From NCBI RefSeq assembly GCF_001552655.1, contig NZ_BCRP01000001.1:248001-312000 (forward strand): a DNA stretch of 64,000 nucleotides, written 5' to 3'. The position numbers were made by a program, and so were the translations under genes. Positions 1-64,000 of the stretch are shown here, piece by piece (within the stretch, counting starts at the first letter, position 1; the number at the start of each line of letters is the position of its first letter). This stretch comes from Alicyclobacillus kakegawensis NBRC 103104 (GTDB taxonomy: Bacteria; Bacillota; Bacilli; Alicyclobacillales; Alicyclobacillaceae). The notes under the pieces were generated by a model. That model was given only the letters and a program-made list of their open reading frames with translations, was not told the DNA's origin and made no database searches.

Positions 1-1162
1 AAAATCGCTCCAGTCCCACTGCGGTTGAAATATCCAGCCCCCAGCTTGCGTGCTCCCCCCATACGATATATCCCAGCTGGTCGGCCCAATAGAGGTATCT
101 TTCTTCGAACATTTTCTGATGCAGTCGTGCCCCGTTGAAACCAAGCTCCATGGCCAGCTCAATATCTCGACGAAGGGACGCATCGGTTGGGGCCGTGTAG
201 ACGCCGTCTGGATAATATCCCTGGTCCAAGACCAGGCGTTGAAACACGGGTCTGCCGTTAATGAGAATCTTTTTCTCGCCAAGCGACACCGTGCGCAATC
301 CAAAATAACTTTCCACGCGATCCCGGACATCACCGCGGCAAGAGAGTGTCAACTGAACGTCATACAGACGAGGCTTGCCCACGTCCCACAAATGCACCTC
401 AGATAGTGGAATCGTGATGCGGATGCTGTTCATTCCCACTTTCGCAGCGCCTTGTCCGACCGCCCTGCCTTTGTATTTCACGTGAATCTGGAGGTCTTCG
501 TCATACTGGATGCGTCCAGCAACGCCCACCTCAACATGAACACAGGCATTGGCTGGATCGGGAAAGTATCTCAACCCAGAGATGTAGGTTTCGTTCGTAC
601 ATTCCAACCATACCGTTTGCCAAATGCCCGTCGTCCTCGTGTAATCGCAGCCGTGCGAATATAGTAGAGCGCTCTGCTTGCCGCGGGGTTGCAGACGGGA
701 ACGGTTGTCGTCCTCGGCGCAGACGGTAATCACGTTTTCACCCGGGTGCACCAGGTGCGTGATGTTGAAAGAGAAAGATGAATACCCGCCGCGATGCGTA
801 CCCACAGATTTACCGTTAATCCAAACCTCCGTTTCATAGTCCACAGCACCAAAGTGAATGAAGACCTGTTTCCCTTCCCACTCCCTTGGCAAGGTGAAGG
901 TGCGTCGGTACCACACCGCGGCCATAAAGTCCTTGTATTCAATTCCAGATAACTTACTCTCCGGGCAAAAAGGCACCAGAATCCTTTGCGAAAAGCTGCT
1001 CTTGGCGGGAAAATTCCTCTCCCGGCCCGTCCGGCCGCCATCCATTTCGAATTCCCATGTTCCGTTTAGGTTTAACCAATCCGCTCGAACCAGTTGCGGC
1101 CGCGGATACTCTGGCCGCGGAATGTTCGTCGTGTTCAGAATGTCGCTCTCGGGAATGCCCAT
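1..1162 (-). CDS. Glycoside hydrolase family 2 (beta-glucuronidase/beta-galactosidase type), C-terminal part off the left edge
   Basis: An open frame of 387 codons runs from an ATG at 1162 off the left edge with no stop. The N-terminal region reads as a GH2 sugar-binding/jelly-roll domain (VWYRRTFTLP, VDYETEVWINGKSVGTHRGG, TTGIWQTVWLE), followed by the immunoglobulin-like domain and the start of the TIM barrel (GFNGARLHQKMFEERYLYWA). These are hallmark segments of GH2 enzymes, which cleave beta-linked sugars, often glucuronides or galactosides. The catalytic glutamates lie beyond the window, so the substrate cannot be told. A GGAGAG Shine-Dalgarno sits about 10 nt upstream. No signal peptide is visible, so it probably acts in the cytoplasm on oligosaccharides imported by the ABC transporter encoded just upstream in the same operon. 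The 105 bp before it hold nothing else evident. Confidence 0.88.
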   Translation of the reverse strand, partial: MGIPESDILNTTNIPRPEYPRPQLVRADWLNLNGTWEFEMDGGRTGRERNFPAKSSFSQRILVPFCPESKLSGIEYKDFMAAVWYRRTFTLPREWEGKQVFIHFGAVDYETEVWINGKSVGTHRGGYSSFSFNITHLVHPGENVITVCAEDDNRSRLQPRGKQSALLYSHGCDYTRTTGIWQTVWLECTNETYISGLRYFPDPANACVHVEVGVAGRIQYDEDLQIHVKYKGRAVGQGAAKVGMNSIRITIPLSEVHLWDVGKPRLYDVQLTLSCRGDVRDRVESYFGLRTVSLGEKKILINGRPVFQRLVLDQGYYPDGVYTAPTDASLRRDIELAMELGFNGARLHQKMFEERYLYWADQLGYIVWGEHASWGLDISTAVGLERF

Positions 1163-1267
1163 GCTGTCAACTCTCCTTCTGTTGATCGCGCTATCTAGCA
1201 GGTGGAGTCCGCCGGAGTACACCTCTCTCCATCCCCCCAACCCGGCCGACTACGCCTTGATGACGCC

Positions 1268-2152
1268 TTATTTCAAGCCGGAGAATGCAAATCCCCTGAT
1301 AATGTGCCGCTGGAAAAGAACGTACACGATGAAGACTGGGATCGACACAATGACATCGGCAGTGGCCGGCAGGGTGTAGTCGGTGTGGTAGGACGAGTTA
1401 AAAAAGGGTATGCCGACCGGAACCGTCATCACGTTAGGAGAAGTGATGCTGATGTAGGGCCACAGGAAGTTGTTCCATGAGCCAAGGAACGTAAAAATAG
1501 CGAGGGCCGCCAACGCTGGGCGGGCCAACGGAACGGCTATCATAAAAATCATTCTCAACACGCCACAGCCATCCATTCTGGCAGCTTCAAAATACTCCCG
1601 AGAAAGGCCGTCAAAAAATTGCTTTACCAGCAAGACGCCGAACGGCACAGCGATACTCGGCAAAATTAACGCCCCATACCCATCCAGCATATGCAGAGAC
1701 CGAAACAGCAAATAAAACGGAATCAGCAGCGCCTCTCCCGGGACCATCAGACCCAGAGCGAGCAAAAAAACCACCAATCCGCGACCGGGAAAGCGATTTT
1801 GTGAAATCGGGAACGCACAGAGGACTGACAACAGGAGAACAAGCACCGTGACAATGAGTGCGACAAGGAAGCTATTGAGCAGCCATAACAAAATCGGAGC
1901 ATGGGTAAATGCGTAAACGTAGTTGCCGACAGAGTACGGAGCCTGAAACCAAGAAGCAACATTCAGCACATTGCTGCCTTGGGGCTTAAATGAAACCAAG
2001 AGAATCCACAGAGAGGGCACCACCCACAGGATGGAAAGGACAATGGCCACAAGGTACAACAACACTCTCGTCAAGCGGCCCATTCTTAACGCGCTATCCG
2101 CACGCGCTGATACAGGAGCCGGGGACGTTGGCATCGCTTCTCGCACCTGCAT
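1268..2152 (-). CDS. Carbohydrate ABC transporter permease, MalG/LacG type
   Basis: This 294-residue protein has about six hydrophobic segments and the cytoplasmic EAA-type loop (YFEAARMDGCGVLRMIFMIA) that docks on the ATPase, and it ends with the ...RHIIRGFAFSGLK tail typical of the second permease of CUT1 sugar transporters. I start it at the ATG at 2152 because AAAGGAGG lies 10 nt upstream; an in-frame GTG at 2179 precedes that site and is less likely. It is the third transport gene of the operon, and no ATPase is encoded in this cluster, so a shared MsmX-like ATPase elsewhere is inferred. Confidence 0.9.
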   Translation of the reverse strand: MQVREAMPTSPAPVSARADSALRMGRLTRVLLYLVAIVLSILWVVPSLWILLVSFKPQGSNVLNVASWFQAPYSVGNYVYAFTHAPILLWLLNSFLVALIVTVLVLLLSVLCAFPISQNRFPGRGLVVFLLALGLMVPGEALLIPFYLLFRSLHMLDGYGALILPSIAVPFGVLLVKQFFDGLSREYFEAARMDGCGVLRMIFMIAVPLARPALAALAIFTFLGSWNNFLWPYISITSPNVMTVPVGIPFFNSSYHTDYTLPATADVIVSIPVFIVYVLFQRHIIRGFAFSGLK

Positions 2153-2204
2153 GTTTGCCACTCCTCCTTTTCGGGTCACGGTTTCCCAACTTTCTTGAAG
2201 GCGA

Positions 2205-3074
2205 TTACTCTGTTTTGCTCATTAGCCTCAGTTGGATGAGTGATACAATCAGCAGGATGAAAAACAGAATGTATGAAGCCGCTGCTCCGGGACCAAACAG
2301 AAATTCACTGAATGACTTTTCATAGATGTAGCTCACAATCGTGGTGGTCGCCCCGGCAGGACCTCCCCCCGTGAGAAGAAAAATCTGCCCGAAAACATTG
2401 AAGGAAGCAATGAACTGGAGAAACACAACAAGAATCGTTACGCGCTTCACACTGGGGAGGGTAATAAAGCACGTTTTGGCCCACCCGCTGGCTCCGTCCA
2501 GGCTTGCTGCCTCGTACAGTTCCTTGGGAATGTCCTGCAGCGCCGCCAGGTACAGGACCATATTGAAGCCTGCAGTCCACCAAACGGTAACCGCCAGGAC
2601 GGAAATCCATGCCAGTTGCGTACTCTGCGCTGTCCAGTTAATTTCTTGATGAATCCCTATGGCGTTTAGGACGGCATCAACCAATCCCCCGTAGTTTCCG
2701 AGCATCGCGCTCCAAACACTCGATACGACGGACACACCCAATATCATGGGCAGGAAGAAGACCGCCTGATAGATTTTCCTTCCCTTGATGGGTGCATTCA
2801 CAATCAGCGCAAGGCAAAAGGGAATGATAACGAGCAGCGGGACGGAAAAGACAACGAAAATCACGGTATGCCAAACGGATGATAAAAATGTTGAATCATG
2901 AAGTAGATAATTATAGTTCGCAAGCCCAACGAATTCCTTTGTCCCAAGTACATAAAATTTCTGTAAACTAATGATAAATCCACGTACAATCGGATAAAAC
3001 GTAAACAGCAAGTACAGTATGAGAAACGGCAGCATGAGCAGGTAACTGGGCATGTACTTACGCACACCTACCAT
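2205..3074 (-). CDS. Carbohydrate ABC transporter permease, UgpA/MalF type
   Basis: A 289-residue integral membrane protein beginning with a cytoplasmic tip and a long hydrophobic helix (MLPFLILYLLFTFYPIVRGF), the classic start of the first permease of CUT1 sugar importers. The EAA loop ELYEAASLDGASGWAKTCFI is present about 80 residues from the C terminus. It would form the membrane channel together with the next permease (start at 2152). The start ATG at 3074 has a GGTGGGGG element about 6 nt upstream. It lies 53 bp before the MalG-type gene and 60 bp after the binding-protein gene, consistent with a single transcript. Confidence 0.9.
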   Translation of the reverse strand: MVGVRKYMPSYLLMLPFLILYLLFTFYPIVRGFIISLQKFYVLGTKEFVGLANYNYLLHDSTFLSSVWHTVIFVVFSVPLLVIIPFCLALIVNAPIKGRKIYQAVFFLPMILGVSVVSSVWSAMLGNYGGLVDAVLNAIGIHQEINWTAQSTQLAWISVLAVTVWWTAGFNMVLYLAALQDIPKELYEAASLDGASGWAKTCFITLPSVKRVTILVVFLQFIASFNVFGQIFLLTGGGPAGATTTIVSYIYEKSFSEFLFGPGAAASYILFFILLIVSLIQLRLMSKTE

Positions 3075-3133
3075 AACTATCCCCCACCTTCACCCATTGA
3101 ACCAAACGCGTCGACACAACTGGGTGATGCTTT

Positions 3134-4417
3134 TTATTCCTGCAACTGGCGATCCAGGATTTGACCCATTTCTTGTACGCCCTGTGCCACCGGCGTTTGT
3201 TTGAGAAGTATGCCCTGCAGTTCGTTTAGGATCTCGTTGTCACTCATCATCCAAACGGTGCCGGTCATAGGAAAATATTTGACAAAACTCGCTTGCGAGC
3301 CGTAATTGCGCCTGTATGGAAGCGCTTTAAATTGAGGCGTGTTTTGTACGGTCTTATTCGCGGGAATGTGCCCCGCTTTCGCCCACATCCACGCGTGATC
3401 CTCGACCCACTTGACAAAAACCATCGCGTCTTTGGTTTGCTCCGGTGTCCGATTGGGATTCACAGGCAGGACGAATGTATGGGAATCCGCCCAAGCAGCC
3501 GGTTGTTGAAAAAAGACCGGCATCTGGGCCACTCCGAGTTGGTCTCCCAGCGCTTTGTGAAAGTCGTCCACGCTCCATGTCCCCTCAATACAAAAGGCGG
3601 CCTTGCCAGACTTGAACAGTTCATCCGGATTGGAAATATTCGACGGAATGATGTGCGAGGTGTTGTACAGGTCGTAGAGCTTTTGCATCGCCTTGATAGC
3701 CACCGCGTCGTTGGTCGCATCGGTAAATGTCTCTTTGGTCCCAGCCTTATTGAGTAAACTTGTGCCACCCATTTGATAATAGAACGTCTCCCAAATGGCC
3801 AGCGGTCCCCAGCCACTTTCACCGAACGACAAGGGGACGTAGCCGTGTCCCTTAACTTTGTCGCAAATGCTCACGAAATCGTTGTAACTCTTGATGTTCA
3901 ATTGGCTAGGGGAGATGCCCGCGCTTTGTAACACTTTTTTGTTGTAGAACAATAGGTACGTATGGATGTCCAGAGGAATCGCGTAGTGTTTGCCATTTAT
4001 GACGGCATCCTTCATCGGGGGCTCAAAGAATTGCGACCACTTTATTCCGACTGAGGCCGCCTCCTTGTCCAATGGTTCAATGACCCCCTGTGTCTTCAGG
4101 ATGCCTATGTGATCAACGTGCGAAATCGCGAGATCCGGTGCTTTACCCCCAAGCACAGCTGTTATGAGCTTTGTATAATATTGGCCCCAGTCCTGAGTCT
4201 CTTCCTGTACATGGATCGAAGGGTGCGTTTGATTGAACTTTTTAACTATTTGGTTCATGGTGGTGCCGTCAGCGCCGCCGAATAGATCCCAGAACACGAT
4301 AGTCGTCCCAGATTGATGGACCGCGCTTTGCGTCTGGGACGGACTGCAGGCGGTAGCTAGTGTACCGGCAATGAGCACTCCGGCGACAAGAACCTTAGTC
4401 TTCCCCGCGACCTTCAT
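3134..4417 (-). CDS. Extracellular solute-binding lipoprotein (family 1, sugar)
   Basis: The 427-residue product starts MKVAGKTKVLVAGVLIAG and has a lipobox ending in LATAC, so it should be exported, lipidated at that cysteine and anchored on the outer face of the membrane. The mature part has the family 1 pattern (TTIVFWDLFGG near the N terminus, GKAAFCIEGTWSVDDF in the middle), which binds oligosaccharides for CUT1 importers. I use the ATG at 4417, preceded by GGAGGGG at about 6 nt; a longer frame from 4456 would place a non-signal stretch in front of the signal peptide. It sits between the regulator and the permeases. The ligand cannot be read from sequence. Confidence 0.9.
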   Translation of the reverse strand: MKVAGKTKVLVAGVLIAGTLATACSPSQTQSAVHQSGTTIVFWDLFGGADGTTMNQIVKKFNQTHPSIHVQEETQDWGQYYTKLITAVLGGKAPDLAISHVDHIGILKTQGVIEPLDKEAASVGIKWSQFFEPPMKDAVINGKHYAIPLDIHTYLLFYNKKVLQSAGISPSQLNIKSYNDFVSICDKVKGHGYVPLSFGESGWGPLAIWETFYYQMGGTSLLNKAGTKETFTDATNDAVAIKAMQKLYDLYNTSHIIPSNISNPDELFKSGKAAFCIEGTWSVDDFHKALGDQLGVAQMPVFFQQPAAWADSHTFVLPVNPNRTPEQTKDAMVFVKWVEDHAWMWAKAGHIPANKTVQNTPQFKALPYRRNYGSQASFVKYFPMTGTVWMMSDNEILNELQGILLKQTPVAQGVQEMGQILDRQLQE

Positions 4418-4461
4418 CGCAAACCCCTCCACGCCCCAAAATTGCAAGACCACCATATGAA

Positions 4462-5403
4462 CTACCTGTCGTAGTCCAGACGCATAGTGATGTCCGTGTC
4501 GTAATTTCCAAATCCCCTTCCGAACAGGTTCAGTCCACCGTCGTTCAAGGCGTCTTCTTTGACTTCCAACCGCACTGCGACATACGGGTGGTCGTCGAGT
4601 CGCAGGCTCTCAATGTCCACATCGGATATCTGCCTCCCATCGATGAAAGCGCCATGCTGAGTGACACGCCAAGTTTTTAACAACCCGAACTGGGTGTTCC
4701 CGGTTCCCCACCAGGACGGAGTCAACAACCCCCTTTCCCCTCCGAAGTCTCCTGGACTGGTCCACGTTCCCACTTCAATGCCATTTATCGAGAGAGTGAT
4801 ATCTGATGGCCAGTTTGGATTGTGCAGGGGCGCTTCTGAACAGATCTCCATGGATAACTCGAGATTCGTGATAGCCGCGCCATTCGGCACCCGTTTTGGA
4901 AAACGGTACTCCAGATATCCTTTGCGGAACCAAATCAACCCTGCCTCTGTACGTTCGGGCTCAAAAAACGAGGCTGGATCATCGATTTCGCCAATGATGG
5001 AACGGCTGCTGAGCATGCCGCATGTCGGGGTTACACAGGCTTCAAAAAAGTGCCCAACAGGCATCTCAACCAGGGCGTGATTTCCCTGCTCTTTAGGTGG
5101 ACTGTAGATATCTACTACAATCCGCCCCAGCACTGCCGCGCAAACTTTCTGCGTGCCGCGCGTTCCTGGGACCAACTCCGTGCGAATCAGTCCCGCATCC
5201 TCTAATTTTTTTACGTTTATCGCAACCGTAGATGGAGGTATTCCGAATATGGCGGATATTTCCGTGATATTTTTTGGACCCTTCAATAATTCTTTCAGTA
5301 ATGACACTCTGAGATCCGAGGACAACGCTTTCGCCACGACCAGAAAGTCATCCAGTGACCTTGTCATGACTCGGTTCCAGGCTTCGCCCGTATCATGTAG
5401 CAT
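4462..5403 (-). CDS. Winged-helix (ArsR-like) regulator fused to a beta-rich C-terminal domain
   Basis: Residues ~15-95 form an ArsR/MarR-like winged helix (LSSDLRVSLLKELL, ITEISAIFGIPPSTVAINVK, KLEDAGLIRTELV), with the recognition helix around STVAINVKKL. The remaining ~200 residues are not an ArsR metal site: they look beta-rich (ITLSINGIEVGTWTSPGDF, ...WWGTGNTQFGLLKTW) and could be a ligand-sensing beta-sandwich. Proteins of this build sit beside sugar ABC operons in Paenibacillus-like bacteria, so I infer it senses a sugar and controls the downstream transporter/GH2 operon. The gene is first in the operon and has a perfect palindrome across its own presumed transcription start (5442-5461), suggesting autoregulation. 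The start at 5403 has AGGT about 8 nt upstream; an alternative ATG is at 5367. Confidence 0.75.
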   Translation of the reverse strand: MLHDTGEAWNRVMTRSLDDFLVVAKALSSDLRVSLLKELLKGPKNITEISAIFGIPPSTVAINVKKLEDAGLIRTELVPGTRGTQKVCAAVLGRIVVDIYSPPKEQGNHALVEMPVGHFFEACVTPTCGMLSSRSIIGEIDDPASFFEPERTEAGLIWFRKGYLEYRFPKRVPNGAAITNLELSMEICSEAPLHNPNWPSDITLSINGIEVGTWTSPGDFGGERGLLTPSWWGTGNTQFGLLKTWRVTQHGAFIDGRQISDVDIESLRLDDHPYVAVRLEVKEDALNDGGLNLFGRGFGNYDTDITMRLDYDR

Positions 5404-5441
5404 GTTGAATGACCTGTATCTCCTTTATGGGATTCTGTTTT

Positions 5442-5461
5442 GAAACAAGAAATCTTGTTTC
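5442..5461. promoter_or_regulatory. Perfect palindrome, candidate operator of the wHTH regulator
   Basis: GAAACAAGA-AA-TCTTGTTTC has 9-bp arms with a 2-bp centre. It lies just downstream of the -10 box of the promoter at 5466-5494 and covers the expected start point, an ideal place for repression. Assignment to the adjacent regulator is inference from position. Confidence 0.6.
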
Positions 5462-5465
5462 TTTG

Positions 5466-5494
5466 ATCTTATTCCTACTCAAGCAATAAATCAA
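5466..5494 (-). promoter_or_regulatory. Sigma-A type promoter of the regulator-ABC-GH2 operon
   Basis: On the minus strand TTGATT (5494-5489) and TAAGAT (5471-5466) are separated by exactly 17 bp. It is the only convincing promoter in the AT-rich gap 5404-5520, and the operon genes downstream are separated by 105 bp or less. Confidence 0.6.
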
Positions 5495-5685
5495 CAATTA
5501 TTTGTTCAAATCATAATTTTTATAGTTGTCCAATCCCCCGTGGAACCACGATGTGCGCTGCGATAGTCAGCTTGCTTCCTGTCCGCGCCCCAGGCGAACA
5601 CCGGATTCTCCGCACGCATCATTCCCGTCCCGCCGGGCACTATACAATTGTTTCCACATGACCAATCCGCAAGAGGACATGGGGG

Positions 5686-7743
5686 TTGACGCTGGTGCCG
5701 ATGCACGCAAATCCTTCAGCCCATCCACACGGCGCGCAGCCGCGTCGGCGGGCGCCCGTCCGGCTGCTGGCCTGCCTGTTGGCGCCCGTCTGCCTCGGCT
5801 TCGCCGGCATGTCGGCGACACTGTGGGCATTGCGGCAGACGCCGCTGCCCGCCGGGACGTTTGCCCGCAGCAACGCCATCACCGCGGCCGATGGGCAGGT
5901 GCTCGCCAATTGGTCCACGCGCGGGCCGGTGCATCGCGAGGTCCCGCTCTCCGACATCCCGCGCGCCCTGCAGGAGGCCACGCTGGCCGTGGAGGACGCC
6001 GACTTTTACCGCCACCACGCCCTCAATCTGACCGCGCTGGCCCGCGCCCTGTGGGTGGACGTCGCGCACGGACGCGTGGTCGAGGGCGGATCGACCATCA
6101 CCCAGCAGCTCGCCAAAAACCTTTTTCTCAGCCAGGATCGCACCCTGTGGCGCAAGCTGCGCGAGGCCGGTTACGCCCTGCAGCTGGAACTGCACGCGAG
6201 CAAAGCGGACATCCTTGAGAAGTACCTGAACGTCATCTATTACGGTCATGGGGCGTACGGCGTGGAGGCGGCGTCGGAACTATACTTCGGCAAGCCGGCC
6301 CGCCAGCTCTCGCTCGCCGAATCAGCCCTGCTGGCGGGCCTGCCGAAAGGCCCCGAACTGTACTCGCCGTTGCGCAGCTTCATGGCCGCCAAGACGCGCC
6401 AGCATCAGGTGCTGGAGCGCATGGTGGCGGCGGGCTTCCTCACCCCCGCCGCGGCGGCCGAGGCGTACCGCCAGCCGCTCCACCTCCAACCGCGGCCCCG
6501 GCTCGCCCCGCCGGCCCCCTACGCCGTGCAGGTGGCGATGGCCGAAGCGAAACGCCGCTTCCACCTCACGGACGCCCTGCTCGAACAAGGCGGGGTCCGC
6601 ATCACCACCACGGTCGATCCGCTGCTGCAAAAGGCGGCGGAGCAGGCGTTGGCGACCACCCTGCCCGCCCGCAGCCGTCTGCAGGCGGCGCTGGTGGCCA
6701 TGGACCCTAAAACGGGCGCGATTCTGGCCATGGTCGGCGGCCGCGACTACCGTGAGAGCGCGTACAACCGCGCGTTCGCCATGCGGCAGAGCGGATCGAC
6801 CTTCAAGGCCATCCTGTACGCGGCGGCGCTGGAGCGGGGCTGGTCTCCGGCGCGGGAGGTCGACAGCGAGGAGACGACCTTTTTCTACCAGGACCAAGGG
6901 GATGAGGAAACGGGCGCACAGCGGCGCTACACCGTGCACGACTTCGGGGACATGTACGCGCACCGGCCGCTCACCCTGCGCGAGGCGCTGGCCCGTTCCG
7001 ACAACGTCTACGCGGTGACCACCAACCTTGAGGTTGGGCCGCAGGCAGTGGTGCGGACAGCGCGGCAGATGGGGATAAGCGCCCCGCTTGCGCCCTATCC
7101 GTCACTCGCGCTCGGCGTCTTTCCCACCAGCCCGCTGGAGTTGGCCACGGCCTACGCGGCGCTGGCCAACGGCGGGATGCGCGTGCACGCGCACACGGTT
7201 GCGCGGGTGTCGCGCCCGGGTGGAGAGCTGCGCGCCCCCGCGCCAGGGCGCGAGCGGGCGTTGTCAGAGGGCAGCAGCTTCATCCTGACCGACCTGCTGA
7301 CGAGCGTGCTGAAACCGGGCGGGACGGCGTACCCGCTCACCCGCTTCTTGCACGCCCCGGCCGCGGCCAAGACAGGCACCACCGACACGGACGCCTGGAT
7401 GGTCGGCTATACCCCGCGCGTGGTGTGCGCGGTCTGGGTGGGCTATGACGACAACCGCCCGCTTACACGCAGCGAATCGCACCTGGCGGCGCCGATATGG
7501 GCGAAGTTCATGGGCGTCGCCCAACAGCGCCTGCCGGGCCCTTGGTACACCCCGCCTCCAGGTCTTGTACGGGCAACGATAGACGTCTCTTCCGGCCTGC
7601 TGGCCACTCCGGGCTGCCGTAGCACCGAGACCGACTACTTTCTGCCTGGCACAGAACCCACAACGTTCTGTCCGCTGCACAACGCGTCCATCGCGCCCCA
7701 GCCGCCGAATCGACCCTGGTGGCGGCGGCTGTGGGGCGCGTAG
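5686..7743 (+). CDS. Class A penicillin-binding protein (glycosyltransferase/transpeptidase)
   Basis: A 685-residue bifunctional peptidoglycan synthase. After a short basic head and one membrane anchor (LLACLLAPVCLGFAGMSATL), the GT51 domain shows EDADFYRHHALN, GGSTITQQLAKNLF and KADILEKYLNVIYYG; the transpeptidase domain has the active serine in SGSTFK, the ARSDN motif and the KTGT motif. It polymerises lipid II and cross-links stem peptides outside the membrane. The C terminus ends soon after a short tail with cysteines (TPGCRSTETDYF ... TFCPLHN). The TTG start at 5686 is preceded by AAGAGGA at 8 nt; an ATG at 5701 is an alternative. It is a single gene, similar to PbpF/PBP1a-type enzymes. 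Confidence 0.93.
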   Translation: MTLVPMHANPSAHPHGAQPRRRAPVRLLACLLAPVCLGFAGMSATLWALRQTPLPAGTFARSNAITAADGQVLANWSTRGPVHREVPLSDIPRALQEATLAVEDADFYRHHALNLTALARALWVDVAHGRVVEGGSTITQQLAKNLFLSQDRTLWRKLREAGYALQLELHASKADILEKYLNVIYYGHGAYGVEAASELYFGKPARQLSLAESALLAGLPKGPELYSPLRSFMAAKTRQHQVLERMVAAGFLTPAAAAEAYRQPLHLQPRPRLAPPAPYAVQVAMAEAKRRFHLTDALLEQGGVRITTTVDPLLQKAAEQALATTLPARSRLQAALVAMDPKTGAILAMVGGRDYRESAYNRAFAMRQSGSTFKAILYAAALERGWSPAREVDSEETTFFYQDQGDEETGAQRRYTVHDFGDMYAHRPLTLREALARSDNVYAVTTNLEVGPQAVVRTARQMGISAPLAPYPSLALGVFPTSPLELATAYAALANGGMRVHAHTVARVSRPGGELRAPAPGRERALSEGSSFILTDLLTSVLKPGGTAYPLTRFLHAPAAAKTGTTDTDAWMVGYTPRVVCAVWVGYDDNRPLTRSESHLAAPIWAKFMGVAQQRLPGPWYTPPPGLVRATIDVSSGLLATPGCRSTETDYFLPGTEPTTFCPLHNASIAPQPPNRPWWRRLWGA

Positions 7744-7853
7744 GGGGCGGGGCGGAGCGCGCAGCGCCTGCCCCGTGACCTGCCAGGGCCGCTGGCGGAA
7801 TGGGCCCGGGCAACGCATTGCCAGCACTCAACGAATATGGCGCCTGCGAACGG

Positions 7854-7882
7854 TTTACACGCAGATATGATTGAGGCATAAT
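7854..7882 (+). promoter_or_regulatory. Strong sigma-A type promoter reading into the antisense RNA
   Basis: TTTACA (7854-7859) and CATAAT (7877-7882) are each one mismatch from consensus and are spaced 17 bp. No ORF with a ribosome binding site follows on this strand; the transcript would start near 7889 and end at the hairpin at 7994-8042. Confidence 0.6.
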
Positions 7883-7888
7883 GTAACT

Positions 7889-8044
7889 GAAAGCAACGCA
7901 CAATGTAATACTGCCCGCCAGGGGGAACCTGACAGGCAGTAGGACGGGGCCTGCAGCACCAAACGCTCGGGCCGATTAAGAACAGAAGGCAGTCACTCCG
8001 AAGGTCGGCCAACCTTTAGACGGAGTGGCTGTTGTCCTTTTTCA
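7889..8044 (+). ncRNA. Predicted structured RNA (~155 nt), antisense to the 3' end of the small ORF
   Basis: The RNA is bounded by the promoter at 7854-7882 and a terminator at 7994-8042. Near its 5' end it can fold into a hairpin at 7909-7941: TACTGCC pairs with GGCAGTA, then an internal loop, then CAGG pairs with CCTG around a GGGAA loop. The last ~30 nt are complementary to the C-terminal codons and terminator of the small ORF at 8016-8129 on the other strand. This 3'-to-3' overlap resembles the antitoxin RNAs of Bacillus type I toxin-antitoxin pairs such as txpA/RatA and bsrG/SR4. Expression and function are inferred. Confidence 0.45.
7994..8042. terminator. Bidirectional intrinsic terminator shared by the small ORF mRNA and the antisense RNA
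   Basis: CACTCCG (7994-8000) pairs with CGGAGTG (8021-8027), and inside it AAGGT (8001-8005) pairs with ACCTT (8012-8016). On the plus strand it is followed by GCTGTTGTCCTTTTT, a good U-tract; on the minus strand the tract TTCTGTTCTT is weaker. Confidence 0.6.
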
Positions 8045-8129
8045 GGACGATTTCCATCTTGAACTGTAACAACATCAGATGCGTCGCCGGAAGCGGAATC
8101 TTCAGTTCAAGTAGAAACCTACGCTCCAT
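8016..8129 (-). CDS. Small 37-residue protein, candidate type I toxin (unknown family)
   Basis: The ORF starts MERRFLLELKIPLPATHL and ends KKDNSHSV. It has a very strong Shine-Dalgarno (GGAGGTGAG, 8142-8134) ending 4 nt before the ATG, its own upstream promoter (8243-8272) and a terminator overlapping its stop. The Shine-Dalgarno is locked in a 15-bp hairpin with an upstream arm (8130-8193), and a convergent RNA overlaps its 3' end. The peptide is moderately hydrophobic with charged ends but has no clean transmembrane helix, so it does not match TxpA/BsrG-like or Fst-like toxins that I know. It could also be a small regulatory peptide. I do not recognise the family. Confidence 0.55.
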   Translation of the reverse strand: MERRFLLELKIPLPATHLMLLQFKMEIVLKKDNSHSV

Positions 8130-8193
8130 GGGCCTCACCTCCCGGTACCCGCAGCGCGGTCCGCAGGCCCCTACGTTCGGGAGGTGAGTGCCC
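8130..8193 (-). promoter_or_regulatory. Hairpin sequestering the ribosome binding site of the small ORF
   Basis: On the minus strand the arm at 8193-8178 (GGGCACTCACCTCCCG) pairs with the arm at 8144-8130 (CGGGAGGTGAGGCCC): 15 base pairs with a single bulged A and a 33-nt loop. The stem includes the whole Shine-Dalgarno and ends one base before the ATG, so the full-length mRNA should be poorly translated until it is cleaved or refolded. Confidence 0.65.
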
Positions 8194-8242
8194 AATCAAG
8201 CATCAGTGCTGATCATGCCATAAGACATGAGCCTCTACTTCG

Positions 8243-16111: not shown

Positions 16112-17548
16112 ATGCGTGACGGCAAGCTTGGCGTTTGGTTGCTGACAGCCTTGGTCGTCGGCAACATGGTGGGATCAGGCATTTTCATGCTGCCCAGGCA
16201 GTTGGCGGAGGTGGCCAGCCCGGCCGGGAGCGTCCTCGCCTGGGCGCTCACCGGCGCGGGGGTAATGATGATTGCCCTGGTCTTCGGCAACCTGGCGATG
16301 CGCAAGCCGGAACTCGCCGGTGGGCCGCAGATGTACGCCAAAGCGTTGTTTCGGGACGGATCTACCGCGTCGACGCTGGCCGGCTATTTGGTTTCGTGGG
16401 GCTACTGGGTGGCCAACTGGGCGGGCAACGTCGCCATCATCACGACGTTTGCCGGCTATCTGTCCACCTTTTTCCCCATCCTTAACGATGCAACGCCCTT
16501 GTTTTTCGCGGGACCGTTCACGGTGGGCGTGGGCAACCTGGTGACGTTTTTCGTCTGCACGGCCCTGCTTTGGCTGGTGCACGGGCTGATTCTGCGGGGT
16601 GTGGAAAGCGCGGGGCGCTTGAACCTGGTCGCGACCAGCGCGAAGGTGATTGGATTTGTGTTTTTCATCGCGGCGAGCCTGTTCGTCTTCCAAAAGGCGA
16701 ACATCGTCCCGTTCGCCGCAGTCAAGAGCGACGGCGGACAGACATTGGGCCTGTTTGGCCAAGCGGGGCACGCGCTGGTTTCAACCTTGTGGGCGTTTGT
16801 CGGGGTCGAGTCGGCCGTGGTGTTCTCGGCGCGGGCGCGCAGACGGGGAGACATCAAGCGGGCGACGGTGCTCGGGCTGGTGCTGACGGTCATCATCTAC
16901 ATGAGCATCTCGATTCTGACCATGGGCGTGCTGCCGCAGTCGCAGCTGGTGCACACCGACAAGCCGCTGGTGGACGCGCTGTCGGTCGCCATCGGACCGG
17001 CTGGCAGCTACGTGATGGCGCTCGTGGGCATCGTGTGTCTGGCCGGATCGACCGTGGGATGGGTATTGCTCAGCGCCGAAGTGGCGTACCAGGCCAGCCG
17101 CCAGGGGCTGTTCCCGGGTGTGTTTGGGCGCGAGAACCGGCGCAAGTCGCCGGTCGTGTCGTTGGCCATCACCAATACCATGGCACAGGCGTTCATCTTC
17201 TCAACCATCTCGCACTCTATCGCCAAGGCGTTCGACTTTGTCACCTTCGTGGCCACGTTGTCCTATCTGGTTCCCTACATCATCGCCACCGTGTACCAGC
17301 TCAAGCTGACGATATCGGGAGAGACTTACGGCGGCCAGGGCAGGCAGCGCATCGGCGACTTGGTCATCGCGGCGCTCGGGGTCATCTACTCGTCCTGGGT
17401 GGTCAAGGCGGGCACCGCCGATCTACACACATTCTTGTTCGGCATAGGGCTCATCTTTTGCGGCATCCTCTTCTTTCCGTTTGTGATCTCCTCGCGCCGC
17501 CGGCAGCAAATGTCGACAGACATGAAAGAGGGCGGATCGGCCGCGTAG
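16112..17548 (+). CDS. APC-family amino-acid antiporter (basic amino acid/polyamine type)
   Basis: A 478-residue inner membrane protein with about 12 hydrophobic segments. The opening VWLLTALVVGNMVGSGIFML and the helix 6 region LWAFVGVESAVVFSARARR are typical of the basic amino acid/polyamine antiporter branch (ArcD/LysI/YdgF-like) of the APC superfamily, which swaps arginine, lysine or ornithine for their products. The exact pair of substrates cannot be told. AGGAGGT is placed 7 nt before the ATG. It is transcribed alone from the promoter at 16015 and ends at a strong terminator. In an acid-loving organism such an antiporter could aid pH homeostasis, but no decarboxylase gene is adjacent. 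Confidence 0.88.
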   Translation: MRDGKLGVWLLTALVVGNMVGSGIFMLPRQLAEVASPAGSVLAWALTGAGVMMIALVFGNLAMRKPELAGGPQMYAKALFRDGSTASTLAGYLVSWGYWVANWAGNVAIITTFAGYLSTFFPILNDATPLFFAGPFTVGVGNLVTFFVCTALLWLVHGLILRGVESAGRLNLVATSAKVIGFVFFIAASLFVFQKANIVPFAAVKSDGGQTLGLFGQAGHALVSTLWAFVGVESAVVFSARARRRGDIKRATVLGLVLTVIIYMSISILTMGVLPQSQLVHTDKPLVDALSVAIGPAGSYVMALVGIVCLAGSTVGWVLLSAEVAYQASRQGLFPGVFGRENRRKSPVVSLAITNTMAQAFIFSTISHSIAKAFDFVTFVATLSYLVPYIIATVYQLKLTISGETYGGQGRQRIGDLVIAALGVIYSSWVVKAGTADLHTFLFGIGLIFCGILFFPFVISSRRRQQMSTDMKEGGSAA

Positions 17549-17577
17549 GGATCTCCCCGCCCACCACCTGCCGGAAA

Positions 17578-17608
17578 AGTCCAGTCCCGATAGGGGACTG
17601 GACTTTTT
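17578..17608 (+). terminator. Rho-independent terminator of the antiporter gene
   Basis: AGTCCAGTCCC (17578-17588) and GGGACTGGACT (17594-17604) form a perfect 11-bp stem with a 5-nt loop, followed by TTTT. It lies 30 bp after the stop. Confidence 0.9.
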
Positions 17609-17694
17609 CACATACTGTGGTATGATGCTCAACGTCAAAACTGACACTATGTCATTTTGTCCTGGCGGATTTGCGTCCAGGCTGAGAAAGCCAG

Positions 17695-18366
17695 GTGGTT
17701 GAATTGCCGTTGTTCGTGCAACGCCTTACGCTCGGGCCGCCTGCCCGCCGCTTTTGCGAAGACCTGTCCTTTGCTCTCGCGCAGGGTCAGACGGCGGCCA
17801 TCGTCGGCCCTTCCAACAGCGGCAAGTCCTCGCTGCTCCTGTGCGCAGCCGGCCAACTCAAGCCGGCGGCCGGCCGCGTGGGCATTGGCCCGGACGCCGA
17901 CAGCGCGCGTCCCCCTGGGTGGCGCGAGGTGGGACTGGGGCCCATCCCCGTCCTGGCGCCGCTGTTTGACACGCTGACCGTGCAGGAGCACCTGACCTTC
18001 CAGGCTCGCCTGTACCGGGTCCCCGCTGTCCGCCAGCGGGTCGCCGACGAGCTGCGCCGTTTTGACTTGGAGGCGGCCGCCCGCCGGCGCATCAAGGACC
18101 TCGACGCGTTCACGGCCCTGCGCGCCGCCCTCGCGATTACCTGCGTGCACCGGCCGCAGTTTGTGCTGCTGGATGAGCCGGACCAGGGCTTGTCGGTTGA
18201 GCAGTGGTCGCAGACAACCGCCTTGCTCCGCAAAATCGCGGCGGAAGGCGTCGGCGTCCTGTACACGACAGTCGACAGCGCGCACGCGGCGGCGGCCGAC
18301 GTGGTGGTGGACATCGCGAAGGGGGAGGTGCACCGGGGTGAACCTGTGGGCCGTGATTCGCGTTGA
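17695..18366 (+). CDS. ABC-type ATPase with degenerate signature motif, partner of the YhgE-like protein
   Basis: The 223-residue protein has Walker A (GPSNSGKSS), a Q-loop region replaced by GLGPIPVLAPLFDTLTVQEH, and Walker B (FVLLDEPDQGL). The usual LSGGQ signature is not recognisable: the corresponding segment reads RIKDLDAFTALRAALAI. This suggests reduced or altered ATP hydrolysis, or that it works with an unusual partner. The GTG start at 17695 is weakly supported. Its 3' end overlaps the next gene by 29 nt, so it is probably coupled to it as the ATPase of an ABC-2 type exporter. The substrate is unknown. Confidence 0.75.
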   Translation: MVELPLFVQRLTLGPPARRFCEDLSFALAQGQTAAIVGPSNSGKSSLLLCAAGQLKPAAGRVGIGPDADSARPPGWREVGLGPIPVLAPLFDTLTVQEHLTFQARLYRVPAVRQRVADELRRFDLEAAARRRIKDLDAFTALRAALAITCVHRPQFVLLDEPDQGLSVEQWSQTTALLRKIAAEGVGVLYTTVDSAHAAAADVVVDIAKGEVHRGEPVGRDSR

Positions 18367-20545
18367 GGCCAAGCGCATCTGGCGCAACCGCCTGATGCGC
18401 GTGGGGTTGCTGGCGATGTGCCTGCTGCCCTTGCTCTACAGCGCGCTGTACCTGTGGGCGTTTTGGGATCCGTACGGCCACCTCGACCGTCTACCGGTGG
18501 CGGTGGTCAACGAGGACAAAGGGGGCCGGCTCGACGGCCGACACGTCAACTACGGCGCCGACTTGGCCAAATCACTCGTCGACGGGCAGACGCTGGAGTG
18601 GCACCGGGTCAGCGCCAGCCAGGCGCAAGACGGTCTTGAACATGGCCGTTACTACATGGAATTGGACATCCCGCGCTCGTTCACGAGGGATGTCCTCAGC
18701 GTCAACAGCGACCATCCGCACAAGGCGAAACTGCTCTTCATCCCCAACCAGGGCCAGAACTATCTGGCCGGGCAGATTGTCTCCCGTGTGGAGGACGACG
18801 TCGCGGCGCAGTTGAAGCAGCAGTTCAGCCGGCAGTTCATCTCCCGCCTGCTGGATGTGGTCGGCCAAGCGTCCGGCGGCATCAGCAAGGCGGCGCAGAG
18901 CGCCGGGCAGATCGCCAGCGCCGGCAAGCCATTGGTCAGCGGCAGCCGGCGGCTCAGCCAAGGGGTCAATCAGGCTGACGACGGAGCGCACCAGCTCGCC
19001 GCCGCGCTGGCCCAGCTGGAGAGGGGCAGCCAATCGTTGGCCGGCGGCGCCGGGCAGACAGCCAGCGGCGCCAATCAGGTCAACGCCGGCATCGCCCAAG
19101 CCGCCGGCAGCGTCGGCCAGATTCGGCGACAGATAGCGCCAGCTGCCGGGCCCTCGAGCCAGCTGGACCGAGGCATGCAGCAGGCCAGCAGCAGCGCCAG
19201 GCAGATGCAAGCGGCCAGCCGGCAGCTGCAACAGGGCAGCGCGGACGCGGCCAGCGGCGCGAGCGGATTGAACACCGGGCTGGGCCAGGCCGTCAGCGGC
19301 GCCGCCCAGGTGCAGTCCGGCATTGAAGCGGCCATCTCCGCCCTCGAGCAGGCGCCTGCGGACGATCCGCACGTCACAGCCGCCCTCTCCGCCCTGAAAC
19401 AGGTGCGGGACGGATCGCAACAGCTCGACGACAGTTTGGGGCGGCTGCAGAGCGGCGCGCACACGCTCGCCTCCAAACTCAATCAGGAAACGGCTGGTCA
19501 GGCGCAGCTGACAGAAGGCTTAGGCCAGTTGTCGAACCAGCTAGGGCAGGCCGCCGGCGCCACCCGCCAGTTCAGCCAAAGCGTCGGCCAGCTGGACGGA
19601 GCGCTGGAACAGCTGCAGACGGGGCTGACGACCGCGCACACCTCGTTGGCGCAAATTGCCGGGGCGGCGGGGCAGCTGCAGGCAGGCGCCAGCCAGCTGC
19701 ACGGCGGCCTCGTCAGTGCGCGCAGCGGGGCGGACTCACTGGCCTCCGGATTGGACGACGCAGCTTCAGGCGGCCGCTCGGTCGCTTCCGGGATGGCGAA
19801 GCTGAACGACGCCCAGAATCAACTGGCCGGCAAGCTGAAGGACGCGGTGCCGGGCAAGGTGAGCCAGCCGGAGAAACAGGCGGACGTGATGAGCGGCGCG
19901 GTCGTTGCGCAGACGCGACCGATAAACCCGGTGGGCAAGTACGGCCCCGGATTGGCCCCCTACTTCCTGCCGCTCAGTTTGTGGGTGGGCGCCCTGCTGC
20001 TGTACTTCTTGGTGCCACTGCGCGAGGCGCGGTGGCGCCTGTCCCCCGTCTCGCCGCTGACAGTGACACTGGGGAAACTGTGCGTGCTGTGGAGCATCGG
20101 CGTACTGCAGGCGGTCATCGCGGCCACCGTCGTCCTGTACGGGCTGGGACTGACGGTGACCACGGTGCCTGGGTTCTACCTGTTCTCCATCGGTGTCTCG
20201 CTGACCGACATCACGGTCATCGGCATGCTGTTGTCCGTGCTCAAATCGGGCCCCGGGCGGGTGGCCGGAATTGTGGTGCTCATCTTGCAACTGACATCGT
20301 CGGGCGGAACGTTCCCCATCCAGCTGGTGCCCTCGTTCTTCCAGGCCCTTCATCCGTATCTGCCGATGACCTATGCGGTTTCGGGCCTGCGCAACCTGAT
20401 TGCGTTCCCGAGCCATCATGACGCGTGGGTCAATCTCGGCGTACACGGCCTGTTCTTCGTCGGGTCCCTGGCGCTGATGGTACTGATGCACGTCCGCCGC
20501 GTGAAACCCGGGCAGCTGCACGCCCCGGACACCTTGGTGTCGTGA
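18338..20545 (+). CDS. YhgE/Pip-type membrane protein (ABC-2 permease-like) with a long repeat-rich ectodomain
   Basis: The 735-residue product starts at a GTG at 18338 with GGGGGAGG about 9 nt upstream. It has one N-terminal membrane helix (VGLLAMCLLPLLYSALYLWAF), the YhgE/Pip signature (LPVAVVNEDKGG), then a ~350-residue external part very rich in Gln, Ala, Gly and Ser, predicted as long coiled coil with repeated QL..G and SGA.Q steps, and about five C-terminal membrane helices (AVIAATVVLYGLGLTV, HPYLPMTYAVSGLRN), the ABC-2 permease fold. Family members include the Lactococcus phage infection protein Pip and the type VII secretion accessory EsaA. No ESX genes are nearby. It likely forms an export or wall-spanning complex with the preceding ATPase. 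Confidence 0.85.
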   Translation: MNLWAVIRVEAKRIWRNRLMRVGLLAMCLLPLLYSALYLWAFWDPYGHLDRLPVAVVNEDKGGRLDGRHVNYGADLAKSLVDGQTLEWHRVSASQAQDGLEHGRYYMELDIPRSFTRDVLSVNSDHPHKAKLLFIPNQGQNYLAGQIVSRVEDDVAAQLKQQFSRQFISRLLDVVGQASGGISKAAQSAGQIASAGKPLVSGSRRLSQGVNQADDGAHQLAAALAQLERGSQSLAGGAGQTASGANQVNAGIAQAAGSVGQIRRQIAPAAGPSSQLDRGMQQASSSARQMQAASRQLQQGSADAASGASGLNTGLGQAVSGAAQVQSGIEAAISALEQAPADDPHVTAALSALKQVRDGSQQLDDSLGRLQSGAHTLASKLNQETAGQAQLTEGLGQLSNQLGQAAGATRQFSQSVGQLDGALEQLQTGLTTAHTSLAQIAGAAGQLQAGASQLHGGLVSARSGADSLASGLDDAASGGRSVASGMAKLNDAQNQLAGKLKDAVPGKVSQPEKQADVMSGAVVAQTRPINPVGKYGPGLAPYFLPLSLWVGALLLYFLVPLREARWRLSPVSPLTVTLGKLCVLWSIGVLQAVIAATVVLYGLGLTVTTVPGFYLFSIGVSLTDITVIGMLLSVLKSGPGRVAGIVVLILQLTSSGGTFPIQLVPSFFQALHPYLPMTYAVSGLRNLIAFPSHHDAWVNLGVHGLFFVGSLALMVLMHVRRVKPGQLHAPDTLVS

Positions 20546-20595
20546 GCCGGTATGAGCAATATTTGGTTTTCCTATGTGTATACTGTACTTTTTCG

Positions 20596-20625
20596 TTGAC
20601 AGCCTTCTCTGTCATATGCTATAGT
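20596..20625 (+). promoter_or_regulatory. Strong promoter of the flavoprotein operon leader
   Basis: A consensus TTGACA (20596-20601) and TATAGT (20620-20625) are 18 bp apart. Transcription would start near 20632, leaving a leader of about 145 nt before the flavoprotein start. Confidence 0.75.
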
Positions 20626-20631
20626 TCGCGT

Positions 20632-20775
20632 CAAACCAATAATGCAAACAAGTCACATACCATGTAGTGCTTGGGACCGACTGGTCAGCCGGAGGCCGAG
20701 CTCACCGCGCGTTACGCGCGGTGGCCGGCCTTTTTTGCTGTCCCGGCCAACGAACAGCTTTGGAGGTGGACGAAT
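20632..20775 (+). promoter_or_regulatory. 5' leader with internal terminator, candidate riboswitch or attenuator of unknown class
   Basis: The leader contains a possible aptamer segment (about 20632-20693, with GGGACCGACTGGTCAGCCGG at its end) followed by an intrinsic terminator (20694-20736) and then a Shine-Dalgarno (TGGAGGTG) for the TTG start at 20776. A terminator between a strong promoter and its gene means expression depends on read-through. I compared the sequence by eye with SAM, T-box, TPP, FMN, cobalamin, ykkC and glycine riboswitch cores and found no full match. Confidence 0.5.
20694..20736 (+). terminator. Intrinsic terminator inside the leader
   Basis: CACCGCGCG (20703-20711) and CGCGCGGTG (20715-20723) form a 9-bp stem with a TTA loop, extended by outer GGCC/GGCC pairing, and are followed by six T (20731-20736). 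Confidence 0.85.
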
Positions 20776-22398
20776 TTGCCGCGTACAAACACCCACAGCG
20801 TCACCGATGACGCTCCCGTTGAACTGCACGCCGACGTGCTTGTGATTGGCGGAGGGCCGGCGGGCACTTGGGCCGCCGTCGCTGCAGCGCAGCAAGGAGC
20901 CCGGGTCATCCTCGTGGACAAAGGCTATTGCGGCACGAGCGGGGCAACCGCCCCCTCCGGCACGGGTGTCTGGTATGTTCCACCCCATCCGGAGGAGCGC
21001 AGGGCGGCGATGGGCAGCCGTTACGCGCTCGGGGGATTCTTGGCGGAGCGGGTCTGGATGGAACGGGTTTTGGAGCAGACCTACGCCAACGTCAACACGA
21101 TTGCCGACTGGGGCTATCCATTCCCCACCGACGACGACGGCCGCCCCTTCCGCCGCAGCCTGCGGGGGCCTGAGTATATGCGCCTGATGCGGCGCAAAGT
21201 TCTGCAATCGGGTGTAAAAATCCTCGACCACAGCCCTGCCCTGTCCTTGCTTGTCGATGAGCACGGCGTCGGGGGCGCGACAGGCATCCGCACCCAGACG
21301 GACCAAGCTTGGACTGTCATCGCTGGGGCGGTGGTCATCGCCACGGGTGGATGCGCGTTTCTCAGCAAAGCGCTGGGCTGCAATGTGCTCACAGGAGACG
21401 GACTGTTGATGTCGGCGGAGGCTGGGGCCGAGTTGTCCGGTATGGAATTCTCCAACGCGTACGCCATTTGCCCCAAGTTCTCATCCGTAACGAAGACTCT
21501 GTTTTACAACTGGGCGACATTTTATTACGAATCGGGAGAGGTCATCGAAGGCGCGGGATCGCAACGCGGCAGATCCGTCATCGCCAGGACGCTTTTGTCA
21601 CAGCCCGTGTACGCCCGGATTGACAAGGCATCAGAGGAAATGCAGACCTGGATGCGGCAGGCCCAACCGAATTTCTTTGTCCCGTTTGACCGCGCGGGAA
21701 TCAACCCGTTTCAGGACCGCTTTGAGGTTACACTCCGCTTGGAAGGCACCGTGCGCGGGACTGGGGGCATTCGCTTGGTGGATGAGACATGCGCAACCGG
21801 GGTGCCGGGTCTATACGCCGCAGGCGACGCGGCCACCCGAGAGCTGATCTGCGGCGGATTTACCGGCGGCGGCAGCCACAATGCGGCTTGGGCGATGTCG
21901 TCCGGCTACTGGGCCGGCCAATCGGCCGCCAGGTACGCGCATCGCTTGGGCGACAAACATCACCTCCGCCGGCCGGCGCCGTTATGGGATGCAGGGGCAG
22001 GGCCGCGACAGGCGGCGAGCGAAAGCGCCGGATCCACGGGCGAGGTGATTTCTGCCGTGCAACAGGAGGTTATGCCGTGCGACCGCAACCTGTTTCGATG
22101 CGAGCGCAACCTGAATGATTCGTTACGCCGCCTGGACGCGGTTTGGCATACGATTCGATACGAACGTGCACCCACCGGATCGCTCCAGAAGCGGCGCGAA
22201 GCCGAGGCGATGACAGCGACGGCCCGGTGGATGTACACGGCCGCTCTGGAACGAACCGAGACACGTGGCATGCACAAACGAACGGATTTCCAAACCGCCG
22301 ATGAGGAGCAGCAGCACCGCTTGGTGGTCAGCGGACTGGATGAGATTCACATTCATACAGAACCCGTACAGCACCCCCTTGAGGTGGTGCCGTCGTGA
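20776..22398 (+). CDS. FAD-dependent oxidoreductase, AprA/fumarate-reductase-like flavoprotein
   Basis: A 540-residue cytoplasmic flavoprotein. The FAD-binding fold is at residues ~17-50 (VLVIGGGPAGTWAAVAAA, ARVILVDKGYCGTSGATAPS) and the C-terminal FAD loop reads LYAAGDAATRELICGGFTGGGSHNAAWA. It belongs to the succinate dehydrogenase/fumarate reductase superfamily and resembles the alpha subunit of adenylylsulfate reductase, as its partner is a two-cluster ferredoxin. The TTG start at 20776 has TGGAGGTG about 7 nt upstream. It overlaps the ferredoxin by 4 nt. With the SsuA-like binding protein downstream, a role in oxidising or reducing a sulfur or organosulfur compound is inferred, not shown. 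Confidence 0.82.
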   Translation: MPRTNTHSVTDDAPVELHADVLVIGGGPAGTWAAVAAAQQGARVILVDKGYCGTSGATAPSGTGVWYVPPHPEERRAAMGSRYALGGFLAERVWMERVLEQTYANVNTIADWGYPFPTDDDGRPFRRSLRGPEYMRLMRRKVLQSGVKILDHSPALSLLVDEHGVGGATGIRTQTDQAWTVIAGAVVIATGGCAFLSKALGCNVLTGDGLLMSAEAGAELSGMEFSNAYAICPKFSSVTKTLFYNWATFYYESGEVIEGAGSQRGRSVIARTLLSQPVYARIDKASEEMQTWMRQAQPNFFVPFDRAGINPFQDRFEVTLRLEGTVRGTGGIRLVDETCATGVPGLYAAGDAATRELICGGFTGGGSHNAAWAMSSGYWAGQSAARYAHRLGDKHHLRRPAPLWDAGAGPRQAASESAGSTGEVISAVQQEVMPCDRNLFRCERNLNDSLRRLDAVWHTIRYERAPTGSLQKRREAEAMTATARWMYTAALERTETRGMHKRTDFQTADEEQQHRLVVSGLDEIHIHTEPVQHPLEVVPS

Positions 22399-22784
22399 TT
22401 GAACTCATCAGCGAAACCCTCTGCACGCGCTGCGGCCTTTGCGTCGCCGTCTGTCCGACGAACGTGTTCAGCCAGAAGAAGGGAGAGGTGCCGACGATAG
22501 AACGCCAATCCGATTGCCAGACCTGCTTCATGTGTGAACTGTACTGCCCGGTGGACGCGATGTACGTGGCGCCGCATGCGGACGAGACCGTGGGAGTCGA
22601 GGAGCGCGCCGTCGCCGAGCTCGACCTCCTCGGCAGCTATCGCGCCGCTGTCGGCTGGGGACCCGGCTCTGCCGGCCGTCTGCCGCTGCCTGGGGAGACC
22701 AAGGTGTTCCAGGCAACCAAGGCGGCCGAAGAACGACCGCGAGCACAAACAGAACGAAAAGGAGTCGGACTTCATGCACCTTAA
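22395..22784 (+). CDS. Ferredoxin with two 4Fe-4S motifs, AprB-like partner
   Basis: The 129-residue protein carries two clusters in its first 60 residues: CTRCGLCVAVCPT and CQTCFMCELYCPVDAM. The remaining half is a hydrophilic tail of unknown fold with no cysteines. The GTG start overlaps the flavoprotein stop, and its own end overlaps the next gene by 11 nt, so the three are translationally coupled. Electrons would pass between the FAD of the partner and these clusters, as in adenylylsulfate reductase. The tail differs from the AprB C terminus. Confidence 0.88.
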   Translation: MIELISETLCTRCGLCVAVCPTNVFSQKKGEVPTIERQSDCQTCFMCELYCPVDAMYVAPHADETVGVEERAVAELDLLGSYRAAVGWGPGSAGRLPLPGETKVFQATKAAEERPRAQTERKGVGLHAP

Positions 22785-23844
22785 GCGCATCATCCCACAA
22801 AGGAGTCAATTCAGATACTGGACCATGGGGAGAAGAAAGAATAGCCTCAGCCTGCTCCTGCCCCTGACAGCCGTCAGCGCCGCTCTTGCTGTGACCGCCT
22901 GCGGGGCGTCCCAGACGACCGCGTCCACCGCGGGCGCTTCCTCCCCCCATCAGGCATCCGGCCAGGGCAAGGTGCTCCGGTTTGGCTTCATCACCTCCAA
23001 AGGCACCACCCCGGCCGATCCGATTGGTTGGGCCGAGCACACTGGGATGCTGAAGAAATACGAGTCCGAACTGGGTGTGTCGGGGATTCAGTTCATACCG
23101 TTCGTCAACGGGCCGGACCTGACTGCGGCGATGCAGGGCGGATCGGTCGACGTGGGGGAACTCGGCGACACCCCCGCCGTCAATGCGCGGGCGCACGGCT
23201 ACAAGAGCCAGTTGATTGAATTCTTGACCATGGACATGGATGTCTGGCTGGTCGCCAAACATAACGGGCCGAAAACCGTTGCCGACCTCAAGGGCCAGAC
23301 AGTCGCCACCTCTCCAGGATCCTACATGAGCCGTTACTTATTGACGCTGTTGCAACAAGAGGGGATTTCACAAGACGTTAAGGTCGTGCCCATCTATCCT
23401 GAGGATGCCCAGGCTGCGCTTCAGTCCGGTCGCATCGCCGCTTACGCCGCACCCACCTACACCGGTCCGCAACTGGAGAAACTGGGGTTCCCAGTCATCG
23501 ACCAAGCGTCGAAGCACAACTTGACCGGGACCACGGTGGTTGTCGGCGCACCCCACTTTCTTGCTAGTCATCCGCACTTCGCCGAGGCGTGGGTGCGCTT
23601 GACGCAAGCGTCGCTGGCCGACATCAAACAGCATCCGAATCAATACTATCAATTCGCGTCACGGGCCAACGGATACCCTGTCAGCATTATCAAAGAGTCG
23701 GTGCCCATATCCGACTACGCCACAAAGCCATTCCCCGGCGATGCTGTGCGGTCTTTGACATCGATAGAACAATTTTTGGTGAGCCAAAAGCTTATCACCC
23801 AACCGTTTTCAATTCGCGCATGGGAAACCAACACCACAAAGTGA
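22774..23844 (+). CDS. SsuA/TauA-like ABC substrate-binding lipoprotein
   Basis: This 356-residue protein has an N-terminal signal with lipobox (LAVTACG at about residue 40) and a type II periplasmic-binding fold of the NMT1/SsuA kind: FGFITSKGTTPADPIGWAEH, TAAMQGGSVDVGELGDTPAV, VADLKGQTVATSPGSYMSRYLLTLLQQ given in part. Such proteins bind alkanesulfonates, taurine, nitrate or thiamine precursors. The ATG at 22774 has AAAAGGAG about 9 nt upstream; an ATG at 22825 is an alternative giving a more ordinary signal length. No matching permease or ATPase follows: the next gene is on the other strand, so the transporter is incomplete here. Confidence 0.85.
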   Translation: MHLKRIIPQRSQFRYWTMGRRKNSLSLLLPLTAVSAALAVTACGASQTTASTAGASSPHQASGQGKVLRFGFITSKGTTPADPIGWAEHTGMLKKYESELGVSGIQFIPFVNGPDLTAAMQGGSVDVGELGDTPAVNARAHGYKSQLIEFLTMDMDVWLVAKHNGPKTVADLKGQTVATSPGSYMSRYLLTLLQQEGISQDVKVVPIYPEDAQAALQSGRIAAYAAPTYTGPQLEKLGFPVIDQASKHNLTGTTVVVGAPHFLASHPHFAEAWVRLTQASLADIKQHPNQYYQFASRANGYPVSIIKESVPISDYATKPFPGDAVRSLTSIEQFLVSQKLITQPFSIRAWETNTTK

Positions 23845-23904
23845 ACGCCGCCGCGGCGGGGGCGGACCCGCGCGCCGCGGCAGCCAGCCTAAGTACGGCG
23901 CCCC

Positions 23905-41630: not shown

Positions 41631-42188
41631 ATGGTGGCTTGGCTTCGCAATCATGTATACGCTCGTTGGCTGCTGACAGTGTTGCGGGTGTGGATTGGTG
41701 TCGAGTGGATACGTGCGGCCTTAGAGAAAATCGGATCGCCCGTATGGACAGGGGCGAAAGCGGGAACGGCCATCTCCGGTTTCCTGGGCAATGCGGTCAA
41801 ACTCAGCCAGGGGGACCATCCGGCGGTCCAGGGCTGGTACGCCTCGTTCCTGCGTGGGTTCGCCCTGCCGCACGCGACCGCTTTCAGCTATCTGGTCAGC
41901 TACGGTGAGCTTTTGGTGGGCATCGGCCTCGTCCTCGGCTGCTTGACCACCGCCGCCGCCTTTTTCGGCGCGGCGATGAACCTGGCCTACCTGCTGGCGG
42001 GCACCACCAGCACCAACCCGAACATGCTGGTCTGGCAGGTGCTGCTTCTGGTCGCCGGGTTTAACGCGGCAGCAGTGGGGCTGGACCACTGGGTGATCCC
42101 GTACCTGCGGCGGAAAGCGGCCCAGTGGACCGGTCGCGGCAGCGGCCCGTGGGGGGTGGCGCCGCGGCAGAAGGGCAAGACAGCCTGA
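41631..42188 (+). CDS. DoxX-family membrane protein
   Basis: A 185-residue protein with about four membrane helices: LLTVLRVWIGVEWIRAALEK, YGELLVGIGLVLGCLTTAAAF, AAMNLAYLLAGTTS and MLVWQVLLLVAGFNAAAVGL, the DoxX/DoxD pattern linked with thiosulfate:quinone oxidoreductase and with oxidative stress complexes. The segment FLGNAVKLSQGDHPAVQGWY between helices 1 and 2 is external. The ATG at 41631 has GGGGAGG about 8 nt upstream. It lies 103 bp before a UspA gene and may form a stress operon with both UspA genes. Confidence 0.85.
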   Translation: MVAWLRNHVYARWLLTVLRVWIGVEWIRAALEKIGSPVWTGAKAGTAISGFLGNAVKLSQGDHPAVQGWYASFLRGFALPHATAFSYLVSYGELLVGIGLVLGCLTTAAAFFGAAMNLAYLLAGTTSTNPNMLVWQVLLLVAGFNAAAVGLDHWVIPYLRRKAAQWTGRGSGPWGVAPRQKGKTA

Positions 42189-42291
42189 GGATTCGGGAGT
42201 CGCAAGCGGAAGAAGGGCGGCCAGCGGCGGAGCCTGGGGCGCCCAGACGCGACCGCCCAATCGCGCATAGCGGATCAGCGGAGGGAAGAAC

Positions 42292-42717
42292 ATGCGGGTC
42301 ATGTGGGCCGTTTCCGGCAAAGATTTGAGTGCCCGGGCCGTTCACGCCGCAGAGAACGTGTTGCGCACATCACCAGACAGGGAACTCATCATCCTGCATG
42401 TGAGCCAGGGGCACACCTCGTTCTATCAGCGCTCAAACCTGGGCAGCACACGGCACCTGTCGCAGCCGGAGCGGGAAACCGTCGAAGCGTTGGAAAGGCT
42501 GGTGCGCGAGCACTTCTCCCACTGGCCGGGACGAGTGCGGTTGCGTCACGAGATAGGAGTACCGAGCCAAATCATCGTGCAGGCGGCGCGCGAAGAAGCG
42601 GTCGACCTGGTCATCCTGGGCCGGCACGGCCGGGCGCTGGCGGAACGGGTGCCGGTCGGCAGGGTTGCGCGGGCGGTGCTCCAGCATCTGGATGTCGACG
42701 TGCTCTTGGCCCGTTAG
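42292..42717 (+). CDS. Universal stress protein (UspA family)
   Basis: The 141-residue product has the UspA fold: VMWAVSGKDLSARAVHAAEN at the first strand and helix, LIILHVSQG, and the ATP-binding type end VDLVILGRHGRALAERVPVG followed by ARAVLQHLDVDVLLAR. The usual G-x2-G-x9-G-S is changed (GRHGRALAERVPVGRVA), so ATP binding is plausible but less certain. GGAGGG lies about 8 nt before the ATG. It is followed 85 bp later by a second UspA gene, possibly working as a heterodimer. Confidence 0.85.
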   Translation: MRVMWAVSGKDLSARAVHAAENVLRTSPDRELIILHVSQGHTSFYQRSNLGSTRHLSQPERETVEALERLVREHFSHWPGRVRLRHEIGVPSQIIVQAAREEAVDLVILGRHGRALAERVPVGRVARAVLQHLDVDVLLAR

Positions 42718-42802
42718 GGTGCCGGACGTGCCCGGTCCCTCTCCGGAACCTGGGAGCACTGGCGTCGGCAAGACAGTATCGAACACACGGGAGGAATGCG
42801 GG

Positions 42803-43222
42803 ATGAACACAGTGATTCTTGCAATCGACGGATCAAAGCCGTCGGAGAAGGCGGTCGCGACGGCCGCGGACCTGTTGAGGCACTACCCGGAAGCGCGGTT
42901 GATTGTCGTCTACGCCGTCAATCCGCCCGCCTTCGCGGGCGGAGGGCCAGTGCCACCCAGCGTGTTTGAAATCCTGGACCAAGAGGCGCAGAATCTCTGG
43001 GAGCGCACGCAGAAGGCCTTGGACGGAGTGCTGGACCGGGCCACGTTCCGCTCGCCCACTGGGCATCCGGTACAGGTCATCTGCAGCTTAGCGGAACAGG
43101 AGAACGCGGACCTCATCGTCATGGGCTCGCACGGGCGGTCCGCCATTGACCGGGTGATTCTCGGCAGCGTCAGCCACGGCGTGTTGAACCGGGCCGCCCG
43201 TCCGGTATTGGTGGTGCGCTGA
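42803..43222 (+). CDS. Universal stress protein (UspA family, ATP-binding type)
   Basis: The 139-residue protein starts MNTVILAIDGSKPSEKAVAT and has the canonical ATP-binding loop LIVMGSHGRSAIDRVILGSVSHGVLNRA, abbreviated here to its key G-x2-G-x9-G-S residues, and ends in RPVLVVR. The ATG at 42803 follows GGGAGGAA at about 7 nt. It is the last gene of a possible DoxX-UspA-UspA unit and is convergent with the ParR-like gene, only 6 bp from its stop. Confidence 0.92.
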   Translation: MNTVILAIDGSKPSEKAVATAADLLRHYPEARLIVVYAVNPPAFAGGGPVPPSVFEILDQEAQNLWERTQKALDGVLDRATFRSPTGHPVQVICSLAEQENADLIVMGSHGRSAIDRVILGSVSHGVLNRAARPVLVVR

Positions 43223-43228
43223 GAAGCC

Positions 43229-43804
43229 CTATCCGTCGGTCAATCGGCCGGCGTTGCGCTGGGCCTGGCGGAAAATCTGCGCCAGACTCAGCTTTTTCCG
43301 CTCCGGGACCGGCGATGCCTGCGGCTCCGCTGCCGGCGCAGCTGAAGCGGGAGTGGGAAGCGCAGGTTCCACAGCGGATGGAGTCGCGTGGAGCTTATCC
43401 GTGGATGCGACCGGTTCACCCGCGCTGTGCGCATGCGCGGGGTCGGCCGCCTGGGCTGTGGCCGAATGCGGCGCCCCGGACGCCAACTCGCGGACGTCGC
43501 TGGTGGCCGTCCCATCGCTGCCTGGCGAGGCCGCTCCATCGGCGGCCACGGCAGAAGCGGCCGCCGCGGACGAATGAACCTGCGCCTGCGGCGCCTCCGG
43601 GCTGGGCGCCCCGGCGTTCAACTGCTGGCGTCCCAGGTGAGCCGTCACGTATTCCGTAAGAATGTCGACGACACCCTGGCTAAAGTTGCCCTCATCCTTG
43701 AGCCGGTTCAGGTAGTCAATGACCTCGGGCGGTGTTTCGGCCGGGATATAGAGCGTAATGTCCTTGCCAGGACGCACGTAGACGGTAGAGCGGCGCTTTT
43801 TCAA
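43229..43804 (-). CDS. ParR-like DNA-binding protein (RHH type) with long disordered tail
   Basis: The 191-residue protein starts MKKRRSTVYVRPGKDITLYI followed by a helix-rich part (PPEVIDYLNRLKDEGNFSQG, VVDILTEYVTAHLG), a ribbon-helix-helix-like DNA-binding build. Residues ~62-165 are Ala/Pro/Ser/Gly-rich and disordered, and the last ~20 residues form a basic helix (KLSLAQIFRQAQRNAGRL), reminiscent of the ParM-binding C terminus of ParR. The start overlaps the stop of the ParM-like gene by 4 nt (ATGA). I name it ParR-like by build and context; sequence similarity to known ParR was not tested. Confidence 0.65.
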   Translation of the reverse strand: MKKRRSTVYVRPGKDITLYIPAETPPEVIDYLNRLKDEGNFSQGVVDILTEYVTAHLGRQQLNAGAPSPEAPQAQVHSSAAAASAVAADGAASPGSDGTATSDVRELASGAPHSATAQAADPAHAHSAGEPVASTDKLHATPSAVEPALPTPASAAPAAEPQASPVPERKKLSLAQIFRQAQRNAGRLTDG

Positions 43805-45009
43805 CCCGCATCCTTCCCGTCCTTGGCTTCAGCGGCCACTGGCTCTGCCTCCGGCTCTGCGGCGGCCGCGGCTTGCGGCAGGGTTTCGAGGGCGTGGGAG
43901 AGCAGGAGAAAGGTGCCGCGCGCGTTGCGGAACTGACTGTACTCCGCCGCGTCAAAGCGAATCGGTAAGCCTAGCTCCGCGTTCAGCTTTTCTATCCAGG
44001 GCTGCAGCACAATGGCCCCGCCGCCGATGAACCAGAACTCGTTCGCGTAGCGCACGTGTTTCCACGCGTTGCGCGCCGACTTGAGCACCTTTTCTGCCAG
44101 GATGCGCATGTGCCGGTTCACCAGGTTGGTCATGTCGAACACAACTTTGCCCTCGGCGTAGATCTCGTATTCCTTGTGCACCAGCATGTCGGTCAGTTCC
44201 GCTGTGCTCGCTATCAGTTCTTCTCCCTCGGCGTTGACTTCGTTGCGGATGCTTTCCAGGGCGTCGTTCAAGTGGATTTTGGTACCCACAGAGTGCCTCT
44301 GGTCCAGTTCCAATCCAGGCCGGAAGAAAGCGATGTCCATATCCACGCCACCCACGTCGGCGATGCCAAACCCCTTGTGCGACAGCGGCGAATTCGACGT
44401 CGCTTCGATGTCGTAGACGCCGGAGACGTCGTCAATGCCGATGTCCACGGGGAGCGAGAACTCCAGTTCGACAGTCACACCCTTGTAGACCGGCGTCGTC
44501 ACGAACGTGACGGAGTGCACGCCGCTGGTGATCTTGGCGGCAAACTCCGCCCGGAACTTGGCGATCTCGCTGATAGGGAGGCCTGTGCCGAGGTACACGT
44601 GCGCCTTGATTCGGTTCACTCCGGCCCGAATGTCCGCCTCATGCTTGTGCGCGACCGCGTAGGCCGCCCCCGTCAGCAGTGTGACCATAGTCTCCGGTCG
44701 CTGCGCCTTCTTTTGGGCCGCCTTGTCCCCGACAATCTCGTAGACAACCCCCTCGTCCCCAATGGCCAAGTTGCCCACGTAGACGTGGCGGTACTGCTCG
44801 CTTGTGATGGCTGGAGACGTGATGCGAACGTCGAGAAAGTCCAGCGGGTTCCCCTGTTCGGTGAGGAGAAACCGCTCCCCAACCGGCTGGGAGACCACAT
44901 TCGGGAAGATAAAGGCGTTCTCAAGCGTGTCGTAGATTCCCTTGATGTGGCTGCTGCCGTTGTCTATGGACAATGCGATCGTCGTGTTCAGTGCTTGCGA
45001 TTTGGCCAA
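43801..45009 (-). CDS. ParM/StbA-like actin-family ATPase
   Basis: A 402-residue protein of the bacterial actin superfamily. Phosphate-1 motif: ALSIDNGSSHIKG; connecting and phosphate-2: GFGIADVGGVDMDIAFF; adenosine motif: EFWFIGGGAIVLQPWIEKL. The middle (KAHVYLGTGLPISEIAKFRA, VTVELEFSLPVDIG) fits the ParM/Alp group rather than MreB or FtsA. These proteins form filaments that push or pull DNA bound by ParR. The TTG start at 45009 has GGGGAG about 6 nt upstream. It is followed by the ParR-like gene and preceded by AT-rich repeats (45081-45222), matching a parMRC set; the C terminus has an Ala/Glu/Pro tail. Confidence 0.82.
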   Translation of the reverse strand: MAKSQALNTTIALSIDNGSSHIKGIYDTLENAFIFPNVVSQPVGERFLLTEQGNPLDFLDVRITSPAITSEQYRHVYVGNLAIGDEGVVYEIVGDKAAQKKAQRPETMVTLLTGAAYAVAHKHEADIRAGVNRIKAHVYLGTGLPISEIAKFRAEFAAKITSGVHSVTFVTTPVYKGVTVELEFSLPVDIGIDDVSGVYDIEATSNSPLSHKGFGIADVGGVDMDIAFFRPGLELDQRHSVGTKIHLNDALESIRNEVNAEGEELIASTAELTDMLVHKEYEIYAEGKVVFDMTNLVNRHMRILAEKVLKSARNAWKHVRYANEFWFIGGGAIVLQPWIEKLNAELGLPIRFDAAEYSQFRNARGTFLLLSHALETLPQAAAAAEPEAEPVAAEAKDGKDAG

Positions 45010-45047
45010 GTGCGCTCCCCTCTCCAACCCACTGTTCTTACTTTCAC

Positions 45048-45076
45048 AGTATAGGAGATTCTCGTCCACTCGCCAA
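45048..45076 (-). promoter_or_regulatory. Promoter of the parM-parR-like operon
   Basis: On the minus strand TTGGCG (45076-45071) and TATACT (45053-45048) are 17 bp apart. It lies between the repeat block and the TTG start, so repeat-bound ParR-like protein could repress it, as in plasmid parMRC. Confidence 0.55.
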
Positions 45077-45080
45077 CGCA

Positions 45081-45222
45081 CAAATTGAAGCTTTGAACGT
45101 TACACTTCAAACTTTAAATCTTAGAACCCTAGCATGTTGAACTTTAAACTTTACAGTTCAAATGTTAAACCTTAGAGCTTAAGCCATAAGACTTAAACTT
45201 TAACATTTAACCAGCAACCGAG
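45081..45222. repeat. AT-rich degenerate iterons, candidate parC centromere
   Basis: A ~140-bp block that is strikingly AT-rich against its GC-rich surroundings. It contains at least five copies of a ~12-bp unit: TTGAACGTTACA, TTCAAACTTTAA, TTGAACTTTAAA, TTCAAATGTTAA and TTAAACTTTAAC. The copies are mostly on one strand at roughly 12-30 bp spacing. Its place just upstream of the parM-like promoter is where plasmid parC sites lie. Confidence 0.6.
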
Positions 45223-45551
45223 CGCTGAAAAACGCGTCAAATCACGCCCTTCATTCTATTCGGTAACCTCGAATCGCAGCCCGAACTGGGACAGCCAACT
45301 CAGCCCTGCCCAGGTCGGTGATGTGCCTGTAACCCAATGGCCTGGCAGCGAGGAAGTGGAGGAAAGGGAGCGGAAACCCGCAGGGGCTTACTGATAGACC
45401 GTCAGGATGCCCACCGCTTACCGGGAACCACTCCAGGAAGCCCCCCTGATTGGGGAACAGGCCTTTTCGTGACTCGGCGACATACGCGCCATGCAGACAC
45501 ACGTACGGATTCCTGGCCAAGCCGCATCAGACATGTTACAAACCGCGCATG
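45223..45551. other. Intergenic region without a convincing gene
   Basis: The 329 bp between the repeat block and rlmH hold only a minus-strand open frame (45251-45520, 89 codons) with no ribosome binding site and no recognisable domain. A stretch at 45360-45470 looks structured and GC-rich, but I could not assign it to an RNA family. Confidence 0.4.
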
Positions 45552-46031
45552 TTACTTATGATACGGCTCCCCGCGGGCAATCCGAATGCCTCGATAGAGT
45601 TGTTCCAACAGTACAATGCGCGCCAACTGGTGCGGCAAGGTCAGCGGGCCAAAGCTCCAGCATAGTTCGGCGCGCTTCAGCAGGGACGCATCCAGGCCAT
45701 AGGAGCCGCCAATCAAAAACACCAATCTCCCGTACCCGCCTCCGGCCATGCGCTGGTAGGAACGGCTCCACGCCTCCGATGACAGCGCCTCTCCCCCTCT
45801 GTCCAACGCCACCACCGCGTCCCGTTCCCGCAACCGGCGTGCAATTCGTTCTCCCTCCACGCGCAGGACACGCAGCCGCTCCCCGTCCCCCGCGCTCTCC
45901 TGGGCCGGCTCGTCCGCCACTTCTTCAATCCGCAGCTGGACATAACCAGAGAGGCGCTTGCCGTACTCCGCCTGCGCCTCCCGCAGATACCTCTCCTTCA
46001 ACTTCCCTACTGCGATGACCGTAACCTGCAC
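45552..46031 (-). CDS. rlmH: 23S rRNA (pseudouridine1915-N3)-methyltransferase RlmH
   Basis: A 159-residue SPOUT-class methyltransferase. It begins MQVTVIAVGKLKERYLREAQ and has the knot/SAM-binding segments VFLIGGSYGLDASLLKRAEL and FGPLTLPHQLARIVLLEQLY, ending in the conserved RGEPYHK. It methylates pseudouridine 1915 in helix 69 of 23S rRNA. The linker EPAQESAGDGERLRVLRVEG is of normal size. It lies 17 bp after the HtrA-like gene, as in related genomes. Confidence 0.97.
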   Translation of the reverse strand: MQVTVIAVGKLKERYLREAQAEYGKRLSGYVQLRIEEVADEPAQESAGDGERLRVLRVEGERIARRLRERDAVVALDRGGEALSSEAWSRSYQRMAGGGYGRLVFLIGGSYGLDASLLKRAELCWSFGPLTLPHQLARIVLLEQLYRGIRIARGEPYHK

Positions 46032-46048
46032 GATGTCTCCGCGCTCCC

Positions 46049-47329
46049 TTAGTTCAAAAACCCGCTCGGCACCGAGAACGGATTGTCCGCGCCGCTTCCG
46101 GAACCTGAAGCGCCCGCGGTCGTGTTCGGGGTCTCCATCTTCCCGAGCGTCACCTTGAACTCCAGCTTTTTGTGCCCGCGATACGCAGTCAACGTCACGA
46201 CCTGCCCCGGTTTCGCCTGGAACAGGTATGTCCGCAGGTCCGGCATCGTCTGCACCGTCCTGCCGTTGATGGCTACTATCACATCGCCCGCCTTCAGCCC
46301 CGACCGCTTAGCCGCAGCAGACTGCACCTCCTGCACCAAGATCCCGTAATCCACCGGCACGTCCGGCCACCACTGCTCGGGCACCGCCCGCAGCGAGTAG
46401 CCTGCAACGCCGAGCGCCGGGTGGTCCGCATGCCCGGTGGCAAGGATCTCGGATGCAATCGCCCTCACTTCGTTGGACGGGATCGCGAAGCCCATGCCTT
46501 CCACCGTCGGATCGACAACCTTGCTGCTGTTGATGCCAATCACCTGACCGTTGATGTTCAACAGCGGCCCCCCGCTGTTGCCCGGGTTGATGGCCGCGTC
46601 CGTCTGAATCACCGCCTGGTAATCCAGCACCTGCTCACCATCCGGCGTCTGCACCGGCATGATGCGCCGCTTCGCGCTCACAATTCCGGCCGTCACCGAA
46701 TCGGCAAAGTCCAGCCCCATGGGCGATCCGATGGCAATGGCCGGCTCGCCGACCTCTATCCGCTCCGAATTCGCGAACTGTGCGGGCTCGATACCCCGCA
46801 CATACTTCTCCGGGAGCCGCAGCACCGCCAGGTCCGTGAACTCGTCCGTCCCCACCACCTGGGCTGTGACATGCTTGCCCTTGGCAAACACGACCTCCAC
46901 CTTCGCGCCGCCGTCGACCACATGGTTGTTGGTCACGATGAAGCCGTACTTGCCGTCCTTGTGGAACAACAGTCCTGTGCCCACGTCGTTCGCCTTCAGC
47001 TTCGACTGCTGGCTGAAAAAGTCCTCCACCTCTTTGTAGTTCACCACGCCCACCACCGCCGGCTTGGCTCGCTTCACCGCCTGCACGATGCCGTCGTTCA
47101 CCGACACGTTCACCGCCGCCGGCAGGGAAGGGGCTGTCGTTCTGGTCGCAGTCGCCGCGTCCGCGGCTGTGGCTACCGCTCCTTGCCCCCGCAACGCGGG
47201 ATACGCGGCCAGCGTGGCAACGGATCCCACCAGCGCGGATACCACTATGGCGGCCAGCCACCGCCATGCCCCTGCGGACTTGTCCGCCCGGTTCGTGTGG
47301 AAATCTCCGCTGTCCTTGTAAAAGCCCAT
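46049..47329 (-). CDS. htrA: HtrA/DegP-like membrane-anchored serine protease
   Basis: The 426-residue protein (MGFYKDSGDF...) has one N-terminal membrane anchor (WLAAIVVSALVGSVATLAAY), a trypsin-like domain with catalytic His in VTNNHVVDGG, Asp in DEFTDLAVLRL and Ser in NPGNSGGPLL, and one PDZ domain (~305-395: GLKAGDVIVAINGRTVQTMP). It degrades misfolded proteins at the outer membrane face, and corresponds by place to yycK/htrC. I start at the ATG at 47329 (AGGCAGG upstream); an ATG at 47353 is possible. Gene order walJ-htrA-rlmH is conserved in Bacilli. Confidence 0.95.
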   Translation of the reverse strand: MGFYKDSGDFHTNRADKSAGAWRWLAAIVVSALVGSVATLAAYPALRGQGAVATAADAATATRTTAPSLPAAVNVSVNDGIVQAVKRAKPAVVGVVNYKEVEDFFSQQSKLKANDVGTGLLFHKDGKYGFIVTNNHVVDGGAKVEVVFAKGKHVTAQVVGTDEFTDLAVLRLPEKYVRGIEPAQFANSERIEVGEPAIAIGSPMGLDFADSVTAGIVSAKRRIMPVQTPDGEQVLDYQAVIQTDAAINPGNSGGPLLNINGQVIGINSSKVVDPTVEGMGFAIPSNEVRAIASEILATGHADHPALGVAGYSLRAVPEQWWPDVPVDYGILVQEVQSAAAKRSGLKAGDVIVAINGRTVQTMPDLRTYLFQAKPGQVVTLTAYRGHKKLEFKVTLGKMETPNTTAGASGSGSGADNPFSVPSGFLN

Positions 47330-47417
47330 CTCCGTCGCCTGCCTTTCCTGCATCTACCCGCGCCATTCGCGACCGTACAGCGCTCATTCAAGGCTCACCC
47401 AAGCACCCGCTTGTGTC

Positions 47418-48281
47418 CTATCCGTTGGCACGTTCACTCTCCTTATTATGGTCCCTTCCGTCATATTCCATGTCCCCGCAGCCCAGACGGTGCAACCGCG
47501 TCGCCTCTCGCCGGCTGGTCCGGTGCAGGCGAACCCGCTCCAGGCAGTCCACACCCATTTCCCCGAGCGCGCTCGAGACCGTCAGCTCCGCCAATTCGGG
47601 CAGATTGTTCTCTTCGCTCAAGTGCGCTAGGTACACATCGACGCGCCTGTCCGCCAGCACGTCCAACAACGCAAACGCCGCATCGTCATTCGAGAGGTGG
47701 CCTTTGTCGCCGAGGATGCGCCGTTTCACGCTCCACGGATAGCGACCAGCGCGCAGCATCTCCACGTCGTGGTTGGCCTCCAGCACGTAAGCGTCGCACC
47801 CTTGAATCACCGACTTGATGCCGTCGCTCATGTACCCCAAGTCGGTCACCACCGCCAGACTCGCCCCGTCCGTGTCAAACCGGTACGCCACCGGCTCCTC
47901 CGCGTCATGCGACACAGCAAACGGGATCACGCGCAGGTCCCCGATGGAAAACCCTTCACCCGCACGCACCCTGTGCACACGCCCGCTCTCCTCCGCGGCG
48001 GCCGAGTCCGCTGCCGCCACCTCGTGCCACGTGCCTTCCGTCGCATACACGGGCGCTGTGCAGGAGCGCAACACCTGCCGCAGCCCCCGCACATGATCCA
48101 CATGCTCATGCGTCAGCAACACCGCGTCCAAGCCTGCCCACTCAGCGCCTGCCGCAGCCCGCATCCGCTGCTGCAACTGCCGGCCACTGATGCCCGCATC
48201 CAACAGCACCTGTACCCTGTCCGTTCGTATGTATAACGCGTTGCCAGAGCTGCCGCTCGCCAGCACCGTAAATTCGAGCAC
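47418..48281 (-). CDS. walJ: WalJ/YycJ metallo-beta-lactamase-fold hydrolase
   Basis: The 287-residue protein starts MLEFTVLASGSSGNALYIRT and has the metal-binding motif LLTHEHVDHVRGL, with further ligands in FAVSHDAEEP, VVTDLGYMS and YLAHLSEENN. The family corresponds to WalJ (YycJ), a DNA-associated exonuclease-like enzyme tied to cell division and the WalRK regulon. It is about 20 residues longer than the typical 264 through a C-terminal basic tail. It follows yycI in the wal operon. Confidence 0.95.
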   Translation of the reverse strand: MLEFTVLASGSSGNALYIRTDRVQVLLDAGISGRQLQQRMRAAAGAEWAGLDAVLLTHEHVDHVRGLRQVLRSCTAPVYATEGTWHEVAAADSAAAEESGRVHRVRAGEGFSIGDLRVIPFAVSHDAEEPVAYRFDTDGASLAVVTDLGYMSDGIKSVIQGCDAYVLEANHDVEMLRAGRYPWSVKRRILGDKGHLSNDDAAFALLDVLADRRVDVYLAHLSEENNLPELAELTVSSALGEMGVDCLERVRLHRTSRREATRLHRLGCGDMEYDGRDHNKESERANG

Positions 48282-48317
48282 TATGTATCCCCCTTTTGCG
48301 GCCGCTCCAAGACCCTG

Positions 48318-49142
48318 TCACAAGTTCAACTCTCCCGTGAATGCATTGACATAATAGACCCCCGCGTCCGTGACAATCCGCCACACCGGGAACCAGTATC
48401 GCTTCCCGCCCCCCGCCGCGGACCCCGAGGGGCTGCCCAGGTACCCGAGGTCGATTCCGACAATCGTATTATCCTTTTCCTGGCTGGATTTGTCTACCGA
48501 ATTGGCCAGGCTGTTCAGCGCATCCAACGCCGAGATAATCGGCTTCGGACTGCTCGTCGCGCGAATCTTGGTCAGCAGCGTCTGCTGGTAGCCCGTCATC
48601 GCCTGGTTCGTCGCATCGACCAGTACACTCGCGTCGAAAATTGGGTACTTTCCCCCATACAACTGGTCGAACACCAACACGCCCCCTGCCCCCGCGCCCC
48701 TGTCCAGCGCGTACGAGCTCCCGCTCACCACCCTATCCAAAAGCTGTTCCGGATGCTTGCTCTCAAACGGCACAGGCCGCCTGTATTCCACCTCCCAGGT
48801 CCCCTGTCCCAGCCCTTTGACCGATCCGTCCACCCCCGCCACTTGCCCCCGTCCACTCTCTCTCGCTGGCTTGCCGGCAAAGGCCGCCTTCGCCGCCTCG
48901 GCCGGGCTCGCCCCACCCAAGCTCGCCGAAAACGAGGCCATATCCGCGTGCTTGGTCGGAACGGAGGCGGCCAAACTGAAGTTGTGCTCCGCCAGCAGCG
49001 TGCGCGTGTTTGCCAACAGGTCGCTATACGATTCACTGTACCCGCGCATTTCCGCGCGTGCGCTGGCGTACTGCCAGCCGAGCAACACGTCCAGAATGAG
49101 AAACATGCCAATCAGCCAGGTCTTCGCTGTCTCCCAGTTCAT
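48318..49142 (-). CDS. yycI: WalK regulator YycI
   Basis: The 274-residue protein begins MNWETAKTWLIGMFLILDVLLGWQY in shortened comparison: the key features are the N-terminal MxWxxAK and a single membrane helix, with the rest outside. The ectodomain has the YycI-type end GKRYWFPVWRIVTDAGVYYV and NAFTGEL. With YycH it inhibits WalK at the membrane. The ATG at 49142 overlaps the YycH stop by 4 nt. The longer frame from 49214 has no supported start. Confidence 0.92.
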   Translation of the reverse strand: MNWETAKTWLIGMFLILDVLLGWQYASARAEMRGYSESYSDLLANTRTLLAEHNFSLAASVPTKHADMASFSASLGGASPAEAAKAAFAGKPARESGRGQVAGVDGSVKGLGQGTWEVEYRRPVPFESKHPEQLLDRVVSGSSYALDRGAGAGGVLVFDQLYGGKYPIFDASVLVDATNQAMTGYQQTLLTKIRATSSPKPIISALDALNSLANSVDKSSQEKDNTIVGIDLGYLGSPSGSAAGGGKRYWFPVWRIVTDAGVYYVNAFTGELNL

Positions 49143-50431
49143 GGCCGCTTCATCCCCTCCAGCACCTGACCCGAGACCGCGTCGATGACGCCCACAGACA
49201 CCCCGTCCCGCCACACCGCGAAGGCTGGTTCCAGCTCCATCTGCCCGTCCCCGTCTGGCACGGCCCAGTAGCCCAGGCGCGCTGTATACGCACTGAGCCG
49301 CGTCTTGGGCGCCACGTCACGCAGCACCTCGCGCAGCTCGCTCGCCCCCATAACCGTCACCTTTTGCTTCTCTGCGCCAGCCGTCAGGTTGCCCAGCGGC
49401 CGCTGGTAATGCACCACCTGGCCGCTGTCCACCTCTATCTTCTGCGTCCACCGGCTGCCAAACACCACATACCCGGCGAACTGGGGCCTCAGCTGATAGG
49501 TGTGCATCCCCGGCCACGCGCTGTCGTCGCTGTCAAACAGCACATCCCCGCTCGGAGCGCCGCCGTGGCTGCGAATGTACGAGATTACCGTCTGCAACTC
49601 CGTCTGCTCTGTCGCTGGCGCGGAGGTGTTCGGATCGTCAAAGGTGAGCACGCTCGCCTCTGGATCCCACTGCACGGCCCGCGTCCCGTCGGTCCAGATG
49701 ACCTTGCGCCGGCTCTCTTGAATGCGCGTCAGGGCTCCTGGATTCACAAAAAAGGAGTGTACCAACGGCAAGAGCGGCGGCTTGTCCACACTGACAGACA
49801 GGCGTTCCATCTCCATGCCCTGCGCTGGCAGGTAGGAGGTGTCGCCCTGCCCGTCCTGCCAGACCACGGCCGGGTAACGCTGCACCGAGCCGGCCACCAG
49901 CTCCGCAAACCGCTTCCGGTCCACGTCCGTCTCCGCCGTATACCCGTCGGACCCACCCGTCACCATCAGCAGCACCGGCCCGTCCGCCGCCATTTGGTAC
50001 AGCTCCATCGTGTCCCCGGACACGTCCAGCGGCGACAGGCGCAGGGCAGGCAGCCAGCGGGAGATGTCCGAGCGCGTCAATTCCAGGCCAAAGTGGAACA
50101 CAATGTCCACCGTCGCGTGCGCGGGCGGCGCCGATTCGCGGCGCAGGCGCTCGACTTTCAACGAATGCAGTACGCCCACCCACTGCCGGTACACTGCCGA
50201 TCCGATAGGAACCAATGCTGCCCCCGCCGGCTGCAAGCGCTGCACGTCGACCTCCACCGGTCCCAGCACCTGGTCCACCTGCGGATAGGGGGAGACGTCG
50301 CGCACCGTCGGCGCAGTCAGTCCAGGCTCCGGGCTGCTCAACCAGGCCCCGCGCCACAACAGGTAGCTGAGAACCAGGCTGATTAACACCAGTACGCTCA
50401 ACACCAACGTCTGCAAACGTTTTGCTGTCAT
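49139..50431 (-). CDS. yycH: WalK regulator YycH
   Basis: The 430-residue protein has one N-terminal membrane helix (LQTLVLSVLVLISLVLSYLL) and a large outside domain with family blocks DVSPYPQVDQVLGPVEVDVQ and YQRPLGNLTAGAEKQKVTVM in its late part. YycH and YycI form a complex that keeps WalK in check. The ATG at 50431 follows GGGGGAACC and overlaps the WalK stop by 4 nt. Length is close to the usual ~440. Confidence 0.92.
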   Translation of the reverse strand: MTAKRLQTLVLSVLVLISLVLSYLLWRGAWLSSPEPGLTAPTVRDVSPYPQVDQVLGPVEVDVQRLQPAGAALVPIGSAVYRQWVGVLHSLKVERLRRESAPPAHATVDIVFHFGLELTRSDISRWLPALRLSPLDVSGDTMELYQMAADGPVLLMVTGGSDGYTAETDVDRKRFAELVAGSVQRYPAVVWQDGQGDTSYLPAQGMEMERLSVSVDKPPLLPLVHSFFVNPGALTRIQESRRKVIWTDGTRAVQWDPEASVLTFDDPNTSAPATEQTELQTVISYIRSHGGAPSGDVLFDSDDSAWPGMHTYQLRPQFAGYVVFGSRWTQKIEVDSGQVVHYQRPLGNLTAGAEKQKVTVMGASELREVLRDVAPKTRLSAYTARLGYWAVPDGDGQMELEPAFAVWRDGVSVGVIDAVSGQVLEGMKRP

Positions 50432-52188
50432 GCCGGTTCCCCCTCTGTCAGCGGCAGCACCAGCCACACCTTCGTTCCCTGGCCGAGTTTGCTCTCAATG
50501 CCGATGCGGCCCCCGTGCAGGTCGATGATCTCCCGCGCCAGCGTCAGACCAAGACCGGTGCCACCGCTGCGCCGGGACCTCGCCTTGTCCACCCGGTAGA
50601 AGCGCTCGAACACGTGCGGCAAATCGCTTTCCGGGATGCCAATCCCGGTGTCCTCCACGCACACCCGCAGCTTGTCCCGCTCGCACTCCGCGCTCACGCG
50701 CACCTGGCCGCCAGCCGCCGTGTACTTGATCGCGTTGCCGATGACGTTGTCGAGCACTCGGTCGAGGAGATCCTTGTCGCCACGAAACCGCAGCTGGGGC
50801 ACCGGACGCAGGTCCAGCGCCACTCCCTGCCGTCTCGCCTGCATCTCCAGCCGCTGGCACGCGGCGGTCAGCCATTCCTCGGCGTCCACCCAGCCTTCCA
50901 CGTAGCGGATGCCCTGCGTCTCCAGGCCCGAGAGCTGCAGCAGATCCTGGGTGATGCGCACCATTCGGTCCGCCTCCTGCCTGCACACGTCAAGAAAGGT
51001 GCGGCGGGTCTGCTCATCCAGGTCCCCGCTCTCCCCCAGCGCCTCCAGGTACGACTTGATGCTTGTGAGCGGCGTCCGCAACTCGTGCGACACATTGGCC
51101 ACGAACTCCCGCTGCTTTTGATACAGCCGCTCCTGTTCTGTCACGTCGCGGATGACCGCCACGTACCCGTCCGTATCGGCTTCCCGTTGGATTGCGGTCA
51201 GGTGCACGTGCAACAGCGCCCCGTCCAGCTCGCGCACCCAGTTCCACTCCTCCTGCGCGGGCGCGAGCGACTCCCTCTGCACCCCGAGCAGCCTGCCTGC
51301 GCGGGAGAAGTCCTCCGCCCCCCGCGGCAAGCAGCGCAACGCCGCCTCGTTGGCGTAGACCGGACGCAGGTCCCGGTCGAAGGTGAGCACACCGTCGCCC
51401 ATGTAGGTGATGATGGCGCGCAGCCGCTCGCGCTCGCGCAGGTTTTCCGACAGGGCTGTCTGCAGCTTGTCCGCCAGGTCGTTGACCGCGTGCCCCAACT
51501 GGCCGAGCTCGTCGTCGCTCACCACCTGCACGCGGCGGCTGAAATCCCCCTTGGCCATGCGCGCCGTCTGCCGCGTGACATCCAGAATCGGGCGCGAAAT
51601 GGTGCGCGACAGGCCAATCCCGAGCAGCGCCGTGAAGGCCAGCACCAGCGCGCTCCCGGTGTAGAAGATAGTGGTCACCTGGCGCATCGTGGAGTACGTG
51701 CTTTGAATGGATACGACATCTTCGAGAATGCCGATGAAGCGATCCCCTTGAAAGAGCGGCATCGCGACCGCCAGCAGGTGTTGGTCCGCGGACGGATCGT
51801 AGCGGACGGCGGAAACCGACTTATGCCCGACCAGCGCCTGGGTGGCCACCGAGTCAATTCGCTTCTGGCCGATGAGGGCGCTGCCGGCGGAGGTGTCTTC
51901 GACCACGCCCTTGCTGTTGAGGAGGTAGATGGCGCCGCCCTGAGGCTGGGGAAAGACAGACAATAAAGAGGCATCACCCGGCTTGTCCCCGGACCGGCCC
52001 CCGCCCGAGGTGAGTTCAGGCTTGACGATGGCAGCGAGCAGGGACACCTGCTTCTGCACGCCGCGCACCTCGTCGCGCACCAGGGAGGCGTTCAAGGTGC
52101 GCACGAAGTAGGCGCCTATCAGCTGCAGGGTGAACAGCATCAGGAGCAGATAGATGACGACGAATTTGAGGCGTATGCTTCGCCACAT
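50428..52188 (-). CDS. walK: Cell-wall sensor histidine kinase WalK
   Basis: A 586-residue kinase with two membrane helices (FVVIYLLLMLFTLQLIGAYF and TTIFYTGSALVLAFTALLGI) flanking a ~140-residue outer sensor domain, a HAMP (~205-257), a PAS domain (~260-360: LTFDRDLRPVYANEAALRCL), the phospho-His in NVSHELRTPLTSIKSYLEAL, and an ATPase domain (GNAIKYTAAGGQVRVS, DTGIGIPESDLPHVFERFYR, SGGTGLGLTLAREI). It controls autolysin and wall genes through WalR. GGAGGTAAG is placed 4-5 nt before the ATG at 52188. The outer loop carries a Gly/Ser-rich insert (LTSGGGRSGDKPGDAS). Confidence 0.96.
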   Translation of the reverse strand: MWRSIRLKFVVIYLLLMLFTLQLIGAYFVRTLNASLVRDEVRGVQKQVSLLAAIVKPELTSGGGRSGDKPGDASLLSVFPQPQGGAIYLLNSKGVVEDTSAGSALIGQKRIDSVATQALVGHKSVSAVRYDPSADQHLLAVAMPLFQGDRFIGILEDVVSIQSTYSTMRQVTTIFYTGSALVLAFTALLGIGLSRTISRPILDVTRQTARMAKGDFSRRVQVVSDDELGQLGHAVNDLADKLQTALSENLRERERLRAIITYMGDGVLTFDRDLRPVYANEAALRCLPRGAEDFSRAGRLLGVQRESLAPAQEEWNWVRELDGALLHVHLTAIQREADTDGYVAVIRDVTEQERLYQKQREFVANVSHELRTPLTSIKSYLEALGESGDLDEQTRRTFLDVCRQEADRMVRITQDLLQLSGLETQGIRYVEGWVDAEEWLTAACQRLEMQARRQGVALDLRPVPQLRFRGDKDLLDRVLDNVIGNAIKYTAAGGQVRVSAECERDKLRVCVEDTGIGIPESDLPHVFERFYRVDKARSRRSGGTGLGLTLAREIIDLHGGRIGIESKLGQGTKVWLVLPLTEGEPA

Positions 52189-52192
52189 GCGC

Positions 52193-52873
52193 TTACCTCC
52201 GCGCGTAATAGCCGACGCCACGACGGGTCAACACATACTCGGGGTGGCTTGGGTCCTGCTCCAGTTTCTCGCGCAGCCGGCGCACCGTCACGTCGACCGT
52301 GCGCTCGTCCCCCGCGTAATCAGATCCCCACACCTCGGAGAGCAACTGGTCGCGCGTGAAGACCACGCCCGGCCGGGCGGCCAGCACGGCCAGCAGTTCA
52401 AATTCGCGGTGTGTCAACGGAATCAGCTCATCCCCGCGGCGCACCTGGTACTGCTCCAAATCGATGAGCACGTCGCCCAGCGCCAGCTGTTCCCCCGCCT
52501 GCGCGCCCTGGTGCCAGTGGCGGCGCAGGTTCGCCTTCACGCGCGCCAAGAGTTCCCGCGTGCTGAACGGCTTGGTCACGTAGTCGTCGGCCCCGATTTC
52601 CAGGCCGACCACCTTGTCCAGCTCCGAGTCCCGCGCCGTCAGCATGATGATGGGCACCATGCTGAATTGGCGCACCTCCTTGCAGACCTCAAAGCCGTCC
52701 TTCTCCGGAAGCATCAGGTCCAGCAACATCAGGTCGGGATTGTGGAGCTTCGCCTTCTCCACGGCGTCCACGCCATCGTAGCTGACCACCACCTCATGGC
52801 CTTCGCGCTCCAGCGAGAACTTGAGGATGTTCGCAATCGGCTCTTCGTCTTCCACGACCAGGATGAGCGCCAC
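52193..52873 (-). CDS. walR: Response regulator WalR (OmpR family)
   Basis: The 226-residue protein has a receiver domain with phospho-Asp in [16 protein letters not shown], acidic pair EDEEPI and Lys in [13 protein letters not shown], and a winged-helix domain ([40 protein letters not shown]). It is the usually essential regulator of peptidoglycan turnover. I start at the GTG at 52873, with AAAGGAGG about 9 nt upstream. Four bases separate it from walK. It is first in the walRK-yycHI-walJ operon. Confidence 0.97.
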
Positions 52874-52977
52874 GCGGATGAGCCTCCTTTCCCGAACGTC
52901 AACTCGCCCCGGCTCCGCACCGCCGCCAAGCATGATTGCCGACCCGTGATTGCCGACCCGCCGGCGGAGATTATCGC

Positions 52978-53430
52978 TCACACGGGCCCGTTCGATCCGT
53001 CGGTGTACCACGCCCATACCAGGTCCGGATGTTCGACAATGGCCCGAAACGGGCCCAGATTGGCAAGCAGCAGCTCCGTGTCGGAAACCGAGCCGGCCAC
53101 ATCGGTCTCCTTCATGTAATCCTCCAAATCGAAGGTGGGCGGCCCAAACCACCACGGCTTGAGCGTCACATAGGCCGTGACGCGGCTGAGCGGCCCCGTC
53201 CTGAGCCCCGGCGGCACGTGGTACACGTACGCAAACCGCGCCCAGAACGTCAGCGTCAAGAGCACCACGCAGACAAACAGGGCGTTCGTCCAAAAGCGGG
53301 TAGTCCGCAGCGCTCGCAGCCAGCGAACCCGCCAGCGTCGGCGGCGTCTGCGCCGGCGTTGGCGCCGCCGTTTGCGCCGCAACTGCTCCTGGCGCGCCTT
53401 GCGGGTCAACAAAGGCAATGATTCGTCCAT
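52978..53430 (-). CDS. Hypothetical single-pass membrane protein with Arg-rich head
   Basis: I do not recognise this 150-residue protein. It has a remarkable Arg/Lys/Gln run at ~10-45, then one membrane helix ([20 protein letters not shown]), and an outside domain of about 75 residues ([33 protein letters not shown]). It is placed between dnaB, whose stop overlaps its start by one base, and walR. The site often holds purA or unrelated genes in other Bacilli, so it is an insertion specific to this lineage. Confidence 0.6.
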
Positions 53431-54809
53431 CAGTCCGTGTGTACTTTCTCCAGGTTGACAAATTTATTATAGTTTTTCAGAAACACCAGTTCGACTTTGC
53501 CGGTGGGGCCGTTGCGCTGCTTGGCAATCAATACCTCGACGATATTTTTGCGCTCGGACTCTGGATCATAATAATCGTCCCGGTACAGAAAGGCGACGAT
53601 GTCGGCGTCTTGCTCGATGCTGCCCGATTCCCGGATGTCCGAGAGCATCGGCCGCTTGTCCTGCCGCTGCTCAACGGATCGGCTCAGCTGGGCGAGCGCC
53701 ATCACCGGCACCTCCAGCTCCCGCGCCAGCTGCTTGAGCGAGCGGGAGATCTCGGAGATCTCCTGCTGCCGGTTGTCGCTGTTCGTGCGCCGACCGCGGA
53801 TGAGCTGCAGGTAGTCCACGGTCACAAGGCCGAGTCCAACCTGCGACTTCAGCCGCCTCAACTTGCTCCGCATCTCCGGCACCGTGATGCCCGGGGTGTC
53901 GTCGATGTAAATGGGCGATCCCGCCAGCGCGCTGACACCCATCGACAACTTCGGCCAATCGTCGTCCTCCAAGGTGCCGTTGCGCAGCTTGTGACCGTCA
54001 ATGTACGCCTCGGCGCACAACATCCGCTGCACCAGTTGCTCCTTGGACATTTCAAGGCTGAAAATCGCCACCGGCAGCCCTGCCCGCACCGCCACATTCT
54101 GGGACACGTTGAGTGCGAAGGCGGTCTTTCCGACCGAGGGGCGGGCCGCCAAGATGATCAGGTCCGACTTTTGCAATCCGCTCGTCATCCGGTCCAGCTC
54201 GCTGTACCCGGTGGGAACGCCGGTCAGCTTGCCTTCGCTGGCGTACAACTGTTCAATGCGCTCAAACGTCGCCTCGAGGACGTCGCTGATATGGGTGAAA
54301 TCGCGCACGCGGCGGTTTTGCGACAACTCGAGGATGCGCCGCTCGGCGTCCGCCAAGACGCTGCCGGCGTCCTCCTCGGCCCGGTAGCTGGCCTCGGCGA
54401 TCTCCTGCGCGGCCGCGATGATGCGCCTGAGCAGCGCCTTCTCGCGCACGATGTTGGCGTAATGGCCGACGTGCAGCACGGTCGGCATGGCGCCCGCCAA
54501 CTCGGCCAGGTACTCGACGCCGCCCACGCTCTCCAGTCGGCCTTCCTGCGCCTGCAGGGCGGCTGTGGTGGTCACCACGTCCACCGGTTGCCCTTGTTCA
54601 TACAGTTGCTGCATGGCCTCGAAGATCAACTGGTGAGAGCGCCGGTAAAAGTCGTCCGCCTGCAGCCACTCGACCGCTTCCGCGACCGCGTCGGCGGAGA
54701 TTAACATGGCGCCGAGCACCGCCTGCTCGGCCTCGATGTGCTGCGGCGGCAGACGCAGCAGACTGTCTTCCGACTGGCCACTCTGAACAGGTGCTCCTAC
54801 ATCCGGCAT
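53430..54809 (-). CDS. dnaB: Replicative DNA helicase DnaB (dnaC in B. subtilis)
   Basis: The 459-residue hexameric helicase has the N-terminal DnaG-binding domain (~15-120: [20 protein letters not shown]) and the RecA-like motor with Walker [18 protein letters not shown], Walker B-like [13 protein letters not shown] and the motif [12 protein letters not shown]. It unwinds DNA ahead of the replication fork. The length is normal. It starts 24 bp after rplI, a conserved neighbour. Confidence 0.97.
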
Positions 54810-54833
54810 GATGGCTCCCCTCGCACGCGCGGC

Positions 54834-55280
54834 CTACGCCTCGGCCTCGACGTGGACCACGATGGTGGCCGCGACTTCCGGATGCAGTTTCACTTCAACC
54901 CGCTGCGCGCCCAAGTGCTTAATCGGCTCCGAAAGGTGAATCTTTCGCTTGTCGACTTTGTATCCCATGGACGCCAGCGCCTGCGCGATGTGCTTCGACG
55001 TCACCGCCCCGAACAGGCGCCCGCCTTCCCCCGCCTGCGTCCGAACGACCACTTTCCGTTCATTCAAGTCCGCCTGCAGCCGCTTTGCCGCCTCCAATTC
55101 CTGAGCCAGTCGTCTTTCTTCCGCCTGTTTGCGCGCGGCCAGCGCCTGCAACTCGGCCTCTGTCGCCTCGACGGCGAGTTTCTTTGGAAACAGGAAATTC
55201 CGTGCATAGCCTGGCGAGACTTCAATCACTTGACCCTTTTTCCCCTGAGCTTTCACGTCCTGCAGCAATATCACCTTCAC
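54834..55280 (-). CDS. rplI: 50S ribosomal protein L9
   Basis: The 148-residue protein has the N-terminal signature [20 protein letters not shown] and [17 protein letters not shown], a long connecting helix, and the C-terminal rRNA-binding domain ([40 protein letters not shown]). It binds the base of the L1 stalk region of 23S rRNA. Conserved neighbour of dnaB. Confidence 0.98.
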
Positions 55281-55348
55281 AACAGAAAACCCCCTTCACA
55301 TCCACCTTCCATTCTACCGTCCACAGCCGCAAAACACGATGGCAGAGG

Positions 55349-56254
55349 TTACACCTTGGGGCCGCGCGGCGATCTAAGGACGTCGAGGATGCCCACGAGC
55401 ACGTAAAAATCGGATACCAACCGGACGGAGGCCAACAGCACCAGCAGGCTCAGCCAGAGCGCCCGCAGGCGGCCGCCCGCCATGCCCCGGGTCAGACAGA
55501 CCAACCCTTGCACGCCGATGAAAAAACCGGCCAAAAACACCACGTTGCGCGCGAACTGCCCCATCAGCGGCAGGGATGAAAACACACCCAACAACACGCA
55601 GGCCAACGCCAACAAGTAGACAGTGACGACCGAGCGTGGCAGCCGCCAGTGAGCAAACCCTCCCTCAGCCGGACGCTGCCTCCTGAGCAGATAACGCGTG
55701 CAGCCCCAATAGACGACCACCAACAGAAAGGCCAGCACCACGAGCACCCCAGGCAGCATCACCTGCAGCCAGGCGATAGCCGCATCGACAAGCGCGCCGC
55801 CGCCCGCGCCGGGAATGCTCACCCCATGGCCGTTGTCCAACCAGCGCATCCACAGGCCGCGCAGCGACTCGAACAGGTCTGCCGTGCGCCCACCGAACGA
55901 CGCCAGAATAGCGAGTTCCAGCATGAGCGTGCTCAGCGTCGCGTTGACCCAAGCCTTGTAGACACTGTCCCGCCGGCTCAGGGCCTCCCCCAGGATACAC
56001 GCCAGCGAGATCATCCAAGCGACAAACAGAACCGCCAACCCTCTCAACCCGGACACCAGCAAAGCCAGCCCGGCTAAAACCGCCACCACGACGGCCGGGC
56101 CGGGCGAAGCGAGACAGTACACCATCGTTATCGGGATAGGGAACAGCCAACCGCTCCAAGCAGAGCCCACTTGGGTGAGGCTCAGGGCAACCAACCCGAC
56201 AAACCAGACTCCCGCCCAGACGTACTCGCGGGTCATGCTGTCGTGCCGGTTCAT
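55349..56254 (-). CDS. DUF2232 (YybS-like) membrane protein
   Basis: The 301-residue protein has about eight hydrophobic segments (YVWAGVWFVGLVALSLTQVG, PAVVVAVLAGLALLVSGLRG, VMLPGVLVVLAFLLVVVYWG). The arrangement fits the DUF2232/YybS family of putative S-component-like transporters found just before rplI in Bacilli. No substrate is known. The ATG at 56254 lies 4 bp after the stop of the MazG-like gene; this pair is probably cotranscribed with rplI. Confidence 0.85.
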   Translation of the reverse strand: MNRHDSMTREYVWAGVWFVGLVALSLTQVGSAWSGWLFPIPITMVYCLASPGPAVVVAVLAGLALLVSGLRGLAVLFVAWMISLACILGEALSRRDSVYKAWVNATLSTLMLELAILASFGGRTADLFESLRGLWMRWLDNGHGVSIPGAGGGALVDAAIAWLQVMLPGVLVVLAFLLVVVYWGCTRYLLRRQRPAEGGFAHWRLPRSVVTVYLLALACVLLGVFSSLPLMGQFARNVVFLAGFFIGVQGLVCLTRGMAGGRLRALWLSLLVLLASVRLVSDFYVLVGILDVLRSPRGPKV

Positions 56255-56258
56255 GCTC

Positions 56259-56564
56259 TCACCTCTTCACGTCAAAATGGCGGCGCACTGCGTCCAGCTC
56301 CGCCAATTCGGACGTGCTGCCCGTCGCGCTGCGCGGGAGTTGGCGCACGACCTCTTGGTCCATTTTGTCCGGAGGGATGCCTACCTGTTGGCCAATCAGA
56401 TACGCCGTGCCAACCAGGCCGGCCAGCGCCTGGGAGTACGTGCGCTCGTCCCCCGTCTGAAGTCCTTCGAATAAATCGGTGACGTGACGCAGCACCTCTA
56501 TCTTCGCGGATTCGATGGAGCGAATTCGACGGGCGATGTGCATATGGGGTTCCATTCTCGCCAC
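56259..56564 (-). CDS. MazG-like family protein
   Basis: A 101-residue soluble, helical protein starting VARMEPHMHIARRIRSIESA from a GTG at 56564 with AAGGAGG 6 nt upstream. The helices KIEVLRHVTDLFEGLQTGDE and ALAGLVGTAYLIGQQVGIPP resemble the MazG-like family seen next to rpsR or rplI in Bacilli, possibly a nucleotide-binding regulator. The catalytic E-x-x-E-x-x-D set of true MazG is not evident, so enzyme activity is uncertain. Confidence 0.7.
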   Translation of the reverse strand: MARMEPHMHIARRIRSIESAKIEVLRHVTDLFEGLQTGDERTYSQALAGLVGTAYLIGQQVGIPPDKMDQEVVRQLPRSATGSTSELAELDAVRRHFDVKR

Positions 56565-56677
56565 GCACACCCTCCTTCCGGCTCTGTACCCTAACGGCTG
56601 CAATCCGTGTTTTACTTCCACCCGATGCAGAGGAAATCCTGCCAGACAAGCGCCGCGATTCCGACTGGGGTTGGCAT

Positions 56678-56706
56678 AAAAAAGGGGAACGGCCTGCGTT
56701 CCCCTT
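56678..56706 (-). terminator. Rho-independent terminator of rpsF-ssb-rpsR
   Basis: On the minus strand GGGGAACG (56704-56697) pairs with CGTTCCCC (56691-56684) around a 5-nt loop, followed by TTTTTT (56683-56678). It lies 30 bp after the rpsR stop, within the upstream region of the MazG-like gene. Confidence 0.9.
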
Positions 56707-56735
56707 GCATCGTTGCCTTTCGTCAACAACTGGTT

Positions 56736-56966
56736 TCATTCGGTTGTGTACGGCAGCAACGCCACCTGGCGTGCCCGCTTAATCGCCACCGTCACCTGGC
56801 GCTGATGGCGCGCACAGTTGCCGGTTATCCGCCGCGGCAGGATCTTTCCGCGCTCTGTCAAGAACTTCTGCAGACGCGCGACATCCTTGTAGTCCGCTTG
56901 GTCAATTTTGTCCACACAAAACTGACACACCTTGCGCCGTTTGCCACCACGACCTCTACGCGGCAT
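56736..56966 (-). CDS. rpsR: 30S ribosomal protein S18
   Basis: The 76-residue protein has [20 protein letters not shown], with cysteines forming a zinc-type or relic pair, and [20 protein letters not shown], the S18 signature. It binds S6 on the 30S platform. It is third in rpsF-ssb-rpsR and is followed by a strong terminator. Confidence 0.98.
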
Positions 56967-57026
56967 TCGTCTTCACCCCCGTCTGCGACCGCAGCCCGCT
57001 TCGGGCCGACTGATCAGATTTCCGCC

Positions 57027-57494
57027 TCAAAACGGCAGGTCATCATCCGAAATGTCTATCATCTCACTGTCATCGGCAAACGGATCGTCGTCGAAGCTGG
57101 GTGTACGCTGAGCTGCTGGACGATTCCCCATGGCCGCTGCGGCCGCCGGCCGGTTGGGCATGGCCGCCGTATCCATTCCGCGATCCAAAAAGCGCACGCT
57201 CTCCGCCACCACTTCGGCCACGCGCACACGCTGCCCTTCCCGGTTCTCATAGCTGCGGATCTGCAGACGGCCATCCACCGCCGCCAACCTGCCCTTGTGC
57301 AGGTATTGCGCGCAGATCTCCGCCTGCTTCTGCCACACGACGATGTTGATGAAGTCCGTCTCGCGCTCCCCGTTCTGGTTGTTGCGCATCCTGTCCACAG
57401 CCAGTGTGAAGGAAGCCACCGCGGTGCCGTTGTTGGTGTAGCGCAGCTCGGGATCCGCCGTCAGACGACCAATCAGAATCACCCGATTCAGCAT
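57027..57494 (-). CDS. ssb: Single-stranded DNA-binding protein
   Basis: The 155-residue protein has an OB fold (MLNRVILIGRLTADPELRYT, ETDFINIVVWQKQAEICAQY, GRLQIRSYENREGQRVRVAE), a Pro/Ala/Asn-rich linker, and the acidic tip DDDPFADDSEMIDISDDDLPF, whose last residues DDLPF recruit replication and repair proteins. It is flanked by rpsF and rpsR as usual. Confidence 0.98.
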   Translation of the reverse strand: MLNRVILIGRLTADPELRYTNNGTAVASFTLAVDRMRNNQNGERETDFINIVVWQKQAEICAQYLHKGRLAAVDGRLQIRSYENREGQRVRVAEVVAESVRFLDRGMDTAAMPNRPAAAAAMGNRPAAQRTPSFDDDPFADDSEMIDISDDDLPF

Positions 57495-57514
57495 ACCTAC
57501 CCCTCCACTTGGAT

Positions 57515-57802
57515 CTATTCGCCCAAGCGCACGGTGAGGTATCGAAGCACAGCGTCCTCGATTCTCAGCACGCGCTCCAGCTCCTTGGAGACACTCGTGT
57601 CCGCTGTGTAGCGCATGAGCACGTAGTAACCCTCACGGTACTTCTTGATCTCGTACGCCAGGCGGCGCTTGCCGATTTCCTGCAACTCGTCAATCTGGCC
57701 GCCGCGTTCGGTGACAAGGGCCTGGTATTTAGATACCAGCTCCGACGTCTGCTCCGGCTCAAGGTCAGGGATCAGCACGTACATGGTCTCATACTGGCGC
57801 AT
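57515..57802 (-). CDS. rpsF: 30S ribosomal protein S6
   Basis: The 95-residue protein begins MRQYETMYVLIPDLEPEQTS and has GGQIDELQEIGKRRLAYEIK and EGYYVLMRYTADT, the S6 signature. The ATG at 57802 is preceded by AGGAGGTGACTCGC, giving a strong site. First gene of the rpsF-ssb-rpsR operon, with a candidate promoter at 57889-57917. Confidence 0.98.
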   Translation of the reverse strand: MRQYETMYVLIPDLEPEQTSELVSKYQALVTERGGQIDELQEIGKRRLAYEIKKYREGYYVLMRYTADTSVSKELERVLRIEDAVLRYLTVRLGE

Positions 57803-57888
57803 GCGAGTCACCTCCTTCTGGACATCGGCCCTGCATCCGTGTGCAGAGCAAGGATAGGCCGTCATTCATGTGGACGTGCCAAGAATTC

Positions 57889-57917
57889 ATTCTACTACGG
57901 CCACGCTACGAACACAA
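57889..57917 (-). promoter_or_regulatory. Candidate promoter of rpsF-ssb-rpsR
   Basis: On the minus strand TTGTGT (57917-57912) and TAGAAT (57894-57889) are 17 bp apart, about 87 bp before rpsF. The -35 is weak, the -10 good. Confidence 0.45.
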
Positions 57918-57968
57918 GACAAAACCCACTCGAATTCCAAATGTTCCATTTCTAACAAGAGGATTCCA

Positions 57969-59069
57969 TCAAACGTTGAAGCGAAAGTGCATCACGTCTC
58001 CGTCCTGCACCACATAATCCTTGCCTTCCAAGCGAAGCTTGCCTGCGTCGCGCGCCGCCGCGAAGGAGCCAGCCTGCACCAAGTCCGCGTAGGCGACGAC
58101 TTCCGCGCGAATGAACCCTTTTTCAAAGTCGGAGTGAATCACACCGGCTGCCTGCGGCGCCCGCGTGCCCTGTCGGATGGTCCAAGCGCGCACCTCCGGC
58201 TCCCCAGCCGTAAAATATGTGATCAACCCCAACAGGTGATAGGACGCGCGGATGAGCCGGTCCAAGCCCGCTTCCGCAAGCCCCAGGTCGGCCAAGAAGG
58301 CGCGTCGGTCCTCCCCCTCCAACTCGGCAACCTCGGCCTCCAACTGCGCACAAACGGGGACCACTTCGGCTCCTTCCGCCTCCGCCCGCTCCCGCACTGT
58401 CCGTACGTGGGGATGGGTCTCGGCTTCGGTCAACTCGTCCTCGCCCAGATTGGCCACGTACAGGACCGGCTTTGCGGTCAGGAGGTGCAAGTCGCGCAAC
58501 AGCGGCGCCTCTTCTTCGGACAAGGGGCAAGTCCGGGCCGGCTGACCGGCCTCCAGGTGCTGCCCCAGCCGCTCCAGGGCCGCCGCCTCCAGCACATACC
58601 GCTTGTCGCCGCTCTTTTGGTTCTTGCGCGCCCGCTCCAGGCGCCGGGTGACCGTCTCCAGGTCAGCAAGAATCAGTTCCAGGTTAATGACATCCATGTC
58701 CCGAGCCGGGTCCACTTTGCCGCTGACGTGCGTGATGTCCCCATTTTCGAAACAGCGCACCACGTGAACAATCGCGTCCACCTCGCGGATGTGGCCAAGG
58801 AACTTGTTTCCCAGGCCTTCCCCGCGGCTGGCCCCGGCCACAAGGCCCGCGATGTCCACAAACTCGAACGTCGTGGGCACAATCCGGCGTGGATGCACCA
58901 CGTCCGCCAGCCCCTGCAGCCGGGAATCCGGCACCTCGACTACGCCGACGTTCGGATCGATGGTGCAAAACGGATAGTTGGCCGCATCCGCGCCCGCATT
59001 GGTAATCGCGTTGAACAGCGTCGATTTGCCGACGTTCGGCAGACCGACAATCCCTGCGCGAAGTGGCAT
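57969..59069 (-). CDS. ychF: Redox/translation-linked GTPase-family ATPase YchF
   Basis: The 366-residue protein has the Obg-related G1 motif GLPNVGKSTLFNAIT, G3 FVDIAGLVAGAS, and the YchF-type nucleotide site YVANLGEDE instead of NKxD, explaining ATP preference in the family, plus the C-terminal TGS domain (~280-366: TYFTAGEPEVRAWTIRQGTR, HFRFNV end). The ATG at 59069 follows AGAGGTG; the frame open to 59174 is not supported. It matches B. subtilis yyaF. Confidence 0.97.
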   Translation of the reverse strand: MPLRAGIVGLPNVGKSTLFNAITNAGADAANYPFCTIDPNVGVVEVPDSRLQGLADVVHPRRIVPTTFEFVDIAGLVAGASRGEGLGNKFLGHIREVDAIVHVVRCFENGDITHVSGKVDPARDMDVINLELILADLETVTRRLERARKNQKSGDKRYVLEAAALERLGQHLEAGQPARTCPLSEEEAPLLRDLHLLTAKPVLYVANLGEDELTEAETHPHVRTVRERAEAEGAEVVPVCAQLEAEVAELEGEDRRAFLADLGLAEAGLDRLIRASYHLLGLITYFTAGEPEVRAWTIRQGTRAPQAAGVIHSDFEKGFIRAEVVAYADLVQAGSFAAARDAGKLRLEGKDYVVQDGDVMHFRFNV

Positions 59070-59299
59070 TTCCACACCTCTTTCCATCAGTCCGCTTGGC
59101 TCATTATAGGAAATGTAGCCATGGGACACAATAACGCCGGGTACAAATCCAGTTGCTATGGTGCGAACGTGCAAGCGGATCGGAGATGGACGGATTCAGT
59201 CCCATGAGACCGCGTGTCACACCTGTTGATGCCGATAGCCAGTGGCGTCGATTTTGGCTATGATGGAGACTAGACGTTCGTGCATGAGGAGGTGTCGGT

Positions 59300-59410
59300 A
59301 TGTTGAAGCGGCTTATGCGCAGATTGAAAGGCCGCCGATTGGTTGTGCGTGGGTTGGCCGCAGAAATGCGTCAGCCGGCCTCAAAGCGCGAATTCACGAC
59401 TTGCGCCTGA
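59300..59410 (+). CDS. Small basic 36-residue peptide (unknown)
   Basis: The ORF reads MLKRLMRRLKGRRLVVRGLA and on to EFTTCA. It has a strong GGAGG 7 nt before the ATG, lies on the strand opposite to all its neighbours, and is followed by an intrinsic terminator at 59481. The N-terminal half would form a cationic amphipathic helix. Nothing is known of it; a chance ORF on a leader or small RNA is possible. Confidence 0.4.
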   Translation: MLKRLMRRLKGRRLVVRGLAAEMRQPASKREFTTCA

Positions 59411-59480
59411 ACCTGCGGGCGAGGCGCGAAGCGCCCCAGGGCGGGGGCGCAGCTCTGTCATTACCGGTCTCATGTTATGT

Positions 59481-59506
59481 GGAGCCCGCGAGCAGGGGCT
59501 CCTTTC
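59481..59506 (+). terminator. Intrinsic terminator after the small basic ORF
   Basis: GGAGCCC (59481-59487) pairs with GGGCTCC (59496-59502), followed by TTTCATTCT. It overlaps the end of the convergent DUF951 gene. Confidence 0.7.
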
Positions 59507-59708
59507 ATTCTGCCTGCTCGCCTTTGGTCGCCAGCACGCGGCGGAAGACCCGGTCAAACCGCGCCCTGGGAATCAACACGCTGTGACCGCACTTCTCACA
59601 CTTGACGCGAATGTCCATTCCCATGCGGATGATGCGCCAGCGGTTCTCGCCGCAGGCGTGCGGCTTTTTCAGTTGTACGACGTCCTCCAGCCCGTACTCG
59701 GCGCTCAT
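59505..59708 (-). CDS. DUF951 family protein
   Basis: The 67-residue protein has VVQLKKPHACGENRWRIIRM, RVKCEKCGHSVLIPRARFDR, with three or four cysteines (C in HACG and CEKCGH) that could bind zinc. DUF951 proteins sit before ychF in most Bacilli and resemble a small nucleic-acid-binding domain. The ATG at 59708 follows GGAAGGA, one base after the MscS stop. Confidence 0.93.
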   Translation of the reverse strand: MSAEYGLEDVVQLKKPHACGENRWRIIRMGMDIRVKCEKCGHSVLIPRARFDRVFRRVLATKGEQAE

Positions 59709-59709
59709 C

Positions 59710-60645
59710 TCATCCTTCCCTCCCCAGCACACCCTCACGCTGCTCGCTGCCTTGCAGCGTGACCACGGATCTCTGAGCAGGCATGTCAATCCCTGCCTCG
59801 GCAAGGGCCTGCGCCGCCCTCTGCAGAGCCAGTCTCTGCACGCCAAAATGGGTGTACGGCGCACATTCGGCGGTGGCGCGAATGAGGATCTGTTGCGCGT
59901 CGAGGCTCTGCACCCCAGCAACCGCCACTGGGCCCACCACATCCTGACTCTCATCCTCCACCCGCCGCATCACATCCTCCAACACGGCCAGCGCGCGTTC
60001 GAGGTCCGACATGCGGGAAATACCAATGTCCACAACAGCGATGCTGTTATGACGCGAGTGGTTCGTCACCTGCTGGATGAGTCCGTTCGGGACGATTTCC
60101 AATTCCCCCGTCCACACCCGAATATGAGTCAGCCGCAGCCCCATCTGGACCACCTCGCCGGTGATGCCATTGATGGTCACATAATCCCCCACCGCGTATT
60201 GATCTTCAAACAGGATGAAAAAGCCCGTCAGGATGTCCTTGATCAGGCTCTGCGCGCCAAAACCAACGGCCAGACCCGCAATCCCGGCCCCAGCCAAAAG
60301 GGCTCCGACGTGAAAGTTGAAAGTCTCGAGGGCGCACAATATCCAGACGAAATACAGGGTGTAGCGGAGAACGTTCTGCATCAACGAGTGCATCGTGCTC
60401 TTCCGACGCTCGTCCATCCGCACCGCACGAGAATCGAGCACCCGATTCAGCACCCGCGAGAGGATGCGATTGGCCAGTTTCATTACGAAAAACAGGATGA
60501 CAACTTCGACAATGTGGGTGACAATGTTCAGAGGCGGCTTGAAGAATTCCCCACCATGCTGCTGAAGATACGTATTGACTCGGGTTGCCAAGGCCGAGGA
60601 CGCGCCTGCCACCAGTTCAACCTCCACATGCGGTTGTTCTCGCAC
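59710..60645 (-). CDS. Small-conductance mechanosensitive channel (MscS family)
   Basis: The 311-residue protein has three N-terminal membrane helices; the pore helix TM3 is GALLAGAGIAGLAVGFGAQS followed by LIKDILTGFFILFEDQYAVG, the MscS signature. A cytoplasmic beta/alpha-beta domain follows (VRVWTGELEIVPNGLIQQVT-like text from ~180). It opens under membrane tension and releases solutes on osmotic downshock. It corresponds to the ykuT/yyaE-like channels near soj-spo0J. Directly followed by DUF951. Confidence 0.94.
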   Translation of the reverse strand: MREQPHVEVELVAGASSALATRVNTYLQQHGGEFFKPPLNIVTHIVEVVILFFVMKLANRILSRVLNRVLDSRAVRMDERRKSTMHSLMQNVLRYTLYFVWILCALETFNFHVGALLAGAGIAGLAVGFGAQSLIKDILTGFFILFEDQYAVGDYVTINGITGEVVQMGLRLTHIRVWTGELEIVPNGLIQQVTNHSRHNSIAVVDIGISRMSDLERALAVLEDVMRRVEDESQDVVGPVAVAGVQSLDAQQILIRATAECAPYTHFGVQRLALQRAAQALAEAGIDMPAQRSVVTLQGSEQREGVLGREG

Positions 60646-60689
60646 CGACAGATTCCCTGTCTACTATAGCACATCCGAGTGCGGCACGT

Positions 60690-61280
60690 TCAGCCGCGGC
60701 GCAGGGCCTCGCAGACAGCAGCCGCCGCGTGCACTCCGAGCGACCCGGAGGCATGCGCGGCGAGGAACGAAAAGGGCCGCAGGAAGCTCAAGTCAGCCAT
60801 TGTCACAGCGCTCAGAAACGCGCAGTACATGCCGCATCCGGCGCCTACCAACAAGGTCGCCAGCGACCAGCCATGGAACCGTCCTTTCGCATCTGGTGCA
60901 CGCCGGTACACGTCCAGCAGATACGACATGATGACAAACATCAGAAACACAGCCAGCGTGATGGCTGTCGAGAACAGCCCACGCAACAGCGAGACCGCCA
61001 GCCACTGCCCTGGGGGATTGTAAACGGTCACCGCACGAGTCGGCAGAAACGCGGACAACACAGCCACGGAGTTGGGTGGCGCCGCCACCTGCTGAACCAT
61101 CCAGGCGAAAACACGACTGTCGGGCGGCACCAGAACCCCAGCCAACCAGTCGTCGGTTTGTGCCGCCACATATCCGGCCACCACCATCCCGCCGGCACAC
61201 AGGAACGCCCGCGTGCGCCCGCGGCAGCCGAAAAAGACACTACACCACGCAATTTCCAGGAACAAGACGAGATCCACCAC
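60690..61280 (-). CDS. Putative CvpA-like membrane protein
   Basis: From the GTG at 61280 (VVDLVLFLEIAWCSVFFGCR), the 196-residue protein has four or five hydrophobic segments (AFLCAGGMVVAGYVAAQTDD, GLFSTAITLAVFLMFVIMSY, LATLLVGAGCGMYCAFLSAV), a layout seen in CvpA-family proteins. The longer frame to 61361 would add a hydrophilic head with no ribosome site, whereas AGGA precedes the GTG. The function is unknown. It lies between mscS and the divergent yyaC. Confidence 0.6.
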   Translation of the reverse strand: MVDLVLFLEIAWCSVFFGCRGRTRAFLCAGGMVVAGYVAAQTDDWLAGVLVPPDSRVFAWMVQQVAAPPNSVAVLSAFLPTRAVTVYNPPGQWLAVSLLRGLFSTAITLAVFLMFVIMSYLLDVYRRAPDAKGRFHGWSLATLLVGAGCGMYCAFLSAVTMADLSFLRPFSFLAAHASGSLGVHAAAAVCEALRRG

Positions 61281-61371
61281 GTGTGTCCTGCATCCCCTTC
61301 GTCGCCGATTGTCGAGCAGCCTGAATGAGATCCCTCGCCAGGCTATGCCCGTGGGGTCCATGCCCTGCTAG

Positions 61372-61401
61372 GTATAGTTGAGATTACGTCGACGTATACT
61401 G
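61372..61401 (+). promoter_or_regulatory. Candidate forespore-type promoter of yyaC
   Basis: GGTATA (61372-61377) and TATACTG (61395-61401) resemble the sigma-F/G pattern (GnATA and CATAnTA) more than a sigma-A promoter, but spacing is about 17-18 bp and the match is only fair. Confidence 0.3.
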
Positions 61402-61429
61402 GGATTATTCCAGCCGAGGGGGATTTGAT

Positions 61430-62065
61430 GTGGACCACAACTCGAATCCCGATCCTGGTTTTGGCCAGTTGTTTCGGGTGGCGTACGACGATGAGCAAGC
61501 GGCAGAGCGACTCTGCTGCGTGTTGGACAAGGTGTTCGCCACAGCAGAGGATCGCCCCATTGTCCTCGTCTGCGTGGGTACAGACCGATCCACAGGGGAT
61601 GCGTTCGGGCCGATTGTGGGATCGCGGTTGCAGGCGTCCGTCGACATGCCGAATGTGACCATCTACGGCACGCTGGATGAGCCGGTCCACGCCGTCAATC
61701 TAAGCGACGTGTTGAACCGAATTCACTGCCACCATCAGGACGATCCGTTGATCATCGCCATCGACGCCTGCCTGGGCAAGTTCGAGCATGTAGGCCACAT
61801 CATCCTGGAGCGCGGTCCGCTCCGACCAGGCGCAGGCGTCAAAAAGACGCTGCCCGAATTTGGTGCCTACACCCTCACAGGTGTGGTCAATGTCTCCGGT
61901 TTTATGGAGTATTTTGTTTTGCAGAACACGCGGCTGGGGATTGTCATGCGGATGTGCGACGTGGTCGTTGAAGCTGTGCGGAGAAGTCTCGCTCGCTTGG
62001 CGTCAAGACGCCAGATCACCGTCTGGATGCGACGCACGTACAGCGAGACGAACATGGTGCCATGA
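61430..62065 (+). CDS. yyaC: YyaC family sporulation protein (DUF1256)
   Basis: The 211-residue product matches YyaC, a spore protease-related family of the same fold as the germination protease Gpr: LVCVGTDRSTGDAFGPIVGS, TIYGTLDEPVHAVNL, IAIDACLGKFEHVGHIIL and GVVNVSGFMEYFVLQNTRLG. The GTG start at 61430 has GAGGGGG at 7 nt. It is the only plus-strand gene in this stretch, as in B. subtilis, which supports a spore-forming host. Confidence 0.94.
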   Translation: MDHNSNPDPGFGQLFRVAYDDEQAAERLCCVLDKVFATAEDRPIVLVCVGTDRSTGDAFGPIVGSRLQASVDMPNVTIYGTLDEPVHAVNLSDVLNRIHCHHQDDPLIIAIDACLGKFEHVGHIILERGPLRPGAGVKKTLPEFGAYTLTGVVNVSGFMEYFVLQNTRLGIVMRMCDVVVEAVRRSLARLASRRQITVWMRRTYSETNMVP

Positions 62066-62108
62066 ATTCAAGCGCCCGCCGGCTGTCCTGCGGCGGGCTC
62101 CACGCTTT

Positions 62109-62654
62109 TTACCGATGCACGCTCAACTCGCGGCCTTCTATGGCCATCTGCTCCTCCTCGGTGAGCGGATACGAGGAAGTCCCCGCCTGCACCGGCTTGG
62201 CGTAAACCCGGGATTCGTCGCGTCCATAGATGGACGACAACACGACCCCGTTGCGGTCATCGTCAAGCAAGGCCAGCGAAAAGCTCAAATCACTGCCTAC
62301 ATCCGCAAAGGCGTTGAAACGAACCAGCCGCGCGGTCGACAGTTTGCCGGCCAAAGCCTGGCGCAGAGCCCGGTTTTCCTCCGACAGGCGGTCCACCTCC
62401 TGCCGCATGCGTTTCACCGCCTCGAGAGTCTGTTCATAGACTGCATCCAAGTCGGCACTAGAGTGAATCGACTTCCACTTTTGAAACCTTCGCCGCAGAC
62501 CAGACAGGCGGGCCAGCGCGACGATGGAGACAGTGATGGCCGCAATCGCCAGCACGCCGACCGCACCTGCATAGAGCTCGGCTTCCGTCAATGTAAGCCC
62601 GTTCAACAAACCCGTTTTCTCCTCTCTCCCACCGGATGAGTCCACAGTATACAA
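62109..62654 (-). CDS. DUF4446 family protein
   Basis: A 181-residue protein with an N-terminal membrane helix (AELYAGAVGVLAIAAITVSI), a coiled coil (~65-105: YEQTLEAVKRMRQEVDRLSE) and a C-terminal beta-rich domain (LVRFNAFADVGSDLSFSLAL, NGVVLSSIYGRDESRVYAK) that is the DUF4446 signature. It is found next to parB in many Firmicutes. The function is unknown. It is convergent with yyaC. Confidence 0.92.
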   Translation of the reverse strand: MYTVDSSGGREEKTGLLNGLTLTEAELYAGAVGVLAIAAITVSIVALARLSGLRRRFQKWKSIHSSADLDAVYEQTLEAVKRMRQEVDRLSEENRALRQALAGKLSTARLVRFNAFADVGSDLSFSLALLDDDRNGVVLSSIYGRDESRVYAKPVQAGTSSYPLTEEEQMAIEGRELSVHR

Positions 62655-62696
62655 TGTTCGATTCGAAAGTCGCTAGAAAACCTATGCGGTCAGATG

Positions 62697-62760
62697 AAAA
62701 CGAGACGGGGAACGAAGATCAATGACCGTCGCCGCGCCCGCGTGGGCCGCCACCGTCTCG
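62697..62760 (-). terminator. Possible terminator after parB
   Basis: On the minus strand CGAGACGG (62760-62753) can pair with CCGTCTCG (62708-62701), followed by TTTT. The loop is long (44 nt) but GC-rich and partly structured. Confidence 0.35.
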
Positions 62761-62762
62761 CT

Positions 62763-63626
62763 TCAGGATTCACCTTCCGCTCCGACCAAGCTGAGGATTC
62801 GTTCGAGGTCCTCGTCCGAAAAATAGTCGATCTCGATTTTCCCCCGCTTCTTGCCCGGTCGTATGCGCACAGAGGTGCCCAGCCGAACGCGGAACTGTTC
62901 TTCGTACCGCTTATAATGGCTTGGCAGCGGCTTTTTATTTCTTGTTTCACGTGAAACAGTGGGACGGTACACGAGCGTTTCCAAAGTCCGCACGCTCAAA
63001 TCTTCCGCCACCACCCGGCGGGCCAGTTCCACCTGCCGCTTCTCATCGGGTACAGCTAACAATGCCCGGGCGTGTCCCATCGACAATGTTCCACGTGAAA
63101 CCAACTCCCGCACCTCCTCGGGAAGCTGCAACAAGCGCAGCATGTTGGCGACGTGAGAACGGCTCTGGCCAACCCGCTTGGCCAATTGTTCCTGCGTCAA
63201 ATGACATTTCTCAATCAGGTTGGCGTACGCCTCCGAAATCTCAATCGCGTTCAGGTCCTCCCGCTGCAAATTCTCAATGACCGCTATCTCCATCAGCTGC
63301 ACATCGGTAAACTCGCGCACCACCGCGGGCACGTCCGTCAGCCCTGCCATCTGAGCGGCCCGGAACCGCCGTTCCCCAGCCACAATGTCGTAACCGCGGA
63401 TGCGGCTGCGGCGAACGATCAACGGCTGAATGATCCCGTGCTCGCGAATGGACTGGGCCAACTCGCCCAACTTATCCTCGTCGAACACCCTGCGCGGCTG
63501 GTACGGGTTCGGCCTCAGGTCCCGGATCGCGACCGTTGACACCTGGTCCTGTTCCGAGATGTTCAGCTCTGGGAGCAGCGCCCCCAACCCCTTCCCCAAA
63601 CCCTTCTGCTGCTTAGTCAATGCCAA
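62763..63626 (-). CDS. parB: Chromosome-partitioning protein ParB (Spo0J)
   Basis: The 287-residue CTPase-type clamp has the N-terminal ParA-activating stretch ([18 protein letters not shown]), box [13 protein letters not shown], box [17 protein letters not shown], the [23 protein letters not shown] and a C-terminal dimer domain. It binds parS sites and loads SMC near the origin. Two parS-type sequences lie within the gene. It overlaps the ParA gene by 14 nt. Confidence 0.97.
62943..62958. promoter_or_regulatory. parS: parS site
   Basis: TGTTTCACGTGAAACA is a perfect 16-bp palindrome equal to the Bacillus parS consensus (TGTTNCACGTGAAACA). It lies inside parB, as in B. subtilis. Confidence 0.95.
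63087..63102. promoter_or_regulatory. parS: Second parS-like site
   Basis: TGTTCCACGTGAAACC differs from the parS consensus only at the last base. It is 144 bp from the perfect site, also inside parB. Confidence 0.8.
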
Positions 63627-64000
63627 TCACTTCCCTTGCCAGGTCCATGTACGTCTCCGCGCCACGGGATTTGGCGTCGTAATGAATGATAGGCCGGCCG
63701 TGGCTCGGAGCCTCGCTCAGACGGACGTTGCGCGGGATGACTGTATGATAAACCTTGTCGCGAAAGTATTTTTTGACGTCTTCAATCACCTGGATCCCCA
63801 GATTGGTACGTGCATCAAGCATGGTGAGCAACACCCCTTCCACTTCCAGTGACGTGTTCAGGTGTTTCTGCACGAGCCGGATGGTGTTCAACAGCTGACT
63901 CAGCCCCTCCAGCGCGTAATACTCGCACTGGATGGGAATGAGCACTGAATCCGCTGCCGTCAGCGCATTGACGGTCAACAGTCCCAGCGAAGGCGGACAA
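63613..64000 (-). CDS. parA: Chromosome-partitioning ATPase ParA (Soj), C-terminal part; start off the right edge
   Basis: The open frame enters from the right edge with [17 protein letters not shown] (the end of Walker B region) and continues with [40 protein letters not shown] and [20 protein letters not shown], all typical of Soj/ParA. The Walker A part is beyond the window. With ParB and parS it forms the ParABS origin-segregation system and in Bacillus also affects DnaA. Confidence 0.95.

Follow-up and report, generated by a model that had tools for sequence, protein, structure and literature searches.

The occurrence of a ParM-like actin gene among core genes of a 64-kb stretch of the Alicyclobacillus kakegawensis genome (hereafter the window) raises the question of whether actin filaments act in the segregation of a bacterial chromosome, or whether the locus is a plasmid remnant or serves some other purpose. 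The locus lies on the minus strand, where a tandem 7-bp array, a promoter-like site, parM and parR follow one another (Table 1), and a convergent universal-stress gene comes after parR. On the 5' side of the array are genes of the rlmH, htrA, yycJ and yycI types, named from their Pfam families and order. A DnaA domain encoded 30 kb away on the same contig places the module on the chromosome among core genes, and the ParB gene is 17.8 kb from it. An earlier note, made from the sequence, had described a chromosomal parMRC-like locus near the origin, about 18 kb from ParABS, and both points hold, the second for ParB. It had also reported an ATGA overlap between the two genes; the start of parR does overlap the stop of parM by four bases, but these are TTGA, and the start codons are TTG. 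Because rlmH is the next gene, an SCC-like insertion was considered and ruled against: no direct repeat of the rlmH end flanks the module, and a search of the window for 10- or 12-base repeats of the last 24 bases of rlmH gave a single inverted 11-mer, at 40614.

Table 1. Features of the locus and its context (window coordinates unless a locus is named)
Feature	Position	Strand	Remarks
7-bp tandem array, candidate parC centromere/operator	45084..45217	-	core TWAA/TGAA each 7 bp
-35-like TTGGCG	45071..45076	-	consensus match only; 17-bp spacer to -10
-10-like TATACT	45048..45053	-	consensus match only
parM-like actin gene	43801..45009	-	TTG start, 402 aa; Pfam/PHROG matches, AlphaFold model, orthologues
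parR-like adaptor gene	43229..43804	-	TTG start, 191 aa; alignment of 25, model helices
parB/spo0J gene, chromosomal, context	62763..63626	-	Pfam ParB_N, HTH_ParB, ParB_C
Two-part winged-helix third gene, examples in relatives	L034:11638-12096; L041:11683-12144; L047:11675-12133

The parM product is an actin-fold NTPase closest to ParM/Alp7A, in keeping with the ParM/StbA-like gene of the earlier note. It matched the Pfam families Alp7A_like_C (3e-10), MreB-like_C and ALP_N above cut-off and a PHROG annotated as 'partition protein' (3e-24); its single match among PDB sequences was the chromosomal Dh-cParM1 (E 0.0006). The AlphaFold model (pLDDT 81) was most similar to Alp7A (Z 32.7, 3.1 Å over 344), ahead of BtParM (Z 30.9), Dh-cParM1 (28.9), the CorM filament of Anabaena (9rmi, Z 28.5) and MreB (about 22). 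The start codon is most likely the TTG at 45009, where homologues also begin and which follows a GGAG-type site; a GTG at 45081 is disfavoured. The residues of what we take to be the nucleotide-site motifs are invariant in 31 aligned ParM rows. A search of the same genome with StbA_N (PF06406) gave no match and is uninformative, because its 14 controls also matched nowhere. ParM is under strong purifying selection: dN/dS was 0.029 against A. shizuokensis, with 0.138 for RlmH (part), 0.129 for HtrA and 0.094 for YycJ, and 0.030 against A. herbarius (dS 2.0, near saturation), with 0.102-0.134 for neighbouring genes. The ParM reading frame of a Gordonibacillus (L057:10001-11178) is interrupted, by decay or by a sequencing error.

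The parR product has two conserved ends. In an alignment of 25 adaptors, residues 1-55 are shared (a basic start, a strand-like stretch and then two helices), as is a C-terminal tip of the type F-S-L-x-x-I-F-R-Q-A-x-R-N-x-G-K-L, whose helix spans about residues 171-190 in the window protein; the linker that joins them varies in length and sequence. The dN between the window adaptor and that of A. shizuokensis follows this division (0.024 in the N-terminal part, 0.264 in the linker and 0 in the tip). The linker had been thought unusually long; its variability between conserved ends is confirmed, but its length is usual in the family, where adaptors measure 120-200 aa (150-390 aa in the sister clade with 8-bp repeats described below). 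The model contains helices at 26-38, 41-63 and 174-185, and the ribbon strand is not formed in the monomer; in the ribbon-helix-helix fold this strand forms between two chains. The adaptor found no match in Pfam, NCBIfam, PHROG or PDB sequences, nor did its model with Foldseek. We regard a ribbon-helix-helix fold of the modelled N-terminal part as likely, short of proven because the ribbon strand is absent from the model and Foldseek returned nothing. The adaptor of A. ferrooxydans (L058:11209-11625) has an altered C-terminal tip and looks frameshifted, again by decay or sequencing error.

The third component is DNA. The array block is 69% AT in a window of 37%, and its base autocorrelation peaks at lag 7 (z 7.3) with a second signal at lag 8 (z 4.3), neither value being equalled in 1000 mononucleotide shuffles; TRF gave no report of it. 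The upstream regions of the window locus and 33 others together contain 285 T[AGT]AA pairs at spacing 7, where dinucleotide shuffles give 11.8, and harmonics appear at 14 and 21. The count exceeded all 100 shuffles in 32 of the 34 loci, the exceptions being L048 (2 pairs, maximum 4) and L050 (2 pairs, maximum 2); the L048 array scores 31.6 on a matrix of six array units, and the array of the L050 genome matches at 3e-7. This matrix, which was trained on the same arrays that it scores, reached 25 in 29 loci (the others being L028 with 17.4, L050 with 21.3, L029 with 21.9, L041 with 24.6 and the window with 24.9) and nowhere in 713,701 bp of DNA flanking these loci and the window. A Paenibacillus array, used as query, had matches (E up to 0.1) in 35 of 38 genomes. 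These were immediately upstream of parM, save one on contig C36 of the window's own genome (G000:C36, 4e-7), discussed below, and four short ones (24-30 bp; G052, G060, G062 and G102; E 0.006-0.04). The genomes without a match were G018, G057 and G064. For the latter two this reflects the limits of that query, because their arrays (L048, and L056 with 36.6) score well on the matrix; G018, outside the set of 34, does carry a regular 7-bp array (score 40.1), which is some 600 bp upstream of parM and away from the promoter. It also holds a weak array-like match (G018:C1:3844276-3844317, E 0.09) about 3.4 kb from parM, possibly another array block, and in L041, L058 and L030 the array upstream of parM consists of several blocks spread over 400-600 bp.

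In the window, the promoter-like site stands between array and parM. A match of equal stringency occurs in 10 of the 33 other loci, six of them at a different place, so that conservation of this promoter is unsupported. A repeat array beside the operon promoter, as in parC of type II systems, is nevertheless present, and by its sequence it is a candidate centromere. The operator- or centromere-like element first noticed here is thus borne out, and its AT-rich repeats are conserved across the 34 loci; they are 7-mers in direct succession, with 8-mers in the sister clade, and not the long iterons once supposed.

Besides the window, 33 loci from Alicyclobacillus and the Paenibacillus group encode an actin 75-98% identical to that of the window. 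The nearest named relative is A. shizuokensis (ParM 98%, adaptor 74%, other compared neighbour proteins 86-95%). Three or more flanking proteins are common to the window and only L028, L029, L030 and L059, the other 29 loci having zero or one in common with it; single-linkage clustering of the flanking genes chained unrelated contexts and was used solely for this direct sharing. A sister clade (L010-L017), with ParM 43-46% identical to the 7-bp type, has the same operon order, arrays with a best lag of 8 bp in all eight loci (base identity 0.48-0.68) and an adaptor tip of the type D-P-I-A-L-L-R-Q-Q-R-R/K-A-W-V or a variant. Array, adaptor and actin have therefore diverged as a set. One or the other ParM type occurs in 17 of 41 Alicyclobacillaceae genomes, and the module in 24 of 104 genomes of one Paenibacillus-side family; among 398 genomes drawn across the phylum, the window's own genome alone matched at 1e-40. 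The module is accessory, and many relatives therefore manage without it. ParM-positive Alicyclobacillaceae genomes are larger (17 vs 24 genomes, p = 0.0002; p = 0.0007 without three incomplete genomes; neither value corrected for relatedness), which would fit a need for the module in larger chromosomes.

Proximity to the origin recurs in both families. The distance from parM to dnaA is 30, 30, 34, 36, 38, 76 and 104 kb in seven of the nine Alicyclobacillus of the 7-bp type (the genes are on separate contigs in two), 46-145 kb in 19 of 29 members of the Paenibacillus group (separate contigs in ten) and 36, 61, 62, 70, 93 and 547 kb in six of the eight sister-clade loci; draft genomes bias such values short, because both genes must share a contig. 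On contigs of at least 4 Mb (11 genomes) the distances are 36, 62, 65, 68, 70, 72, 76, 86, 93, 104 and 547 kb, four of them (62, 70, 86 and 93 kb) on the assumption that the contig is a closed circle. ParM is accordingly 36-104 kb from dnaA in 10 of these 11 chromosomes, and the value of 547 kb belongs to one sister-clade genome. By an arithmetic estimate, a random position would fall so near dnaA with a chance of about 2-4% per genome, the genomes being related and their positions not independent trials. Orientation is shared as well: in 29 of 32 measured genomes parM lies upstream of dnaA and is directed away from it, the others being G018 and G020 (downstream, towards dnaA) and G004 (downstream, pointing away). 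Distant ParM paralogues (25-30% identity) served as a control and lie 933 kb (G056), 402 kb (G024) and 1259 kb (G030) from dnaA, with two more on contigs that are probably plasmids. Among 22 Paenibacillus-group genomes that have a distant paralogue, it is on the dnaA contig only in G056, a single contig, and the main parM is on that contig in 16 of 26 genomes of the group. An inherited, slowly changing position near the origin would look much like repeated selection.

Taken together, these results suggest that the locus is probably a functional chromosomal type II (actin) partition module, acting at one origin-linked centromere. We infer DNA binding, autoregulation, filament formation and an action on the origin region. 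The adaptor would dimerise through its N-terminal ribbon-helix-helix part and bind the 7-bp array cooperatively, repressing the promoter just downstream and forming a centromere complex with the array; its C-terminal tip, held on a flexible linker, would capture the ends of ParM filaments, and ATP-driven filaments could then act on the array-bearing region near the origin by moving, separating or anchoring it. The module is not the sole segregation system, because a chromosomal ParB is also present, and it would work alongside the normal ParB-based system.

A rather unlikely alternative is that a plasmid partition operon was caught in the chromosome and kept for autoregulation, for incompatibility against incoming plasmids or by transfer, with no chromosomal role. 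A domesticated plasmid module had indeed been suggested earlier, and its best trace may be a third gene found in relatives of the window. This gene, predicted to encode a two-part winged-helix protein of 152-153 aa, occurs in 26 of 33 loci, in 25 of them directly behind parR (in A. pomorum it lies 1.1 kb further on). Three examples gave weak but recurrent matches to replication initiators and related loaders (best PHROG E 3e-9 to 1e-8); in Pfam, two match HTH_36 and the third no family. The sequence thus hints at a plasmid or phage past, to which the patchy distribution within families could be added. The gene was not found in the window or in loci L028, L029, L048, L050, L053, L055 and L059. 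In a collection of 72,556 plasmid records it has no close version (two records, 32% over 45%), the adaptor has no match, and ParM matches 27 records, all below 60% identity (24-31% among the matches listed). The module is therefore not a plasmid ParMRC, since it lies on the dnaA contig and no plasmid copy exceeds 60% identity, and the domestication proposed earlier keeps its initiator-like gene but has found no close plasmid version. ParM likewise had no match in the phage collection, and no integrase, transposase or relaxase family was detected among twenty flanking genes in six genomes (four genes had no family at all). The constraint on ParM (dN/dS of 0.029) and the maintained origin proximity also speak against a relic. 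Another contig of the same genome (G000:C37, L071, 1-13325) is plasmid-like and carries a second ParM, 28% identical, together with genes for an EAL protein, a secreted-looking protein of 1923 aa and an HNH protein with an RRXRR piece, which we take to be reminiscent of IscB.

Transfer between the two families is the remaining point in favour of such a relic. Compared with Paenibacillus V4I3, the window's genome shows 79-81% identity in ParM but 59% in DnaA, 39% in DnaN, 71% in GyrB and 67% in GyrA (proteins named from Pfam). ParM resembles its Paenibacillus counterparts (75-85%) as closely as those of distant Alicyclobacillus (79-81%), whereas GyrB and GyrA are closer in A. mengziensis (83% and 80%) than in Paenibacillus. 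The ParM tree, which leaves out the interrupted L057 and reaches the sister clade over a very long branch, groups the 25 Paenibacillus rows in a single clade (97/95) and does not resolve the Alicyclobacillus sequences. One inter-family transfer is plausible on these sequences, and unusually slow change would fit the pattern equally.

That the actin shapes the cell or anchors a cargo other than DNA seems improbable. Such repurposing has a precedent in FcmB/FcmC, which arose from a partition system integrated into the chromosome and govern cell form in a filamentous cyanobacterium, according to the parts of the report used here (PMC12645912), and the CorM filament is a structural neighbour of our model. 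However, in both clades the module comes with a DNA array, the period of this array shifts along with the adaptor, and the ribbon-helix-helix-like part of the adaptor is under strong constraint.

The array is also found on what may be an extrachromosomal element. Contig G000:C36 (L070, 1-16197; 16,197 bp) is tectivirus-like. Its type-B DNA polymerase has 18 phage relatives (28-30% identity among the matches listed), including Rhodococcus phage Toil, Streptomyces phage Forthebois and Microbacterium phage Badulia, which we take to be tectiviruses; its ATPase is terminase-like (PHROG 7.5e-22, Pfam FtsK just below cut-off), an SSB is matched (PHROG 4e-6, Pfam phi29 SSB below cut-off), and LysM and SLT proteins are encoded. 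The label capsid-like for a further protein comes from look and place alone: it had no database match, a virus scan gave 600 pattern matches with no relative confirmed, the phage collection gave none, and PDB sequences gave one chance-like match only. No terminal inverted repeat was found in the contig. At 262-310 it carries seven contiguous heptads of the chromosomal type (matrix score 49). A relative in A. shizuokensis (G022:C66), with a 98% identical capsid-like protein, has six (score 32), its array differing by one unit fewer, one substitution and a few extra edge bases. The parts read of two distant relatives, G029 (40 of 55.6 kb; a host with 8-bp arrays) and G005 (18.9 of 42.9 kb), contained neither a 7-bp array nor a regular 8-bp one. 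An array-like 19-mer was found in 40 IMG/VR stretches, none of which matched ParM, ParR or proteins of the element, and two whose ORFs were inspected by eye resemble phages of other bacteria; a 7-bp repeat on a virus is therefore not specific in itself. Strikingly regular 7-bp TTTAAAG/CTTTAAA arrays were seen in the IMG/VR viral contigs L081, L078, L084 and L091, in which relatives of ParM, ParR and the element were not found. Hitch-hiking of C36 on the host ParMR is a possibility that its array suggests. The converse, that the chromosomal array is an operator only and that the system serves plasmids or viruses in trans, would account for the heptads on both elements, but is very improbable, since the module is conserved in many genomes in which no such element was found (the capsid-like protein was matched in four of 41 Alicyclobacillaceae genomes) and origin proximity would be left unexplained.

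We thus return to a chromosomal partition module as the preferred reading. In its boldest form, an actin segrosome would act on the origin in parallel with ParABS, through a true chromosomal parC made of 7- or 8-bp arrays that co-evolve with the adaptor and stay within about 100-150 kb of oriC in both families; the tectivirus-like element would carry a copy of this centromere to ride host filaments. Taken as a whole, this is a tentative proposal that we hold possible but rather unlikely. A role of actin filaments in moving or anchoring a bacterial chromosome is a possibility that this system is suited to test: it offers a defined array, a position linked to the origin in both families, species that naturally have or lack the module, and perhaps a viral parasite.

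The closest known systems are the chromosomal ParMs described in 2025 (Ali et al. 2025, PMC12270681). As presented in the parts of that paper used here, cParMR is known from Desulfitobacterium, Clostridium botulinum, Moorella, Bacillus tropicus and others, and Dh-cParM1 forms filaments. Like the present module, these systems combine a chromosomal ParM with a ParR-like ribbon-helix-helix protein nearby, coexist with ParA/ParB genes and are highly conserved in some genera; unlike them, the window actin is only about 20% identical, and the parC of C. botulinum consists of palindromic repeats. The text of the paper has no match for 'Alicyclobacillus' or 'rlmH', and its abstract and sections 4, 5, 8 and 13 name no Paenibacillus case, 7- or 8-bp array or origin linkage. 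Our literature search found no report of the present Alicyclobacillus locus; a parM is mentioned on a plasmid of A. acidoterrestris in the relevant part of PMC9713406. Alp7A and BtParM, Bacillus plasmid actins, are the best structural matches and share the Alp7A C-terminal Pfam family, but they are plasmid-borne and also about 20% identical. The closest parallel for the DNA is the delta/omega/parS system of pSM19035, in which, in the account available to us (PMC9499535), a ribbon-helix-helix adaptor binds contiguous 7-bp repeats that overlap promoters and needs four or more of them. The viral arrays, with six and seven, exceed this minimum, and the window array is longer and less regular; the motor of pSM19035, however, is a ParA and not an actin, and its repeat (WATCACW) is dissimilar. 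FcmB/FcmC and CorM (PDB 9rmi) are also ParM-type chromosomal actins, and FcmB has a downstream partner annotated as ParR, but FcmB and FcmC set cell shape and no DNA array is mentioned for them in the passages drawn on (PMC12645912). Set against these systems, what is new here is the lineage, a candidate centromere whose repeat length co-varies with its partners, the linkage to the origin, the initiator-like third gene and the virus-borne array.
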